A stretch of 64,000 bases of DNA from Rhodopseudomonas pseudopalustris (lineage in GTDB: Bacteria > Pseudomonadota > Alphaproteobacteria > Rhizobiales > Xanthobacteraceae). A model generated the notes under the pieces. It saw only the letters and a list, made by a program, of their open reading frames with translations. It made no database searches and had not been told where the DNA came from. Where the stretch lies: the NCBI RefSeq assembly GCF_900110435.1, contig NZ_FODT01000003.1:124001-188000 (forward strand), given 5' to 3'. The number at the start of each line of letters is the position of its first letter. Positions within the stretch are counted from its first letter, which is position 1. This document shows, one piece after another, positions 1 through 64,000 of this stretch. Made by a program: the position numbers and the translations under genes.

Positions 1-304
1 TCGGAAACGGCACCGGCGCCACCTGAGCCGGCTGCGCGCGCCGCGCCGCCCGGCGCAACGCGGTGCGCGCACGGATTTGATCGGGCGTCGGCTGCGCCGC
101 CACAGGGCGCGGCCGCGCCACCGGCGCATCGACCGTCACCGCGGGCAGGCTCGATTGCTGCGCCTCGGCGCCGCCGATCGACGCCACCGCGATCATCCCG
201 GCGACCGCCGAAACCTTGCGGCCGTAGTAACTGTCGAGCTGATCATTGTACGTTCGGATCGACGCTTCTGCGCGCAGCGACCTCGGTGCCTTGGCTCCAC
301 TCAT
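1..304 (-). CDS. TonB-dependent outer-membrane receptor, N-terminal fragment (cut by window edge)
   Basis: The reverse strand is open from an ATG at 304 to the window edge, giving 101 residues. Residues about 28-49 form a hydrophobic export signal (RKVSAVAGMIAVASIGGAEA) preceded by a long hydrophilic N-terminus. After it come SSLPAVTVDAPVARPRP and an Ala/Arg/Gln-rich stretch. I associate this layout with siderophore-type TonB-dependent receptors of Rhodopseudomonas and Bradyrhizobium, where it precedes the plug domain. The plug and barrel lie outside the window, so the ligand cannot be inferred. A TGCA-ended imperfect dyad sits about 20 bases upstream of the start. The family call is inferred from the N-terminus alone. 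Confidence 0.7.
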   Translation of the reverse strand, partial: MSGAKAPRSLRAEASIRTYNDQLDSYYGRKVSAVAGMIAVASIGGAEAQQSSLPAVTVDAPVARPRPVAAQPTPDQIRARTALRRAARRAQPAQVAPVPFP

Positions 305-322
305 TTCGCCCACCACCCCAAC

Positions 323-343
323 TGCATTTGCTAATTATCTGCA
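323..343. promoter_or_regulatory. AT-rich imperfect dyad upstream of the receptor gene (possible iron-regulator operator)
   Basis: TGCA ends enclose an AT-rich core over 21 bases; six of the ten arm positions are symmetric around base 333. It lies 19 bases before the start of the minus-strand receptor gene. Iron-uptake receptors are commonly controlled by Fur-family repressors, so an operator role is reasonable, but the match to any defined box is loose. Confidence 0.25.
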
Positions 344-540
344 GGTTGAACTGGTATCGGTCGCAAAATGGGGGGTCAACGCGCGAGAGGCGCTGTAGAA
401 TTGGAATCGCTCAAGATCAAAACCATTCTAAACAAGCACCTCCGGAGACATCCGGAGGCGATCACAGAAACCGTACGGGGATCATGCGAAAACGAACAAC
501 TACGTTGTGATTGCACGCCGCTGACATGGCGCGCAGCGGC

Positions 541-786
541 CTATTCGACCGAGGGGCTCGGCGGCTTCATCAGCGAGAACAATTCGTCGACGGTTTGCTG
601 CGCGATCACCCGCACACGGTCGTTATCGAGCGAACCATCAATTCTGATTCCACTCACCACCGCGCGAATCTCGTCGCGAAACTCGCTGAGAAAACGCAAC
701 GGATCCGCCTGATCATTGGCGACACGCGCGATCAGGCCGGTAATCAGGATCTGGCAGGCGATCATTCGCCCGTTGAGTTCTTCCAT
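541..786 (-). CDS. small conserved hypothetical protein (81 aa)
   Basis: Starting at the ATG at 786 the product is 81 residues and begins MEELNGRMIACQILITGL. It has no signal peptide or membrane segment. It is mostly helical and acidic, with a DPLRFLSEFRDEIR helix and a VIAQQTVDELF helix near the end. A longer reading upstream (to 858) is Arg/Gly-rich and looks non-coding, so I prefer the internal start. I do not recognise a named family. It stands alone, with 236 bases of gene-free DNA on the receptor side and 248 on the kinase side, in which I see no other gene. Confidence 0.6.
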   Translation of the reverse strand: MEELNGRMIACQILITGLIARVANDQADPLRFLSEFRDEIRAVVSGIRIDGSLDNDRVRVIAQQTVDELFSLMKPPSPSVE

Positions 787-1034
787 GGTCCAATTCCCGT
801 CGGAACCGGCGGCGCGGCGCCGTCGACCGGCTCGACACAATCTGCCGTCAGATGCCACGGCTCTTCCGAAATACGAAATGGATCGTCTCTAAACTCCGCC
901 CGAGTGATCGGCGAAGCGGTCGCTGGAACTTGCGGGCTGGACTGATAAAGCCCCCTCCGGGCTTGATGAAACGCAATGCGCTGGCTGCTCGATTGCGTAA
1001 CGATCCCTCTAAAGAGCGTGGGAGGTAGTCCTTA

Positions 1035-3164
1035 TTGTTCGATCCTGTTCGCGATGATGCTGTCCCGAGCCGCGCTCTGCGTCTTGCTGAGTTGCTTCCG
1101 CGTGCGATCGGCATCGACACCGACTGCATCGCCTTGCTCGATCCCGCAGGCTTCATCCTTGAGGTCAATCCGGCATGGTCGCTCTCCGGCGATGCTGGCG
1201 CCCCTGAGAGTGCCGTCGGCCGCAACTGGACCGAAATCTGGCTGGCCGGCGGACGCGACGCGGCGTTCGATGCGGTCCGGCGCGCTCGAACAGGCTTGTC
1301 GATCAGATTCACGGCGCAGGGGCCGAGCGCAAACGGCGAGCCCCGATGGTTCGATGTCATCGTCGATCCGATCTGCGACGCCGACGGCCGGTTCGCGCAG
1401 ATTCTGACGCGGGCCCGCGACATCACGATCCACAAGAACCGCGAAGCCGAACTGCAACGCCACCTCGACGAAAAGACTGCGGCGCTGTCGGTTCTGGCCC
1501 GGCAGCTCGAAGCCGAATCCTCGGATCGATCGGCGGCGGCGGCGCGGGCCGCTCATACCGACCGGATCCGGTTGTTGGGCCAGTTCGTCATCGGCATCAT
1601 CCACGACTTCAACAATGTCCTGACGGTGCTGAACGGCGCCTCGGCGATGCTGCTGCGGGGCGGCTTGACCCAACAGCAGGCGCGGATCCTGCGGGATATC
1701 AATCAAGCGATTTCCGGCGCCGCACAATTGTCGCGCCGGCTCCTCGAGTTCTCCCGGCTCGACGGCACCGAGCCGGAACAGATCGCGCTGCCCGACTTCT
1801 TGAAGACCACAGCCGCAATGCTGTCCCACCTGATGAAGGCCGACATCGATCTCGTGATCGACGTCGATGATGCCTGCTGGCCTGTCTTGGCTAGTCCCGG
1901 CGCGTTACGCTCGGTGGTCCTGAACCTGACCGCCAATGCCGGCGACGCCATGCCGAACGGCGGCAGCCTGACGATTACAGCCCGCAACTGTTACAGCACT
2001 GAGCGGCCGCCCGCGCTCGCTGTCGGCGACTATGTCCATCTGTCGTTCAGCGACACCGGTTGCGGCATGACCCAGGCCGCGCTGGCGCGTGCAGGCGAAG
2101 CCTTCTACACCACCAAGAGCCAAGGCCGAGGAACCGGGCTCGGCCTCGCCTCTGCGTTTGAACTGGCGGGGCAATGCGGCGGCCGGGTATTGATCTCCAG
2201 TGCACAGGGCGTCGGCACGACCATCAACATCTACCTGCCTCGCGCGGGACTTCACGGTACGACTGCCGCTCCATCCGAGCCGAAGATCGATCGGACACTG
2301 CACGGCAACGCCACGATTCTGGTGATCGCGCCTGACGAGACGATCCGCCGCCATTTGGCGACGATGCTGAGAAATCTCGACTACCGCGTGATCGTCGCCG
2401 AGCGTGACGACGTGGCGCTGGCGCTACTGGCCAGTGGTATGAAGCCGAATCTGGTCCTGTTCGACCTGCAACGCGATCAGCAGGCCGGCGCGCAACTGGC
2501 TGCGCAACTGCGCCAAACAGATTCGGCCCTGCCGATCGTCTTCCTCGCAGATTCCACATCGGCCCACCGGCTGCACGGCGAATTGATCTTCAGAAAGCCG
2601 GTCGTCGAAACTCAAATCGCCAGGGCAATCCTGGAGCTACTCGGGCGGTTGCCGGCTTCGATCGCGTCGGCGGACGCGTTGCGCGCATCCGACAGGCTGC
2701 GCGACCGGATCCGCAATCCGCGAATGCGCGCGGTCTACGATCAATGGCGCGATCTCGCCGCGAGCCTCGGCCGCTTGCCATCGCCGGCCGACGCCGAACC
2801 GCTGACGCACGATCTCAAGGACGACACCTGCCTACTGAAGATCGTGCACGGCCAGCCCTCCCCGGTGTTTCAGTTCGTCTTCGCGGGGGCGGCGCTGGTC
2901 GGACGATTGGGCCGCGAACTCGCGGGCGAGTTGGTCTCGGCGTCAGACCAGAACGTGATCGCCTCGCTCGCAGGTGCTTACCAGCGCGGCTTGAGCGGTC
3001 TGGCGCATTTCGACTACGCGCGCTTCCCCCTCGGGGACGACACCATGGTGCTGTTCGAACGGCTGGTGTTGCCGCTCTCGGACGACGGCGAACGAGTCAG
3101 TCATCTCGCAGGCGTGATCACTTTCGACGAAATCCACAACGACAGCGAGAGGAACGCTCAATGA
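1035..3164 (+). CDS. PAS-containing hybrid sensor histidine kinase with receiver and C-terminal PAS_5-like domain
   Basis: This is a 709-residue cytoplasmic protein without membrane segments. In order it shows: an N-terminal PAS domain (about 20-133); a coiled linker; a dimerisation/phosphoacceptor segment GIIHDFNNVLTVLNG with His190; an HATPase domain with N box (LNLTANAGDAMPNGG, about 297-310), FSDTGCGM and GRGTGLGL; a receiver-like domain (about 426-538) with Asp477 and Lys521; and a C-terminal PAS_5-like domain (about 563-700, WRDLAASLGRLPSPADAEP then GRELAGELV). The start is TTG, chosen because GGGAGG at 1019-1024 sits ten bases before it. The stop overlaps the start of the PYP gene (ATGA at 3161-3164), so the two are almost certainly co-translated. 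Inference: a light or redox signalling unit. The phosphotransfer partner is not in the window. Confidence 0.88.
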   Translation: MFDPVRDDAVPSRALRLAELLPRAIGIDTDCIALLDPAGFILEVNPAWSLSGDAGAPESAVGRNWTEIWLAGGRDAAFDAVRRARTGLSIRFTAQGPSANGEPRWFDVIVDPICDADGRFAQILTRARDITIHKNREAELQRHLDEKTAALSVLARQLEAESSDRSAAAARAAHTDRIRLLGQFVIGIIHDFNNVLTVLNGASAMLLRGGLTQQQARILRDINQAISGAAQLSRRLLEFSRLDGTEPEQIALPDFLKTTAAMLSHLMKADIDLVIDVDDACWPVLASPGALRSVVLNLTANAGDAMPNGGSLTITARNCYSTERPPALAVGDYVHLSFSDTGCGMTQAALARAGEAFYTTKSQGRGTGLGLASAFELAGQCGGRVLISSAQGVGTTINIYLPRAGLHGTTAAPSEPKIDRTLHGNATILVIAPDETIRRHLATMLRNLDYRVIVAERDDVALALLASGMKPNLVLFDLQRDQQAGAQLAAQLRQTDSALPIVFLADSTSAHRLHGELIFRKPVVETQIARAILELLGRLPASIASADALRASDRLRDRIRNPRMRAVYDQWRDLAASLGRLPSPADAEPLTHDLKDDTCLLKIVHGQPSPVFQFVFAGAALVGRLGRELAGELVSASDQNVIASLAGAYQRGLSGLAHFDYARFPLGDDTMVLFERLVLPLSDDGERVSHLAGVITFDEIHNDSERNAQ

Positions 3165-3541
3165 ATACGGTCGATTTTCACGATTCCGACCTCGCTCGGA
3201 CCATCGAGCAACTCGCGCCCGAGCAGATCGACGCCTTGCCTTTCGGCGTGATCAAGCTCGATGGCAACGGCATCGTCACCGTGTTCAACCGAACCGAAGC
3301 CATCGAATCCGGCTACAAGTCGCGACCTGCGTTGGGGTTGGACTTCTTCCTTCAGGTCGCCCCCTGCATGGGGCAGCCCGAATTTCGGGGACGCATCGAG
3401 CAGGCGCGACAGCTCGGACGGGTCGATATCGAGCTTGGCTGGGTTGGTGACTTCAGCGACATCAACCGGTCGCTTCAAGTCCGCATCCAATCGGCGAGCG
3501 ATGGCGGCCTGTGGATATTCAATCTTCGCGACCACGCATAG
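3161..3541 (+). CDS. pyp: photoactive yellow protein (PYP) family photoreceptor
   Basis: The 126-residue product lines up without gaps over residues 1-70 with the Halorhodospira halophila PYP as I remember it. Shared features include PFGVIKLDGNG (27-37), Asn43, Glu46, Phe62-Phe63 and VAPC with Cys69, the cysteine that carries the p-coumaroyl thioester chromophore. Three pocket positions differ: Tyr42 is Phe, Thr50 is Ser and Arg52 is Tyr. In the H. halophila protein Tyr42 and Glu46 hydrogen-bond the chromophore phenolate. A GAGAGGAA ribosome-binding site sits upstream inside the kinase gene, and the start overlaps the kinase stop. Genes for chromophore supply (tyrosine ammonia lyase, p-coumaryl ligase) are not in the window. 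Blue-light sensing coupled to the kinase is inference. Confidence 0.93.
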   Translation: MNTVDFHDSDLARTIEQLAPEQIDALPFGVIKLDGNGIVTVFNRTEAIESGYKSRPALGLDFFLQVAPCMGQPEFRGRIEQARQLGRVDIELGWVGDFSDINRSLQVRIQSASDGGLWIFNLRDHA

Positions 3542-3803
3542 AGGTCCTCACCCTGACCTTCTGCGCTGAGCAATTCGTGCCGCCGCCGGCGGAGAAACGA
3601 CAGCGCGGCGGCGGGTCAGTGTCAAACAGACGGCGAATGCGGCGCGGCGGCAAAGCACTCTCGACGCCGGTTTTCTTCGTCCGGAGCCCTTGCAGGGACG
3701 TGCCGAGCCCGTTAGAAGTCGCCCCACATTCGAGGCGCAGCGCAATTCGATTCAGATCGCGCCCGGCGCCAGTCTAAATGCCTGAACTCGTTCGGCATTT
3801 TGG

Positions 3804-3877
3804 TGGGGAATGGTGTAACGGTAGCACAACAGACTCTGACTCTGTTTGTCTAGGTTCGAATCCTAGTTCCCCAGCCA
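3804..3877 (+). tRNA. tRNA-Gln (anticodon CTG)
   Basis: A complete cloverleaf can be drawn. The acceptor stem is TGGGGAA with TTCCCCA, the anticodon stem is ACAGA/TCTGT with loop CTCTGAC (anticodon CTG), and the T arm is CTAGG/CCTAG around TTCGAAT. Discriminator G and an encoded CCA follow. The 262 bases between the PYP gene and this tRNA hold no convincing gene. Confidence 0.97.
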
Positions 3878-4049
3878 ATTCGGCTATAAGATAATAAACA
3901 CAATAATTTAGCTCTAGCGCAGCGACTTGGATCGTGCGCTGGCAACGGCTTGCCCCTGCCGTCGGGAGTTGCGGAAGAACGCGCGCGCACGGAATCAAGA
4001 CTTCCAAACGGGCCGCGCGATTCCAAGGCGCACGGTCAGTAAGGCTTGT

Positions 4050-4229
4050 TCAGACCTTCGGACGCTGGGGCGGATATCTGTCGGGCCGCATCGTGTGACG
4101 TTTCATCATGATGTCGATCTGTGCGCCGCACCTCGGGCAGACCCATGCCAGATTCTCGTATCCGGGCAGCAAGGGACCTTGAAACAGCTGCTTCGCTGCT
4201 TGACACAAGTTGCAGCCTTCATCGGGCAT
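4050..4229 (-). CDS. small zinc-ribbon-like protein (59 aa)
   Basis: The ATG at 4229 follows a strong GGGGAGG ribosome-binding site by six bases, which selects this start over one five codons upstream. The 59-residue product has two CxxC pairs, CNLC near the N-terminus and CPRC about 22 residues later, the spacing of a compact zinc ribbon. Between them is the segment GPLLPGYENLAWV, and the C-terminus is basic. It has no signal peptide. I do not recognise a named family. It is a single gene between the tRNA and the opgC-like gene. The ribosome-binding site and cysteine spacing make it likely to be real. Confidence 0.6.
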   Translation of the reverse strand: MPDEGCNLCQAAKQLFQGPLLPGYENLAWVCPRCGAQIDIMMKRHTMRPDRYPPQRPKV

Positions 4230-4441
4230 CGGCGACCTCCCCAATCGTATCCGCTTAATGCAGTTTGGATGCCAGATCGATTGGGGTCTTTCCTGACGAA
4301 ATCGCCCACGCCAGCATTTTCCGGGCAGGTCAGGCCCGTCGGTGAGTTCAACACTGAATTTTCCGGCCCTGCCGGCGCGGCGCCGATACGGCCTGCTTGA
4401 AGATCGAAGTATCCGTCATCGGCGCATCACGGTTCACCCAA

Positions 4442-5569
4442 CTACACGGCGAGCGACCTGCTCTTCACCCAAGTCCGGAAATAGGCAACCGCGACCATCC
4501 CGGCAATGCCGACGACGCTCACGAAGATCTGAGCCGCGAAAGAGTCGTTGATCAGGTGGAGCGCGAAATAGGCGATGGCTGCCAAGAAGGTTCCCACGCA
4601 GAACACTTCCAGCGAGTGCTGGCCGCTGACGATCAACGGCCGCCACACCGGCCAGTTGAGCGATGGAGCATCCCTCGGAATAAGACGCGCCACGATGATC
4701 GCCAATGCCAGAAAGTGAACGATGCGATACGGCGCGAGGTTTGTCTTGTCGTTCAGGGAGAACGCAAGCCGAAACGTCTCGGGCAACAACCAGTCGTTCC
4801 CGGTGCGTAGTGCGACAGTCACGATCGCAGACACAGCCACGATCGCGACGGCCAGCGCCATGATGATCCTCGACCGCAAGATCTTCTGCAACGCGTCGCG
4901 ATCGACGATCGCCGTCCACGCCCCGATCACGAACAGAAATTGCCAGGCGAACGGGTTGAAGTACCAGGAACCGGACGGATAGTCGGTGAGATTCCAGCCT
5001 AACCACCGCGCGACAATGTAGAGGATGAACGAACCGGCCAATGCGACGTTGGGCGACTTCGTGAGCAGCCAGAGCACCGGCGGAAACGGCGCCATCAGCG
5101 CGATGTAGAGCGGCAGAACATCCAGATTGAGCGGCCGATATTCGAGCAGAAGACCGTGCTTCAGAAATTCGACCGGATCGGCGATCAGCCTGCGGATGTT
5201 GTATTGGTCGAGAAGATGGGCATGCCCATCGACCTGCCCCACATAGCCGACGGCAACCACGTAGAAGACGAAAAGCAGCACATAGGCGACATAGATCTGC
5301 CAGACCCGGCCGAGAATTCCGATTGCCGCCGCGAGCAATCCTTTGGCGCGCATCATCCGCGCATACACGAATGCGACCGTGAATCCGGAGACGTAGACGA
5401 ACAATTCAGCAGCGTCGCTGAATCCGTAGTTTCGCATCGTCAGCCATGCGACGGCGTTGTTGGGGATGTGATCCAGAAAGATCGCCCAGTTCGCCATGCC
5501 GCGGAAGAGATCGAGACGCAGATCGCGCTTGGTAGCGGTAGATTTCGTTGCTTCGCTCATGGTGTCCAT
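4442..5569 (-). CDS. opgC: OpgC-family membrane acyltransferase
   Basis: The 375-residue product is an integral membrane protein with about ten hydrophobic helices. It opens with RDLRLDLFRGMANWAIFLDH, typical of the OpgC branch of acyltransferase-like membrane proteins, followed by a DAAELFVYVSGF segment. OpgC proteins add succinyl groups to osmoregulated periplasmic glucans. No glucan backbone genes (opgG, opgH) are nearby, so the substrate here is inferred from the family only. A second ATG nine bases downstream (MSEATKS) is an equally possible start; neither has a clear ribosome-binding site. Confidence 0.85.
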   Translation of the reverse strand: MDTMSEATKSTATKRDLRLDLFRGMANWAIFLDHIPNNAVAWLTMRNYGFSDAAELFVYVSGFTVAFVYARMMRAKGLLAAAIGILGRVWQIYVAYVLLFVFYVVAVGYVGQVDGHAHLLDQYNIRRLIADPVEFLKHGLLLEYRPLNLDVLPLYIALMAPFPPVLWLLTKSPNVALAGSFILYIVARWLGWNLTDYPSGSWYFNPFAWQFLFVIGAWTAIVDRDALQKILRSRIIMALAVAIVAVSAIVTVALRTGNDWLLPETFRLAFSLNDKTNLAPYRIVHFLALAIIVARLIPRDAPSLNWPVWRPLIVSGQHSLEVFCVGTFLAAIAYFALHLINDSFAAQIFVSVVGIAGMVAVAYFRTWVKSRSLAV

Positions 5570-5620
5570 TCGGGAGCGCCGCAGCTGCGGCGCTCCTCCG
5601 AGAGTACGTTCGTGTCAGGC

Positions 5621-5988
5621 TCAGTTCTTGAACTTGGCCTGGCCAGACTGTCCTGCAGCGCTCTTCAGCGTGACGCTGACGGCCGATCCGGGAGCAACGT
5701 CGGTCTTCGCATCGGCCTTGAGTGCGTTGCCCTCTGCGACGAGCGGCAGCGTCTCACGGTCGCTCCCCGAGATCAGCAGCGCCGATCCGGAGAACCCAGC
5801 CGCCGACACCGGCTTGTTGGCCTCATCGAAGACGTTGAAGGTGATCGTCTTACCCTTGGCGACCATCTCGAGGTGCACGCCGGCGACGTCCTCGAGCCGG
5901 CCGCCGTTCGGGCCCTTCTGGTGCACGTGCTGCGCGAGAGCCGGGCCAGCGAACAACAGAGCGGAGGCGACGAGCAGTATCTTCTTCA

Positions 5989-5989
<1 letters not shown>
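5621..5989 (-). CDS. exported small protein, last gene of the metal-efflux operon
   Basis: The 122-residue product has a clean signal peptide (MKKILLVASALLFAGPALAQ) and then HVHQKGPNGGRLEDVAGVHL, which has several histidines and resembles the short N-terminal domain found in some CzcB/CusB-type periplasmic adaptors. The rest is a compact beta-rich domain. Its ATG overlaps the czcA stop by one base (TGATG at 5991-5987), so translation is coupled. Inference: a periplasmic metal-binding or accessory protein for the pump. The larger frame running upstream through czcA is a shadow and was discarded. Confidence 0.8.
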
Positions 5990-9222
<3,233 letters not shown>

Positions 9223-9279
9223 TCAGAGAATTCCGCCGCCAAATATTGAGGCCGCTCGACGTCACGCATTGGACTGCGA

Positions 9280-10275
9280 TCAGTGATCATGGGACGCCGC
9301 TCCCTTCGCCATCTCCGCCTTGACGACGAAGCTGTTGGTGGCGGCGTATTTGTCGCCGGTCATCAATCCGAACAGCACCTCCACGTTCTCCGAATCCCGC
9401 CCGCCGATTTCGATCTCCCGGGCCTCGAATTTCGCTCCGTTCCGAACGAAGACGACGTTGCGGTTCTCCAGCGACTGGATCGCCGAGGCCTTGACCGCGA
9501 TCGGCACCTGCTTGGCGGACAAGATCAAACGTGCCGATACGAACAGGCCGGCGCGCAGCCGCCCGGCGTCGTTCGCGACCACCGCACGAACCAGCGCGCT
9601 CTGCGTGTCGCTGCTGCCGACCGGAGACATGTAGGAGAGTTGCGCTTCGATCGGCTTGCCGCCGTCACCAACGTCGATGATGACGGTGTCACCGAGACGC
9701 ACGCGGGGCAGATCGCGCTTGTACACCGACAGATCCACCCAGACGGTCGAGATGTCGGCCACGATAAAGGCGGGCTTCTGCTCCGAGGCGTACTCGCCGA
9801 GCGAGATCTGGCGATCGATCACCGTGCCGGAGATCGGCGCGCGCATCTCATAGGTCGTGAGGCTCTGGTTGCTCTCGATCCTTGCGAGAAGCTCACCCTT
9901 CTCGACGGCGTCTCCGAGACGCTTCCTGATCTCCCGGACGACACCCGGAAATCTCGGAGTGACCTGGACCAGGGTTTCCTGATTGGGCGTCAGGATGCCG
10001 TTGAGCACGATCGTATCGTGCAGCGTCGCCCCGGCAGCGGTCAGGATCTCGATGCCCGCTGCGCCGACCTTGGCATCGGTCATCTCCACGACATCCTCTC
10101 CGGCGTGCCCTTCGTCCTCGTGTCCCTTCCCGCTATGCCCCTTCTCCGCATGGCCGGATTTTCCAGCCGTGTCGGCAACAGGCGCTGCAGATTTGTCGGG
10201 CGCATAGGCAAAGACACCGGCGCCGATCGCAAGGACGCCGAGCGCGGCCACGACCATTGTGATCGACTTGTTCAT
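9280..10275 (-). CDS. czcB: periplasmic adaptor (membrane fusion protein) of the metal efflux pump
   Basis: The 331-residue product has an N-terminal membrane anchor or signal (MVVAALGVLAIGAGVFAYAP). A His-rich segment follows at about residues 40-60 (SGHAEKGHSGKGHEDEGHAG), then barrel-sandwich and beta-barrel domains typical of CzcB/CusB adaptors (MRAPISGTVIDRQISLGEYA). The C-terminus ends in SHDH. The His cluster suggests metal capture in the periplasm. The ATG overlaps the stop of the outer-membrane factor gene by four bases. Together with czcA and czcC it forms the trans-envelope pump. Confidence 0.92.
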   Translation of the reverse strand: MNKSITMVVAALGVLAIGAGVFAYAPDKSAAPVADTAGKSGHAEKGHSGKGHEDEGHAGEDVVEMTDAKVGAAGIEILTAAGATLHDTIVLNGILTPNQETLVQVTPRFPGVVREIRKRLGDAVEKGELLARIESNQSLTTYEMRAPISGTVIDRQISLGEYASEQKPAFIVADISTVWVDLSVYKRDLPRVRLGDTVIIDVGDGGKPIEAQLSYMSPVGSSDTQSALVRAVVANDAGRLRAGLFVSARLILSAKQVPIAVKASAIQSLENRNVVFVRNGAKFEAREIEIGGRDSENVEVLFGLMTGDKYAATNSFVVKAEMAKGAASHDH

Positions 10276-11543
10276 CGCGCGCTCCCCCGAGCCAATGCAA
10301 ATGGGTTGCCGACCAGCCCCTCGATGGTGGCGACGGCGACATGGAAATTCTGCTGGGCTTCTTGTTCACGCAGGCGGGCCTGGGCGACGCTGGCCTGCGC
10401 GTCCAGAACCTCGAGAAGCGAATAGCGGCCCTGCCCGTACCCTTCGAAGATCGCGGCAGAAGCGTCCCGCGCTTTTGGAATGCCGGTCTCGCGCAGGATC
10501 GCAAGTTCGCGCAGCGACCCCTGCAGCGTGTCGTAAGCGCGTCCCGCCAAGACGATCAGGGTATTCCGGTTGGCCTTCCGCTCGGCCGCGGTTTTGGCAA
10601 GGCTCTCCTGCGCCGACAGGATGTTGCCCTGGTTCTGATCGAACAGCGGGATCGGCACCGAGACGGCGAGACGCACGGCATTGTCGCCGGTCTCGTTGTA
10701 TCGGCGCCAGCCGACCGAGAGGTTCACGTCCGGATAGGGCTTCAGACGCGCGAGTATCAGCTGCGCGTTACGTTGCGCGTAGATCGCCTGCCATCGAACC
10801 AGTTGCGGATTCGCATCGATCGCCGTTACCACGGCCTGGAAAGACGGTGGGCGACCGATCGAGTCCAGCCGCCCGGACACCGCGCTGAACTTCGGAGCGG
10901 TGTCTCCGATCAGGATCGCGAGTTCGCGACGCGCCGTCGCAAGCGATGCTTTGGTACGCTCGCGATCGGCCTTGACCAGAGCCGAGGCCACTTCGGCCCG
11001 CCCGGTTTCCGCGATCGACGAGGCGCCTGCATCGACGCGCCGCTGCAGCAGCGGCGTCAGCTTGTCGATGGCGTCGACCTGTTCGTCGAGGATCTCGATC
11101 CTGCGCTGCAGTCCGAGCACGTTGAGGAACGCGATCGCCGCCTCGGACAGCACTTCGAGCCGCACCGCCTGGCGCTCGATCGCCGCCGTATCGAGACCGG
11201 CCTGCCCGGCCGCGATGCGTGCGTCTCGCTTGCCCCAGAGCTCGAACATCTGACTGATCTGCAGCGCCGACTCCGCCGATCGCGTTCCCCGGTAGGCTCC
11301 GGAGCCAAAGGAGTCATCCAGATCGTAGGATATCTCCGGGTTGATCAACGCTCCGGACTGGATGCGCTGCCCCCGCGCGATGCCGACGTCGCGCTCGGCA
11401 GCCGTCAGCCGTGGGCTTGTCGCGAGCGCGCGCTGAAGCGCTGCCCCCATGGTGAGGGTTTGCGAATGCGCGACACCTGTCAGCGAAGAGCCGACAAGCA
11501 ACGCAGCCGCACACGCGAGGCGCGTGGCGTATCTGAACAACAT
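10272..11543 (-). CDS. czcC: outer-membrane efflux factor (TolC/CzcC family)
   Basis: The 423-residue product starts with a signal peptide (about 1-27, cleavage near GVAHSQ). It then shows the duplicated long-helix arrangement of outer-membrane efflux proteins, with ALATSPRLTAAERDVGIARG in the first half and AIDANPQLVRWQAIYAQRNA in the second. It is the first pump gene of the operon, followed by an ATGA overlap with czcB, and provides the exit duct. Its family usually runs 400-450 residues, so it is complete. Confidence 0.92.
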   Translation of the reverse strand: MLFRYATRLACAAALLVGSSLTGVAHSQTLTMGAALQRALATSPRLTAAERDVGIARGQRIQSGALINPEISYDLDDSFGSGAYRGTRSAESALQISQMFELWGKRDARIAAGQAGLDTAAIERQAVRLEVLSEAAIAFLNVLGLQRRIEILDEQVDAIDKLTPLLQRRVDAGASSIAETGRAEVASALVKADRERTKASLATARRELAILIGDTAPKFSAVSGRLDSIGRPPSFQAVVTAIDANPQLVRWQAIYAQRNAQLILARLKPYPDVNLSVGWRRYNETGDNAVRLAVSVPIPLFDQNQGNILSAQESLAKTAAERKANRNTLIVLAGRAYDTLQGSLRELAILRETGIPKARDASAAIFEGYGQGRYSLLEVLDAQASVAQARLREQEAQQNFHVAVATIEGLVGNPFALARGSAR

Positions 11544-11596
11544 GCTGAAACCTGACGAACGACGGACTCAGGGCGCGATGCGCCCGGCGATAACGT

Positions 11597-11974
11597 TCAG
11601 GTCAGGTTTTTGGGTGGTGGCGTGTCGAGCCAGGCATGATCGGCGGGCACCAGCGATGCCACCGACATGTCGCCGGCAGCAGGCACGCCGCAGGGGACGG
11701 CGGTGATCAAGGGCGCCGGCAGTACAGCCGGAACGCACGTCGGACAGTGATCGCAGAGGACGATGTCGGATTTCGTCCCGCTGTCATGTGACGGATCGAG
11801 CGACGGATCGGCAGCCGTTTCGAGGGCGACGCTGGAGGCGACGGCCTGATCGAAACAGCTGGCGTTGTGGGCGATCCCAACGAACAGATAAACGAACGCA
11901 AGGACCATCAACAGGCCGCGGCGAAAACTGCCCGCGCGCCTCGTCGATGAATCGATGCCGATCGTTTGTGCCAT
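11597..11974 (-). CDS. small membrane/exported protein with CDHCPTC motif preceding czcCBA
   Basis: Starting from the ATG at 11974 the product is 125 residues. It has a hydrophobic helix (GLLMVLAFVYLFVGIAHNAS), an acidic middle with Asp and His residues, a CDHCPTC cluster and a C-terminus ending DHAWLDTPPPKNLT. A TTG at 12022 would add 16 residues; neither start has a good ribosome-binding site. It is 53 bases upstream of czcC on the same strand and probably opens the operon. I do not recognise a family name. Cys and His residues on the outer face suggest a metal-related role, which is inference. No metal-responsive regulator gene is seen nearby. Confidence 0.65.
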   Translation of the reverse strand: MAQTIGIDSSTRRAGSFRRGLLMVLAFVYLFVGIAHNASCFDQAVASSVALETAADPSLDPSHDSGTKSDIVLCDHCPTCVPAVLPAPLITAVPCGVPAAGDMSVASLVPADHAWLDTPPPKNLT

Positions 11975-12341
11975 GCTGGGCGAATACCAAAACGCCGATG
12001 CGAACACTATCACAATCGACAACGCCCAAGGGATTTTGACACGCGCGGAACCGATTGGCCGCAGGCGTCATCACCCTCGTTTGCGAGTTCCGGACACAAA
12101 TCGCGCCGATGTCAGTCGATCGTCAGCGTGGTCAAAACCACGACCTCACGGTTCCGGGCTGCCTCCGCAACGACGGTCTCAACGCCGCCGCCATTGAGCC
12201 GCAGGAGCGACGGCTCAATCCTGATCCGCACAACCTGAAGACGCGCGTTTGATCATGACGCGCCATGCGTGCATCTGCTATTCTTCTTCCCTCACGCCGG
12301 ACGGAAGCCCACAGGTTGGAATTGGCGAGGTTGAGAGGCGT
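11975..12341. other. gene-free stretch between the metal operon and the speD-like gene, with one hairpin
   Basis: No frame in these 367 bases looks like a gene. The only structure seen is an inverted repeat at 12193-12219, ATTGAGCCG and CGGCTCAAT around a nine-base loop. It has no T run on either side, so it is not a clear terminator. Confidence 0.4.
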
Positions 12342-12692
12342 TCAGGGGCGCGCGGCGATTTTGCGCGGGACGTGATGCACGGTCATCTCGCCATCGGGGC
12401 AGACGCTGCGCTTCACCTCGGCGAGGACGCGGTTGAAATCCATCTCCGGATTGCACAACAGCACGTCGACCAGCAGCAGCCGATGTTCCGGCCAGGTCGT
12501 CAGCACGATGTGCGATTCGGCGAGGAACAGCGCGATGGTCAGCCCATGCGGGACGTAACGCACCTCGTAGGAGCCGATAATGGTGGCGCCGACGCTCTGG
12601 ACCCCGGCGCGCGCCGCCGCTACCAAGGCGGCTTCATCCTCGATCAGCGGCAGGCAGTCATACATCTCTGCCAGCGCGTGGGTCATCAACAT
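12342..12692 (-). CDS. SpeD-like protein (S-adenosylmethionine decarboxylase proenzyme family)
   Basis: The 116-residue product has the size and core motif of short prokaryotic SpeD proenzymes. The segment LFLAESHIVLTTWPEHRLLL contains Glu-Ser-His, whose Ser becomes the pyruvoyl group after self-cleavage, and LLVDVLLC follows with the conserved Cys. At the position of Thermotoga His68 (ESHLTIHT) this protein has Thr (ESHIVLTT), so a residue used in self-processing is changed. It may be AdoMet decarboxylase or one of the reported SpeD homologues that act on other amino acids. The start at 12692 has GAGGA ten bases upstream. It is divergent from the BpsA-like gene, with 104 bases between them. 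Confidence 0.82.
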   Translation of the reverse strand: MLMTHALAEMYDCLPLIEDEAALVAAARAGVQSVGATIIGSYEVRYVPHGLTIALFLAESHIVLTTWPEHRLLLVDVLLCNPEMDFNRVLAEVKRSVCPDGEMTVHHVPRKIAARP

Positions 12693-12796
12693 CGGCGATT
12701 GGTCCTCGATGGCGGTTCAGTTTCGGCGCCTGTTTGGCATGGATAGCGGCGTGGGCCAACCGCGGCGAAGCCCGTCCTTTTGCGGAGCGCGCCGCG

Positions 12797-13951
12797 ATGG
12801 CTGATCCCACGATCCTTCGCACGATCGCCGAGGCGACGCGGCTGCGCGAGGGCCCGGCAGGCGTCGAGGCGATCCTGCGCGCGGTGTATCGCGCGGGCTC
12901 GCTGCGGCTGCAGGACGCCGCACGCGAGGCGCGACTGCCGATGCCGATCGCGACCGCGGTGCGCCGTGAGCTGGAAAAGGCCGGGCTGCTCGAGCGCAAG
13001 CAGGGTCTGGCGCTGAGCCCCGAGGGCCGCGATTTCGTCGAGCGCGAACTCGGGCTCGGCACCGCGATCGACGTCACCTGCCCGGCCTGCACCGGTCATG
13101 GCGTGGTGATTCCCGAGAATTTTCACGTCCAGGTGGTGCGACTGGCCGCGATCATCGCGCAGGCCCCATCGGTCGACGTCACGCTCGATCAGGCGCCGTG
13201 CACCCCTGAGACCTCGCTGTTGCGCGCGCTCTTGATGCTGCAGGCCGGCGCGCTGGAAGGCCGCCGGGTGCTGCTGCTCGGCGACGACGATTCAGTGTCG
13301 CTGTCGATCGGCCTCGTCAGTCAGGCGCTCGGCAAAGGCGATCTCACCCGCGGAGTCGTGGTGGTCGACGCCGACGAGCGACGGCTCGCATTCCTGCGCG
13401 ACAGTGCCGCGCGCGAAGGCATCGCGCTGCGCACGGTGCATCACGATCTGCGCCAGCCGCCGCCCGCCGAGCTGCAGGGTGCGTTCGACACGATCGAGAC
13501 CGACCCGCCCTACACGCTCGAAGGCGCGAAGCTGTTTCTCACCCGCGGCCGCGAGGCGCTGGCCGGCGACGGGCTGTGCTACTTCTCGTTCGCGCAATGG
13601 CCGCCGCGGCAGATGCTGGCGCTGCAGCGGGTTTTTCTCGACCTCGGCCTCGCGGTGCAGACGATCCGTCCCGGCTTCAACGCCTATGCGGGCGCCACTG
13701 TGCTCGGCAATGTCGGGCAACTGATCGAACTCGCCGCGGCGGGCCCCGCCGCGGCCGCGCTGCCGGCGTGGCAGGGGCCGCTGTACACTGCCGAGGTCAA
13801 TCCGCGCATCCGTGCCTATCTCTGCACGCAGTGCGGCCGCGAGAGCGTGCTCGGGCGCGGCTCCACACCGGAGACCATTGAGGCACTCAAGGAACAGGGC
13901 TGCGCGAATTGCGGCGGGCACAGCTTCCGCCGCAAGACCGGCGGGACCTGA
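12797..13951 (+). CDS. BpsA-like branched-chain polyamine synthase (DUF43 family)
   Basis: From the ATG at 12797 the product is 384 residues. Residues about 1-80 form a winged-helix domain (GSLRLQDAAREARLPMPIAT). A Cys pair CPACTGHG follows, then a Rossmann-like aminopropyltransferase core with VLLLGDDDSVSLSIGL, VVVDADERRLAFL, HHDLRQPPP and FDTIETDPPYTLEGAKLFL. These match my memory of N4-bis(aminopropyl)spermidine synthase from Thermococcus. The C-terminus carries a second Cys set (YLCTQCGRE then CANCGG), a zinc ribbon. Family members transfer aminopropyl groups from decarboxylated AdoMet to polyamines. The upstream TTG at 12734 would add residues that look non-coding. The actual polyamine made is unknown. 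Confidence 0.85.
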   Translation: MADPTILRTIAEATRLREGPAGVEAILRAVYRAGSLRLQDAAREARLPMPIATAVRRELEKAGLLERKQGLALSPEGRDFVERELGLGTAIDVTCPACTGHGVVIPENFHVQVVRLAAIIAQAPSVDVTLDQAPCTPETSLLRALLMLQAGALEGRRVLLLGDDDSVSLSIGLVSQALGKGDLTRGVVVVDADERRLAFLRDSAAREGIALRTVHHDLRQPPPAELQGAFDTIETDPPYTLEGAKLFLTRGREALAGDGLCYFSFAQWPPRQMLALQRVFLDLGLAVQTIRPGFNAYAGATVLGNVGQLIELAAAGPAAAALPAWQGPLYTAEVNPRIRAYLCTQCGRESVLGRGSTPETIEALKEQGCANCGGHSFRRKTGGT

Positions 13952-14029
13952 CGACGAGCCATCGGAAAGACGGACTTGCCGGCCGTCGCAGTTCGTGCGA
14001 ACGCGGCGGCAGAATTCTGGAGTTGAACG

Positions 14030-14497
14030 ATGAACGACAAGCCCCTGCACACGCTGCGCCCGCTGGAGCGCGCGGACCTCGAGAAGATCGGCTGGATGGA
14101 AGCCGAGATCGCCAAGATCTCGTTTCCGGACGATCCGATCACCGACGTCGCCTTCTATGTGAAGAAGCTGGAGAAGCTGTTCGGCGACAAGGAAGCCGCC
14201 ACCTTCGTCGCCGAGCGCGACGGCGAGATCGTCGGCTGGTCCTATGTCAGCATCCGCCGCAACTTCATCACCAAGCAGCCCTATGGCGATTATCACAGCA
14301 TCTACATCGACCCGTCGCAGCGCGGCTCGGGGCTGTCGAACCTGCTGATGAACTCGGTGTTCGATTGGTGCAGGGCGCAGGATCTCGGCCACGTGGTGTT
14401 CCGCACCCGCGCCACCAACGAGCCGATGAAGGGCGTGCTGGCGCGCGTCGGTTTCGTGCCGACGCAGATCTATCTGGAAAAACCGCTCAAGGATTGA
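14030..14497 (+). CDS. GNAT-family N-acetyltransferase
   Basis: The 155-residue product has the GNAT core: ATFVAERDGEIVGWSYVSI, then the acetyl-CoA loop YIDPSQRGSGLSNLLMNSVF, then NEPMKGVLARVGFVPTQIYL. It begins 78 bases after the bpsA-like stop on the same strand, so co-transcription is likely. Acetyl acceptors of GNAT enzymes range from polyamines to protein N-termini. The polyamine context makes a polyamine or branched polyamine acceptor attractive, but that is inference. The gene ends eight bases before a palindromic repeat shared with the 3' end of rsmJ. Confidence 0.88.
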   Translation: MNDKPLHTLRPLERADLEKIGWMEAEIAKISFPDDPITDVAFYVKKLEKLFGDKEAATFVAERDGEIVGWSYVSIRRNFITKQPYGDYHSIYIDPSQRGSGLSNLLMNSVFDWCRAQDLGHVVFRTRATNEPMKGVLARVGFVPTQIYLEKPLKD

Positions 14498-14504
14498 GCG
14501 CTAT

Positions 14505-14556
14505 AGCGTTTTCGAGCGATCCGGTTCTGATTCTATCAGAACCGGAAAAACTCTAG
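14505..14556. repeat. short palindromic intergenic repeat, copy 1
   Basis: AGCGTTTTCGAGCGA is followed by a perfect 11-bp hairpin (14521-14545, CCGGTTCTGAT with a TCT loop) and then AAAAACTCTAG. The same two blocks occur at 26916-27013, where an extra middle section is present. It lies between convergent genes, so it may also act as a two-way terminator. The last codons and the stop of rsmJ are inside it. Confidence 0.85.
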
Positions 14557-15198
14557 ATCGCCCGCGCGCAGCAAAGCCTCTTCAGCCGGAGCGCGCGGAT
14601 TCACGAACACGTCGTAGCGCACCGTCTTGCCGGCGATCTGGTAGGACGGCTTGCGGATGCCTGCGAGCGGCTCGGCGCGCAGCGGCCATTTCAGCACGAC
14701 GCGGCCGCAGCGCGCGACCAGCGCCGCCTGCATCAAGTCGGCGACGTCCGGATCGGCGCCGACCATCTCGCGCAGCAGACGCATCTCCTGCTTCACCAGC
14801 GCCGTCTTGGTCCGCGCCGGATGCATCGGATCGACCGTCACCACATCGGCCTGCAAGGTCGGCAGCAACGCACGCGCATCGCCGTGGATCAGCGTCATCC
14901 GCGCGACGATGGCGGCGATCTCGTCGCTCTCCGCCCGCGCGGCCTCGAGCCCTTGCGCGAGCAGCGCGTGGACCTGCGGCGAGCGCTCGATCAGCATCAC
15001 CGTCGCGCCCATCGAGGCGAGCAGGAAGGAATCGCGACCGAGCCCCGCGGTGGCATCGATCACATGCAGCGGACGATTCGCGGAAACGCCGGTCGCCTTG
15101 AGGAGAGCGTGACTGCGGGCTGCGCCGGAGCGTAGCTTGTAGCCGACCGCGCCGCCGACGAAATCGACGGCGAGCGCGGAGCGGCTGATCCTGCCCAT
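14536..15198 (-). CDS. rsmJ: 16S rRNA (guanine1516-N2)-methyltransferase family protein (RsmJ)
   Basis: The 220-residue product has the SAM-binding motif VIDATAGLGRDSFLLASMGA, then MLIERS, HGDARALLP and the catalytic-type motif VVTVDPMHPARTKTALVKQE, and later VGADPDVADL and RVVLKWPLRAEPL. This order is that of RsmJ, which methylates G1516 of 16S rRNA. It starts four bases after the degP stop and so forms the end of the hfl/degP operon. The last eight residues and the stop (LEFFRF and TGA) are encoded by a palindromic repeat, so the C-terminus may be recently altered. Confidence 0.88.
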   Translation of the reverse strand: MGRISRSALAVDFVGGAVGYKLRSGAARSHALLKATGVSANRPLHVIDATAGLGRDSFLLASMGATVMLIERSPQVHALLAQGLEAARAESDEIAAIVARMTLIHGDARALLPTLQADVVTVDPMHPARTKTALVKQEMRLLREMVGADPDVADLMQAALVARCGRVVLKWPLRAEPLAGIRKPSYQIAGKTVRYDVFVNPRAPAEEALLRAGDLEFFRF

Positions 15199-15201
15199 GG
15201 G

Positions 15202-16701
15202 CTATTGCAGGCTGAGCGCCACGAAGCGCAATTCGCCCTCGCCGTTGGCGACCAGCAGCAGGACCGACTTCTTGCCGTCCTTCTTGAGCTGGTCGACGCG
15301 CTTCTTGATGTCGGCGGCGCTGGTCACCGCTTCCTGCGCGACCTCGACGATCACGTCGCCGGCCGACAGCCGCTTCTCGGCGGCGTCGGAGCCGCTGTCG
15401 ACGCCGACCACCACCACGCCCTTGACGGTTTCCTTGATCTTGTAGCGGCCGCGCAGATCCTTCGACAGCGCCGCGAGGTCGAGCCCGAGCGCCTTCTGCG
15501 TCACCGGCTTTTCCGGTTCAGGCTGTGACTTCGCCGAGGCAGGCTGCGGCTTGGCGCCGTCGTCGAGACGGCCGAGCGTGACCTGCTTGGTCTCTTCCTT
15601 GCCCTTGCGGATGATCACCACGTCGACGGTCTTGCCGACCGCTGTGTCGGCGACCACGCGCGACAGATCCTTCGGCTCCTTGACGTCCTTGCCGTCGAAC
15701 TTGACGACCACGTCGCCGGGCTCGATGCCGGCGGGTTTCGCCGGCCCCTTGTCGTCGATGCCCGCGACCAACGCGCCGCGCGCCGGCTTGATATTCAGGC
15801 TCTCGGCGATTTCGTCGGTGACCTGCTGGATTCGAACGCCGAGCCAACCGCGGCGCAGCTCGCCGAACTGCCGAAGTTGATCGACCACGCCGACCACAGT
15901 CTTCGACGGCACCGCGAACCCGATGCCGATCGAGCCGCCGGACGGCGAGATGATCAGCGTGTTGACGCCGATGACTTCGCCGTTGAGGTTGAACAGCGGG
16001 CCTCCGGAATTGCCGCGATTGATCGCAGCATCGGTCTGGATGTAGCTGTCATAAGGCCCGGAATTGATGTCGCGGTTGCGCGCCGAGACGATGCCGGCAG
16101 TCACTGTGCCGCCGAGCGAGAACGGGTTGCCGATCGCCACCACCCACTCGCCGAGCCGCAGCTTGTCGGAGTCGCCGAACTTCACGGCGGTGAGCGGCTT
16201 GTTCGCCGGCGGCTTGAACTTCAGCACCGCGAGGTCGGTCTTCTTGTCGACGCCGACCAGTTCGGCTTTGATCTTGGTGCCGTCGTTCATGATGAGATTG
16301 ATCTCATCGGCGTCGGCAATGACGTGATTGTTGGTCACGGCGACGCCTGCGGTGTCGACGATGAAGCCGGAGCCGAGTGAATTGGTCTTGCGCGGCCCGC
16401 CGCCCTTCTCGCCGCCACGGCGGTTCTTGAAGAAGTCGTCGAAGAACTCCTCGAACGGCGAACCCGGCGGCAGATTCGGCGTGGCGCCCTTCCCTTCGCC
16501 GGGTGAATTCTTGGCTTCAACGGTCTGGGTGGTCGAGATGTTGACCACGGCGTCAATCACCTTTTCGGCGACGTCCGCGATGCCCTCGGGACCGCGGGCG
16601 TGGGACGGCGCCGGCGCGCTCAAGGCAACGGCTGCCCCGAGGCAGATCGCCGTCAGCAGGGGCCTGTTCCGGAAGCTGAAGGCAGGGATCGCAGCGGGCA
16701 T
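15202..16701 (-). CDS. degP: periplasmic serine protease/chaperone of the DegP/HtrA family
   Basis: The 499-residue product has a signal peptide (LLTAICLGAAVALSAPAPSHA). A trypsin-like domain follows with the triad visible as His126 (VTNNHVIAD), Asp156 (KKTDLAVL) and Ser232 (NRGNSGGPLF). Two PDZ domains come next, about 270-360 and 400-490. A linker near 75-105 is rich in Gly, Phe and Lys (FFDDFFKNRRGGEKGGG). It degrades or refolds damaged envelope proteins. It follows hflKC and the DUF2065 gene on the same strand, a common alphaproteobacterial order. AGGAG lies about 11 bases before the ATG. Confidence 0.95.
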   Translation of the reverse strand: MPAAIPAFSFRNRPLLTAICLGAAVALSAPAPSHARGPEGIADVAEKVIDAVVNISTTQTVEAKNSPGEGKGATPNLPPGSPFEEFFDDFFKNRRGGEKGGGPRKTNSLGSGFIVDTAGVAVTNNHVIADADEINLIMNDGTKIKAELVGVDKKTDLAVLKFKPPANKPLTAVKFGDSDKLRLGEWVVAIGNPFSLGGTVTAGIVSARNRDINSGPYDSYIQTDAAINRGNSGGPLFNLNGEVIGVNTLIISPSGGSIGIGFAVPSKTVVGVVDQLRQFGELRRGWLGVRIQQVTDEIAESLNIKPARGALVAGIDDKGPAKPAGIEPGDVVVKFDGKDVKEPKDLSRVVADTAVGKTVDVVIIRKGKEETKQVTLGRLDDGAKPQPASAKSQPEPEKPVTQKALGLDLAALSKDLRGRYKIKETVKGVVVVGVDSGSDAAEKRLSAGDVIVEVAQEAVTSAADIKKRVDQLKKDGKKSVLLLVANGEGELRFVALSLQ

Positions 16702-16898
16702 GATCGTGACGTCTCCTGAAACGAGCGAGGGCGCCGGCAGGCGCAGCCAGTCGAGAACACTGCGCCCGATCCGGGGACCTGCGCAAGCATCGGAATCGGT
16801 CGAAACTACTCCATCCGCAGCGCCGATTGCGGCGAAAACCGGACGTTTTGGCTCACGATACCGTTGAAAACAATTTGGCCCTGGCGCGGGCTGTCGAC

Positions 16899-17099
16899 CT
16901 AGCGGCGCACGGCCCAGATCAGAATCAGGCCCAAAACGGCAGAGGCGATACCGACCACACGAAGCACATTATCAGGGGTCGCCATCGCGCTTTTCATCGC
17001 ACGCCGCATCCAGCTCGGGCTCGCGGCGAAGATCAGGCCTTCCAGCACGAACAACACACCCACCCCGATCAGGAGGTCGGCGAACGCGAAAGACCTCAT
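16899..17099 (-). CDS. DUF2065 family small membrane protein
   Basis: The 66-residue product consists of two hydrophobic helices (FADLLIGVGVLFVLEGLIFA and VVGIASAVLGLILIWAVRR) separated by the basic linker SPSWMRRAMKSAM. This is the whole of a DUF2065 protein. The family is often found next to hflC and degP, as here, and a role in membrane protein quality control is guessed from that context only. A hairpin separates it from hflC. Confidence 0.85.
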   Translation of the reverse strand: MRSFAFADLLIGVGVLFVLEGLIFAASPSWMRRAMKSAMATPDNVLRVVGIASAVLGLILIWAVRR

Positions 17100-17147
17100 G
17101 CGACTCTATCCTCCCGGTCGAGGGTTTCCCCCGGCAGCGATTGTTGA

Positions 17148-17177
17148 AGAAGCGCGGACCTTGCGGCCCGCGCTTCT
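17148..17177 (-). terminator. hairpin between hflC and the DUF2065 gene (possible attenuator)
   Basis: AGAAGCGCGG pairs perfectly with CCGCGCTTCT around a ten-base loop. No clear T run follows on the minus strand, so it may weaken read-through or protect the hflKC message end rather than fully terminate. Confidence 0.4.
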
Positions 17178-17256
17178 GATGTCGCGTCTGTTCTAGTCGA
17201 GCGAACCAGGGAACGCAAAATGCATTCCCGCCCGATATCCATTCGCAACGGCGCCG

Positions 17257-18192
17257 TTATCGCGGCGCAGCAGCCGGCTCGGGAGCCGCAGGCGCAGCCG
17301 TAGTCGTCGGCCGCGCTGCGGTCTTGCCGCTCGGATTGGCGAAGAAGCGGAAGAACTCGGAGTCCGGTCTCAGCAGGAAGCGGGTGTCGGAGGATTTCAA
17401 CGCCTGGTCATAGGCCGTCATCGACCGGTAGAACGCGAAGAAGTCCGGATCCTTGCTGTAGGCCGTCGCGAACAGCCGGTTACGCTCGGCGTCACCGGAA
17501 CCGCGGATTTCCTCGGCCTGCGAGTTCGCCTCGGCGATGATCACGGTCGCTTCTCGGTCCGCCTTCGAGCGAATCTCCTGCGCCTTCTGTCCGCCCTGCG
17601 CGCGGAACTCGGCGGCCTCACGCTGACGTTCGGTCTGCATCCGCTGATACACCGCCTGGCTGTTCTGCTCCGGCAGATCGGCGCGGCGGATACGGACGTC
17701 GACCACCGAAATGCCGTAGCCATCGGCCTCGCGGTCGAGCTGGGTGCGGATCCGCTGCATCAGCCCTTCGCGCTCGTCACGGACGACCTGGATGAACGTG
17801 ACCTCGCCGAGCACACGACGCAGCGATGCGTTGAGCAACGTCGTGAGCTGGATGTTGGCGGCCGGGATCGATCCGATGCTCTGATAGAACCGGAGCGCGT
17901 TCTTGATCCGATAGCGCGCGAAAGCGTCGACCACGAGCCGCTTCTGGTCCGAGGCGATCACTTCCTGAGACGGATTTTCGAGGTCGAGAATCCGTTTGTC
18001 GATGCTGATCACGGTGTCGATGAACGGCGCCTTGAAGTTGAGGCCCGGTTCAGTGACCACGCGCACCGGCTCGCCGAGTCGAACGAGCAGCACCTGCTCG
18101 GTCTGGCTGACGGTGAAGATCGACGACCAGCCGACGATGACCGCGACCAGCAGCAAGATCAGCGCAACGATGCCTGCGATTCCCGCTTTCAT
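17257..18192 (-). CDS. hflC: HflC, subunit of the FtsH-modulating membrane complex
   Basis: The 311-residue product has one N-terminal membrane helix (IAGIVALILLLVAVIVGWSS). A prohibitin/SPFH domain follows (SQTEQVLLVRLGEPVRVVTE, then RADLPEQNSQAVYQRMQTER), leading into a long Ala/Glu-rich helix and a Pro/Ala-rich tail. With HflK it forms a large periplasm-facing assembly that encloses and regulates the FtsH protease. The ATG overlaps the hflK stop by four bases. It is full length for the family. Confidence 0.95.
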   Translation of the reverse strand: MKAGIAGIVALILLLVAVIVGWSSIFTVSQTEQVLLVRLGEPVRVVTEPGLNFKAPFIDTVISIDKRILDLENPSQEVIASDQKRLVVDAFARYRIKNALRFYQSIGSIPAANIQLTTLLNASLRRVLGEVTFIQVVRDEREGLMQRIRTQLDREADGYGISVVDVRIRRADLPEQNSQAVYQRMQTERQREAAEFRAQGGQKAQEIRSKADREATVIIAEANSQAEEIRGSGDAERNRLFATAYSKDPDFFAFYRSMTAYDQALKSSDTRFLLRPDSEFFRFFANPSGKTAARPTTTAAPAAPEPAAAPR

Positions 18193-19358
18193 CGCGTGCC
18201 TCCGCTCTGAGTCTGCTGGTTCTGCGGCTGCGTTTGGGCCGCCGGCGCTTGTTGTCGACGTGGGCTCAGTTCGCTCAGCGGCAGATAGGGAACGATTCCC
18301 TGGCCTGCGCCGGCTCCCGCGCCGGAATCGTAGACGAGCTTCTCGGCGGGGCCGAGCACACGCTCCATGGTTTCGAGATAGATCCGCTGACGCGTCACGT
18401 CGGGAGCCTTCCTGTATTCCTCATAAACGTCGAGGAAGCGCGCGCTCTGGCCCTTGGCCTCGGCGACCGCCTGCCCTTTGTAGCCTTCGGCGCTCTGGAT
18501 GATCTGCGCGCCGCGGCCCTTGGCGTCGGGGATGACGCGGTTGGCGTAGGTCTGCGCTTCGTTCTGCAGCCGCTCGAGATCGGCGCGCGCGGCCTGGACG
18601 TCGCGGAACGCGTCGATGACCTGCTGCGGCGGATCGACCTTCTGCATCTGCACCTGCTGCACCAGAACGCCGGCGCCGTAACCGTCGAGCGTCTTCTGCA
18701 TCAGTTCCTGCACCCCGTTTTCGATCAAGGTGCGGGCGCCGGTGAGGATCGGCTGGATGTTGGAGCGGCCGATCACTTCGCGCATCGCGCTCTCGGCCAC
18801 CGCCTTCACGGTGCCCTCGGGGTTCTGAATATTGAACAGGAAGTTGCCGACGCCGTCGGGCTTGATCCGCCACAGCACGGTGAAATCGACATCGACGATG
18901 TTCTCGTCGCCAGTCAGCATCAGGCTTTCCTCGGGCACGTCGCGCATCGTGGTTCCGCGGCGGGCCGGATCGCTGATCAGCGTCATGCCGATGCTGATCG
19001 TCGACACACGCAGCGCCTTCGGCAGCAGCACGGTCTCGATCGGGTACGGCAGATGATAGTTCAAGCCGGGTTGCACGGTGCGGACGTGCTTGCCGAACCT
19101 CAGGACGACGCCGAGTTCTTCGGACTGCACCCGGAAGAAGCCCGACAGGCCCCAGATCGTCAGCGCGCCGAGCACCGCGATGGCGATACCCAGGCTGCTG
19201 AAATACCCGCCGGGAAGCAGTTGCTGCAGGCGGTCCTGGCCGCGACGAAGCAAATCCTCGATATCAGGCGGTCGCGGTCCTGTTGTTTGCGGCCCGGAGC
19301 CCCAGGGACCCTTCGGGCCAGAACCCCACGGTCCTCCGCCTTGATTCTTCCACGGCAT
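18189..19358 (-). CDS. hflK: HflK, subunit of the FtsH-modulating membrane complex
   Basis: From the ATG at 19358 the product is 389 residues. This start has GAGGAG eight bases upstream and is preferred over one 13 codons earlier. A Gly/Pro-rich N-terminus (PWKNQGGGPWGSGPKGPWG) precedes one membrane helix, an SPFH domain (GVVLRFGKHVRTVQPGLNYH) and a long helix. The C-terminus is Gln/Pro-rich. It partners HflC in the FtsH regulatory complex. It is the first gene of a likely hflK-hflC-DUF2065-degP-rsmJ operon. Confidence 0.95.
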   Translation of the reverse strand: MPWKNQGGGPWGSGPKGPWGSGPQTTGPRPPDIEDLLRRGQDRLQQLLPGGYFSSLGIAIAVLGALTIWGLSGFFRVQSEELGVVLRFGKHVRTVQPGLNYHLPYPIETVLLPKALRVSTISIGMTLISDPARRGTTMRDVPEESLMLTGDENIVDVDFTVLWRIKPDGVGNFLFNIQNPEGTVKAVAESAMREVIGRSNIQPILTGARTLIENGVQELMQKTLDGYGAGVLVQQVQMQKVDPPQQVIDAFRDVQAARADLERLQNEAQTYANRVIPDAKGRGAQIIQSAEGYKGQAVAEAKGQSARFLDVYEEYRKAPDVTRQRIYLETMERVLGPAEKLVYDSGAGAGAGQGIVPYLPLSELSPRRQQAPAAQTQPQNQQTQSGGTR

Positions 19359-19511
19359 CAATAGTCTCCTCAGCGGTCCGGCGAACGTGCGGACCACAAT
19401 ATGTGCACGGCTTTATAGGGGACGGACCGGGCAGGCACAACGCGCGTTGTCACCCGTCGCGAGCTATGTCTTGCCGCAGGTTTGTCAATGCGGGTCGCGG
19501 TGCGCGAAAGG

Positions 19512-20024
19512 TTAACGTGCAGTGCAGCGTCGATAGGTCACATAGGAAAACTCGACGCTGTCCTCGGGACCAGCGCCATGGCGCGTTCGCGCCACCTCCT
19601 CCCACTGGTCCGGGTCGATCGCCGGAAAAGTGGTATCGCCCTGAGGGCTCGCGTGCACCTCGGTCAATTCGATACAAGTCGCGCGCGGCAACCAGTGCGC
19701 ATAGATTTCTGAGCCGCCGACCACAACGACTTCAGTGGCAGAACGCCGCATCGCATCCCCGGCCGCAACCCGTTCCGCGGCCTCGAACGACGGCGCAACC
19801 ACCACGCCCGCTGCCTGAAAATGCGTATCGCGGGTCACCACGATGTTGGTGCGTCCCGGCAGTGGCCGGCCGATCGACTGATACGTCTTGCGGCCCATGA
19901 TCACCGGCTTGTTCAACGTCAGTTGCTTGAAGCGCCGCTGGTCGGATTTCAACCGCCACGGAATGGCGTTGCCCTCCCCGATCACGCCATTCTCGGCGAC
20001 CGCGACGATGATAACGATCGACAC
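19512..20024 (-). CDS. folA: dihydrofolate reductase
   Basis: From a GTG at 20024 the product is 170 residues and begins VSIVIIVAVAENGVIGEGNA. It shows IPWRLKSDQRRFKQLT with the substrate-binding acidic residue, VIMGRKTYQSIGRPLPGR for NADPH, and VVVVGGSEIY. It reduces dihydrofolate to tetrahydrofolate. It follows thyA by 23 bases on the same strand, the usual pairing because thymidylate synthase generates dihydrofolate. The start is GTG because no in-frame ATG precedes the conserved first strand. The longer frame upstream is a shadow of thyA. Confidence 0.94.
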   Translation of the reverse strand: MSIVIIVAVAENGVIGEGNAIPWRLKSDQRRFKQLTLNKPVIMGRKTYQSIGRPLPGRTNIVVTRDTHFQAAGVVVAPSFEAAERVAAGDAMRRSATEVVVVGGSEIYAHWLPRATCIELTEVHASPQGDTTFPAIDPDQWEEVARTRHGAGPEDSVEFSYVTYRRCTAR

Positions 20025-20047
20025 GCGCGCATCCGCTCCGGGGACAA

Positions 20048-20842
20048 TCACACCGCGACCTCGGCCTTGATGTGCGGATGCGGATCGTAGCCCTGCAGGG
20101 TGAAGTCCTCGTAACGGAAGCCGAACACGTCCTTCACGGCGGGATCGATCACCATCTCCGGCAGCGCGCGTGGCGCGCGGGTCAGTTGCAGGCGAGCCTG
20201 CTCCAGATGATTGGAATACAGATGCGCGTCGCCGAGGGTGTGGATGAATTCGCCCGGCTTCAGACCGGTGACTTGCGCTATCATCATCGTCAGCAGCGCA
20301 TAGGAGGCGATGTTGAACGGCACGCCGAGAAACACGTCGGCGGAACGTTGATACAACTGGCAAGACAGCTTGCCGCCAGCGACGTAAAACTGGAACAGGC
20401 AATGGCACGGCGGCAGCGCCATCCGATCGACATCGGCCGGATTCCACGCCGTCACAATCAGCCGCCGCGAGTCCGGGTTGCGCTTGATCATCTCGACGAT
20501 ATTGGCGATCTGGTCGATGCTGCGACCATCCGCGGCCGGCCAGGAGCGCCATTGCGCGCCATAGACCGGGCCGAGATCGCCATTGGCGTCGGCCCACTCG
20601 TCCCAGATCGTCACGCCGTTGTCGCGCAGATATTTGATGTTGGTGTCGCCCTGCAGAAACCACAGCAGTTCGTGGACGATCGCCTTGAGCGGCAACCGTT
20701 TGGTTGTCAGCATCGGGAATCCGGCGGCCAGATTGAACCGCATCTGATGGCCGAACACCGACAGCGTACCGGTCCCGGTGCGGTCGTGTTTTTCGGTGCC
20801 GTCGCTCAGGATTCGCTCAAGCAAGTCGTGGTACTGGATCAT
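20048..20842 (-). CDS. thyA: thymidylate synthase
   Basis: From the ATG at 20842 the product is 264 residues, the length of the Escherichia coli enzyme. It shows [49 protein letters not shown], the catalytic cysteine in [14 protein letters not shown], and [20 protein letters not shown]. It converts dUMP to dTMP with methylene-tetrahydrofolate. The frame remains open 39 codons upstream, but that part is Arg/Pro-rich and not part of the family. It is transcribed with folA. Confidence 0.97.
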
Positions 20843-20998
20843 CGGTCGGCGTTGCTCGCGATGGGGTCGGCGGCGCAGCCGCCTCGGTGGTGGCCGCGGC
20901 AAAAGGCTGCGGATCGTCGGATTCGGTGCCGAAAATACCCCTGCCGGTCGAAACAACAAGGCTTGATCGCAGTCCCCCGGCCTCCGTCAACCGCTTTG

Positions 20999-22012
20999 TC
21001 AGGGCACCTGCCGCTTCAGCACCTCTCCCCATTTCTGCAAGTCGCTGCGCACGAGCGCCGCCAAAGCTTCCGGCGTGCGCTGACCCCGCGTCGGAACAAT
21101 GCCGCCGAGGGCGGTCAGGGGGGCGCGGACCTCGGGTTGGTCCAGCGCCCGCACCACCGCTGCATTGAGATTGGCAACGATCTCCTGCGGTGTCCCCTTC
21201 GGCGCGAAGATCGCGTTCCAGGCCTCGACCTGAAAGCCTGGCAAGCCGGCTTCAGCGGAGGTCGGCACCGCGGGCACCACCGCGTCACGTTCTGGACTGG
21301 CGATCGCATAGGCCTTGATCACCTCGGTGCGCAGCGGCAGAACCGCATTGACGATCTGATCGCACATGAAATCGACCTGTCCGGCGACCAGCGCATCCAT
21401 CGCCGGTCCCGTTCCGTTGAACGGAACGCCTGTGGGATTGATGCCGATCAGATAGTTGAGCAGCATGCACGATGCGTAGGACACCGAACCGACGCCGGCA
21501 TGGGCCAAATTGACGTTATCAGGATGACGTCGCACATAGGCGACAAACTCACCGAAATTTGCCGCGGGAAACTCCCGCCGGGCCAGCAGCAATACCGGCA
21601 TCCGTGTCACCAGCGCCACCGGCGCGAAATCTGTATCCGGGTGGTAGCCGAGTTTTGGATAGAGCGCGGCAGCCGCGGCATGGGTGCCCATGTGGCCGAC
21701 GATCAGCGTATAGCCGTCGGGCGCCGCCTGGGCCACCCGCAGCGTGGCGGCGGTGCCCCCGGCGCCGACGATGTTATCGATTGAAATCGGCTGACCCAGT
21801 GTCTTCGCCATCTCGGCGGAGACGATCCGCGCCACCACGTCGGTCGGTCCGCCCTTGGCGAACGGCACGATCAGCTTGATCTGGCGCGACGGATAGCTGG
21901 CCTGCTCCTGACTAATTGCAGGTCCGAATAGGAGGGTCGCAGCAAGCGCGACAACAAGTCCGCCAATAGCGGCAACGCGCCTGAACGCGACCCCACGCGC
22001 AAACAAATGCAT
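20999..22012 (-). CDS. periplasmic tricarboxylate-type solute receptor (Bug/TctC family), copy 1
   Basis: The 337-residue product has a signal peptide (about 1-35) and the Bug-family pattern: YPSRQIKLIVPFAKGGPTD, VGAGGTAATLRVAQAAPDGY, YLIGINPTGVPFNGTGPAM and AVVPAVPTSAEAGLPGFQVE. These proteins bind carboxylates in the periplasm and feed TctAB transporters. It is closely similar to the receptor encoded 370 bases upstream, pointing to a duplication. Ligand identity cannot be inferred; Bug proteins outnumber transporters in many genomes. Confidence 0.9.
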   Translation of the reverse strand: MHLFARGVAFRRVAAIGGLVVALAATLLFGPAISQEQASYPSRQIKLIVPFAKGGPTDVVARIVSAEMAKTLGQPISIDNIVGAGGTAATLRVAQAAPDGYTLIVGHMGTHAAAAALYPKLGYHPDTDFAPVALVTRMPVLLLARREFPAANFGEFVAYVRRHPDNVNLAHAGVGSVSYASCMLLNYLIGINPTGVPFNGTGPAMDALVAGQVDFMCDQIVNAVLPLRTEVIKAYAIASPERDAVVPAVPTSAEAGLPGFQVEAWNAIFAPKGTPQEIVANLNAAVVRALDQPEVRAPLTALGGIVPTRGQRTPEALAALVRSDLQKWGEVLKRQVP

Positions 22013-22381
22013 TTTGCGGCTCCCGCAGAATTCGACGGTGATACCGAACTCATCGGGCGCAAATCAACCCCGACAGACGATACCACAAAATTCGGAACGC
22101 CCGGTGCGTATGCGCCAAGCGTATATCTCAGCTCGCGCGCTCGATGAAGGCTTCGTCGCGCTTGCGCGCGAGCGACAACAGCGGCAAGCCCCGAAGCCCG
22201 CAACCGCAAAAGCCCGTCGACACCACAAGTCCATCAACACCAAGAGTCCTGCCGCTGCGAGGGGCATCGGTCCACAGCCGGCCGGGTTACCAATACCGTG
22301 GCGCCTCCGGACAAAACCGGCGCGCGGAAAATAACTCCGTTGCATCCTCAGCCTAGCACGAGGCCGGGCTTGCCAATCGGC
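22013..22381. other. gene-free stretch between the two receptor genes
   Basis: I find no convincing reading frame on either strand. The frames that stay open are Arg/Cys-rich and lack family features. No strong hairpin or repeat was noticed. It presumably holds a promoter for the downstream receptor gene. Confidence 0.4.
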
Positions 22382-23368
22382 TCAATTCGCGGCGGCATCC
22401 CGCAAAACCGGGGTCCATTTGGCTATTTCGGACTCCACCAGCTTTCCCAAGGCCTCCGGCGTCCGCTCTGCGGGTTCCGGGATCACGCTACCGAGATCGA
22501 GCAGCCGCTTGCGGACGCTCTCGTCGTCGAGCGCCTTCGTCACCGCAGCGTTGAGCGTCGCAACGATCGGCGCCGGCGTTCCCTTTGGCGCGAAAATAGC
22601 GTTCCAGGCCTGAGCTTTGAAAGCCGGGAGGCCGCCTTCGGTCGTTGTGAGAACCTCCGGAAGGGAAGGATTGCGCGCAGGCGTGGCGATCGCATACCCC
22701 TTGATCGTGCCGCCCTTGATCTGGGGCACAGCGTTGACGATCTGGTCGCACATGAAATCGACCTGCTTGCCGACCAGTGCGTTCATCGCCGGGCCGGTGC
22801 CGTTGAACGGCACCCCGGTCGGCTTGATGGCGAGCACGGAATTCAGCAACTGACAGGACACGTGAGATACCGACCCGACGCCCGCATGAGCCTGGTTCAG
22901 CTTTTCGCTGTTGGCCTTCACATAGCTGATGAACTCACTGAGGTCCTTCGGCGGGAAATCGCTCCGCGCCAGGATCAGGATCGGCGTTCCGGCGAGTAGC
23001 GATACCGGCTCAAAATCCTTCTCCGGATGATAGGCAAGCTTCGGATACAGCGGAACCGCGGCGGCGTGCGTGCCCATGTGCCCGGTGATAAGCGTGTAGC
23101 CGTCCGGGGTGGCGCGCGCCGCACGGGTCGTCGCGGTGGTGCCGCCGGCGCCGACAACGTTCTCGATCACGATCGCCTGGCCGAGCGTGGCCGACATGTG
23201 CTGGGTGACAATCCGCGCAATCACATCGGTCGGGCCGCCGGCCGCGAAAGGCACAATCATGGTGATCGTGCGTGTCGGATAGTCCGCTGCGAGCGCGGGC
23301 GTGGAGAGAAGGGCGCCGGCCGCACACGCGAAGCCGCCGAGCCTCAGCAATCGAGCAAACCATTTCAT
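22382..23368 (-). CDS. periplasmic tricarboxylate-type solute receptor (Bug/TctC family), copy 2
   Basis: From the ATG at 23368 the product is 328 residues. AGGAG seven bases upstream selects this start over one 18 codons earlier. A signal peptide (LLRLGGFACAAGALLSTPALA) is followed by YPTRTITMIVPFAAGGPTDV, VVGAGGTTATTRAARATPDG and IKPTGVPFNGTGPAMNALVG. It lies 102 bases after tctA and is the natural receptor for that transporter. It resembles copy 1 along its whole length. Confidence 0.93.
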   Translation of the reverse strand: MKWFARLLRLGGFACAAGALLSTPALAADYPTRTITMIVPFAAGGPTDVIARIVTQHMSATLGQAIVIENVVGAGGTTATTRAARATPDGYTLITGHMGTHAAAVPLYPKLAYHPEKDFEPVSLLAGTPILILARSDFPPKDLSEFISYVKANSEKLNQAHAGVGSVSHVSCQLLNSVLAIKPTGVPFNGTGPAMNALVGKQVDFMCDQIVNAVPQIKGGTIKGYAIATPARNPSLPEVLTTTEGGLPAFKAQAWNAIFAPKGTPAPIVATLNAAVTKALDDESVRKRLLDLGSVIPEPAERTPEALGKLVESEIAKWTPVLRDAAAN

Positions 23369-23470
23369 GTGAAGTCTCCTGGACTCTGCGAAACCTATCG
23401 AAACGCGGATACGGCTCAACAACTAACCGTCCCGTCAGAGCGGCGTATCGCCGCAGCCTTGCCAACCTCA

Positions 23471-24985
23471 TCAATCGGATTCGACGAAAACCTCCTCGCG
23501 CTTTCGCCGAAGGGACGGAAGCACCGCGAGTATCAATAGCCCCGCCGCGATGGCGAGCAGCGTCGCCGACAGCGGCCGGGTAACAAACACCGAAGCGTCG
23601 CCGCGCGAAATCAGCAGTGCGCGGCGGAGATTCTCTTCCATCAACGGACCCAGCACCATGCCGAGCAGCAGCGGCGCCGGTTCGAAATCGTGTTTGACCA
23701 GCCAATAGCCGATCAACCCGAAGATGCCGGCGAGGACAACGTCGGTGGGGGCGTTGTTCACCGAGTAGATCCCGATCGCGCAAAACACCACAATTGCCGG
23801 AAACATCAGCCGATAAGGCACGCGCAACAACCGGACCCAGATCCCGACCATCGGTAGATTGATGATCAGCAGCATCAAATTTCCGATCCACATCGAGGCG
23901 ATCATGCCCCACACGAGTTCGGGCTGTTTCTGCATCACCTGCGGGCCCGGGACGATGCCGTGGATGGTCATCGCGCCGACCATCAGCGCCATCACCGCAT
24001 TCGGCGGAATGCCGAGCGTGAGCAACGGGATGAACGAGGTCTGCGCAGCAGCATTGTTGGCGCTTTCCGGCGCCGCGACGCCTTCGATCGCGCCGCGGCC
24101 GAAGCGTTCCGGCGTCCGCGAGATCTTCTTCTCCAGCGTATAGGCCGCGAACGAGGCGATCACCGCGCCACCGCCCGGCAGGATGCCGAGGATCGAGCCG
24201 AGCATCGTCCCGCGCGCGATGGCGGGCGCCGAGTCGACCAGATCCTTTTTGGTCGGCATCAGACCGGTGATCTTCTGCTGCACCAGTTGGCGGTCGGACT
24301 CCGAACCTGCATCGAGGTTGCGAATGATCTCGGCGAAGCCGAACACGCCCATCGCCACGGTCGCGAAGCCGAGCCCATCGGCGAGTTCGGGAATGCCGAA
24401 GGTCATCCGCGATGCGCCGGTTTCAAGGTCGGAACCGACCATCGACAGCAGCAAGCCGAACACGATCATGATGATCGCCTTCAGCACCGAGCCTTTCGCC
24501 AGCACGACCGCGAAGATCAGGCCGAGCACCATCAGCGAGAAATACTCGGCAGGACCGAACTCCAGCGCGACCTTGGTCAGCGGCGCGCCGAGGATCGCGA
24601 TCAGCACGGTTGCGAAACAACCGGCTACAAACGAGCCGATCGCCGCGATCGCCAACGCCGGCCCCGCGCGTCCCTGCTTCGCCATCTGAAAACCGTCGAG
24701 CGTCGTCACCACCGACGTCGCCTCGCCCGGAATATTGACGAGGATGGAGGTCGTCGAGCCGCCATACTGCGCGCCGTAGTAGATACCAGCGAGCATGATC
24801 AGCGCGCCGATCGGCGGCAGACCGAAGGTGATCGGCAATAGCATCGCCACAGTGGCGATGGTGCCGATCCCCGGCAGCACCCCGACCAGCGTGCCGACCA
24901 GCGCGCCGACCAGGCACAGTCCCAGATTCATCGGCGAGGCGGCGACCTGGAAGCCGAGCGCGAGATTGGAGAACAGATCAAGCAT
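23471..24985 (-). CDS. tctA: tripartite tricarboxylate transporter, large membrane subunit
   Basis: The 504-residue product is a polytopic membrane protein. It shows the duplicated TctA signature GALVGTLVGVLPGIGTIATV near the N-terminus, GSILGILPGGGAVIASFAAY in the middle, YGGSTTSILVNIPGEATSVV, and FIPLLTLGIPPNAVMALMVG. It forms the cation-coupled channel that accepts substrate from the periplasmic receptor. It begins nine bases after tctB ends. The C-terminus ends in a charged cytoplasmic tail. Confidence 0.95.
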   Translation of the reverse strand: MLDLFSNLALGFQVAASPMNLGLCLVGALVGTLVGVLPGIGTIATVAMLLPITFGLPPIGALIMLAGIYYGAQYGGSTTSILVNIPGEATSVVTTLDGFQMAKQGRAGPALAIAAIGSFVAGCFATVLIAILGAPLTKVALEFGPAEYFSLMVLGLIFAVVLAKGSVLKAIIMIVFGLLLSMVGSDLETGASRMTFGIPELADGLGFATVAMGVFGFAEIIRNLDAGSESDRQLVQQKITGLMPTKKDLVDSAPAIARGTMLGSILGILPGGGAVIASFAAYTLEKKISRTPERFGRGAIEGVAAPESANNAAAQTSFIPLLTLGIPPNAVMALMVGAMTIHGIVPGPQVMQKQPELVWGMIASMWIGNLMLLIINLPMVGIWVRLLRVPYRLMFPAIVVFCAIGIYSVNNAPTDVVLAGIFGLIGYWLVKHDFEPAPLLLGMVLGPLMEENLRRALLISRGDASVFVTRPLSATLLAIAAGLLILAVLPSLRRKREEVFVESD

Positions 24986-24994
24986 TGCGCGCGC

Positions 24995-25495
24995 TCACCG
25001 GTTCAGAAACGACGGGTACAGCGGCATCGGCAGGCCCAATGCAAAGGGAAACAACACGCTGCAACCGATCGTCAGCGCGACGCCGACGATGATGGTCTCC
25101 TTCCAGCGCGTCTCGGGCGTGCCCAGCGCGGCAAGCATGAAGCTCGTGAAAGCGGAGATGATCAGCCCCAGCGGCCGGATCGAGACAGCGAACGACAGAA
25201 TTGCGATGCCGACGAAAAACGGTCCGCGCCACTGAAACTTCGCCATCGGCTCGCCATCGACAAGCAGGGCGCTGACCGTCAGCACGACGCCGAGGACGAG
25301 CAGCAGCACGGCGAACATCCGCGGCGCGGTGCCGGCGCCGAACGAAAAGCCTTGCATGCCTTGAAGATCGCTCGCGGCCCACAGCGCGAACGCCGCCACC
25401 GCCACCAACGCGAGACCGCCGATGAAATCCTGCGGGCCGCGAATCCATTTCGGAAACACGGACTTCTCCGAGAAACGGCTCGGCGCGTCACTCAT
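24995..25495 (-). CDS. tctB: tripartite tricarboxylate transporter, small membrane subunit
   Basis: The 166-residue product has four hydrophobic helices (for example FIGGLALVAVAAFALWAASD and MFAVLLLVLGVVLTVSALLV) with the FSFGAGTAPRMFAVLL motif typical of TctB. Sequence similarity in this family is low, but the position directly before tctA settles it. It is the first gene of the tctB-tctA-receptor operon. Confidence 0.9.
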   Translation of the reverse strand: MSDAPSRFSEKSVFPKWIRGPQDFIGGLALVAVAAFALWAASDLQGMQGFSFGAGTAPRMFAVLLLVLGVVLTVSALLVDGEPMAKFQWRGPFFVGIAILSFAVSIRPLGLIISAFTSFMLAALGTPETRWKETIIVGVALTIGCSVLFPFALGLPMPLYPSFLNR

Positions 25496-25861
25496 CGTTC
25501 CCTCCCCGTTTCCGGGCTTTGTCGCCCATTTGTTTGTCGGCGGCGTTACTTTCCTGAGTATCTATTTTCGTTTGATAACGCCAGCGAAACCCCGAACGCC
25601 GCCGGCCGGCAGTGACCATGACGAACTCATCCGGGTGACGCCGGTGGACCACCGCTACGATGCGGCGACAGGCGCCGCGCCCGGCGTGGCGACAGGCGCG
25701 CCACGCCATCGGAGGCTGTCGCCCGGATCAGGCCACTCAAACAGACCGATCCGATTGACAGTTTTCCACCGGCCGCCTCTCGCATTCGGCCTTGCTGTCG
25801 CATGGGCGACGTTTTGACGGGGAATGCCCTTTCGCCCCAAGCCATTGCCCCCTATATTGGA
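25496..25861. other. gene-free stretch upstream of tctB and ssrA, with a possible ssrA -10 box
   Basis: No reading frame here looks like a gene. TATATT at 25853-25858 sits about seven bases before the first hairpin of the tmRNA region and could be its -10 element; no good -35 element was seen at the right distance. The left part must hold the tctB promoter on the minus strand. Confidence 0.4.
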
Positions 25862-26181
25862 AGCGTCGGGGCAACCCGACTATGGAAATAAATGGCCGTC
25901 GTAATAAACCATTCGGACCCGGGGGCAGTACCCGGCGCCTCCACCAAAGCCCGTGATTCCGCGGGTTTCGGCGGGGGCGAAATAGGATCGACGAGGGCGT
26001 AAAGGGCTTGCTTTTTCTCGGTATTGTTCCGCCGTTATCGGGCTAATGCAATAGTTGCCAACGACAACTATGCTCCGGTTGCTCAGGCTGCGTAACGCAG
26101 TTTGAAAGACCAAGTCTAAAGTCCTAACGGGTTAAGCTCCGTTAGGCGGGGTTCGGAGGCACCTGGCAACAGAAGCCTCCA
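25862..26181 (+). ncRNA. ssrA: transfer-messenger RNA, circularly permuted two-piece form
   Basis: The region contains all parts of an alphaproteobacterial permuted tmRNA. A hairpin at 25865-25880 (GTCGGG, GCAA loop) starts the acceptor piece, which ends GCGCCTCCACCA at 25946. After a short spacer the coding piece begins GGGGGCGAAATAGGATCGAC at 25973, and its 5' end pairs with GCCTCC of the acceptor end. The tag frame at 26057-26095 reads ANDNYAPVAQAA then TAA. A final hairpin GGAGGC/GCCTCC ends at 26180. tmRNA rescues stalled ribosomes and tags the product for ClpXP. The exact 5' and 3' ends are estimates. The adaptor gene sspB lies about 210 bases downstream. Confidence 0.93.
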
Positions 26182-26349
26182 CTTTATCTTGCATGAGCGT
26201 CCCTCGACGCCCCTTACACCGACGCAGGGCCGCACAATATTCAGCCGTGATGCCTGCTGACCCCGGCCCGCCGCCGGGTTACGATCCGCAGCCGGGACGC
26301 GAGTCGGCCTGACACCGGAGCCAATCAGCGTTGAAGCATCCGAGCGACC

Positions 26350-26387
26350 GGACAAGGCGGACACAGGACAAGGCGGACACAGGACAA
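26350..26387. repeat. short tandem direct repeat before sspB
   Basis: A 16-base unit GGACAAGGCGGACACA occurs twice in tandem and is followed by the first six bases of a third copy, ending four bases before the sspB start codon. The ribosome-binding-like AGGAC of sspB lies in the last partial copy, so slippage here would change the leader. Confidence 0.8.
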
Positions 26388-26390
26388 TTC

Positions 26391-26915
26391 ATGGCCACCG
26401 ATCACATCCGATACGACGTCCTCGCGCGGGAAGCATTGCGTGGCGTGCTGCGGCAAGTCCTGACCGACGTCGCTCAGCACGGTCTGCCGGGCGAGCATCA
26501 CTTCTTCATCACCTTCCTGTCCAAGGCCGACGGCGTGAGGCTGTCGACGCGACTGCTCGCGCAGTACCCCGAGGAAATGACGGTGATCTTGCAGCACCAG
26601 TTCTGGGATCTGGTGGTGACCGAGGATCGCTTTGAGGTCGGACTATCGTTCGGCGGCATCCCGGAGCGGCTGGTGGTGCCGTTCTCGGCGATCAAGAGCT
26701 TCTTCGATCCGTCCGTGCAGTTCGGCCTGCAGTTCGAGACCAATGAAGGCGCTGCTGAAACCGCCGACGCCAGCGCTCCGGAGATCGCAGCGCCGGCGGC
26801 GACCCCTGCCATGCTGGCGGCGACCGAGTCTGCTCCGACCGACGCTGGCGACGAGGAGCCGGTGAAGTCCGAGGGCGCCGAGGTGGTGCGGCTCGACCGG
26901 TTCCGCAAGAAATAG
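26391..26915 (+). CDS. sspB: SspB-family ClpXP adaptor (ssrA-tag binding)
   Basis: From the ATG at 26391 the product is 174 residues. The N-terminal domain (about 1-125) matches alphaproteobacterial SspB: IRYDVLAREALRGVLRQVL, HHFFITFLSKADGVRL, MTVILQHQFWDLVV and LSFGGIPERLVVPFSAIKSF. An Ala/Pro/Glu-rich flexible linker follows, and the C-terminal motif VVRLDRFRKK is the short tail expected to dock on ClpX. It captures ssrA-tagged proteins and delivers them to ClpXP. The tag-encoding ssrA gene is immediately upstream on the same strand. Confidence 0.92.
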   Translation: MATDHIRYDVLAREALRGVLRQVLTDVAQHGLPGEHHFFITFLSKADGVRLSTRLLAQYPEEMTVILQHQFWDLVVTEDRFEVGLSFGGIPERLVVPFSAIKSFFDPSVQFGLQFETNEGAAETADASAPEIAAPAATPAMLAATESAPTDAGDEEPVKSEGAEVVRLDRFRKK

Positions 26916-27013
26916 AGCGTTTTCGAGCGAAGTGGAAACCGGTTCGCGTGAAGAAAACGCGTCAGAACAAAAAGCTAGAGCTCCGGTTCTGATTCTATCA
27001 GAACCGGAGCTCT
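26916..27013. repeat. palindromic intergenic repeat, copy 2 (long form)
   Basis: It shares AGCGTTTTCGAGCGA and CCGGTTCTGAT...ATCAGAACCGG with copy 1 at 14505-14556 and has an extra middle section with GAAAACGCG. The end hairpin 26977-27013 is perfect over 17 base pairs with a TCT loop, strong enough to terminate. The element abuts the sspB stop codon. Confidence 0.88.
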
Positions 27014-27105
27014 AACCCCCGCGCGACCGGCGCGATGCTTCCGCGAGCGGCAGAGCTTGCGGGAGCTATCCGGATTCCCGACTGCTGACCGACAGGACGA
27101 CCGCC

Positions 27106-28524
27106 ATGGCCCGCAAACCCAGCGCTGCGAAGTCCGGCGCGACCCGCAGCGAGACCGATAGTTTCGGGCCGATCGAGGTCGCCACCGACCGCTATTGGGG
27201 CGCGCAGACCGAACGATCGCGACAGAACTTCCGGATCGGCGCGGAGCGGATGCCGATCGGCCTCGTGCACGCGCTCGGCATCGTCAAGCTGGCGGCTGCC
27301 GAGACCAATCGTGACCTCGGCCTGCTCGATCAGCGCCGCGCCAGCGCGATCGCCCGCGCCGCACGCGAAGTGATCGACGGCAGCCTCGACGATCACTTCC
27401 CGCTGGTGGTGTGGCAGACCGGCTCCGGCACCCAGACCAACATGAACCTCAACGAGGTGATCGCCAACCGCGCCAACGAGTTGCTCGGCGGCGAGCGCGG
27501 CGCCAAGAAGCCCGTGCATCCCAACGATCACGTCAACATGAGCCAGTCGTCGAACGACTCGTTCCCGACCGCGATGCATATCGCCGCCGCCCAGGCGATC
27601 ACAGCCGATCTGATTCCCGGGCTGACGACGCTGCATGACGCATTGCGGAAGAAAGAGAAGGCATTCGCCAAGATCGTCAAGATCGGCCGCACCCACACCC
27701 AGGATGCGACGCCACTGACGCTCGGGCAGGAATTCTCCGGCTACGCCGCACAAGTGGCGAGCAGCCTGGCGCGGCTGAAGCTGGCGGTGAAGGAGCTATA
27801 TCCGCTGGCACAGGGCGGCACCGCCGTTGGAACCGGCCTCAACACCCACCCTAAATTCGCCAAGGCATTCGCGAAGCGAGCGGCGGTGATCACCAAGCTG
27901 CCGTTCGTCACCGCGCCGAACAAGTTCGAGGCGCTGGCCAGCAACGACGCTTATGTTTCGGTCCACGGCGCGATCAATGCTGCGGCAGCCGCGCTGTTCA
28001 AGATCGCTAACGACATCCGGCTGCTCGGCTCCGGGCCACGCTCTGGCTTGGGCGAACTGATCCTGCCGGAGAACGAGCCGGGCTCGTCGATCATGCCCGG
28101 CAAGGTCAACCCGACGCAGTGCGAAGCGCTGACCATGGTGTGCTGCCAGGTGTTCGGCAATCAGACCACGGTCACCGTGGCGGGTAGCCAGGGCCATTTC
28201 GAGCTGAACGTGTACAAGCCGGTGATGGCCCACGCGATGCTGCAATCGATCGGCCTGCTCGCCGACGCCGCGCGATCCTTCACCACCCATTGCGTCGACG
28301 GCATCCGCGCAGACGAAGGGCGAATTGGTGAATTGATGCAGCGCTCGCTGATGCTGGTCACCGCGCTGGCGCCGAAGATCGGCTACGATAACGCCGCGAA
28401 GATCGCCAAATCAGCCCATCAGCGTGGAACGACCCTGAAAGAAGAAGCCTTGCGGCTCAAGCTGGTCACAGACGCCGAATTCGACCGGCTGGTGCGCCCG
28501 GACAATATGACGCATCCTGGCTGA
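27106..28524 (+). CDS. fumC: class II fumarate hydratase
   Basis: The 472-residue product is full length. Near the N-terminus it reads [18 protein letters not shown], then [20 protein letters not shown] and [36 protein letters not shown] follows, and the superfamily signature [20 protein letters not shown]. It interconverts fumarate and malate in the citric acid cycle without an iron-sulphur cluster. It stands alone after the palindromic repeat. A short, basic N-terminal extension ([19 protein letters not shown]) precedes the usual start of homology. Confidence 0.97.
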
Positions 28525-28568
28525 ACCAAGCAGCCGTGCGGACTGCACAAAAAATGGCCCGCGGGAAA

Positions 28569-28582
28569 TTGATGTAAATCAT
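28569..28582. promoter_or_regulatory. FNR/FixK-type binding site candidate
   Basis: TTGAT-GTAA-ATCAT matches the TTGAT-N4-ATCAA consensus at all but the last position. It lies 205 bases before the DUF4169 gene, in the 263-base gap after fumC. FNR-type regulators control anaerobic genes in purple bacteria. Target and activity are unknown. Confidence 0.4.
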
Positions 28583-28787
28583 ATCCCTAGAGCTTCCTGA
28601 TTGATCAACTCACTACGCAGTGTTGCGGCTCAGCAAATTTCTTCCGCCTCGGTGGGTAGATGTAGCCGCGACCTGCAGCGGCAAGGACTGTATTCTTGAT
28701 GGTGATCGAGCCGCCTATGGCTTCGTGCATTCGTGCTCGGCCCCTAAGCGACGCCCGTTGCCGATTAGTCGATAATGGGTGCGCGTT

Positions 28788-28976
28788 ATGGCGGATTTGG
28801 TCAATTTGAAGCGTTTCAAGAAACGGGCAGAGCGGGAAGCAGCCGCGAAGCACGCCGACGTCAATCGTGCGCGGTTTGGCAGAACCAAATCGCAGCGCGC
28901 AATCGACGATCATCGGGTCAGCCGCGCCAATGAACTGCTCGATCAACACATAATCGGTGGCGAGGACGCGTCATGA
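28788..28976 (+). CDS. DUF4169 family small basic protein
   Basis: From the ATG at 28788 the product is 62 residues, highly charged and helical, beginning MADLVNLKRFKKRAEREAAA. This start sequence and length are what I recall for DUF4169. It contains RARFGRTKSQRAIDDHRV. Its stop overlaps the start of the next gene (ATGA at 28973-28976), so the two are translationally coupled. Function is unknown. Confidence 0.8.
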   Translation: MADLVNLKRFKKRAEREAAAKHADVNRARFGRTKSQRAIDDHRVSRANELLDQHIIGGEDAS

Positions 28977-29248
28977 AATCGCCGGTCGTCAAACGGTCGA
29001 TCGTGGTCGCGGGCCACAAGACCAGTGTCAGCCTCGAAGAGGCGTTTTGGAACGGCATGAAGGAAATCTCCGGCGTGCGGGACATGACTTTGTCCGAGCT
29101 CGTCGGTGAAATCGATGGCAATCGCCAACAGGGCAACCTGTCGTCGGCGATCCGCCTGTTCGTGCTGGATTACTTCCGCAGCCGCGCGTTGCAGCAGCAG
29201 CAGCCCGCGGTGGAAGCCAAAGTCGATAGCAGCCTGGTGGCGCACTGA
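28973..29248 (+). CDS. ribbon-helix-helix domain protein
   Basis: The 91-residue product begins KSPVVKRSIVVAGHKTSVSL and continues EEAFWNGMKEISGVRDMTLS, the pattern of the RHH_4-type ribbon-helix-helix family: a strand with alternating basic residues, then two helices. The C-terminal part is Gln-rich (LQQQQPAVEAK). It is likely a small DNA-binding protein. It is coupled to the DUF4169 gene by an ATGA overlap, a pairing I associate with alphaproteobacteria. Targets are unknown. Confidence 0.82.
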   Translation: MKSPVVKRSIVVAGHKTSVSLEEAFWNGMKEISGVRDMTLSELVGEIDGNRQQGNLSSAIRLFVLDYFRSRALQQQQPAVEAKVDSSLVAH

Positions 29249-29274
29249 TCAGCTTGGTCTGATTGGTGCGCGCA

Positions 29275-32200
29275 TTAGTCGGCCGCCCGCGAGTTGTTCG
29301 GGGGCGTTAGTACCAATGGCGGGCGCGGCCGGGACGGTCGCGCGTCGCCTGGTACAGGCTTGATTTCCACGGCGGGCGGCAGCGGCGAAAGCTTTTCGCG
29401 CGGACTGTTGATGCCCGTCATCGACGCTGAGGGTGGCGGCTGAGTCGGCGGCGGCTTGAGCGTCGTCGGGCGCGGCTGCGACGGCGTTGCGCGGCGCGGA
29501 TCGGCGTCCGGCAGCGGCACCACAGCTGGCGCCACGACCTGCGGCGATCCGCCGGGCGGCGATCGGACCGGCGGTGTCACAGGCGCGGGCGCGGATAGCA
29601 CGGGCGCAGAGCCCCCCGGCGCGGAGGTCACTGGCGCAGAGGTTCCCGGCGCATTTGGCGCGTCTCCGGTTTGCCCTGTCCCCGATCGCGTCGCTGTGGT
29701 TGCGGAATTCCCCTTCCCCGGACTTGCTGTCGCCGACGGCTGCGACACACCACCCGGCTTTGCCGTTGATAGTCCCGACTCACCTGCGCGCGTGCCCGGC
29801 GGGACCGCGCTGGTCGGCTTGTCGGAGGGCGGCGGACCGGGCGACGTGTCCACCGGACGCGAGGCGGGAATAACCGGCGGCTTCACCTCCTGCTCCAGAC
29901 TTTGCAGCTTCTTGGTCTCGCGATCGATCCGTTGCACCGCAAGCCAGGACGACAGCGCCGACAGATCGACATTGCGCGTCAGCCGCTCCGGCGGCCCGGC
30001 CGCAAAGATCCGGATTTCGGGCGGCAGGCCGGGGCCAGCACCGGTCATCGCGAGCGTGGCGCGGAGATCGGCCTGACCGGCCGGAATGTCGTAGCCGCCG
30101 GAGATCACCGCGCGGGCTCCCTTAGCCGTCAGTGTCGTCGCCGCAACGCGCAGCCGCCCGTCGGCGAGACTGATCGGAAACTGGACGCTGTCCACCGCCA
30201 GCGTCCCGCCCGCCAGTACCGGCTCGATGATCTTCGCGAGGCTCGAATCGTCGATCGGCTTGGCCTGATCGCCGGCGCGCAACGCGACATCGAACGCCTT
30301 GGGGTCGAGTCCCGGAATCTGCGCCCGCTCCAGCGTCAGCGTCCCGCCGCCGGCCAGCGCCCCGCTCAACGCCGACGCGCTGCGCCCCGTGCTGTCGAGC
30401 GTCATCTGCAGCGACGCCTTCGCCGCCGGCATCATTTGGTCGCCGTAGCGCAGCGCTGTGGCATCGGCGCCGGACACCGCGACATTGGCATCGAGCGCGA
30501 CGCCGGCATCGCCGGGCTTCGCATGGATCACCAGTTTGGTGTCGCCGCCGCCGAGCTTGCCCTTGGCGTCGAGCGTCAGCGTCCGGCCATCGTGGCGCAG
30601 CACGCCGCCGAACGGCTGCAATTCGGCGCCGCCCGGCAGCAACGCGCGCAGCGCCTGAAAACTGAGTTTGCCGCGCCAGCCTCGCAGCAGACCGCGGCCG
30701 AGCGGCTCCGCCGGATCGTGGCCGGTGACGCCGAGCGCCAATTGCAGCGCCGGCCCCAGCGCGAGCATGTCGAGCCCCGCCTCGCCATCGACCGCGATCT
30801 CGTCGCCGAGCGTCAGCGCCAGCCGCCCGCGCAGCCGCGAGCCACCAAGGCCGGCGTCGACATCGTTGAGGCTCCATTGCCGGCCGGCCACCGTGAGGCG
30901 CGAGGTCGCGCTGATCCTCGCCGCATCCGCGCCAGAGCCGGCGAGGTCGAGCAACGGCGCCAGATCGAGCCGACGCGCATTCAGCGACAGCTCGGCCTTG
31001 TGCTCGGCTGCCCACGGATCGACCCGGCCATCGGCCTCGAGGTCGAACGCCGCTCCGGTGAGACGCCCCTTCAGCTTCAGCGGCGCCCCCCATGCGCCGG
31101 TCGCCGAGGCGTCGAGCGCGCCGCCGCCGTCGCCGGCTGCGAGCGCCCGATCGAGCCCCAGCAATGTCAGCAACGACGCGCCGCGCTCAGCCGACAATCT
31201 GCCGTCGAAGCTGATGTCGCTGCGACTGAGCGCATCGGTCTTGAGATCGCCGATGTCGGCGCTGCTCGGCATCGCCTTCAGGGTGACGCTGCCTTTGAGC
31301 GGCCGGCTATCGATCTGCACCACCGCTTCGGCTTTGACCTGTCCGGCATTGGTCTTGTCGGCAGCGAGCGTCAGAGCGAGCGACACTTGCGCCGCGCCGG
31401 GTGCATCGCCGATCGTCTTCAGCGGCGCGGCGATCCTCGGTGCAATGGGATCGAGCGCGTCGGCAATCGGCCGCAGCGACGGCGCGAGCGCCGCCAGATT
31501 GAGCCGGCCGACGCCGTTGCCGCGATCGAGCGCACCGTCGCCCCGCAGCGTGACGCCGCTCGCGCTTCTGGCCTCGAGCTGCTCGAGCGACACGGTGCCA
31601 AGTCCGTAGCCGAACCGCGCCCGCAGCGGCCGCCAGGTCTGGCCGTTGGATTTGGCCTCGCCGAAATCAAGCGAGACGCTGGCCTGCTCCGGCCAGTTGT
31701 CGCGTGGCCCGGCCAGCGAGCGCGTCAGCTCCGTCGCGGTGTCGAGATCGACGCGGTCGCCTTTCAGCACGGCTTCGACCCGCCCGCCATGGTCGGCGGT
31801 GCGGTTGCGATAGGCGACGCGGCCTTGCAGCGTGCCGCCATCGGCCTCGATCTTCAGCGGATCGATCGCAATGCTCTCAGTCGAAGCCGTGACGCTGCCC
31901 TGCACCCGCAGCGGCTTCGGCGTGCTGCCGGCGGCCGGTGACCGGCCCTGCAGCCAGGCGGTGAGCAGATCGGGATCGGCGGACTCGATCGTCAGCGCGC
32001 CTTTGAACTGATCGGCCGTGCCGGCCGGCCCTGCCCCGCCGCTCAGCGCCAGCCGCGAACCGCCCGGCGCCCGCAGCCCGAGCCGGTCGAGCCGCCACGC
32101 TTCTCCGTCCGCGCGCAGCTCCACGGCGATATCGGTCAGCGGCCGGCCGCCGAGCATGATCTGCTCGGCATCGAGCACGATCCGTACCGGCAGCGGCGGC

Positions 32201-33201
32201 TGCGGCAGCGCGCCGATTCGTTCGCGGAGCTGCGGCAGCCAAATTGCCGAGCCATCGCCGTCCTTGGCCAGCAGCCTGTCGCCGTCGAGCTGGCGAGCCG
32301 ACAGTTTAGCCGTGAGCAGCGGTGAGGCGCCGAAGCGAAGATCGCCGGAGCCGGCGAGTCTCAGCGCGCGATCCTCCGCGCCCCACGACGCCTCGAGCTG
32401 ATCGAGCGCCGCCAGCGCAGGACCCGCCTTGACCTTCGCCGAGATCCGCCACGGCGTTCGCGCCGGGTTGGTCGCAACCGCCGAAGCCGACAGCACCGCC
32501 GTGCCGTCGAACCGTGGTGACCGATCGTCGAAGGCAAGCAGCCCGTCGAGATCGGCGGACATGCCACGGCCGGCCTGATCGATGGTGATGTGCAGCCGCG
32601 TGCCGTCGCCATCGGTTGCGCGGCCGACCGACAGACGGAACGGGTAGCGCGTGCTGTCCAACAGGAAATTGCCGTCGCCCCGCAGCGAACTCCCCTGCGC
32701 GCGCAGGTCGCCGGCGAAGGCGATGTCGCCGAGCTCGATCGTGGAGCGGCTGGCAGCATCGTGCAGCGCGATCCGTCCGGTCAGATTGAGCCGGTCGATC
32801 GACAGCGCCGCAAGATTGGAGAGGCCGGAGGCCGGCCAGTCGAGCCGCCCCCTGGAATCGAGCCCGAGGTCGAGCGCGAAGCCGTTAACTGTGAGGACGT
32901 CGGCACGCCACTCGCCGCGCATCAGCGCGCCGAGGCTGAACTCGACGTCGAGCTTGGCGGCGCGGATCCGGCCGGGATCGTTGGCGCCGCCGATCGTGAC
33001 ATCGCGCAGCCGCAGTGTCGGCGTCGGCAGCAGCCGCGCATCCAATTCGCCGGCCACCCGGACGGGAGCGCCAGCGCGCCGCGTGGCTTCAGCCTCGAAC
33101 TGATCGCGGAACTGGTTCCAGTCGATGACATACGGCCCCACCAGGGCGGCGAGCAGCGCGAGAATCAGCGCAATGGCCAGACCGAGCAACGTCGTCTGCA
33201 A
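29275..33201 (-). CDS. giant AsmA-family protein
   Basis: The 1308-residue product has one N-terminal membrane helix (LLGLAIALILALLAALVGPY). An AsmA start follows (VIDWNQFRDQFEAEATRRAG, LPTPTLRLRDVTIGG), then a very long repetitive beta-rich periplasmic region. A C-terminal AsmA_2-like part (about 1000-1120) contains GGTLTLERAQIPGLDPKAFD. The last 180 residues are a low-complexity Pro/Ser/Ala/Thr tail. AsmA-like proteins are thought to bridge the envelope and influence lipid transport to the outer membrane. The tail is unusually long and may be strain-variable. It stands alone, convergent with the ribbon-helix-helix gene. Confidence 0.9.
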   Translation of the reverse strand: MQTTLLGLAIALILALLAALVGPYVIDWNQFRDQFEAEATRRAGAPVRVAGELDARLLPTPTLRLRDVTIGGANDPGRIRAAKLDVEFSLGALMRGEWRADVLTVNGFALDLGLDSRGRLDWPASGLSNLAALSIDRLNLTGRIALHDAASRSTIELGDIAFAGDLRAQGSSLRGDGNFLLDSTRYPFRLSVGRATDGDGTRLHITIDQAGRGMSADLDGLLAFDDRSPRFDGTAVLSASAVATNPARTPWRISAKVKAGPALAALDQLEASWGAEDRALRLAGSGDLRFGASPLLTAKLSARQLDGDRLLAKDGDGSAIWLPQLRERIGALPQPPLPVRIVLDAEQIMLGGRPLTDIAVELRADGEAWRLDRLGLRAPGGSRLALSGGAGPAGTADQFKGALTIESADPDLLTAWLQGRSPAAGSTPKPLRVQGSVTASTESIAIDPLKIEADGGTLQGRVAYRNRTADHGGRVEAVLKGDRVDLDTATELTRSLAGPRDNWPEQASVSLDFGEAKSNGQTWRPLRARFGYGLGTVSLEQLEARSASGVTLRGDGALDRGNGVGRLNLAALAPSLRPIADALDPIAPRIAAPLKTIGDAPGAAQVSLALTLAADKTNAGQVKAEAVVQIDSRPLKGSVTLKAMPSSADIGDLKTDALSRSDISFDGRLSAERGASLLTLLGLDRALAAGDGGGALDASATGAWGAPLKLKGRLTGAAFDLEADGRVDPWAAEHKAELSLNARRLDLAPLLDLAGSGADAARISATSRLTVAGRQWSLNDVDAGLGGSRLRGRLALTLGDEIAVDGEAGLDMLALGPALQLALGVTGHDPAEPLGRGLLRGWRGKLSFQALRALLPGGAELQPFGGVLRHDGRTLTLDAKGKLGGGDTKLVIHAKPGDAGVALDANVAVSGADATALRYGDQMMPAAKASLQMTLDSTGRSASALSGALAGGGTLTLERAQIPGLDPKAFDVALRAGDQAKPIDDSSLAKIIEPVLAGGTLAVDSVQFPISLADGRLRVAATTLTAKGARAVISGGYDIPAGQADLRATLAMTGAGPGLPPEIRIFAAGPPERLTRNVDLSALSSWLAVQRIDRETKKLQSLEQEVKPPVIPASRPVDTSPGPPPSDKPTSAVPPGTRAGESGLSTAKPGGVSQPSATASPGKGNSATTATRSGTGQTGDAPNAPGTSAPVTSAPGGSAPVLSAPAPVTPPVRSPPGGSPQVVAPAVVPLPDADPRRATPSQPRPTTLKPPPTQPPPSASMTGINSPREKLSPLPPAVEIKPVPGDARPSRPRPPLVLTPPNNSRAAD

Positions 33202-33336
33202 CGCGATTTCCCCTCGGGCGATCAGCCGCCCAGGCCGAGCATCAATAACTCCGTATTTTCAACGCATAACAACGAATGATGGCGAACTCACAGCAATCTC
33301 CGCCTGAAGCGGAGTGATCGCGGAAAGACCCGCTCC

Positions 33337-34764
33337 TCAAAGAGCTTGCGGCAGGATCTTGCCGGGATTGAAGATGTTCTGCGGGTCAAGCGCCTGTTTG
33401 ATCGCACGCATCGCCTGCAAGGCCTCGATGCCGAGCTCAGCCTTGAGATATTTCTGCTTGCCTTGGCCGATGCCGTGCTCGCCGGTGCAGGTGCCGTCCA
33501 TCGCCTGCGCCCGCTCGACCAGCCGGTGCATGAACTCGTCGCCGCGCGCCATCTCGTCGGCATCGTTGACGTCGCACAGCAGCGAGCAGTGGAAGTTGCC
33601 GTCGCCGACATGGCCGACGATCGGCGCCAGAAGGTTCAGCCGCGCCAGATCCGCCTCGGTCTCGGCGACGCAATCGGCGAGTCGCGAGATCGGCACGCAG
33701 ACGTCGGTGGCGACCACGCCGACGCCGTCGCCGGAGCGCAGCGCCCGCACCGACCAATAGGCGTCGTGCCGGGCCTGCCAGAGCTTGTTGCGGTCTTCGG
33801 GCCTTGTGGTCCAGGTGAACTCGCCGCCGCCGCAGTCCTTGGCGATCTCGCCGAAATTCCTCGACTGTTCGCCGACCTCGACCTCGCTGCCATGGAACTC
33901 CAGCAGCAGCAGCGGCGCCTCCGGTAGCGTCAGCTTGGAATAGGCGTTGCAGGCGCGGACCTGCGCCTCGCTCAACAGCTCGATCCGCGCCACCGGAATC
34001 CCGGTCTGGATCGCGAGGATCACCGCCTGGCAGGCATCCTTCACCGACGGGAACGAGCACGACGCCGCCGCGATCACCTCGGGGATGCCGCGCAGCTTGA
34101 TGGTCAATTCCGAGATGATGCCGAGGGTGCCTTCGCTGCCGACGAACAGATGCGTGAGGTCGTAACCGGCCGCCGACTTCTTGGCCCGGGTGCCGGTGGT
34201 GATGATCTCGCCGTCGCCGCGCACCACTTTCAGCGCCAGAATGTTGTCGCGCATGGTGCCGTAACGGACGGCGTTGGTGCCGGAGGCGCGGGTCGCCGCC
34301 ATGCCGCCGATCGAGGCGTCGGCGCCGGGATCGATCGGGAAGAACAGCCCCTGGTCGCGCAGATTTTCGTTCAGCGCCTTCCGGGTGACGCCCGGCTGGA
34401 TGACGCAATCGAGGTCCTCGGCGTGCACCGCGAGGATCTTGTTCATGTCGCGCAGATCGATGCAGATGCCGCCGGCCGGAGCGTTGACGTGGCCCTCGAG
34501 CGAGGTGCCGGTGCCGAACGCGATCACCGGCACGCTATGCCGGGCGCAAATCCGCACCACGTCCTGAATGTCGGCAGTTTCCTGCGCCATCACCACCGCG
34601 TCCGGCGGCTGGTTCGGCAGCCAGGTCGTGGTGTGGCCATGCTGCTCGCGCACCGCGAGCGAAGTGACGAGGCGGTTGCCGAAACGCGCCGCGAGCGCTT
34701 CAATGGCGCTCGCCACCGATTGCGGCTCTGCACGCTTCGGAATGTTGGTGATGGTCAGGCCCAC
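33337..34764 (-). CDS. FAD-binding D-2-hydroxyacid (D-lactate type) dehydrogenase
   Basis: From a GTG at 34764, with GGAGG seven bases upstream, the product is 475 residues. The FAD_binding_4 domain shows PVIAFGTGTSLEGHVNAPAG and DPGADASIGGMAATRASGTN. The C-terminal FAD-oxidase domain has IVGHVGDGNFHCSLLCD and the end motif CTGEHGIGQGKQKYL. The pattern fits cytochrome-linked D-lactate dehydrogenases and the related glycolate oxidase GlcD. The absence of glcE and glcF nearby favours the single-subunit D-lactate type. Electron acceptor and substrate are inferred from the family. Confidence 0.88.
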   Translation of the reverse strand: MGLTITNIPKRAEPQSVASAIEALAARFGNRLVTSLAVREQHGHTTTWLPNQPPDAVVMAQETADIQDVVRICARHSVPVIAFGTGTSLEGHVNAPAGGICIDLRDMNKILAVHAEDLDCVIQPGVTRKALNENLRDQGLFFPIDPGADASIGGMAATRASGTNAVRYGTMRDNILALKVVRGDGEIITTGTRAKKSAAGYDLTHLFVGSEGTLGIISELTIKLRGIPEVIAAASCSFPSVKDACQAVILAIQTGIPVARIELLSEAQVRACNAYSKLTLPEAPLLLLEFHGSEVEVGEQSRNFGEIAKDCGGGEFTWTTRPEDRNKLWQARHDAYWSVRALRSGDGVGVVATDVCVPISRLADCVAETEADLARLNLLAPIVGHVGDGNFHCSLLCDVNDADEMARGDEFMHRLVERAQAMDGTCTGEHGIGQGKQKYLKAELGIEALQAMRAIKQALDPQNIFNPGKILPQAL

Positions 34765-34827
34765 AATAAATCCTCCGGCTCTGATCGACCGTGGCAAAGG
34801 ACGCCGGAGGGGTCAAGGGAGGACAAA

Positions 34828-35373
34828 TTGACTTTGGATCGAGACCTTAACGCAGCTTCAGACACAACGATTGTTGCGGCGCCCGCGCCGTTTGTTTCAT
34901 CGGTGATGCAGATCGAACCGGGATGGATCGACTATAACGGCCATCTCAACATGGCCTATTACAACGTGCTGTTCGACCGTGCGGTCGATCAGCTGTGGCT
35001 CGAACTAGGCATCGGTGCGGACTATCTGAGCGAGCGCGGCGGCTCGACCTTCACCGCGGAATGCCACGTCCGTTATCTGCGGGAAATCCACCTCGGCGAC
35101 CCGGTCAAGATCGCGGTGTACATCGTCGCCGCCGACGACAAGCGAATCCACACCTTCGAGGAGCTGCGCCACGCCGAGGACGGCTGGCTGTCCGCGACCT
35201 CGGAAAACATGTCGATGCATGTCGACATGGGATCGCGGAAGGTCGCGCCATTTCCGCCTGACATCCGCGCCCGCATCGAGCGAGTCGCCGAAGCGCATCG
35301 CGCGTCGCCGCGACCCGAGGGCATCGGACGTCACATCGCGATGCCCTCGAAGCGTGCGGCCACGGCGCGTTAG
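34828..35373 (+). CDS. hotdog-fold acyl-CoA thioesterase family protein
   Basis: From a TTG at 34828 the product is 181 residues; GGGAGG lies five bases upstream and a second TTG six bases later is also possible. The hotdog core begins VMQIEPGWIDYNGHLNMAYY, with the Asp-x-Asn-Gly-His motif typical of 4-hydroxybenzoyl-CoA thioesterase-like enzymes. FTAECHVRYLREIHLGDPVK and SATSENMSMHVDMGSRKVAP follow. The latter resembles the thioesterase domain attached to carnitine dehydrogenases. It is divergent from the D-lactate dehydrogenase gene. The acyl-CoA substrate is not known. Confidence 0.85.
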   Translation: MTLDRDLNAASDTTIVAAPAPFVSSVMQIEPGWIDYNGHLNMAYYNVLFDRAVDQLWLELGIGADYLSERGGSTFTAECHVRYLREIHLGDPVKIAVYIVAADDKRIHTFEELRHAEDGWLSATSENMSMHVDMGSRKVAPFPPDIRARIERVAEAHRASPRPEGIGRHIAMPSKRAATAR

Positions 35374-35382
35374 AATGACGCG

Positions 35383-35556
35383 CTAGACTCGCGTGCGTCC
35401 GCGCGCGAGGCCGACGACGGCCGAGATCAGGAACAGCACGACCGCGATGAAAAAGATCACCTTGGCGATTTCGATGGAGGCGCCGGCGATGCCGCCGAAG
35501 CCGAGAATGCCCGCGATCAGTGCGACGACCAGAAAAGTAACAACCCAACTCAGCAT
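35383..35556 (-). CDS. DUF1328 family small membrane protein
   Basis: From the ATG at 35556, with GGAGAG six bases upstream, the product is 57 residues: two hydrophobic helices (VVTFLVVALIAGILGFGGIA and VIFFIAVVLFLISAVVGLAR) joined by GASIEIAK. This is the complete YtjA/DUF1328 pattern. The family is widespread and often stress-induced; no function is established. A longer frame upstream is basic and not part of the family. Confidence 0.88.
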   Translation of the reverse strand: MLSWVVTFLVVALIAGILGFGGIAGASIEIAKVIFFIAVVLFLISAVVGLARGRTRV

Positions 35557-35874
35557 GGGACGCTCTCCGTTTCGCTTGGGGCGCAAGTCCGTTCGCGCGG
35601 GCCTGGCCTTTTGAATTTGCGCGGCTGCCACAGCCGCGCCGTCTGGCGAAACAATCCGTCGCTGAAACGAAGGTTCCAGCGCGTTCCGGCGCGTGCGAGG
35701 GCATAATTTGCGGCGTCTTCGCGGAACGAAATCGCGAGTGGCAGGAATTGCACAACCGCCCTGCGCGGAAAACCTGTCGGTTCGCGCCCGCAGACCCTAT
35801 ATCGCCTGATAATCCTGCTATGAAGGCTCCCCATCGCAAACCCGCGGTGCCATCGTGGGTCAAAGACGATTCGC
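35557..35874. other. gene-free promoter region between the DUF1328 gene and uvrD
   Basis: The two genes are divergent, so both promoters should lie here. The open frames seen on the minus strand are Arg/Phe-rich and not convincing. No hairpin with a T run or long repeat was noticed. Confidence 0.4.
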
Positions 35875-38421
35875 ATGACTGAACCGAACAAGCGCGCCAA
35901 TCTCGACCTTTCCGGCTATCAGCCCGCTGCCGGCGGCATCGCCGCGCGGGCGCGCGCGTCCGCGGCGCCGGCCTATTTGTCCGGGCTCAATCCGGAGCAG
36001 CGCGAGGCGGTCGAGTCGCTCGACGGCCCGGTGCTGGTGCTCGCCGGCGCCGGCACCGGCAAGACGCGCGTGTTGACCACGCGGATCGCGCACATCCTCT
36101 CCACCGGCCGGGCGCGCCCCGCCGAGATCCTGTCCGTGACCTTCACCAACAAGGCCGCGCGCGAGATGAAGCTGCGGCTCGGCCAGATGCTCGGCCAGGC
36201 GGTCGAGGGCATGCCGTGGCTCGGCACCTTCCATTCGATCGGCGGGCGAATCCTGCGCTATCACGCCGAACTGGTGCAGCTCACCTCGAACTTCACCGTG
36301 CTGGACACCGACGACCAGATCCGGCTGCTGAAGCAATTGCTCGCCGCCGACAATATCGACGACAAGCGCTGGCCGGCGCGGATGCTGGCCGGCCTGATCG
36401 ACGGCTGGAAGAACCGCGGGCTGACGCCGTCGCAGGTGCCGGCCGGCGAAGCCGCGAGCTTCGGCAACGGCCGCGGCGGCAAGCTCTACGCCGCCTATCA
36501 GGAGCGGCTGAAAGTTCTCAACGCTGCGGATTTCGGCGATCTGCTGCTGGAGAACATCCGGCTGTTCCGCGAGCACCCCGACGTGCTGCGGCAGTATCAG
36601 GGCCGCTTCAAGTTCATTCTGGTCGACGAGTATCAGGACACGAACGTCGCGCAGTATCTCTGGCTGCGGCTGCTGTCGCAGGCGCCATCACAATCGTCAT
36701 TGCCGGGCTCGACCCGGCAATCCATCACATCTCGAGAAGATGGATCACCGGGTCTCGACGCTTCGCGTCGGCCCGGTGATGACGATAAAGCAAGCGGCGG
36801 CGTCCAAACCACAGCCCCCAAGAACATCTGCTGCGTCGGCGACGATGATCAGTCGATCTATGGCTGGCGCGGCGCCGAGGTCGACAACATCCTGCGCTTC
36901 GACCACGACTTCCCCGGCGCCAAGGTGATCCGGCTCGAACGCAACTATCGCTCGACCGGCCACATCCTAGCCGCCGCCTCGCATCTGATCGCGCACAACG
37001 AGGGGCGGCTCGGCAAGACGCTGCGCACCGAGGACGTCGACGGCGAGATGGTGACCGTCACCGGCGCATGGGATTCCGAGGAGGAAGCCCGCGGCATCGG
37101 CGAGGAGATCGAGCAGCTGCAGCGCCAGGGCCACAAGCTCAACGAAATCGCGATCCTGGTGCGCGCCTCGTTTCAGATGCGCGAATTCGAAGACCGCTTC
37201 GTGACGCTCGGCCTGCCCTACCGCGTGATCGGCGGACCACGGTTCTACGAGCGCGCCGAAATCCGCGATGCGCTGGCTTATCTGCGGGTGATCAATTCGC
37301 CCGCCGACGACCTCGCCTTCGAGCGCATCGTTAATGTGCCGAAGCGCGGCCTCGGCGACGCCACCGTGCAGATGCTGCACGACCACGCCCGCAAGCGGAA
37401 GATCCCGCTGTTCGAGGCGGCGCGGCTGGTGATCGACACCGACGAGATGAAGCCCAAAGCGCGGAGTTCGCTGCGCGGCCTGATCGAGAATTTCGAGCGC
37501 TGGCAGGTGCAGCGCAATGCGCTGTCGCATACCGAACTCGCCGAGATCGTGCTCGACGAGAGCGGCTACACCGAGATGTGGCAGAAGGACCGCTCCGCCG
37601 ACGCCGCCGGCCGGCTGGAAAACCTCAAAGAACTCGTTCGCTCGATGGAAGAGTTCGAGAACCTGCAAGGTTTCCTCGAACACATCTCGCTGGTGATGGA
37701 CCGCGACGGCGCCGCCGACGAGGACGCCGTCAGCGTGATGACGCTGCACTCCGCCAAGGGGCTGGAGTTCGAGACCGTGTTCCTGCCCGGCTGGGAGGAA
37801 GGCCTGTTTCCGCATCAGCGCGCGCTCGACGATCAGGGCCGCGCCGGGCTGGAAGAGGAACGCCGTCTCGCCCATGTCGGCATTACGCGCGCGAGACGCC
37901 GCGCGAAATTGTACTTCGCCACCAACCGCCGGATTCACGGCACCTGGAACACCACGATCCCGTCGCGCTTCCTCGACGAACTGCCGCAGGCCAATGTCGA
38001 GATCACCGAGTCGAAAGGCGGCTCCGGCTGGGGCGGCATGAGCGGCTACGGCCCGTCGCGCTTCGACAATGTCGAGTCGTTCGGCTCGAGCTATTCCACC
38101 CCGGGCTGGCAGCGCGCGCAGGCCCAGCGCGGGAAAAACGGCGGCGGCGGCCGCAGCGGCGGTGGCGGCTTCAGCGAGAGTAGCTCGCCGTTCTCAGACC
38201 GCGGCGCATCCCCGGGCGCCCGCCGGGCCCCGTTCACGATCGAGGGCGAGCTGGTGGCGAAATCCACCGGCGCCGAATCCGACTTCACGCTGAGCGATCG
38301 CGTCTTCCATCAGAAATTCGGCTACGGCCAGGTGACGAAAATCGACGGCAACAAACTCACCATCGCCTTCGACAAGGCCGGCGAGAAGAAGGTGGTCGAT
38401 AGTTTCGTGCAGCGGGTGTAG
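35875..38421 (+). CDS. uvrD: UvrD/PcrA-type superfamily 1 DNA helicase with an internal repeat-derived insert
   Basis: The 848-residue product has the SF1A motifs: VLVLAGAGTGKTRVLTTRIA (I), TFTNKAAREMKLRL (Ia), FILVDEYQDTNVAQYLWLRL (II), CVGDDDQSIYGWRGAEV (III), VIRLERNYRST (IV), VMTLHSAKGLEFETVFL (V) and EERRLAHVGITRARRR (VI). A Gly/Ser-rich linker leads to a C-terminal Tudor-like region (RVFHQKFGYGQVTKIDGNKL). It unwinds DNA in excision and mismatch repair. Between motifs II and III, residues about 269-310 are extra and correspond to a palindromic repeat within the gene. The frame stays open, so the protein is probably made with a surface loop. Confidence 0.95.
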   Translation: MTEPNKRANLDLSGYQPAAGGIAARARASAAPAYLSGLNPEQREAVESLDGPVLVLAGAGTGKTRVLTTRIAHILSTGRARPAEILSVTFTNKAAREMKLRLGQMLGQAVEGMPWLGTFHSIGGRILRYHAELVQLTSNFTVLDTDDQIRLLKQLLAADNIDDKRWPARMLAGLIDGWKNRGLTPSQVPAGEAASFGNGRGGKLYAAYQERLKVLNAADFGDLLLENIRLFREHPDVLRQYQGRFKFILVDEYQDTNVAQYLWLRLLSQAPSQSSLPGSTRQSITSREDGSPGLDASRRPGDDDKASGGVQTTAPKNICCVGDDDQSIYGWRGAEVDNILRFDHDFPGAKVIRLERNYRSTGHILAAASHLIAHNEGRLGKTLRTEDVDGEMVTVTGAWDSEEEARGIGEEIEQLQRQGHKLNEIAILVRASFQMREFEDRFVTLGLPYRVIGGPRFYERAEIRDALAYLRVINSPADDLAFERIVNVPKRGLGDATVQMLHDHARKRKIPLFEAARLVIDTDEMKPKARSSLRGLIENFERWQVQRNALSHTELAEIVLDESGYTEMWQKDRSADAAGRLENLKELVRSMEEFENLQGFLEHISLVMDRDGAADEDAVSVMTLHSAKGLEFETVFLPGWEEGLFPHQRALDDQGRAGLEEERRLAHVGITRARRRAKLYFATNRRIHGTWNTTIPSRFLDELPQANVEITESKGGSGWGGMSGYGPSRFDNVESFGSSYSTPGWQRAQAQRGKNGGGGRSGGGGFSESSSPFSDRGASPGARRAPFTIEGELVAKSTGAESDFTLSDRVFHQKFGYGQVTKIDGNKLTIAFDKAGEKKVVDSFVQRV
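36694..36784. repeat. palindromic repeat inserted inside uvrD
   Basis: The 91-base element has CGTCAT and ATGACG ends and three hairpins: TGCCGGG/CCCGGCA (36701-36719), TCCATC/GATGGA (36721-36744), and CACCGGG/CCCGGTG (36746-36778) with an inner CGACGC/GCGTCG stem. It resembles intergenic palindromes of this bacterial family but lies within a reading frame. Confidence 0.88.
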
Positions 38422-38424
38422 GCG

Positions 38425-38718
38425 ATGACGCACTACATCGCCTTGATCCACAAGGACCGCGACGGCAGCTACGGCGTGTCGTTCCCGGATATTCCCGGCG
38501 TCGTGACTGCTGGTGATTCGATCGAGGAAGCGATGCAGGAGGCCGCGGAGGTCCTGATCTTCGCGGCGGAGGATTGGACCAACCCGGATGGCTCGACCGT
38601 TTTCAATCCGCCACGCACGATCGACGAGCTCGGGAAAGACCCGGCGTTCGTCGAGAGCAGCAAGGACGCCATCGTCGCCCTGATTGAATATCCCGCCCGC
38701 GCCCACGCGGTTGAATAG
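38425..38718 (+). CDS. HicB-like protein without an adjacent HicA
   Basis: The 97-residue product has the HicB partial RNase-H fold: YIALIHKDRDGSYGVSFPDI, PGVVTAGDSIEEAMQEAAEV, then a Pro-rich segment and a short acidic helix. HicB proteins are usually antitoxins to the RNase HicA. No HicA-like gene lies on either side, so this is an orphan or a stand-alone regulator. It starts three bases after the uvrD stop and is probably carried on the same transcript. Confidence 0.82.
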   Translation: MTHYIALIHKDRDGSYGVSFPDIPGVVTAGDSIEEAMQEAAEVLIFAAEDWTNPDGSTVFNPPRTIDELGKDPAFVESSKDAIVALIEYPARAHAVE

Positions 38719-38860
38719 GTACGTTGAACCCGCGAGGGTTCCTCACGCAATCGCCGGGGCCGCTGTCGGTTGCGCGGGCTCCTGACCGTCATTATGTAAG
38801 CCGCCCGCACGACCGCTGCGTTCCGCCGCCCCTCCCCAGCGCACACGCCAACGAGCCCGC

Positions 38861-39781
38861 ATGGCCCCGATCATTTCCGTTTCCAATCTCAGCAAGACCT
38901 ACGGCACCGGCCGCAAGGCGCTGAACGACGTCAATCTCGACATCATGGCCGGCGAAATCTTCGCGCTGCTGGGTCCGAACGGCGCCGGCAAGACCACGCT
39001 GATCGGGACGATCTGCGGCCTCGTCAACGCGACCGAGGGCAAGGTCACCGTCGACGGCCATGACATCGTCGACGACTATCGCGCGGCGCGCGAGATGATC
39101 GGGCTGGTGCCGCAGGAACTGCACACCGACGCGTTCGAATCGGTGTGGGACACGGTGAGCTTCAGCCGCGGCCTGTTCGGCAAGCCGAAGAATCCGGCGC
39201 ATATCGAAAAGGTGCTGCGCGACCTGTCGCTGTGGGATCGCAAGGACAGCCGGATCATCACGCTGTCCGGCGGCATGAAGCGCCGGGTGATGATCGCCAA
39301 GGCACTCAGCCACGAGCCGCAGATCCTGTTCCTCGACGAGCCGACCGCCGGCGTCGATGTCGAGCTGCGCAAGGGGATGTGGGAGGTGGTGCGGGCGCTG
39401 CAGGCGACCGGCGTCACCATCATCCTGACCACGCATTACATCGAGGAAGCCGAGGAGATGGCCGACCGAGTCGGCGTCATCAACAATGGCGAACTGATCC
39501 TGGTCGAAGAGAAGACCGCTCTGATGCAGAAGCTCGGCAAGAAGCAGCTCGAGCTCTATCTCGACGAACCGCTCGGCGCGATCCCGCCGCAGCTTTCGGC
39601 CTACGAGCTGGCACTCGCCGACGACGGCCGCAAGCTGGTCTACACCTACGACACCCGCGCCGGACACACCGGCATCACCGCGCTGCTCGGCGACATCCGC
39701 GCCGCCGGCATCCACTTCAGCGATCTCGACACCAGCCAGTCGTCGCTGGAAGAAATCTTCGTCAGCCTGGTGAGGGCGTGA
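38861..39781 (+). CDS. ABC-2 type transporter, ATP-binding subunit
   Basis: The 306-residue product shows [20 protein letters not shown] (Walker A), [16 protein letters not shown] (Q loop region), [20 protein letters not shown] (signature), [16 protein letters not shown] (Walker B and D loop) and [11 protein letters not shown] (switch His). A C-terminal accessory region follows. It energises the permease encoded two bases downstream. Members of this group export drugs, polysaccharides or nodulation factors; the substrate here is not known. Confidence 0.93.
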
Positions 39782-39783
39782 GC

Positions 39784-40545
39784 ATGAACCATCGGGCTGT
39801 CAAGGCGATCTATCTGTTCGAGATGGCGCGGGCCTGGCGCACGCTGATGCAGAGCATCGTGTCGCCGGTGCTGTCGACCTCGCTGTATTTCATCGTGTTC
39901 GGCGCGGCGATCGGATCGCGCATCGATCAGGTCGAGGGCGTCAGCTACGGCAGCTTCATCGTGCCCGGCCTGATCATGCTCTCGGTGCTGACGCAGAGCG
40001 TGTCGAACGCCTCGTTCGGCATCTACTTCCCGAAATTCACCGGCACGATCTACGAAATCCTCTCGGCGCCGGTGTCGTTCCTGGAAGTCGCGCTCGGCTA
40101 TGTCGGCGCCGCGGCGACCAAGTCGATCATTCTCGGCCTCATCATCCTCGCCACCGCGGGGCTGTTCGTGCCGCTGAAGATCGCGCATCCGTTGTGGATG
40201 CTCGGCTTCCTGGTGCTGACCTCGGTGGCGTTCAGCCTGCTCGGCTTCATCATCGGCATCTGGGCCGACGGATTCGAGAAGCTGCAGGTGGTGCCGCTGT
40301 TGATCATCACGCCGCTGACGTTCCTCGGCGGCAGCTTCTATTCGATCTCGATGCTGCCGCCGGTCTGGCAGACGGTGGCGATGTTCAATCCGGTGGTTTA
40401 TCTCGTGTCCGGCTTCCGCTGGAGCTTCTACGAAATCGCCGACGTCGATATCGGAATCAGCGTCGCCGCGACCTGCGGCTTCCTGTTGCTCTGCATGGCC
40501 GTGGTCTGGTGGATTTTCCGGACCGGCTACCGGCTGAAGGCCTGA
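39784..40545 (+). CDS. ABC-2 type transporter, permease subunit
   Basis: The 253-residue product has six membrane helices and the ABC-2 pattern: [40 protein letters not shown] and [20 protein letters not shown]. It starts two bases after the ATP-binding gene. The larger frame that runs through both genes is a shadow. It is an inner-membrane exporter or a lipid-linked flippase-like protein; the substrate cannot be assigned. Confidence 0.92.
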
Positions 40546-40580
40546 CGCCGCTGCCGCCGGCGCGGCATTTGATCGGGCAG

Positions 40581-40610
40581 CAAAAAAGGCGCGGCCATTG
40601 CGGCCGCGCC
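40581..40610 (-). terminator. Rho-independent terminator downstream of the 113-aa gene
   Basis: A perfect nine-bp stem GGCGCGGCC/GGCCGCGCC with an ATTGC loop is followed on the minus strand by TTTTTT. It closes the minus-strand gene ending at 40634. The plus-strand ABC operon ends just before it and may use the stem too. Confidence 0.85.
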
Positions 40611-40633
40611 TCGTTCACCATCAGGATTGTGTG

Positions 40634-40975
40634 TCAGCGCCGATAGCACCGGAAATTGCCGCTGCGGGTGTAGTAACCGCGGCAGCGATGAGCGCGATGG
40701 TAGCGCGGCCCGTGGTTCGGCAGCCCGAGCACGCCGTTGACCGCGCCCACCGCGCCGCCGACACCGGCGCCGATCGCTCCGCCGACAACGCCACCCACCG
40801 GACCCGCCGCGCGATTGCCGTGATACGAGCCGTCCTGCGCGCCGCGAACGATCCCCTGAGAGTGACCCGCGGTCGGGATCGCGAGCAGCGCCAAGGCCAG
40901 CGCGGCCGCGGCCAGCATCGCCTTCAGCGGCGTGTGGTCGGCGCGAATGGCGAGCGTCTTCGTTTTCGTCTTCAT
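40634..40975 (-). CDS. small exported glycine-rich hypothetical protein
   Basis: The 113-residue product has a basic N-terminus and a signal peptide (AMLAAAALALALLAIPTAGHS). A Gly/Val-rich middle follows (GPVGGVVGGAIGAGVGGAVG), resembling glycine-zipper segments, then a His/Tyr/Arg-rich C-terminus with two cysteines ending in CRGYYTRSGNFRCYRR. It is probably periplasmic or membrane-associated. No function is known. It ends at a strong terminator. Confidence 0.75.
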   Translation of the reverse strand: MKTKTKTLAIRADHTPLKAMLAAAALALALLAIPTAGHSQGIVRGAQDGSYHGNRAAGPVGGVVGGAIGAGVGGAVGAVNGVLGLPNHGPRYHRAHRCRGYYTRSGNFRCYRR

Positions 40976-41240
40976 CGATGTCCATCCTTCGGGATTTGTC
41001 CCCCGATCGATCGTCGGAGCAGACTTGCGACAGGTTAACCCCCGGCCGACGCTTCGGTTCCATTCACCTTGATTTCGCCGCAGCTCGGTCTTGGCCTCGC
41101 CCGAGCGAGCGGCGAGTTAACGATGCCCGGGGTTTTTCTGTTGCGACGCGGAGGCTACTGGAAACTGCGATGGCCGCTGTGCATATTACCTGCGGGGACG
41201 GGCATTCAAGTCGAAGGATCGGGCCGAGGAGGCCGGCATC

Positions 41241-42017
41241 ATGCGTTCGTATCTCGTTTCCCTCACCGGTCTGATCCTGCTGGCGGCGTCCACTGCTCAG
41301 GCAAAAGTCGCGATCACCGTCGACAAGGACAATCAGGAAATGACCGTCGCGGTCGATGGCGTCGAACGCTATCGCTGGCCGGTCTCGACCGGCAATCCGT
41401 CGCACGAGACGCCGAACGGATCGTTCCGCACCTTCCGGATGGAAGCCGATCACTACTCGAAGGAGTTCGACGATGCGCCGATGCCGCACGCGATCTTCTT
41501 CACCCGTCAGGGCCACGCGATCCACGGCACCGACGCCGCAGGGAAGCTCGGCGTGCCGGTGTCGCATGGATGCATCAGGCTCTCGCGCGACAACGCCTCC
41601 ACGCTCTATGCGCTGGTCGAGAAAGACGGCGTCCTCAATACAACCGTGAACCTGACCGGATCGTCGCGGGTGGCTCTGGCGAAGCAACCCGGCAACAAGG
41701 CGAACACCGCGGTGGCGCGCCGTGCTCCGGCGCCGAGCTATGACGGCGCCGGCGAACCCGTCGAACTGGCGCCCCGCGCGCAGCCGCGGGTGGCCAGACC
41801 GCAAGTCGCCGACGACGGCTTCATCTATCCGGCCGACGGCAATGACGGCCGCCGATATCCGGCGCCTCCCGGCTATCGCCGCGGCTACGCCCAACAGCAA
41901 TATCAGCCGCAATATCAGTATCAATATTCCGAAGATGACAGCTACGCGGCGCAGGTCTACGCCCCTCGTCGCAGCTATCAACCGCGCGGCTATTACGGCG
42001 GCTACTCGGACGACTGA
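41241..42017 (+). CDS. exported L,D-transpeptidase (YkuD family)
   Basis: The 258-residue product has a signal peptide (LVSLTGLILLAASTAQA). The catalytic domain shows AIFFTRQGHAIHGTDAA and the active-site motif PVSHGCIRLSRDNA with His109 and Cys111. The C-terminal 100 residues are low-complexity, rich in Gln, Tyr and Arg (YAQQQYQPQYQYQYS). Such enzymes form 3-3 cross-links in peptidoglycan or anchor proteins to it. GAGGAGG lies upstream of the ATG, and a terminator follows the gene. Confidence 0.92.
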   Translation: MRSYLVSLTGLILLAASTAQAKVAITVDKDNQEMTVAVDGVERYRWPVSTGNPSHETPNGSFRTFRMEADHYSKEFDDAPMPHAIFFTRQGHAIHGTDAAGKLGVPVSHGCIRLSRDNASTLYALVEKDGVLNTTVNLTGSSRVALAKQPGNKANTAVARRAPAPSYDGAGEPVELAPRAQPRVARPQVADDGFIYPADGNDGRRYPAPPGYRRGYAQQQYQPQYQYQYSEDDSYAAQVYAPRRSYQPRGYYGGYSDD

Positions 42018-42040
42018 GACCCGAGCTTCACGCCTTCCGA

Positions 42041-42075
42041 ACGCGCGGCCGCCCGGACGGTCGCGCGTTTTTCTT
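42041..42075 (+). terminator. Rho-independent terminator after the L,D-transpeptidase gene
   Basis: The 11-bp stem ACGCGCGGCCG/CGGTCGCGCGT (one G-T pair) with a CCCGGA loop is followed by TTTTCTTTG on the plus strand. It ends just before the stop of the convergent gene. Confidence 0.85.
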
Positions 42076-42079
42076 TGCG

Positions 42080-44359
42080 CTATTCGTCGCCCTCGCGCAG
42101 CCGGCGCCACACCGCGCCGAGCACGTTGGAATAGTCGTCCGTCCAGACCCGTTGATGAGGGCGCGGCTCGGTCAGGGTCCAGTCCTGCGACGAGGCGATC
42201 GAACCGACATCATCGGGCTGCCGCGCCGAGATCACCACGGACGTCGCGAAAATATAGTCGGCGTCGCGCTCCGGGTCGTCGGAATAGGTCCAGCTCTTCA
42301 TGCCGTTGGTGCCGGCGATGCCGACCACCACGCTTGCCAGTTCGAGATGCCGGTTGGAGACGTGCATCAGCACCGCGCCCTGCGGCGCCAGCTTCGACTT
42401 GTAGATCGCCATCGCCTCCCGGGTCGCGAGATGGATCGGGATCGCGTCCGACGAATAGGCGTCGACCACGATCAGATCGTAGGCGCCGTCCGGCTCGTTG
42501 GCGAAGGTCAGCCGCGCGTCGCCCATCACCGGCTGCAGGTCGGGCGCGCATTTGCTCACATAGGTGAAGTATTTCGGATCGCGCGCGGTATCGACCATCG
42601 ATTGGTCGATCTCGAAAAACCGCCAAGTCTCGCCCGGCTGCGCGGCGCAGGTCAGCGATCCCGAGCCGAGTCCGATCACCGCGACACGCAGCGGCTCACC
42701 CTTGCGTGCGCGGATCGCCGCGATCCCCTGCCCGATGCCGCCATCCTTGTAGTAATAGGTGATCGGCTCCGGCCGGCCGCTGATGGGCGTGCCGTCATCA
42801 TTCAGCATTTTCTCGGCGCCGTGGATCGTCGTGCCGTGCAGCAGCACGTGATACTGCCCGTTCGACGTCACCTGAATCTTGTGAACGCCGAAGAAGCTGC
42901 GCACCGTCTCGACCTTTCCGTCGTCGGAGGGGTAGAGCCGGATCAGCGTCAGCGCCAACACGACGGTGGCGAACACTTTCCAGCGGCTGGCGCGCAGCGC
43001 CAGCGCCGCGAAGGCCGCCACTGCGGCGACGTCGCCGACGATCAGCATGCGATTGATGCTGATCCACTCGAACACATTGTTGGCGCTGAACGATGGCGCG
43101 ATCAGCGCCACCGCAAGGGCGGCAAGGAACGCCCAGTACCAGCGCGTCCAGGCCGGAACCCGCTCGATCATGTTCGGCCGGCACAGCACCGCCAGCGCCA
43201 GCAGAATCGGATATTCGGCAATCCAGGAGAAGCTGTAAGGCGCGACCAGGCCGGCAAACAGCCCGCCGACCATGCCGCCGAACGACAGCGCGACGTAGAA
43301 GCCGGTGAGATGGCGTGCGTCCGGACGTGTCCGCGCCAGTTCGCCATGGCAGGCCATCGCGATCACGAAGAACGACACCAAATGGCCGCAGAGCATCAGC
43401 AGCAGATTGGCGGTGCCAGCATAGGCGAGCAGCACGGCGATCACCCCGATCGCGACCGGCTGCGCGGCCAGCATCCATTTGTGCGGCAGCAGCGGCCGCG
43501 ACTGGAACACCAGCACCCACGTCAGCAGATACAGCGACAGCGGCAGGACCCACAGCAGCGGCGCGGCCGCGACGTCGGTCGAGACATGCGCGGTGACCGC
43601 GATCAGCAGACCCGACGGCACCGCGGCGAGAAACACCCAGCGCGCACGCAACGTCCAGGACGGCGCGACCGCGGCGGCGCTTTGGTCGCTGCTCGCGCTG
43701 ATATCCATTTTCGGCGAGCGCAGCAGCAGGTAGCCGCAGCCGGCGATCAGCAGGATCAACAGGCCGTAGCCGCCGGTCCACACGATATTCTGCGAGCGCA
43801 GCGTCAGCGTCGGCTCCAGCAGCACCGGATAGGACAACAGCGCCAGGAAGCTGCCGATATTGGACGACGCGTAGAGGAAATACGGATCGGGTCCGTTGGG
43901 GTGGCCGGTGCGTACGAACCACGCCTGCAGCAGCGGATTGTTGGCGGCAAGCGCAAAGAACGGCAGGCCGATCGACACCGCGAACAGGCCGAGCAACCAG
44001 AACGCGTAGCCGCTCGAGGGCGGCGTGCCCCAACCACCGGCGATCGACAGCGGCAGCGTCAGCATCGCGGCGATCAGCAGCGCGAGATGAATCGCGACGG
44101 GAACGATGCGGTTGCGGAACTGGCTGATGTAATGCGCATAGGCGTAGCCGCCGAGCAGCAGCGACTGGAAGAACACCATCGCCACCGACCACACCGCCGG
44201 CGAGCCGCCCAGCCGGGGCAGCACCATTTTGGTGAACAATGGCTGGACCGAAAACAGCAGCAGCGCGCTGGTGAAGATCGCCCCGGTGTAGACGATCAGG
44301 ATCACCCGGTTGCGCGCTTCGGAATTATGAGCGGCAGCGGGCGGCATCGGATCGGTCAT
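42080..44359 (-). CDS. membrane protein fused to a spermidine-synthase-like domain
   Basis: From the ATG at 44359, with GGAG six bases upstream, the product is 759 residues. The N-terminal part (about 20-490) has about 12-14 hydrophobic helices, starting with ILIVYTGAIFTSALLLFSVQ. The C-terminal part (about 520-740) is a Rossmann domain with RVAVIGLGSGSLTCAAQPGE, FFEIDQSMVDTARD, VMGDARLTF and LIVVDAYSSDAIPIHLATRE. This layout is that of membrane-fused spermidine-synthase-like proteins. The GGGDG motif of true spermidine synthases is replaced by GLGSGS, so the activity is uncertain. Confidence 0.88.
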   Translation of the reverse strand: MTDPMPPAAAHNSEARNRVILIVYTGAIFTSALLLFSVQPLFTKMVLPRLGGSPAVWSVAMVFFQSLLLGGYAYAHYISQFRNRIVPVAIHLALLIAAMLTLPLSIAGGWGTPPSSGYAFWLLGLFAVSIGLPFFALAANNPLLQAWFVRTGHPNGPDPYFLYASSNIGSFLALLSYPVLLEPTLTLRSQNIVWTGGYGLLILLIAGCGYLLLRSPKMDISASSDQSAAAVAPSWTLRARWVFLAAVPSGLLIAVTAHVSTDVAAAPLLWVLPLSLYLLTWVLVFQSRPLLPHKWMLAAQPVAIGVIAVLLAYAGTANLLLMLCGHLVSFFVIAMACHGELARTRPDARHLTGFYVALSFGGMVGGLFAGLVAPYSFSWIAEYPILLALAVLCRPNMIERVPAWTRWYWAFLAALAVALIAPSFSANNVFEWISINRMLIVGDVAAVAAFAALALRASRWKVFATVVLALTLIRLYPSDDGKVETVRSFFGVHKIQVTSNGQYHVLLHGTTIHGAEKMLNDDGTPISGRPEPITYYYKDGGIGQGIAAIRARKGEPLRVAVIGLGSGSLTCAAQPGETWRFFEIDQSMVDTARDPKYFTYVSKCAPDLQPVMGDARLTFANEPDGAYDLIVVDAYSSDAIPIHLATREAMAIYKSKLAPQGAVLMHVSNRHLELASVVVGIAGTNGMKSWTYSDDPERDADYIFATSVVISARQPDDVGSIASSQDWTLTEPRPHQRVWTDDYSNVLGAVWRRLREGDE

Positions 44360-44644
44360 GCAGTCTCCAAAGCGGATCTCCGGCGGCGGCCGGTGCGGCA
44401 AAGTGGCAGGTATTCGTCACGGCGGCGGCAGGGCCGCCACGGCCGAGGGTCTGTATCCTGAGGCGTCCGGATTTTACAATCGCAGAACCGAAGGCCGCTA
44501 TCCACTCGGATCAGACCGGCGCGACGTTGTGCCTAGTCGGGTACGACCTCTTGTGCGGGGTCTGCAAGTCTTTGATAACCCAGTGTGGACACCTTGTGGC
44601 CGGCGGCGACGCCGGGGCCATTTCTCGACCATTCTGGAACACCA

Positions 44645-46255
44645 ATGTCCGATCCCGACGTGCTGATCATCGGCGCCGGCCATAACGGCCTCACCTGCGC
44701 CGCCTATCTGGCGCAGGCCGGGCTCAAGGTGAAGGTGGTCGAGCGCCGCAGTGTGGTCGGCGGCGCTGCGGTGACGCAGGAGTTTCATCCTGGCTTTCGC
44801 AACTCGGTTGCGGCCTATACGGTCAGCCTGCTCAACCCTCAGGTGATCGCCGATCTCCGATTGCACCAGCACGGGCTGCGCATCGTCGAGCGCCGAGCGC
44901 AGAACTTCCTGCCTGCGCCGGGCGGCAAATATCTGCTGACGGGCTCGAAATACACCGCGAAATCGGTGGCGCATCTGAGCCGCCACGACGCCGGCAAAAT
45001 CGACGGCTTCACCGCCGAACTGGAAACGATCGCCGACGTGCTGCGGCATTTCGTGCTGCGCGCGCCGCCCAATCTGGTCGAGCGTTTCGGCGTCGGCGCG
45101 ATCCGCGAAGGCGTCGCGGCGCTGGGAACAGCCAACCGCCTGCGCGCGCTGTCGCTGGAACAGCAACGGCTGCTGCTCGACCTTTTCACCTGTTCGGCCG
45201 GCGAGATGCTCGACGCGCGGTTCGAGAACGATCTGGTCAAGGCGCTGTTTGGCTTCGACGCGATCGTCGGCAATTACGCAAGCCCCTACGCCGCCGGTTC
45301 CGCCTATGTGATGTTGCATCACGCCTTCGGTGAAGTGAACGGCAAGAAGGGCGTCTGGGGCCACGCAATCGGCGGCATGGGCGCGATCACCCAGGCGATG
45401 GCGGCTGCGGCCCGCGCCGCGGGGGCCGAGATCGAAACCGGCGCCGGCGTGCGCGAGGTGCTGGTCGAGCGCGGGCGCGTCGTCGGCGTCACCCTCGACG
45501 ACGGCCGCAGCCTGCGCGCCAAATACGTCGCCGCTAACATCAATCCGAAACTGCTCTACACCCGGCTGCTACCGAAGGACGCGCTGCCGGTCGATTTCCT
45601 CCGCCGTATGCAGGCGTGGAAGAACGGCTCCGGCACTTTCCGGATGAATGTTGCGCTATCCGGCCTGCCCTCGTTCGAGGCGCTGCCCGGTGCGGGCGAC
45701 CATCTCACCGCCGGCATCATTATCGCCCCCAGCCTCGACTACATGGACCGGGCTTACATCGACGCCCGTCAGCACGGCTGGAGCCGCGAACCGGTGGTCG
45801 AAATGCTGATCCCCTCGACGCTGGACGACTCGCTGGCGCCACCCGGCCAGCACGTCGCCAGCCTGTTCTGCCAGCACGTCGCGCCGCAATTGCCCGACGG
45901 CGTCTCCTGGGATGATCGCCGCGAGGAGGTCGCTGATCTGATGATCGCGACCGTCGATCGCTACGCCCCCGGCTTCGCCGCCAGCGTGCTCGGGCGACAG
46001 ATCCTGTCGCCGCTCGATCTCGAGCGCGACTTCGGCCTGCTCGGCGGCGACATCTTCCACGGCGCGCTGAGCCTGAACCAGCTGTTCTCCGCCCGCCCGA
46101 TGCTCGGCCATGCCGACTATCGCGGCCCGCTGAAAGGGCTCTATCACTGCGGCTCCGGCGCCCATCCCGGCGGCGGCGTCACCGGCGCGCCCGGCCACAA
46201 CGCCGCGGCAACGATCCTCAACGACCACCGCAGCCTGTTCAAAGCGCGTGGATAA
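44645..46255 (+). CDS. phytoene-dehydrogenase-like FAD oxidoreductase
   Basis: From the ATG at 44645 the product is 536 residues. It begins with the dinucleotide-binding motif DVLIIGAGHNGLTCAAYLAQ and VVERRSVVGGAAVTQEFHPG, has GGMGAITQAMAAAARAAGAE in the middle, and ends with GLYHCGSGAHPGGGVTGAPG. This pattern is shared with the PYROXD2 and carotenoid-desaturase-like group. No carotenoid genes are nearby, so a role in pigment synthesis should not be assumed. Upstream readings to 44585 lack family similarity. The stop codon is part of the first box of a regular 9-mer array. Confidence 0.88.
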   Translation: MSDPDVLIIGAGHNGLTCAAYLAQAGLKVKVVERRSVVGGAAVTQEFHPGFRNSVAAYTVSLLNPQVIADLRLHQHGLRIVERRAQNFLPAPGGKYLLTGSKYTAKSVAHLSRHDAGKIDGFTAELETIADVLRHFVLRAPPNLVERFGVGAIREGVAALGTANRLRALSLEQQRLLLDLFTCSAGEMLDARFENDLVKALFGFDAIVGNYASPYAAGSAYVMLHHAFGEVNGKKGVWGHAIGGMGAITQAMAAAARAAGAEIETGAGVREVLVERGRVVGVTLDDGRSLRAKYVAANINPKLLYTRLLPKDALPVDFLRRMQAWKNGSGTFRMNVALSGLPSFEALPGAGDHLTAGIIIAPSLDYMDRAYIDARQHGWSREPVVEMLIPSTLDDSLAPPGQHVASLFCQHVAPQLPDGVSWDDRREEVADLMIATVDRYAPGFAASVLGRQILSPLDLERDFGLLGGDIFHGALSLNQLFSARPMLGHADYRGPLKGLYHCGSGAHPGGGVTGAPGHNAAATILNDHRSLFKARG

Positions 46256-46347
46256 ATCTGTGCGTAACGCTGTGGATATGCTGTGGAAAAGCTGAGCTTA
46301 AAGCTGTGCGCGAAGCTGTTGATAGGGTGTGGGCGCCCTGGGGATAA
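46247..46347. repeat. array of nine DnaA-box-like 9-mers with 11-12 bp spacing
   Basis: Nine 9-mers related to TGTGGATAA (the complement of the DnaA box TTATCCACA) begin at 46247, 46259, 46271, 46282, 46293, 46305, 46317, 46328 and 46339. Steps are 12, 12, 11, 11, 12, 12, 11 and 11. The best matches are CGTGGATAA, TGTGCGTAA, TGTGGATAT, TGTGGAAAA and TGGGGATAA, each one base off; others are weaker (for example TGAGCTTAA). All point the same way. It occupies most of the gap between the oxidoreductase gene and the next, convergent gene. Confidence 0.7.
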
Positions 46348-46431
46348 GCTCGGACACTACAAGTCCTGATCAACGAGACGGACGGCTGATCGAGAGCTGA
46401 TCCGTCTCGCGTGACGGCGCGCCCCTCTCGA

Positions 46432-46701
46432 TCACCCTTTCAGGCACCGCCGCGCTGCGGCAATCTGGGCCCAGGAAAATCCGTTCTTGACGGCCCAGGT
46501 GATCGACTTGGCGCGGCCGTGTTCGGCGACGTGGTGGCGAATAGTTGCGCAATCGATCGCAGGCGGATCGGAGGGTTGCACCTCCTTGGCAAATGCCGCT
46601 TGCGAGCCGGCCAGCACGACGCACGCACCGACGGCAAATGTCGCTAGCATGCGACTGGAACGGGCGCGGCGGCCCGAGAAAATTCTGCTGGTGTTAGTCA
46701 T
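46432..46701 (-). CDS. small exported hypothetical protein (89 aa)
   Basis: From the ATG at 46701 the product is 89 residues. It has a basic N-terminus and signal peptide (MLATFAVGACVVLAGSQAAFA). The mature part is short: PPAIDCATIRHHVAEHGRAK then ITWAVKNGFSWAQIAAARRC. The two mature cysteines may pair. I recall similar small exported proteins in Bradyrhizobiaceae but no function. AAGG lies upstream of the ATG. The gene is convergent with the oxidoreductase gene, with the 9-mer array between them. Confidence 0.7.
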   Translation of the reverse strand: MTNTSRIFSGRRARSSRMLATFAVGACVVLAGSQAAFAKEVQPSDPPAIDCATIRHHVAEHGRAKSITWAVKNGFSWAQIAAARRCLKG

Positions 46702-47078
46702 TCCGCCTTCCCTGTTGCATCCGCTCATCTCGAGCATTGGGGCGGCGCCGTTGCTCGGATCGATGCATCGGCGGCGGACAAACGACCGCAGCCGCGATCC
46801 ATTCCACACACTCCTCCCGTGCTTCAACGCCGGAACGGTCCCAATGGATCCAGAACGCGGCTTGGCAGCATCGCAATGCTGGCATGCAGGCGCCTATTGC
46901 TGCCGCCGGGGCCGTGCGTCGGCGCCGCCAATTAATCGTTACCGACGCCGAATCCCTGGTCTTCACCCCTGTGCATAAGTCATGGACAAACCCTGCCTTT
47001 CCGGCGCAGAAGCTGGGGACGCCGCGTTGCGAAATCACTTCATCGGCGGCCACCCGGCCACCAAACATCGGACCCGAC
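46702..47078. other. gene-free stretch before prmA, containing one perfect DnaA-box match
   Basis: No frame in this stretch looks like a gene; the long frame leading into prmA is not conserved in character. TGTGCATAA at 46970-46978 fits the DnaA-box consensus TTATNCACA on the other strand exactly. It lies about 630 bases from the 9-mer array. Confidence 0.5.
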
Positions 47079-47966
47079 ATGACCGAAACCGCTTCCACCC
47101 GCGCCAGCTTCGTGATCGGCGACGAGGCCGCTGCACGCCGGGTCACCGACCTGCTCGGCGAGAGCTTCGACGATGGCGAGCTGGCGATTGCGGCTTTCGA
47201 GCGGCCAGACCGGAGCTGGGAGGTCAGCCTGCATTTCGGCGAGATGCCGAACCTCGACGGTGTCCGCGCTTTGGTCGCGCAGGCCGCCGGCGACGCCGCG
47301 GCGGCGGCCATGACGGTCGAGAGCATCGCAGCCAAGGATTGGGTGGCGGCGAGCCTCGAGGGGCTCGTCCCCGTCCCCGCCGGCCGCTTCGTGGTGCACG
47401 GCAGCCACGACCGCGCGCGCATCCCGTCCAACAAGCTCGGCATCGAGATCGAGGCCGCACTCGCCTTCGGCACCGGACATCACGGCACCACCCGCGGCTG
47501 CCTGACGCTGCTCGATCTGGTGCTACGCGCCGGCCCGCCGCGCAGCGTGCTTGATCTCGGCACCGGCACCGGCGTGCTGGCGATCGCGGCCGCCAAGGCG
47601 CTGCGCCAGCCGGTGCTGGCGACGGATATCGACCGGCAATCGGTTGCGGTCGCGAAGGAGAACGCCCGTCTGAACGGCGTCGGCAATCTGGTTGAGGCAG
47701 TGCATGCCACCGGATTCTCGGCGCCGGTTTTTGCCGCATGGGGGCCGTTCGACCTGGTGCTGGCGAACATCCTCGCCAACCCGCTGCGCCAGCTCAGCAC
47801 CCCGATGTCGCAGCATCTCGCGCCGTCTGCGCTGGTGATCCTGTCCGGCCTGCTGCAACCGCAGGCGCAGAGCGTGATCGCGGCCTATCGCGCACGCGGA
47901 TGCGTGCTGTTGCGGCAGATCGTGATCGAGGGTTGGAGCAGTCTGTTGCTGGCGAAGACGTTCTGA
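47079..47966 (+). CDS. prmA: ribosomal protein L11 methyltransferase
   Basis: From the ATG at 47079 the product is 295 residues. The N-terminal substrate domain precedes IEIEAALAFGTGHHGTTRGC, the PrmA-specific motif, and VLDLGTGTGVLAIAAAKALR, the SAM site. VLATDIDRQSVAVAKENARL and FDLVLANILANPLRQL with the NPL-type methyltransferase motif follow. It methylates ribosomal protein L11. The frame is open a further 114 codons upstream but that part lacks similarity. It is a single gene. Confidence 0.95.
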   Translation: MTETASTRASFVIGDEAAARRVTDLLGESFDDGELAIAAFERPDRSWEVSLHFGEMPNLDGVRALVAQAAGDAAAAAMTVESIAAKDWVAASLEGLVPVPAGRFVVHGSHDRARIPSNKLGIEIEAALAFGTGHHGTTRGCLTLLDLVLRAGPPRSVLDLGTGTGVLAIAAAKALRQPVLATDIDRQSVAVAKENARLNGVGNLVEAVHATGFSAPVFAAWGPFDLVLANILANPLRQLSTPMSQHLAPSALVILSGLLQPQAQSVIAAYRARGCVLLRQIVIEGWSSLLLAKTF

Positions 47967-47969
47967 GGA

Positions 47970-48161
47970 CTATTCAGCCGGCTTCTTTTGGAAGCGGACG
48001 TCGGTGCTGTTTTTCGGCGGCGCGCGCTTGACCCGCGCCTCGACAAACCGGCCCAGCATCTGAATGATCACACCGCGCTGCTTCTTTTCGACGTGTTCGA
48101 CATTCGCAATCGGGTTCGGACGAACGGGCGCGGCGATCTTCTCGAATGAAAAAACAGGCAT
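47970..48161 (-). CDS. small basic hypothetical protein (63 aa)
   Basis: From the ATG at 48161 the product is 63 residues and begins MPVFSFEKIAAPVRPNPIAN. GAGGGG lies six bases upstream, which favours this start over an ATG two codons earlier. The rest is basic with VEKKQRGVIIQMLGRFVEAR and ends FQKKPAE. It has no membrane segment. No family is recognised. The much larger frame that includes it and runs opposite the peptidase gene is a shadow. Confidence 0.6.
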   Translation of the reverse strand: MPVFSFEKIAAPVRPNPIANVEHVEKKQRGVIIQMLGRFVEARVKRAPPKNSTDVRFQKKPAE

Positions 48162-48335
48162 GTGCATCCCCTCATCGTTGAGTTGAGACACTCCCGGGTT
48201 TCTCCCGGACGCGCTATCAGAGTGCATATGCACCCGCGCCTGTCGCTGCAGGCCCGATAAATCAAGCATAATTCGTGCCAAAAGCAACGCTTTTCTCGGC
48301 ATGATCGTGTGGCGCACCAGTGAGGAACAGGGACA

Positions 48336-50165
48336 ATGTTCGAAGCGCATTTCCAGACCTTCGATGAGCCGGAACATGGCGTCGCCCTGAGCGCTCGGCT
48401 GGCCGCGTTCCGCGAGGAGCTGGCGCGCCGGACGCTCAATGGATTCATCGTTCCGCGCGCCGATCAGCAGCAAAACGAGTATGTTCCGCCGTCTGAAGAG
48501 CGGCTGGCCTGGCTCACCGGCTTCACCGGATCGGCTGGTCTCGCAGTGGTGTTGGCCCATCAGGCCGCTGTGTTCGTCGATGGACGCTACACGCTGCAGG
48601 CGGCCAAGCAGGTCGACGGCGAGGCGTGGACGATCGAGTCGCTTGTCGAACCGCCGCCGGAACGCTGGCTGGAGCAGCATCTGAAGCCGGGCGACCGCCT
48701 CGGATTTGATCCGTGGCTGCACACTTCTTCGGCAGTGGAGCGAATGCAGGCGGCCTGCGCCAAGGCCGGCGCGGAGCTGATCGCGATCGACGGCAATCCT
48801 GTCGACGCGGTGTGGACCGAACGACCGGCCCCGCCGCTCGGCCAGGTCAGCGTCCACGGCGTGGAGTTTTCCGGCGAGAGCGAAGCCGCCAAGCTCGACC
48901 GGATCCGCAGCGAACTCGACCGGCTGAAGGCCGACGCGCTGGTTCTGTCGGATTCGCACGCGGTGGCCTGGACCTTCAACATCCGCGGCGCTGACGTCGC
49001 CCATACGCCACTGCCGCTGTCCTACGCGCTGGTGCCGACGCAGGGACGGCCGACCATCTTCATCGATGCGCGCAAGCTGTCGAACAGCGCCCGCGACCAT
49101 CTCGAACAGACCGCGCAGGTGGCGGAGCCCTCGGCGCTGGCGCCGGCGCTGCAGGCGCTCGCCGCCAGCGGCGGCGCGATCGCGCTCGACAGCGCCACCG
49201 CTGCAGACGCGCTGACGCGGCTGATTACCGAGGCCGGCGGCAAGCCGCTGCGCGGCGCCGATCCGGTCGCGCTGCTGAAAGCGGTGAAGAACGTCACCGA
49301 AATCGAGGGCACGCGCACCGCGCATCGCCGCGACGCCGTGGCGCTGGCGCGCTTCCTGGCTTTCATCGACCGCGAGGCGCCGAAAGGCACGCTCACCGAA
49401 ATCGACGCCGTCGAAGCGCTGGAGAGCTTCCGCCGCGACACCGGCGCGCTGAAGGACGTCTCCTTCCCGACCATCTCGGGCACCGGGCCGAACGGCGCGA
49501 TCGTGCACTATCGCGTCACCCGCGCCAGCAACCGCCGCATCCATCCCGGTGATCTGCTGCTGATCGATTCCGGCGCGCAGTATCAGGACGGCACCACCGA
49601 CGTCACCCGCACCATCGCGATCGGCGAGCCGAGCGATGAGATGCGCGACCGCTTCACCCGGGTGCTGCGCGGCCATATCGCGATCGCGCGTGCGGTGTTT
49701 CCCGACGGCGCCACCGGCGCGCAACTCGACACGCTGGCGCGGCAGTTCCTGTGGCAGGCCGGAATCGATTTCGACCACGGCACCGGCCACGGCGTCGGCA
49801 GCTATCTGTCGGTGCACGAAGGCCCGGCGCGAATCTCCAAGCTCGGCACGACGCCGCTGAAGCGCGGCATGATCCTGTCGAACGAACCCGGCTACTACAA
49901 GACCGACGGCTTCGGCATCCGGATCGAAAATCTCGAGCTGGTGGTCGAGGCGACGATCGACGGCGCCGAGAAGCCGATGAACGCATTCGAGACGTTGACG
50001 CTGGCGCCGATCGACCGCCGCCTGATCGACCTCGAACTGATCAGCGCCAAGGAATTGGCCTGGCTGAACGACTACCACGCCCGCGTCCGGCGCGAGGTTC
50101 GCCCGCATCTCGACGGCCCGACGCAGCTATGGCTCGACGAAGCGACGGCGCCGCTGGAGCGGTGA
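48336..50165 (+). CDS. Xaa-Pro aminopeptidase (aminopeptidase P family, M24B)
   Basis: The 609-residue product has two creatinase-like N-terminal domains (AFREELARRTLNGFIVPRAD at the start) and a C-terminal pita-bread catalytic domain. Metal ligands are visible: Asp residues in LLLIDSGAQYQDGTTDVTRT, His in FDHGTGHGVGSYLSVHEGP, and Glu residues in MILSNEPGYYKTD and MNAFETLTLAPI. It removes N-terminal residues before proline. At about 600 residues it belongs to the long, three-domain group. Its ATG follows a weak GGGACA. Confidence 0.93.
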   Translation: MFEAHFQTFDEPEHGVALSARLAAFREELARRTLNGFIVPRADQQQNEYVPPSEERLAWLTGFTGSAGLAVVLAHQAAVFVDGRYTLQAAKQVDGEAWTIESLVEPPPERWLEQHLKPGDRLGFDPWLHTSSAVERMQAACAKAGAELIAIDGNPVDAVWTERPAPPLGQVSVHGVEFSGESEAAKLDRIRSELDRLKADALVLSDSHAVAWTFNIRGADVAHTPLPLSYALVPTQGRPTIFIDARKLSNSARDHLEQTAQVAEPSALAPALQALAASGGAIALDSATAADALTRLITEAGGKPLRGADPVALLKAVKNVTEIEGTRTAHRRDAVALARFLAFIDREAPKGTLTEIDAVEALESFRRDTGALKDVSFPTISGTGPNGAIVHYRVTRASNRRIHPGDLLLIDSGAQYQDGTTDVTRTIAIGEPSDEMRDRFTRVLRGHIAIARAVFPDGATGAQLDTLARQFLWQAGIDFDHGTGHGVGSYLSVHEGPARISKLGTTPLKRGMILSNEPGYYKTDGFGIRIENLELVVEATIDGAEKPMNAFETLTLAPIDRRLIDLELISAKELAWLNDYHARVRREVRPHLDGPTQLWLDEATAPLER

Positions 50166-50182
50166 TCGCTGCCACGCGCACC

Positions 50183-50294
50183 GTCATTCCGGGGCGCTCG
50201 CGCCAGCGAGCGAACCCGGAATCGAGAGGTTGTAGCAGCGCCTCCGTCACCAGGTCGGGATTCCGGGGTCGCGCTACACACGCCCCGGAATGAC
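50183..50294. repeat. palindromic repeat with ATTCCGGGGCG ends, copy 1
   Basis: It opens GTCATTCCGGGGCGCTCGCG and closes with the inverse CGCCCCGGAATGAC, with inner stems CGCTCG/CGAGCG and an internal GGAATC/GATTCC pair. The same units recur at 51778, 54147, 54217, 54591 and 54658. It lies between the peptidase and MFS genes; the 300-base gap holds no gene. Confidence 0.85.
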
Positions 50295-50466
50295 GAATGA
50301 GAGGACGGCGGCGCGCATCCCGGAATAACGCCCCTCGTTGCGCAATGCACCCGATCGCACCCGCCTTTCGCATGGCCGTATGCCGAAAACGGCCTGTTAG
50401 CGATCCCGCGGCAGGGTACAGTTGCTTCTCTCCGCACAACCGCACCCCGGTCGGAACCAACACTGC

Positions 50467-51756
50467 ATGCACGGAATGACCGGCAACAGCCGCACGATCG
50501 ACGCAGGTCGCCTCGACCTGCCGCCGTCGAAGCTGCTGCTGTTGCTGCTCGTGCTGATGAACGGCGCTGCGCCGATCGCGCTGTACATCTTCGTGCCGGC
50601 GCTGCCGATCCTCGCCAGCGATCTCGGCAGCGACATCTCGGTCGCGCAGATGACGGTGTCGCTCTACATGGTCGGGCTGGCGTGCTCGCAACTGATCATG
50701 GGGCCGCTGTCGGACCGGTTCGGCCGCCGTCCGGTGCTGCTCGGCGGGCTGATGCTGATGGTCGCGGCGAGCATCGGCTGCATCTTCGCGCAGACGCTGC
50801 CGCAACTGATCGCCGCGCGGTTCCTGCAGGCGCTCGGCGGCGCCTCGGGCATGGTGATCAGCCGCGCCATCATCCGGGATCTGTACAGCCGCGACCGCGT
50901 CGGCGGCATGATCAGCCTGGTGATCGCGGTCATGATGATCGCGCAGATGCTGAGCCCGCTGTTCGGCGGCGTGATCGAGACCGCGCTCGGCTGGCGCGCC
51001 ATCTTCTACGTCGTCACCGCCGGCGCGATCATCGTGACCGTCGCGATCGCCCTGGCGCTGCCGGAAACGCGCCGACGCGGCGGCCCGACTGCGCCGGGCG
51101 GCTTTCGCGGCGATGTCGGCAGCCTGTTCAGGAGCCGCGCCTTCATCGGCTATGTGCTGTGCCAGGTGCTGGCGTCGGCGATCATCTTCACCTTTGCGGG
51201 CGGCGGACCCTACGTCGTGGTGACGCAGATGGGCCGCAGCAGCGCCGAATACGGCGCGTGGTTCGCGAGTTCGGGCTTCGCCTATCTGATCGGCAATCTG
51301 TTCTGCGTCAGGTTCTCGCCGCGATACTCGCTCGACAGGCTGATCTGGTTCGGGCTCGCGCTGCAGATCGGCGGCGCGCTGCTCAACGTGCTGTGGGGCG
51401 TGCTCGGATACAATCAGGTCCCGAGCTGGCTGTTCATCACCCACATGGTGATCATGTTCGGCAACGCCAGCGTGATGGCGAACGCCTCCGCCGGCGCGAT
51501 CAGCGTTCGGCCGCAGGCGGCCGGCACCGCGTCGGGGCTGATGGGTTTCACCCAGATGGGCTTCGGCGCGCTGTGCTCGCAATTCGGCGCCTGGCTCGGC
51601 GGCCATTTCGCCACGCCGCTGCCGCTGAACATCGCCGTCATGGGCCTGGCGATCGCCTGCGCATCGGCGATGATCTTCCTGGTCCCGCGCGGCAATCTCG
51701 TCGCCACCGAGGAGCTGATCGAACGGGCGGAAGGCGAAGAGCCACCGGTGATGTGA
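50467..51756 (+). CDS. multidrug exporter of the MFS, Bcr/CflA type
   Basis: From the ATG at 50467 the product is 429 residues with 12 hydrophobic helices. The Bcr/CflA pattern is clear: APIALYIFVPALPILASDLG, the loop motif QLIMGPLSDRFGRRPVLLGG, and RFLQALGGASGMVISRAIIR with the antiporter-type helix 5. It is a proton-driven drug exporter or possibly a sulphonamide or bicyclomycin type pump. An ATG nine bases later is an alternative start. It is flanked on both sides by the same palindromic repeat. Confidence 0.9.
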   Translation: MHGMTGNSRTIDAGRLDLPPSKLLLLLLVLMNGAAPIALYIFVPALPILASDLGSDISVAQMTVSLYMVGLACSQLIMGPLSDRFGRRPVLLGGLMLMVAASIGCIFAQTLPQLIAARFLQALGGASGMVISRAIIRDLYSRDRVGGMISLVIAVMMIAQMLSPLFGGVIETALGWRAIFYVVTAGAIIVTVAIALALPETRRRGGPTAPGGFRGDVGSLFRSRAFIGYVLCQVLASAIIFTFAGGGPYVVVTQMGRSSAEYGAWFASSGFAYLIGNLFCVRFSPRYSLDRLIWFGLALQIGGALLNVLWGVLGYNQVPSWLFITHMVIMFGNASVMANASAGAISVRPQAAGTASGLMGFTQMGFGALCSQFGAWLGGHFATPLPLNIAVMGLAIACASAMIFLVPRGNLVATEELIERAEGEEPPVM

Positions 51757-51777
51757 GGCCGATTCCTATCCCTGAGC

Positions 51778-51874
51778 CATTCCGGGGCGCTCGCGCAGCG
51801 AGCGAAACCGGAATCTGATACGCGCACGGCCTCGGCAAGATTCCGGGTTCGCGCTGCGCGCGCCCCGGAATGAC
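51778..51874. repeat. palindromic repeat with ATTCCGGGGCG ends, copy 2
   Basis: CATTCCGGGGCGCTCGCG opens and CGCCCCGGAATGAC closes the element, with GATTCCGGGTTCGCGCTGCG in the right half. It begins 21 bases after the MFS stop. Confidence 0.85.
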
Positions 51875-51984
51875 TCGCGGTGGCCGAGACCTCCACAAAC
51901 AGCTCTGGGATACTGGGTCGCCCGCCTGCGCGGGCGATGATGTGGGAGGATGGGCGACGGTGGGAGGATGCGCGCAGAGCCGCG

Positions 51985-54256
<2,272 letters not shown>

Positions 54257-54276
54257 TCGCCGCGCACGAGGCGCCG

Positions 54277-54564
54277 ATGGCCTATTATGTCTATCTCCTC
54301 GCCAGTCGGAAAGACGGTCCGCTGTATCTTGGCGTCACCAACAACCTCGTCCGCAGGGTCTACGAGCATCGCACCAAGGCGGTCCCAAGCTTCACGTCGC
54401 GATACAACATCACGAAGCTGGTGTGGTTCGAAATCTACGACGACCCGATCTCCGCGATCACGCGCGAGAAGGAGATCAAGAAGTGGCGGCGGGCGTGGAA
54501 GGTGGCGTTGATCGAACGAGAGAATCCGGGGTGGGAGGATCTGTACGACGGCATCGCGCAATGA
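54277..54564 (+). CDS. small GIY-YIG nuclease family protein
   Basis: From the ATG at 54277 the product is 95 residues. It shows MAYYVYLLASRKDGPLYLGV with the Tyr-x-Tyr and LYLGVT strand pair, TNNLVRRVYEHRTKAVPSFT with Arg and His, and AITREKEIKKWRRAWKVALI with the acidic residue expected at the metal site. This is the stand-alone YhbQ/UvrC-like GIY-YIG domain. Natural substrates are not known. It is the only plus-strand gene in a long minus-strand run and is surrounded by palindromic repeats. The frame is open upstream through the repeat, but homology starts here. Confidence 0.9.
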   Translation: MAYYVYLLASRKDGPLYLGVTNNLVRRVYEHRTKAVPSFTSRYNITKLVWFEIYDDPISAITREKEIKKWRRAWKVALIERENPGWEDLYDGIAQ

Positions 54565-54590
54565 CGCAAAGCTGGGTGCCCTGAACCTCG

Positions 54591-54704
54591 GGATTCCGGG
54601 TTCGCGCCTATCGGCGCACCCCGGAATGACGGTGCGTGGGGCAACACCTGTCAACGAGTCATTCCGGGGCGGCCGCCGCGGGAGCGGCGGGCGAACCCGG
54701 AATC
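54591..54704. repeat. two further elements of the ATTCCGGGGCG palindromic family
   Basis: The first (54591-54630) reads GGATTCCGGGTTCGCGCC and ends CCCCGGAATGAC. The second (54658-54704) opens GTCATTCCGGGGCGGCCGCC and ends CCGGAATC. They lie between the GIY-YIG gene and the recN stop. Confidence 0.8.
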
Positions 54705-54735
54705 TCGACCGTCGTGGCACTGCGGTTGAAGAATC

Positions 54736-56421
54736 TTACCCCGCCGCCTTGATCAGCCGGTCCGCCGCGGCCCTTGCCTCGGCGGTGATCTCGGCGCCGG
54801 CGAGCATCCGGGCGATTTCTTCGCGGCGGTGATCTTGCTCCAGCGCATTGACGCGGGTGGCGACGCGCTTGCCCTTGTCGAGTGCGTCCTTGGAAATCAG
54901 AAGATGCTGGTCGGCGCGGGCGGCGACCTGCGGGGCGTGCGTCACCGCCATCACTTGTACCTTGGACGCCAGCCGCGCCAGCCGGCCGCCGATCGCATCG
55001 GCGACCGCGCCGCCGACCCCCGTATCGATCTCGTCGAACACCAGCGTCGGCGCCGACCCCTTGTCCGACAGCACCACCTTCAGCGCCAGCAGGAACCGCG
55101 ACAGCTCGCCGCCGGAAGCGACCTTCATCAGCGGACCGGGGCGCGTGCCGGGATTGGTCTGCACCCAGAATTCAACGCGATCGATGCCCTGCGGGCCGGG
55201 CGTCGCCGGATCGGCCTCGACCTGGGTCATGAATTTGGCCCGTTCGAGCTTCAGCGGCGCGAGTTCGCCGCTCACCGCCTTGTTGAGCTTCTCGGCGGCC
55301 TTGGCGCGCGCCGCGGACAGCTTGGCCGCGGCGGCGCTGTAGCGCCCGTCGGCCTCGGCCGCCGCCTTCTCCAGCGCCGTCAGCTTGCCCGCACCGGCGT
55401 CGATCAGCGCCACGTCGGCGGCGTATTGCGCGGCCAGCGCCGCGAGACCATCGACCGGCGTCGAGTATTTGCGCGCCGCGGCGCGCAACGCGAACAGCCG
55501 CTCCTCGATCCGCTCCAGTTCCAGCGGATCGAAATCGGCGGCGGCGAGCGCAGCGTTGAGATGCTGGTCGGCTTCTTCCAGCGCGTTGATCGCGGCGTCG
55601 ATCGCCCGCACCGCCGGCTCGATCAGCTGCGGCGCGCTGCCGGCGCGGCGCTCCAGCCTCCGCACCGCGGCGGCGAGGGCTGCGACCGGCGAATGATGGC
55701 CGCCGACCGCCTCCTGCGCTTCGCGCAGATCGGAAGCGATCTTCTCGCCCTGCATCATCACCGTGCGGCGGTCCGCCAACGCGGTCTCCTCGCCGTCCTG
55801 CGGCGCGAGCTGTTTCAGTTCATCGGAGGCGTGGCGCAGATAGTCGGCCTCGCGCGCGGCGCGCTCCATGCCGGCGCGGTGCTCGTCGAGCGCGGCGCGA
55901 GCGCTGCGCCGCCCCTCCCACAGCGTCTCCAGCGTGGCGACGTCTTTCTCCAGCCCGGCGAAAGCATCGAGCAGCCGGCGGTGGGTGGCGGCGTCGACCA
56001 GCGCGCGTTCGTCATGCTGGCCGTGGATCTCGACCAGCGTCGCGCCGACCGATTTCAGCGTTTGCACGCTGACCGCCTGATCATTGATGAAAGCGCGGGT
56101 GCGGCCGTCGGCGAGCTGGACCCGACGCAGGATCATCTCGCCGGAATCTTCAACATCGCGGTCGTCGAGGCCGTTGGCGGCGAGGATTGTGAAAGCCGGG
56201 TGGCCCTTGGCGAGGTCGAAGGTCGCGGTGACCTGACCGTGTTCGGCACCATGGCGGACCAGAGCGGCATCGCCGCGGCCGCCCAGCGCCAGCGCAAAGG
56301 CATCGAGCAGGATCGACTTGCCCGCGCCGGTCTCGCCGGTCAGCACCGCGAGGCCGCGGGAGAACTCGATATCGAGCCGCTCGATCAACACGATATCGCG
56401 GATCGACAGGCGCGAAAGCAT
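54736..56421 (-). CDS. recN: DNA repair protein RecN
   Basis: The 561-residue product is an SMC-like ATPase. It has FSRGLAVLTGETGAGKSILL (Walker A) near the N-terminus, the coiled-coil middle (about 155-370), and VASGGELSRFLLALKVVLSD (signature) with PTLVFDEIDTGVGG (Walker B) near the C-terminus, then VMAVTHAPQVAARADQHLLI. It acts in double-strand break repair. It follows bamD by 12 bases, an order common in alphaproteobacteria. It is full length. Confidence 0.96.
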   Translation of the reverse strand: MLSRLSIRDIVLIERLDIEFSRGLAVLTGETGAGKSILLDAFALALGGRGDAALVRHGAEHGQVTATFDLAKGHPAFTILAANGLDDRDVEDSGEMILRRVQLADGRTRAFINDQAVSVQTLKSVGATLVEIHGQHDERALVDAATHRRLLDAFAGLEKDVATLETLWEGRRSARAALDEHRAGMERAAREADYLRHASDELKQLAPQDGEETALADRRTVMMQGEKIASDLREAQEAVGGHHSPVAALAAAVRRLERRAGSAPQLIEPAVRAIDAAINALEEADQHLNAALAAADFDPLELERIEERLFALRAAARKYSTPVDGLAALAAQYAADVALIDAGAGKLTALEKAAAEADGRYSAAAAKLSAARAKAAEKLNKAVSGELAPLKLERAKFMTQVEADPATPGPQGIDRVEFWVQTNPGTRPGPLMKVASGGELSRFLLALKVVLSDKGSAPTLVFDEIDTGVGGAVADAIGGRLARLASKVQVMAVTHAPQVAARADQHLLISKDALDKGKRVATRVNALEQDHRREEIARMLAGAEITAEARAAADRLIKAAG

Positions 56422-56433
56422 GACAGACAGGTC

Positions 56434-57339
56434 CTATCCGAGACCGAGCTTCTTGAAGGACTTGCTGATCCAGGAGCCCTTGTTCTCGGTTGGTTCGAGT
56501 CCACCGGACTTTACAAGATTATAGGCGTCTTTGTACCAGCGGCTGTCAGGAAAGTTGTGGCCAAGCACCGCGGCGGCGGTCTGCGCCTCGCCGACGATGC
56601 CGATCGTCATATAGGCCTCGGTCAGCCGCGCCAGCGCCTCCTCGACGTGACGCGTGGTCTGATAGCGGGTGACCACGGTCTTGAAGCGGTTGATCGCCGC
56701 GGTGTAGTCGCGCTTTTGCATGTAATAGCGGCCGACATCCATCTCCTTGCCGGCGAGCTGGTCGCGAGCGCCTTCCAGCTTCTGTTTGGCCTGGTTGGCG
56801 TATTCGGAGGTCGGATATTTGCGGATCACCTCCTCGAGGGCGGCGATCGCCTTCTCGGTGCGGCCCTGGTCGCGGGAGACGTCCGGAATCTGGTCGTAAT
56901 GCGAGGCCGCGATCAGATACTGCGCATAGGCGGCGTCCGGGCTGCCGGGATGCAGGGTGACGTAACGGGTGGCGGAGCCGATGCAGCTGTCATAGTCGCC
57001 GGCCTGATAGAACGAATAGGCCGACATCAGCAGCGATTTGCGGGCCCAGTCGGAATAGGGATGCTGGCGGTCGACTTCCTCGAATTTCTTGGACGCCGCT
57101 TTCAGGTCCTTTTCCTTGTTCATCAGGTACAAGCCCTCATTATAGAGCTTGTCCGCCGGCTCGTCGTTGAACTTGTCCTCGTCTTTCGCCAGGAACTTGT
57201 CCCAGATCGCGCCGGTGCCGCAGCCGCCGAGCGGCAGCGCCAGCATGGCCAGACTGGCCATCAGGGGAAGGCTGCGCCAAAACCGATCGCTTCCGCGAGA
57301 GACCAGCCTGTTTCGCAGTCCGAGCCGCTGTGCCGACAT
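56434..57339 (-). CDS. bamD: outer-membrane assembly lipoprotein BamD
   Basis: From the ATG at 57339 the product is 301 residues. The N-terminus has a signal with lipobox LPLGGCGTG, so the mature protein is a lipoprotein. TPR-like helices follow (YNEGLYLMNKEKDLKAASKK, FEEVDRQHPYSDWARKSLLM, YYMQKRDYTAAINRFKTVVT). It is an essential part of the BAM complex that inserts outer-membrane proteins. It lies between lpxC and recN on the same strand. The upstream ATG at 57402 would add residues before the signal and is less likely. Confidence 0.95.
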   Translation of the reverse strand: MSAQRLGLRNRLVSRGSDRFWRSLPLMASLAMLALPLGGCGTGAIWDKFLAKDEDKFNDEPADKLYNEGLYLMNKEKDLKAASKKFEEVDRQHPYSDWARKSLLMSAYSFYQAGDYDSCIGSATRYVTLHPGSPDAAYAQYLIAASHYDQIPDVSRDQGRTEKAIAALEEVIRKYPTSEYANQAKQKLEGARDQLAGKEMDVGRYYMQKRDYTAAINRFKTVVTRYQTTRHVEEALARLTEAYMTIGIVGEAQTAAAVLGHNFPDSRWYKDAYNLVKSGGLEPTENKGSWISKSFKKLGLG

Positions 57340-57584
57340 CAATTCCAACCTGACAAACTGGAGAACGGTGCGCCCCGGCATTCGATCAAGCCGCAATGGC
57401 AAGAGCCACCAACCTGCTCCCGAAGCATGAAGTCAACAGCCGGCTGTGTAGCCGAAAACGGTGACTTGACCAACCGGTTACGCAGGCATTCCGCCGGGAA
57501 TAAGGCGACCTGGAGGCGGTGACCGGCAAGCGGCGAACGGGTCGGGCTGGAGTGTCGAGGCAGTGAACGGTCCGATCCAGCGGA

Positions 57585-58547
57585 TCAGGACATGTCCGGT
57601 CCATAGGCCGGGGCCACCATGCCGCCGGCCAGGCGGGTGACGGCCTCGGCGTGCCCGCGCACCGAGCGGCGCGTCGTCTCGGCCTCGATCACCCGGAAAT
57701 TGGTGCGATCGGCCAGGAGCGCGGTCAGCACCGAATGGTTCAGCTTGTGGCCGCCCCGCATCGAGCGATAGGCTCCCAAAATCGGCAAACCAGCCAGCGC
57801 CAGATCGCCGATCGCGTCGAGCAGCTTGTGGCGGGCGCATTCGTCGGCATAGCGCAGGCCTTCGGCATTCAGCAGCCGCTCGTCGTCGAACACCACCGAG
57901 TTTTCGAACGACGCGCCGAGCGCGTAACCCATCTCCCACAGCCGGGCGACGTCGCTCATGCAGCCGAAGGTGCGGGCGCGGGCGATTTCGCGGCGGAAGG
58001 CCTCCGGCTCGACGCCGAGGGTATAATTCTGCCGGCCGATGACCGGATTGGCGAAGTCGATCTCGACCTCGACGCGGAAGCCGCCGGCATAGGGCCGAAG
58101 CTCGCCGAACGAATCGCCGTGCGATACGCGGACCGGTTTGAGAATCTGGATGAAGCGGCGCGGCGCAGACTGTTCGCGGACGCCGGCCTGATCGATCGCG
58201 GCGACGAAGGGAGCGGCGCTGCCGTCCATGATCGGAACTTCGGGACCATCGACCTCGATCGTGGCGTTGTCGACGCCCATGCCGCGCAGCGCGGCGAGAA
58301 CGTGCTCGGCCGTCGAAACCAGCGGGCCGTCGCTATCGCCCAGCACGGTGGCGAGTTCGGTGGCGACCACCGATTTGGCGTTGGCCTGGATTTCGCGGTC
58401 GCCGCCGTCGAGACCGGTGCGGACAAAAATATAACCCGCGTCGATCGATGCGGGCCCGATGGTGAGATTGACGGGACGACCGGAATGTACACCTACGCCC
58501 GTCACCGTGGCTTGCGAACGCAGCGTTGTCTGCCGGCTGAACTTCAT
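57585..58547 (-). CDS. lpxC: UDP-3-O-acyl-N-acetylglucosamine deacetylase
   Basis: From the ATG at 58547 the product is 320 residues. It shows TLRSQATVTGVGVHSGRPVN, STAEHVLAALRGMGVDNATI with the first zinc-binding His, and the HKxxD motif in ARHKLLDAIGDLALAG with further zinc ligands. GHKLNHSVLTALLADRTNF follows. It catalyses the first committed step of lipid A synthesis. It follows ftsZ in the usual order. The 245 bases to bamD and 346 bases to ftsZ hold no other gene. Confidence 0.96.
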   Translation of the reverse strand: MKFSRQTTLRSQATVTGVGVHSGRPVNLTIGPASIDAGYIFVRTGLDGGDREIQANAKSVVATELATVLGDSDGPLVSTAEHVLAALRGMGVDNATIEVDGPEVPIMDGSAAPFVAAIDQAGVREQSAPRRFIQILKPVRVSHGDSFGELRPYAGGFRVEVEIDFANPVIGRQNYTLGVEPEAFRREIARARTFGCMSDVARLWEMGYALGASFENSVVFDDERLLNAEGLRYADECARHKLLDAIGDLALAGLPILGAYRSMRGGHKLNHSVLTALLADRTNFRVIEAETTRRSVRGHAEAVTRLAGGMVAPAYGPDMS

Positions 58548-58893
58548 GCGTAAACTGCCCACCAATGACCACCTGTCAGCCTATGCCGGACAATGTGTCC
58601 GGCCGACTCGACCGTGTGTCCCCAAGTCCCGGAAACCATAGCACTGCCTCAAAGAGCGCCAACTCACGCTTTTTTACGGATTGTTACCCCAACTTCGCCG
58701 CATTACCGCCGCCGCTTCCTCGATCTCCGACCAATTCCGTGGCAGGTCCGCTTCAGTTCCGATCCCGAATAAACGTCATTTAACAAATATAAACAGCAAC
58801 TTACACAAATTCGAACGACTTCGCAGCGCACAAAATAATGACCCCGGAGGCTGCCCTCCGGGGTCATGTCATCGTTACAAATGAGGCACCGGC
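58548..58893. other. AT-rich gene-free region between lpxC and ftsZ
   Basis: The part from 58750 to 58835 is strikingly AT-rich for this genome and should hold the minus-strand lpxC promoter. The ftsZ end is closed by a strong terminator (58839-58866). No small gene was recognised. Confidence 0.5.
58839..58866 (-). terminator. Rho-independent terminator of ftsZ
   Basis: A perfect 12-bp stem TGACCCCGGAGG/CCTCCGGGGTCA with a CTGC loop is followed on the minus strand by TTATTTTG. It lies 28 bases after the ftsZ stop and should separate the division operon from lpxC. Confidence 0.9.
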
Positions 58894-60681
58894 TCAGTTC
58901 GCCTGCCGCCGCAAGAAGGCGGGGATATCCAGATGGTCGTCACCCTGTGGCGCTTGGGCCACAGGCGCCGGGCGGCCATGCATGTCGAGACCCTGCGGCG
59001 CCGAACGCTTGGCATATTCCGAAACCGGGTCGAGGCCGGCCATCTGATCGGCGATGCTGCGCTGCGGGCGACGCTCCGGTAGCGGCGGCATTTGCGGCGC
59101 CGCGGGAGCTGCGGCAGCGCGAATCGGGGCCGCCGGGTCCGCTTCGTCATCACGTCGGCTGAGCCCGTTGGCCAGACGCTGCAACAATGACAGGCGAGTC
59201 TTCTGCGGCTCGTCATCGGCCTCGCTGCGGGCGGCCTGCCGGATCTCGTTCTGGGCCGGAACCGGGAGTTCGTCGAACCGCGGCATCCGCGGAGCGCGAA
59301 GCGCGGCGCGTTCGGCCTGCTGCGGGATGAAGGAGTCCGGAGCGTCCTGCTCGTCGGCGACCGACCGGGACTGGTCGAAATCCGGGAACAGCGACGGCTT
59401 CTGCGGGATCGCGCGAACGGTGACGTCGCCATAGGACGCCGGCTGAACCGGAGCCTGGGCGATTTCCGCAGCCGGCATCTGCTCGTTGCTGACGGCGGCG
59501 GCAATCGCGGCGAGCGCAGCCCGTTCGACGTTGGCGGCGCGCGGCGCTGCCGGGGCAGCCGAGACCGGCGCGGCAGCCTGCCCTGCACGGGCGGCGGCGG
59601 CTTCGGCAATGCGCTGGTTGTCGGCGCGCAGCTTGGCGGTCAGTTCAGCCAGACGGCTGTCAGCCGGCGCAGCGTTAGCCGCCGCGCCGGCCGCGGCTGC
59701 GTTACGCGACAACTGCGCCTGCTCGATGCCGGTCGCCACGACCGAGACGCGGATGATGCCGTCGAGGCTCTCGTCGAAGGTGGCGCCGACGATGATGTTG
59801 GCGTCCTGATCGACCTCCTCGCGGATGCGGGTGGCGGCTTCGTCGACCTCGAACAGCGTCAGATCCTTGCCGCCGGTGATCGAGATCAGCAGGCCGCGGG
59901 CGCCCTTCATCGAGGAATCGTCGATCAAGGGGTTGGCGATCGCGGCTTCCGCGGCGGTCAGCGCGCGCTTCTCGCCGGAGGCTTCGCCGGTGCCCATCAT
60001 CGCCTTGCCCATCTCGCGCATCACGGCGCGGACGTCGGCGAAGTCGAGATTGATCAGACCTTCCTTGACCATCAGGTCGGTGATGCAGGCGACGCCGGAA
60101 TACAGCACCTGGTCGGCCATCGAGAAGGCGTCGGCGAAGGTGGTCTTCTCGTTGGCGACCCGGAACAGATTCTGGTTCGGGATGATCAGCAAGGTGTCGA
60201 CCACCTTGTGCAATTCGGTGATGCCGGACTCAGCGGTCCGCATCCGGCGCGCGCCTTCGAAATGGAACGGCTTGGTCACGACGCCGACGGTGAGGATGCC
60301 CATCTCGCGCGCGGCTTTGGCGATCACTGGGGCTGCGCCGGTGCCGGTGCCACCGCCCATGCCGGCGGTGACGAATACCATGTTCGCGCCGGTGAGATGA
60401 TCGCGAATCTCGTCAATGACTTCCTGCGCTGCAGCAGAACCGACATCGGGCTGCGAACCGGCGCCGAGGCCCTGCGTGACCTGGGTGCCCATCTGCACCA
60501 GCCGCTGCGCCTTCGACATCGTCAACGCCTGCGCGTCGGTGTTGGCGACGACGAAATCCACGCCGTCGAGGCCGGCGGTGATCATGTTGTTGACCGCGTT
60601 GCCGCCGGCGCCGCCGACGCCGAACACGGTGATCCGGGGCCGCAGCTCGCGAATGTCAGGAACGTTGAGATTGATGGTCAT
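58894..60681 (-). CDS. ftsZ: cell division GTPase FtsZ
   Basis: The 595-residue product has the tubulin-like core: [40 protein letters not shown] (the GTP-binding loop), [20 protein letters not shown] (the T7 catalytic loop) and [19 protein letters not shown] long Ala/Pro/Arg-rich linker (about 330-575) follows, as in rhizobial FtsZ. The C-terminal peptide [15 protein letters not shown] is the site that binds FtsA and other partners. It polymerises into the division ring. It follows ftsA by 93 bases. Confidence 0.97.
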
Positions 60682-60774
60682 GGTTGCCTCTCGATTACGC
60701 GCGCGTTGGTTCGTGAAGTCCCGGGCTATCGGCCAGGGTGATCTTTGAAAGCGGAAGGGGGCGGAAAAGAGTCA

Positions 60775-62100
60775 TCAGAAGCCCTCGCGTAGCCAGCGGC
60801 CGACCTTGCCGAAGTAACCGGCGCGACCAGCGGTCCGGACGTGTCGGGAGTACCGAGGCTCGATATGCTCGAGATGGGCGTATTGCGGATACACCAGCAG
60901 GCCCGAGGGAACCGCGAAGGATGCGCTCTTGGCTTCGGTGGGAAGCCGGCCGAAGCCGAGCGGACGGCCAACCCGCACCGGGCGGCCTAGAATGCGCGTG
61001 GCGAGTTCGGGGATGCCGGTGAGCTGAGACGCGCCGCCGCTCAGAACCACGCGCGCCCGCGGTTCTGCAGCAAACGGCGAATCCGCAAGCCGGTCCCTGA
61101 CCATCTCAAAAATCTCCTCGGCGCGATGCCGGATGATGTTCGCGATCGTCGCGCGGGAGATCACCTGCGGGGTATCCCGCTCATTGTCCCCGGCGGCAGG
61201 GATCGACATCAGCTCGCGCGCATCAGAACCGCCAGTTAGCACCGTGCCATATAACGTCTTGATTCGCTCGGCATCCGCAATGCATGCGCCTAGTCCACGC
61301 GCGAGATCCATCGTGATGTGGTGACCGCCGAGTGCAAACCCGCTGGCGTGGACGAAGCGACCGGCCGAGTAGATCGCCATCGTCGTCGTGCCCGCCCCCA
61401 TCTCGATCAACGCGGCGCCGATATCGGCCTCGTCGTCGGTCAGCACTGACAGGCCGGCGACATAGGGGCTTGCCGCCATCGCCTCGACATTGAGATGACA
61501 GCGCTCCACAGCAAGCATCAAATTCTTGGCGACGGTGGCGTCTGCGGTGACGACATTCATGTCGACGCCGAACTGCCGCGCGACCATGCCGCGCGGATCG
61601 CGAATGCCTTTGACTCCGTCGAGCGTGTAGCCGACCGGCAGCGCGTGCAGCACGGCGCGGCCCGGCGCGGTCGCGTGATGCATCCCGGTCGACGTCACGC
61701 GGCTGACGTCGTCGGCGGTGACCGCACCGCCCTTGATATCGGCGGCGGCTTCGATCAGCTGGCCCTGCAGCCGGCCGGCCGACACCGACAGCAAAACGGA
61801 CTCGACACGCACCTTCGCCATCCGCTCCGCGAGCGCGACGGCGTGGCGGATCGCCTTCTCGCATTCGACCATATCGACGACAGCGCCGGCCTTGACGCCG
61901 CGCGACTGGATCTGGCTGTAGCCGACCAGCTCGATGGCGTGGCTGCGGCCGCGCAACGCGTCCTTCGGCGGGGTCGGTTTGAGCCGCGCGATCATGCAGG
62001 CGATCTTGCTGGTGCCGATGTCGAGCGACGCCACCATCGCAGTCCGATGCGGCGGCATCGGGCGGGTTTTCGGCGTCTGAGTGCGATCGAAGCCGGTCAC
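60775..62100 (-). CDS. ftsA: cell division actin-like protein FtsA
   Basis: The 441-residue product shows MVASLDIGTSKIACMIARLK, SCIADAERIKTLYG-like 1C/2A features, and VVLSGGASQLTGIPELATRI near the end. The C-terminal helix (AGYFGKVGRWLREGF) is amphipathic and anchors FtsZ to the membrane. Its start overlaps the ftsQ stop by four bases. A 14-residue N-terminal extension before MPPHRTAMVASLD could reflect a later true start. The family assignment is secure. Confidence 0.96.
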   Translation of the reverse strand: MTGFDRTQTPKTRPMPPHRTAMVASLDIGTSKIACMIARLKPTPPKDALRGRSHAIELVGYSQIQSRGVKAGAVVDMVECEKAIRHAVALAERMAKVRVESVLLSVSAGRLQGQLIEAAADIKGGAVTADDVSRVTSTGMHHATAPGRAVLHALPVGYTLDGVKGIRDPRGMVARQFGVDMNVVTADATVAKNLMLAVERCHLNVEAMAASPYVAGLSVLTDDEADIGAALIEMGAGTTTMAIYSAGRFVHASGFALGGHHITMDLARGLGACIADAERIKTLYGTVLTGGSDARELMSIPAAGDNERDTPQVISRATIANIIRHRAEEIFEMVRDRLADSPFAAEPRARVVLSGGASQLTGIPELATRILGRPVRVGRPLGFGRLPTEAKSASFAVPSGLLVYPQYAHLEHIEPRYSRHVRTAGRAGYFGKVGRWLREGF

Positions 62101-63089
62101 GCGTCACCAGCCTTCTTTTTGGACTTCTTGTCTTTGAACAGTTCTTCGCGCGCTTTCGCAGCGTTGTCCGACAGCCGCACGGTCAATCGATCGGGCAGCC
62201 GCATGTCGATCGCGGTGATGTCGCGCGAGAACAGCTTGTCGTCCTGGTCGAGCTTGGTCAGCATCGCCAGCGAATTGCCGACGTCGTGCTCCGGCAATCG
62301 GATCACCAGCCCGTTGGTCAGCCAGATATTCCAGCGCCGCTCGCCGATCAGGGCGGCGGCGCGGGTCTGTGCTTGCACCTGCGGATAACGTGCGAGCAGC
62401 GCAAGGAAATCTTTCGCGCGGTTGCCTGCTCCGCTGCCCACCACCAGCGGCAGCGACATGAAGCGTCGCGCCACATAGGGCTCCAGCACGGCGCCGTCAT
62501 CGGCGATCACCGCGGCGCGGCCGTCGAGCTGCCAGCGCGCGAACGCCGTGCGCTCGACGATATCGATCTGCAGTTCGCCGGGATAGAATTTCAGCACCGT
62601 GGCTTCGGCAATCCACGGATTGCCCTTGAGCTTGTCGCGCACCGCCGCAGCGTCGAGGAACAACAGCGACGAGCGGCCGTTGACCCCGCCGATCGCCAGG
62701 ATTTCGTCCTGCGTGAGCTGCTTGCGACCGCTGATCGCGACCTGCTCGATACGGAATCCCGCGATGTTGGCGACCGCGTTGCGGGCGTCGTCCATGGCCT
62801 GGACGAATTCATCGATATGGCCGCCCTTGACGATGCCGAGCCCGGCGCTGCCGAGCAGGATCACGGCGGTGGCGACGACGCCGATCCGGCGCGGGGTGTA
62901 TTTCTCGAGCAGCGCGATGACGCCGCTTGGCTGTTCCGGGCGGGCGAGGTGAGACGGGCGCGGCGGCGGCGGCCTGCGTCGGGACAGCTTGTGACGCAGC
63001 AATGCGACGGCCGCAATGGCGACCGCTTTCAGGTCAGACTGAAACCCCGACAGTCGCGACGACCAGGCGAGGCGCCCTCCACCATGCAT
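62097..63089 (-). CDS. ftsQ: cell division protein FtsQ
   Basis: The 330-residue product has a long basic cytoplasmic N-terminus and one membrane helix (IGVVATAVILLGSAGLGIVK). The POTRA domain follows (GFRIEQVAISGRKQLTQDEI, NPWIAEATVLKFYPGELQID), then the FtsQ beta domain, and a Lys-rich tail (KDKKSKKKAGDA). It connects the early ring with FtsL, FtsB and the septal synthases. It precedes ftsA with an ATGA overlap. The 279 bases to ddl hold no recognised gene. Confidence 0.95.
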   Translation of the reverse strand: MHGGGRLAWSSRLSGFQSDLKAVAIAAVALLRHKLSRRRPPPPRPSHLARPEQPSGVIALLEKYTPRRIGVVATAVILLGSAGLGIVKGGHIDEFVQAMDDARNAVANIAGFRIEQVAISGRKQLTQDEILAIGGVNGRSSLLFLDAAAVRDKLKGNPWIAEATVLKFYPGELQIDIVERTAFARWQLDGRAAVIADDGAVLEPYVARRFMSLPLVVGSGAGNRAKDFLALLARYPQVQAQTRAAALIGERRWNIWLTNGLVIRLPEHDVGNSLAMLTKLDQDDKLFSRDITAIDMRLPDRLTVRLSDNAAKAREELFKDKKSKKKAGDA

Positions 63090-63368
63090 TGCTAACGCTC
63101 GTACATGTTATGCCCGCAACCAACCGGGCTCAGGCGCAAGTGGCGTCTCGGCTCTGCACGGAAGTCTGATCGCGAAACGGAAAGTCCGCCCGGTCACGCC
63201 TCGGCAGCCGAGCGCCATGATGCGCGGCCAGCGTTAACCTTCGACCCTCCTGGTAAACAAAAAGTAAAGGCGCCCGGCCCAGGCCAGGATTTGTTATGTT
63301 TCATGAGGGATTTGGGCCATCGCGGTGATATTTTGCAGCGGGTTCCAGCGGAACCCGCACCGCAGGAG

Positions 63369-64000
63369 TTAACGTCGGACGCTTCGTTCGGCGATCGCGA
63401 TCTGGCCGCGCAGGAAGTCGTCGAATGAGATCCCCTGAGCCTTCAGCGCTTTGGGGTAGAGCGACGCTTTGGTCAGGCCCGGCAAAGTGTTGGTCTCGAG
63501 AAAGATCGGGCCGTCGGCGGCGACGATGAAGTCCGATCGCGAATAGCCGCGGCAGCCCATCACCCGGTGCGCCTTCACGGCATAATCCATGATCACCGCG
63601 GAAACCTCGGGCGTGAACCGGCCCGGACAGATCTCCTGGGTCGATTTGGCGAGATATTTCGCTTTGTAATCGAAGCCGCCGTCGGCCGGCACGATCTCGA
63701 CCGGCGGCAGCGCCAGCAGCGCGCCGTCAGCCTGTTCGAGCACACCGCAAGTCGCCTCGACGCCGCAGACGAACGGCTCGATCAGATAGTCCTCGGTCTT
63801 GGCCGCGTTGCGCACCGCGACCAGGTCCTGTTTCGCGTCGATGAAGAACAGGCCGTAGCTGGACCCGTCGCGGGTCGGCTTGGCGATCAGGCGGCCATAC
63901 GTCGCGAGCGCTCTCTCCGCATGGTCGAGCGTGATGCCGGCCGGCGCGCGGATGCCGGCGATCGCGGCGAAGCGCTTGGCGGCGATCTTGTCGAAAGCGA
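63369..64000 (-). CDS. ddl: D-alanine--D-alanine ligase, C-terminal part (cut by window edge)
   Basis: The reverse strand is open from the window edge to the stop at 63369, about 210 residues. It shows IAKPTRDGSSYGLFFIDAKQ (ATP-grasp), VEATCGVLEQ, CRGYSRSDFIVAADGPIFLE with metal-binding acidic residues, and ETNTLPGLTKASLYPKALKA. It joins two D-alanines for peptidoglycan precursors. It precedes ftsQ, as in most alphaproteobacterial division clusters. The N-terminal part is outside the window. Confidence 0.95.
   Translation of the reverse strand, partial: AFDKIAAKRFAAIAGIRAPAGITLDHAERALATYGRLIAKPTRDGSSYGLFFIDAKQDLVAVRNAAKTEDYLIEPFVCGVEATCGVLEQADGALLALPPVEIVPADGGFDYKAKYLAKSTQEICPGRFTPEVSAVIMDYAVKAHRVMGCRGYSRSDFIVAADGPIFLETNTLPGLTKASLYPKALKAQGISFDDFLRGQIAIAERSVRR

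Follow-up and report, generated by a model that had tools for sequence, protein, structure and literature searches.

A conserved SpeD-like, BpsA-like and GNAT gene trio in alphaproteobacteria as a predicted polyamine aminopropylation module

BpsA is the N4-bis(aminopropyl)spermidine synthase (EC 2.5.1.128) of Thermococcus kodakarensis and Thermus thermophilus, and its chemistry has so far been described mainly from thermophiles; a 2026 review of branched-chain polyamines calls these amines thermophile-specific, and in the accessible part of its text the strings 'Alphaproteobacteri' and 'zinc' do not occur, the alpha-proteobacteria appearing in one passage, on putrescine. What, then, could an odd relative of this enzyme be doing in the alphaproteobacterium Rhodopseudomonas pseudopalustris, where its gene lies between those of a SpeD-like protein and a GNAT protein? 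The window analysed here is a stretch of 64,000 nucleotides of that genome, and the features that matter are:

12342..12692, minus strand: SpeD-like protein, class 1b AdoMet decarboxylase homologue (116 aa; Pfam AdoMet_dc)
12693..12796, no strand: region separating the divergent SpeD and BpsA starts (104 bp)
12797..13951, plus strand: BpsA-like aminopropyltransferase homologue (384 aa; Pfam BpsA_C)
13280..13291, plus strand: GDDD motif of the BpsA-like protein (its three Asp invariant in 26/26 aligned proteins)
13502..13516, plus strand: DPPYT motif of the BpsA-like protein (Asp invariant in 26/26, aligned with Asp225 of T. kodakarensis BpsA)
13823..13912, plus strand: zinc-ribbon-like CxxC-x22-CxxC of the BpsA-like protein (Cys343, 346, 369 and 372; 26/26)
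14030..14497, plus strand: GNAT protein (155 aa; Acetyltransf_1, E 5.2e-15)

The preliminary description of this DNA had placed the three genes here, with the GDDD and DPPYT motifs in the BpsA-like protein and the GNAT start 78 bases past the BpsA stop, all of which is borne out by the open reading frames and Pfam matches. For the BpsA-like gene, divergent from that of the SpeD, a mechanical reading frame opens at 12734 (TTG) but relatives favour the ATG at 12797. A regulatory RNA within the cluster was ruled out, as Rfam gave no match in 11500-15300, divergent region included, and a shared promoter motif was likewise discarded, 12 aligned divergent regions (L027-L037 and the window) being conserved, as judged by eye, only around the starts. 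Our main reading, with a probability of about 0.55, is that the trio constitutes a module for the aminopropylation of a polyamine dependent on decarboxylated AdoMet (dcAdoMet), both activity and product being predicted.

Loci with this BpsA type (26) were collected via two exact peptide patterns, a query that misses more distant relatives, perhaps including some without SpeD or GNAT. Both partners lie within 10 kb of the BpsA gene in 25 of the 26 loci, in three different gene orders and with a reported BpsA-to-SpeD distance of 2.0 to 7.3 kb. The three genes hence co-occur elsewhere, contrary to the outcome that the preliminary description had named as refuting its proposal, and with all three proteins conserved together their arrangement is not due to chance. 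The carriers are some relatives of Rhodopseudomonas and Aureimonas, genera which we take to be mesophiles, 12 of the loci belonging to Aurantimonadaceae. Among 198 genomes of the family, a divergent SpeD (70.7-87.2 bits) occurs in exactly the six that encode this BpsA (143-153 bits), whereas the latter is absent from all 50 other SpeD-bearing genomes, 49 of which have a SpeD of at least 114 bits and one a partial match of 41.6 bits. Two further ideas were abandoned: the RsmJ gene, near the trio in 11/13 of L027-L039, was taken as a bystander because it was not found at L035, L039, L040 or the 12 Aurantimonadaceae loci, and the only match suggesting plasmid carriage was a weak one in an 11.9-Mb Nonomuraea record. 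Among the papers listed by a literature search that covered few subscription papers, none deals with the trio.

A supply of dcAdoMet by the SpeD-like protein, which would decarboxylate AdoMet in the first step of the proposed pathway, had been suggested in the preliminary description. Homology is clear (Pfam AdoMet_dc, E 1e-19, 71.3 bits against a cut-off of 25; alignment with PDB 1tlu over residues 4-99, E 1.2e-11), but the protein remains under the NCBIfam equivalog cut-off for adenosylmethionine decarboxylase (54.9 vs 75.65 bits), and Pfam scores of cluster SpeDs (70-87 bits) compare with 114-137 for the canonical ones, both those of the family and those heading the list for the class. Ser60 and Cys80, equivalent to the pyruvoyl Ser63 and the catalytic Cys83 of Thermotoga maritima, are invariant in 26/26 cluster SpeDs, and Pro48 and Pro68 of the central region are also invariant. 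In the same 26 proteins, however, Thr65 replaces the processing His68, a residue present in 61/61 other alphaproteobacterial SpeDs with a readable motif, which are not a random sample but mostly the top-scoring matches listed, some near-identical and three from carrier genomes (33 from L053-L055 and L063-L092, 20 from L093-L112 and 8/12 of L121-L132, L123-L125 and L129 being left out as unreadable). A second candidate change, Ser55 to Thr, was dropped as diagnostic since Thr also occupies this position in several canonical SpeDs. His68 has been described as essential for SpeD self-processing (PMC10407285). With Thr in its place, SpeD activity is doubtful without help and cannot be assumed.

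Could the GNAT protein provide such help? The preliminary description regarded it as a possible acetylase of the product, and N-acetylation tuning charge or fate of the amine would be the third and weakest step of our pathway. The best Foldseek match is the DpA polyamine acetyltransferase 8a9o (E 2.5e-10), with SpeG within the first ten, although identity to SpeG/DpA is 16-21% in a large superfamily; 16 of 51 profile matches are to polyamine acetyltransferases of the spermidine, diamine or DpA kind (8a9n is counted here by the name it bears in the fold search), the rest being other GNATs with the top one unassigned, and all NCBIfam matches fall far below their cut-offs. The group has its own invariant motifs, R-x-NFIT and TD-x3-Y-x2-K. 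The CoA loop of GNATs conforms to Q/RxxGxG/A, and its Arg/Gly pattern is degenerate in the Aurantimonadaceae members, which would suit an accessory that brings about pyruvoyl formation in a SpeD without His68 better than a metabolic acetylase. Such a role has a precedent in PanZ, a GNAT acting on the PanD zymogen (PMC4410942), and several features of the loci point the same way: Thr takes the place of His68 in every cluster SpeD, GNAT is present at 25/25 loci with this SpeD, it adjoins SpeD rather than BpsA in 14 of the 25 (the 12 of Aurantimonadaceae, L038 and L039), an arrangement which also weakens the acetylase proposal, and it was not found within 10 kb at L040, in Rhodothalassium, a genome with only a canonical SpeD. 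This last is nonetheless the only locus without GNAT, at that 10-kb scope, and in 11/13 of L027-L039 the gene stands beside BpsA, not SpeD. Moreover, evolutionary distances correlate among all three proteins, so any tracking between SpeD and GNAT is not specific, and neither the 51 profile matches nor the best 50 of 873 fold matches (E <= 0.001), which favour polyamine acetyltransferases, include one named PanZ. We therefore regard the PanZ-like function as unlikely, even if it is the alternative that survives best.

The loss of His68 in 26/26 also invites the thought that the SpeD-like protein has lost all catalysis and assists the BpsA-like enzyme only structurally; the latter would in that case draw on a different donor, for example AdoMet itself. 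The SpeD-derived N-terminal domain of human spermine synthase, for instance, is non-catalytic. The existence of that domain (PMC11999265) and the strict pairing with this BpsA type across the 198 genomes would agree with a dead partner, but the pyruvoyl Ser and catalytic Cys, needless in such a protein, are invariant in 26/26, and the Rhodothalassium enzyme does without a SpeD of this kind. In 21 of 24 carrier genomes, besides, no other SpeD was found, so that dcAdoMet would be missing there, and yet the GDDD of its binding site is invariant. A dead partner is thus quite improbable, and aminopropylation from dcAdoMet remains our preferred reading.

Evidence for the aminopropyltransferase itself comes from several sides. 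The BpsA-like protein matches Pfam BpsA_C (E 2.1e-41, 142 bits against a cut-off of 27), with no match in NCBIfam, and PDB BpsA 5xnc (E 5.8e-29; in a profile comparison over positions 7-303, E 1.4e-46, with 6j28 at E 1.9e-35). Its nine best fold matches, obtained like all our structure comparisons with single-chain predictions, are BpsA or the Pyrococcus homologue, whole-length TM-scores being modest (0.50-0.53). GDDD and the equivalents of Asp225 and Tyr290 are invariant in all 26 proteins (residue numbers of T. kodakarensis BpsA being our own count with a 20-residue tag offset), whereas Glu259 is not conserved, the aligned stretch reading FAQWP here and varying among the 26. According to the accessible literature, GDDD positions the aminopropyl group of dcAdoMet in T. 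kodakarensis BpsA, and an acidic flexible C-terminal cluster carries that group. In 26/26 relatives this acidic tail is replaced by CxxC-x22-CxxC, a zinc-ribbon-like segment with putative metal binding, and position 333 is always acidic (Glu in 23, Asp in 3).

Amino-methyltransferases typically have a DPPY motif, and the listed folds ranking after BpsA are methyltransferases, METTL5 among them. The protein could accordingly be imagined as an AdoMet-dependent amine N-methyltransferase or another enzyme acting on a non-polyamine amine, yielding a conjugate or metabolite in place of a free polyamine; a conjugate would be suggested, in Aurantimonadaceae, by an FkbH-type gene that abuts SpeD in an operon-like manner at 12/12 loci. 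No FkbH relative was found, however, at L027-L039, L040 or in the neighbourhood of the window, and the nine best folds, the invariant GDDD and the coupling to SpeD make this possibility more improbable still than a dead SpeD.

As to the acceptor in the second step, the BpsA-like enzyme, to judge from homology and motifs, would bind dcAdoMet at GDDD and aminopropylate the main triamine of the cell. The window genome encodes one SpeD in all and a single BpsA_C match; a search for a second SpeD, BpsA or SpeE retrieved nothing except one 21-bit match to PF01564 (spermidine synthase), below the Pfam cut-off. At another locus it has a homospermidine synthase (PDB 4plp, E 1.1e-258), and this, together with the absence of any spermidine synthase match reaching the Pfam cut-off, makes homospermidine the probable acceptor. 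About 3 kb from the homospermidine synthase gene lies one for a PLP decarboxylase, matched best in PDB by lysine/ornithine decarboxylases (E 1.3e-61) and next by diaminopimelate decarboxylases (9e-34); two genes of the genome match PF02784, one being lysA and the other closest to lysine/ornithine decarboxylases, though NCBIfam puts lysA first for it, below cut-off. Carboxyspermidine dehydrogenase was discounted, the two PF03435 matches being the homospermidine synthase and, as judged by eye, a part of a sugar-nucleotide dehydratase. Since the triamine must come from elsewhere in the genome, the grouping proposed in the preliminary description holds but 'self-contained' was too strong a term for it.

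The same acceptor would serve in the 21 of 24 carrier genomes searched that combine a homospermidine synthase match with only the divergent SpeD; 15 of these also match PF01564, more weakly but still above the Pfam cut-off (22.9-54.4 bits), and some of the proteins concerned could be aminopropyltransferases. In the other three, without a homospermidine synthase match, a canonical SpeD sits beside a spermidine synthase, and spermidine would be the likely acceptor. That the SpeD-like protein is instead a pyruvoyl-dependent ornithine or arginine decarboxylase (SpeDC or SpeDA), feeding putrescine rather than dcAdoMet, is the most improbable alternative of all, for although the protein shows the hallmark used by Li et al. 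(PMC10407285), being a SpeD homologue whose genome has no spermidine synthase above the cut-off, the genomes in the accessible part of that paper also lack canonical ornithine/arginine decarboxylases, and loss of one conserved Pro (position not stated) marks SpeDA, whereas here the decarboxylase homologue near homospermidine synthase is present, both prolines are invariant, the partner is an aminopropyltransferase homologue and the SpeD of Rhodothalassium is of canonical type.

The predicted product in the main reading is an aminopropyl-homospermidine, either branched at the central nitrogen or linear. Rhodothalassium salexigens reportedly has aminopropylhomospermidine as a major polyamine, described as the linear N1-aminopropylhomospermidine (PMC11999265, citing Hamana 2001), and, given this linear form and the replaced acidic tail, the branching proposed in the preliminary description is no more than a possibility, while the homology and motifs behind its BpsA assignment stand. 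The divergent SpeD is missing at L040 and a canonical one is present in that genome, which fits a need of the enzyme for dcAdoMet. Nevertheless, Rhodothalassium has its own SpeE, gave no match for homospermidine synthase and has no GNAT in the 10 kb around the locus, so that its aminopropylhomospermidine may have another origin than the BpsA-like enzyme; CASDH/CASDC pairs and some spermine and thermospermine synthases also make this compound (PMC11999265, PMC11107197). Polyamine profiles of the remaining carriers were not found in the literature searched.

It is tempting to combine these elements into a bolder scheme, rather unlikely as a whole, in which a His68-less SpeD is matured in trans by its dedicated GNAT, as a second and independent PanZ/PanD-like pair, and a zinc-ribbon BpsA without acidic tail generates aminopropylated homospermidine outside thermophiles. 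Be that as it may, if BpsA chemistry resides in a conserved module of ordinary alphaproteobacteria, it would no longer be bound to heat, and aminopropylhomospermidine would have one more possible source. Nature would also put two mechanistic claims to the test here, namely that the acidic carrier tail is indispensable to BpsA and that AdoMet decarboxylase cannot form its pyruvoyl group without His68.

Compared with known systems, the BpsA-like protein resembles the enzymes of T. kodakarensis and T. thermophilus in family homology over positions 7-303 and in its retained GDDD, Asp225 and Tyr290 equivalents, and differs from them in its alphaproteobacterial hosts, the linked divergent SpeD and GNAT, the zinc-ribbon-like segment in place of the acidic carrier tail, the lack of a conserved Glu259 and a DPPYT where known BpsAs have DPPET or DPVEG. 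Its SpeD partner keeps the pyruvoyl Ser and catalytic Cys of the class 1b enzymes of Thermotoga maritima type and departs from them in Thr for His68 and in lower Pfam scores. With the SpeDA/SpeDC of Li et al. 2023 (PMC10407285) it has in common that a SpeD homologue occurs where no spermidine synthase is evident, but unlike them, as far as the accessible text goes, it is paired with an aminopropyltransferase homologue in a genome with a PLP lysine/ornithine decarboxylase homologue. The GNAT protein shares its fold with SpeG and DpA, from which it is set apart by low identity, its own invariant motifs and the degenerate CoA loop of the Aurantimonadaceae members. Finally, the PanZ (PanM)/PanD pair offers a parallel in that a GNAT gene goes together with the zymogen of a small pyruvoyl enzyme in which the normal processing residue is missing, with the difference that the GNAT described here has no PanZ among the matches considered and its interaction with SpeD is putative.

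Three adjacent genes of the window, in a host genome of 5.27 Mb in 28 contigs, encode a SpeD-like protein, a BpsA-like aminopropyltransferase homologue and a GNAT protein, and ORF coordinates together with family matches bear out the positions that the preliminary description had assigned to them:

12342-12692, minus strand, SpeD-like gene
12797 (ATG) to 13951 (stop), plus strand, BpsA-like gene
14030-14497, plus strand, GNAT gene

The trio is flanked on one side by a metal exporter gene (IhpA match of 798 bits vs a cut-off of 650) and on the other by genes for an RsmJ-like methyltransferase and a Do-type protease. The adjoining metal efflux set spans 5989-11543, its outer-membrane gene at 10272-11543 being the strong IhpA match. 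The window also holds a tRNA-Gln (3804-3877) and a tmRNA call at 25851-26186, marked 'tmRNA*' by ARAGORN, with the tag ANDNYAPVAQAA.

An alignment of six BpsA-like proteins served as query for a locus scan of genome_contigs (one genome each for 84,980 species), which relied on two exact peptide patterns that distant BpsA relatives escape. Relatives of the BpsA-like protein were encoded in 26 of the 86 stretches with a pattern, the nearest among the loci found (90% identity) being that of a Rhodopseudomonas palustris MAG:

L027-L039, Rhodopseudomonas, Bradyrhizobium and kin
L040, Rhodothalassium salexigens
L041-L052, Aureimonas, Aurantimonas and Mangrovicella, which we take to be Aurantimonadaceae

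In 25 of these 26 loci, tblastn places both a SpeD and a GNAT relative no more than 10 kb from BpsA; neither was found by tblastn within the L040 stretch. The gene identities and linkage proposed earlier hold. The gene order of the window recurs in 11 of the 13 loci L027-L039, L038 and L039 read GNAT, SpeD, BpsA, and the 12 Aurantimonadaceae loci have a divergent SpeD/GNAT pair 2.0 to 7.3 kb away from BpsA. Since the grouping survives such rearrangement, the trio is likely functional as a group. Pairwise distances of the three proteins are correlated (Mantel r 0.86-0.90 over 25-26 loci; none of 999 permutations as high), as expected for genes inherited together. An FkbH-like gene adjoins SpeD in all 12 Aurantimonadaceae loci (L041:11441-13147 and equivalents in L042-L052), its domain confirmed by NCBIfam in L041 alone; its start, extrapolated from alignment, falls operon-like from 6 bases before to 22 after the SpeD stop. 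With such a neighbour, the product in that family may be a polyamine conjugate.

Aligned to T. maritima SpeD, all 26 cluster SpeDs keep the pyruvoyl Ser and the Cys, whereas Thr occupies the position of His68, a residue present in each of the 61 further SpeDs from alphaproteobacteria that had a readable motif (four more had none). An excerpt of Li et al. describes S63, H68 and C83 as essential to self-processing in T. maritima (PMC10407285), and in the human H243A mutant activation is slowed and halts at the ester (PMC3975893). Because a residue essential for self-processing elsewhere is replaced, the cluster SpeD either matures by another route, needs a helper to mature, or has no activity. 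Among 198 genomes of the family, which are not independent, this divergent SpeD (70.7-87.2 bits) is present in exactly the six with the window's BpsA type, three of them apparently overlapping with the 26 loci. PF02675 (AdoMet_dc) matches occur in 56 of the 198; of the remaining 50, one has a partial match of 41.6 bits and the other 49 score at least 114 bits. In G387, which belongs to the six, a canonical SpeD is present besides the divergent one. PF01861 (BpsA_C) exceeds its cut-off in eight of the 198, namely these six (143-153 bits, window genome included) and two with shorter proteins (72.1 and 66.8 bits). The latter, L024 and L025, one in the window's genus, encode a different BpsA_C protein; their genomes gave no SpeD match, and their stretches no GDDD or DPP[YE]T match. 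In the class sample PF01861 exceeds its cut-off in 2 of 385 genomes, the window's counted, and the module is therefore rare.

The mechanism we favour, at a probability of about 0.55, is that SpeD would supply decarboxylated AdoMet, the BpsA-like enzyme would aminopropylate homospermidine (or spermidine), and the GNAT would modify the product; product, branching and acetylation are putative. The best fold for the GNAT model (pLDDT 92) is the DpA polyamine acetyltransferase, with SpeG in the first ten and other GNATs interspersed, and polyamine acetyltransferases make up 16 of its 51 profile matches; the pattern of its invariant residues is specific to the group. The main alternative, which we consider rather unlikely, makes the GNAT a PanZ-like maturation factor for the His68-less SpeD. 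It would account for a GNAT at 25/25 loci with such a SpeD, beside SpeD and not BpsA in 14 of them, and for the lack of one near BpsA at L040, whose genome has canonical SpeD alone; the fold and profile matches count against PanZ kinship, though not against a convergent role.

The window genome encodes a homospermidine synthase (E 1.1e-258 vs PDB 4plp), with a PLP decarboxylase nearest to lysine/ornithine decarboxylases (E 1.3e-61) about 3 kb away; its single PF01564 (spermidine synthase family) match, 21 bits, is under the cut-off of 22.9 and far under NCBIfam cut-offs for aminopropyltransferases. Carrier genomes were searched for 24 of the 26 loci (all except L041 and L045), many being MAGs in which single absences may be false. 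In 21, homospermidine synthase is present and the divergent SpeD is the sole one; their best PF01564 matches reach at most 54.4 bits, 15 having an unassigned match over the family cut-off. The other three (G584, G590, G594) gave no homospermidine synthase match and have a canonical SpeD (127-129 bits) adjoined by a spermidine synthase (166-189 bits); two of these synthases pass two NCBIfam cut-offs, that of Rhodothalassium passing one and falling just under the other. By gene content, a triamine route and a SpeD are present in every carrier genome searched. Rhodothalassium salexigens (L040, L053) has the zinc-ribbon-like BpsA and, at another place, a canonical SpeD/SpeE pair. N1-aminopropylhomospermidine is reported as the major polyamine of this species in an excerpt of PMC11999265, which cites Hamana 2001. 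This fits an aminopropyltransferase working on homospermidine. The agreement is not proof, because SpeE is present, the genome gave no homospermidine synthase match, and aminopropylhomospermidine can also be made, according to parts of PMC11999265 and PMC11107197, by CASDH/CASDC pairs and some spermine and thermospermine synthases.

The profile of the BpsA-like protein matches solved BpsAs as far as the Tyr290 equivalent, and all 26 proteins share an invariant GDDD motif together with the residues equivalent to Asp225 and Tyr290 (residue numbers counted by hand). The nine best folds for its AlphaFold model (mean pLDDT 83) are BpsA or a Pyrococcus homologue; with TM of 0.50-0.53 by query, rmsd near 20 and pLDDT below 50 at residues 332-336, domain placement was not interpreted. 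In T. kodakarensis BpsA the aminopropyl group is borne by acidic residues of the C-terminal tail, as part of PMC12979288 describes; in place of the acidic tail of thermophile BpsA, all 26 proteins have a zinc-ribbon-like CxxC-x22-CxxC, which YT-x-[ED]-x-x-P-[RK] precedes. The trio is BpsA/SpeD polyamine chemistry in a new form in alphaproteobacteria, rather than a new kind of system.
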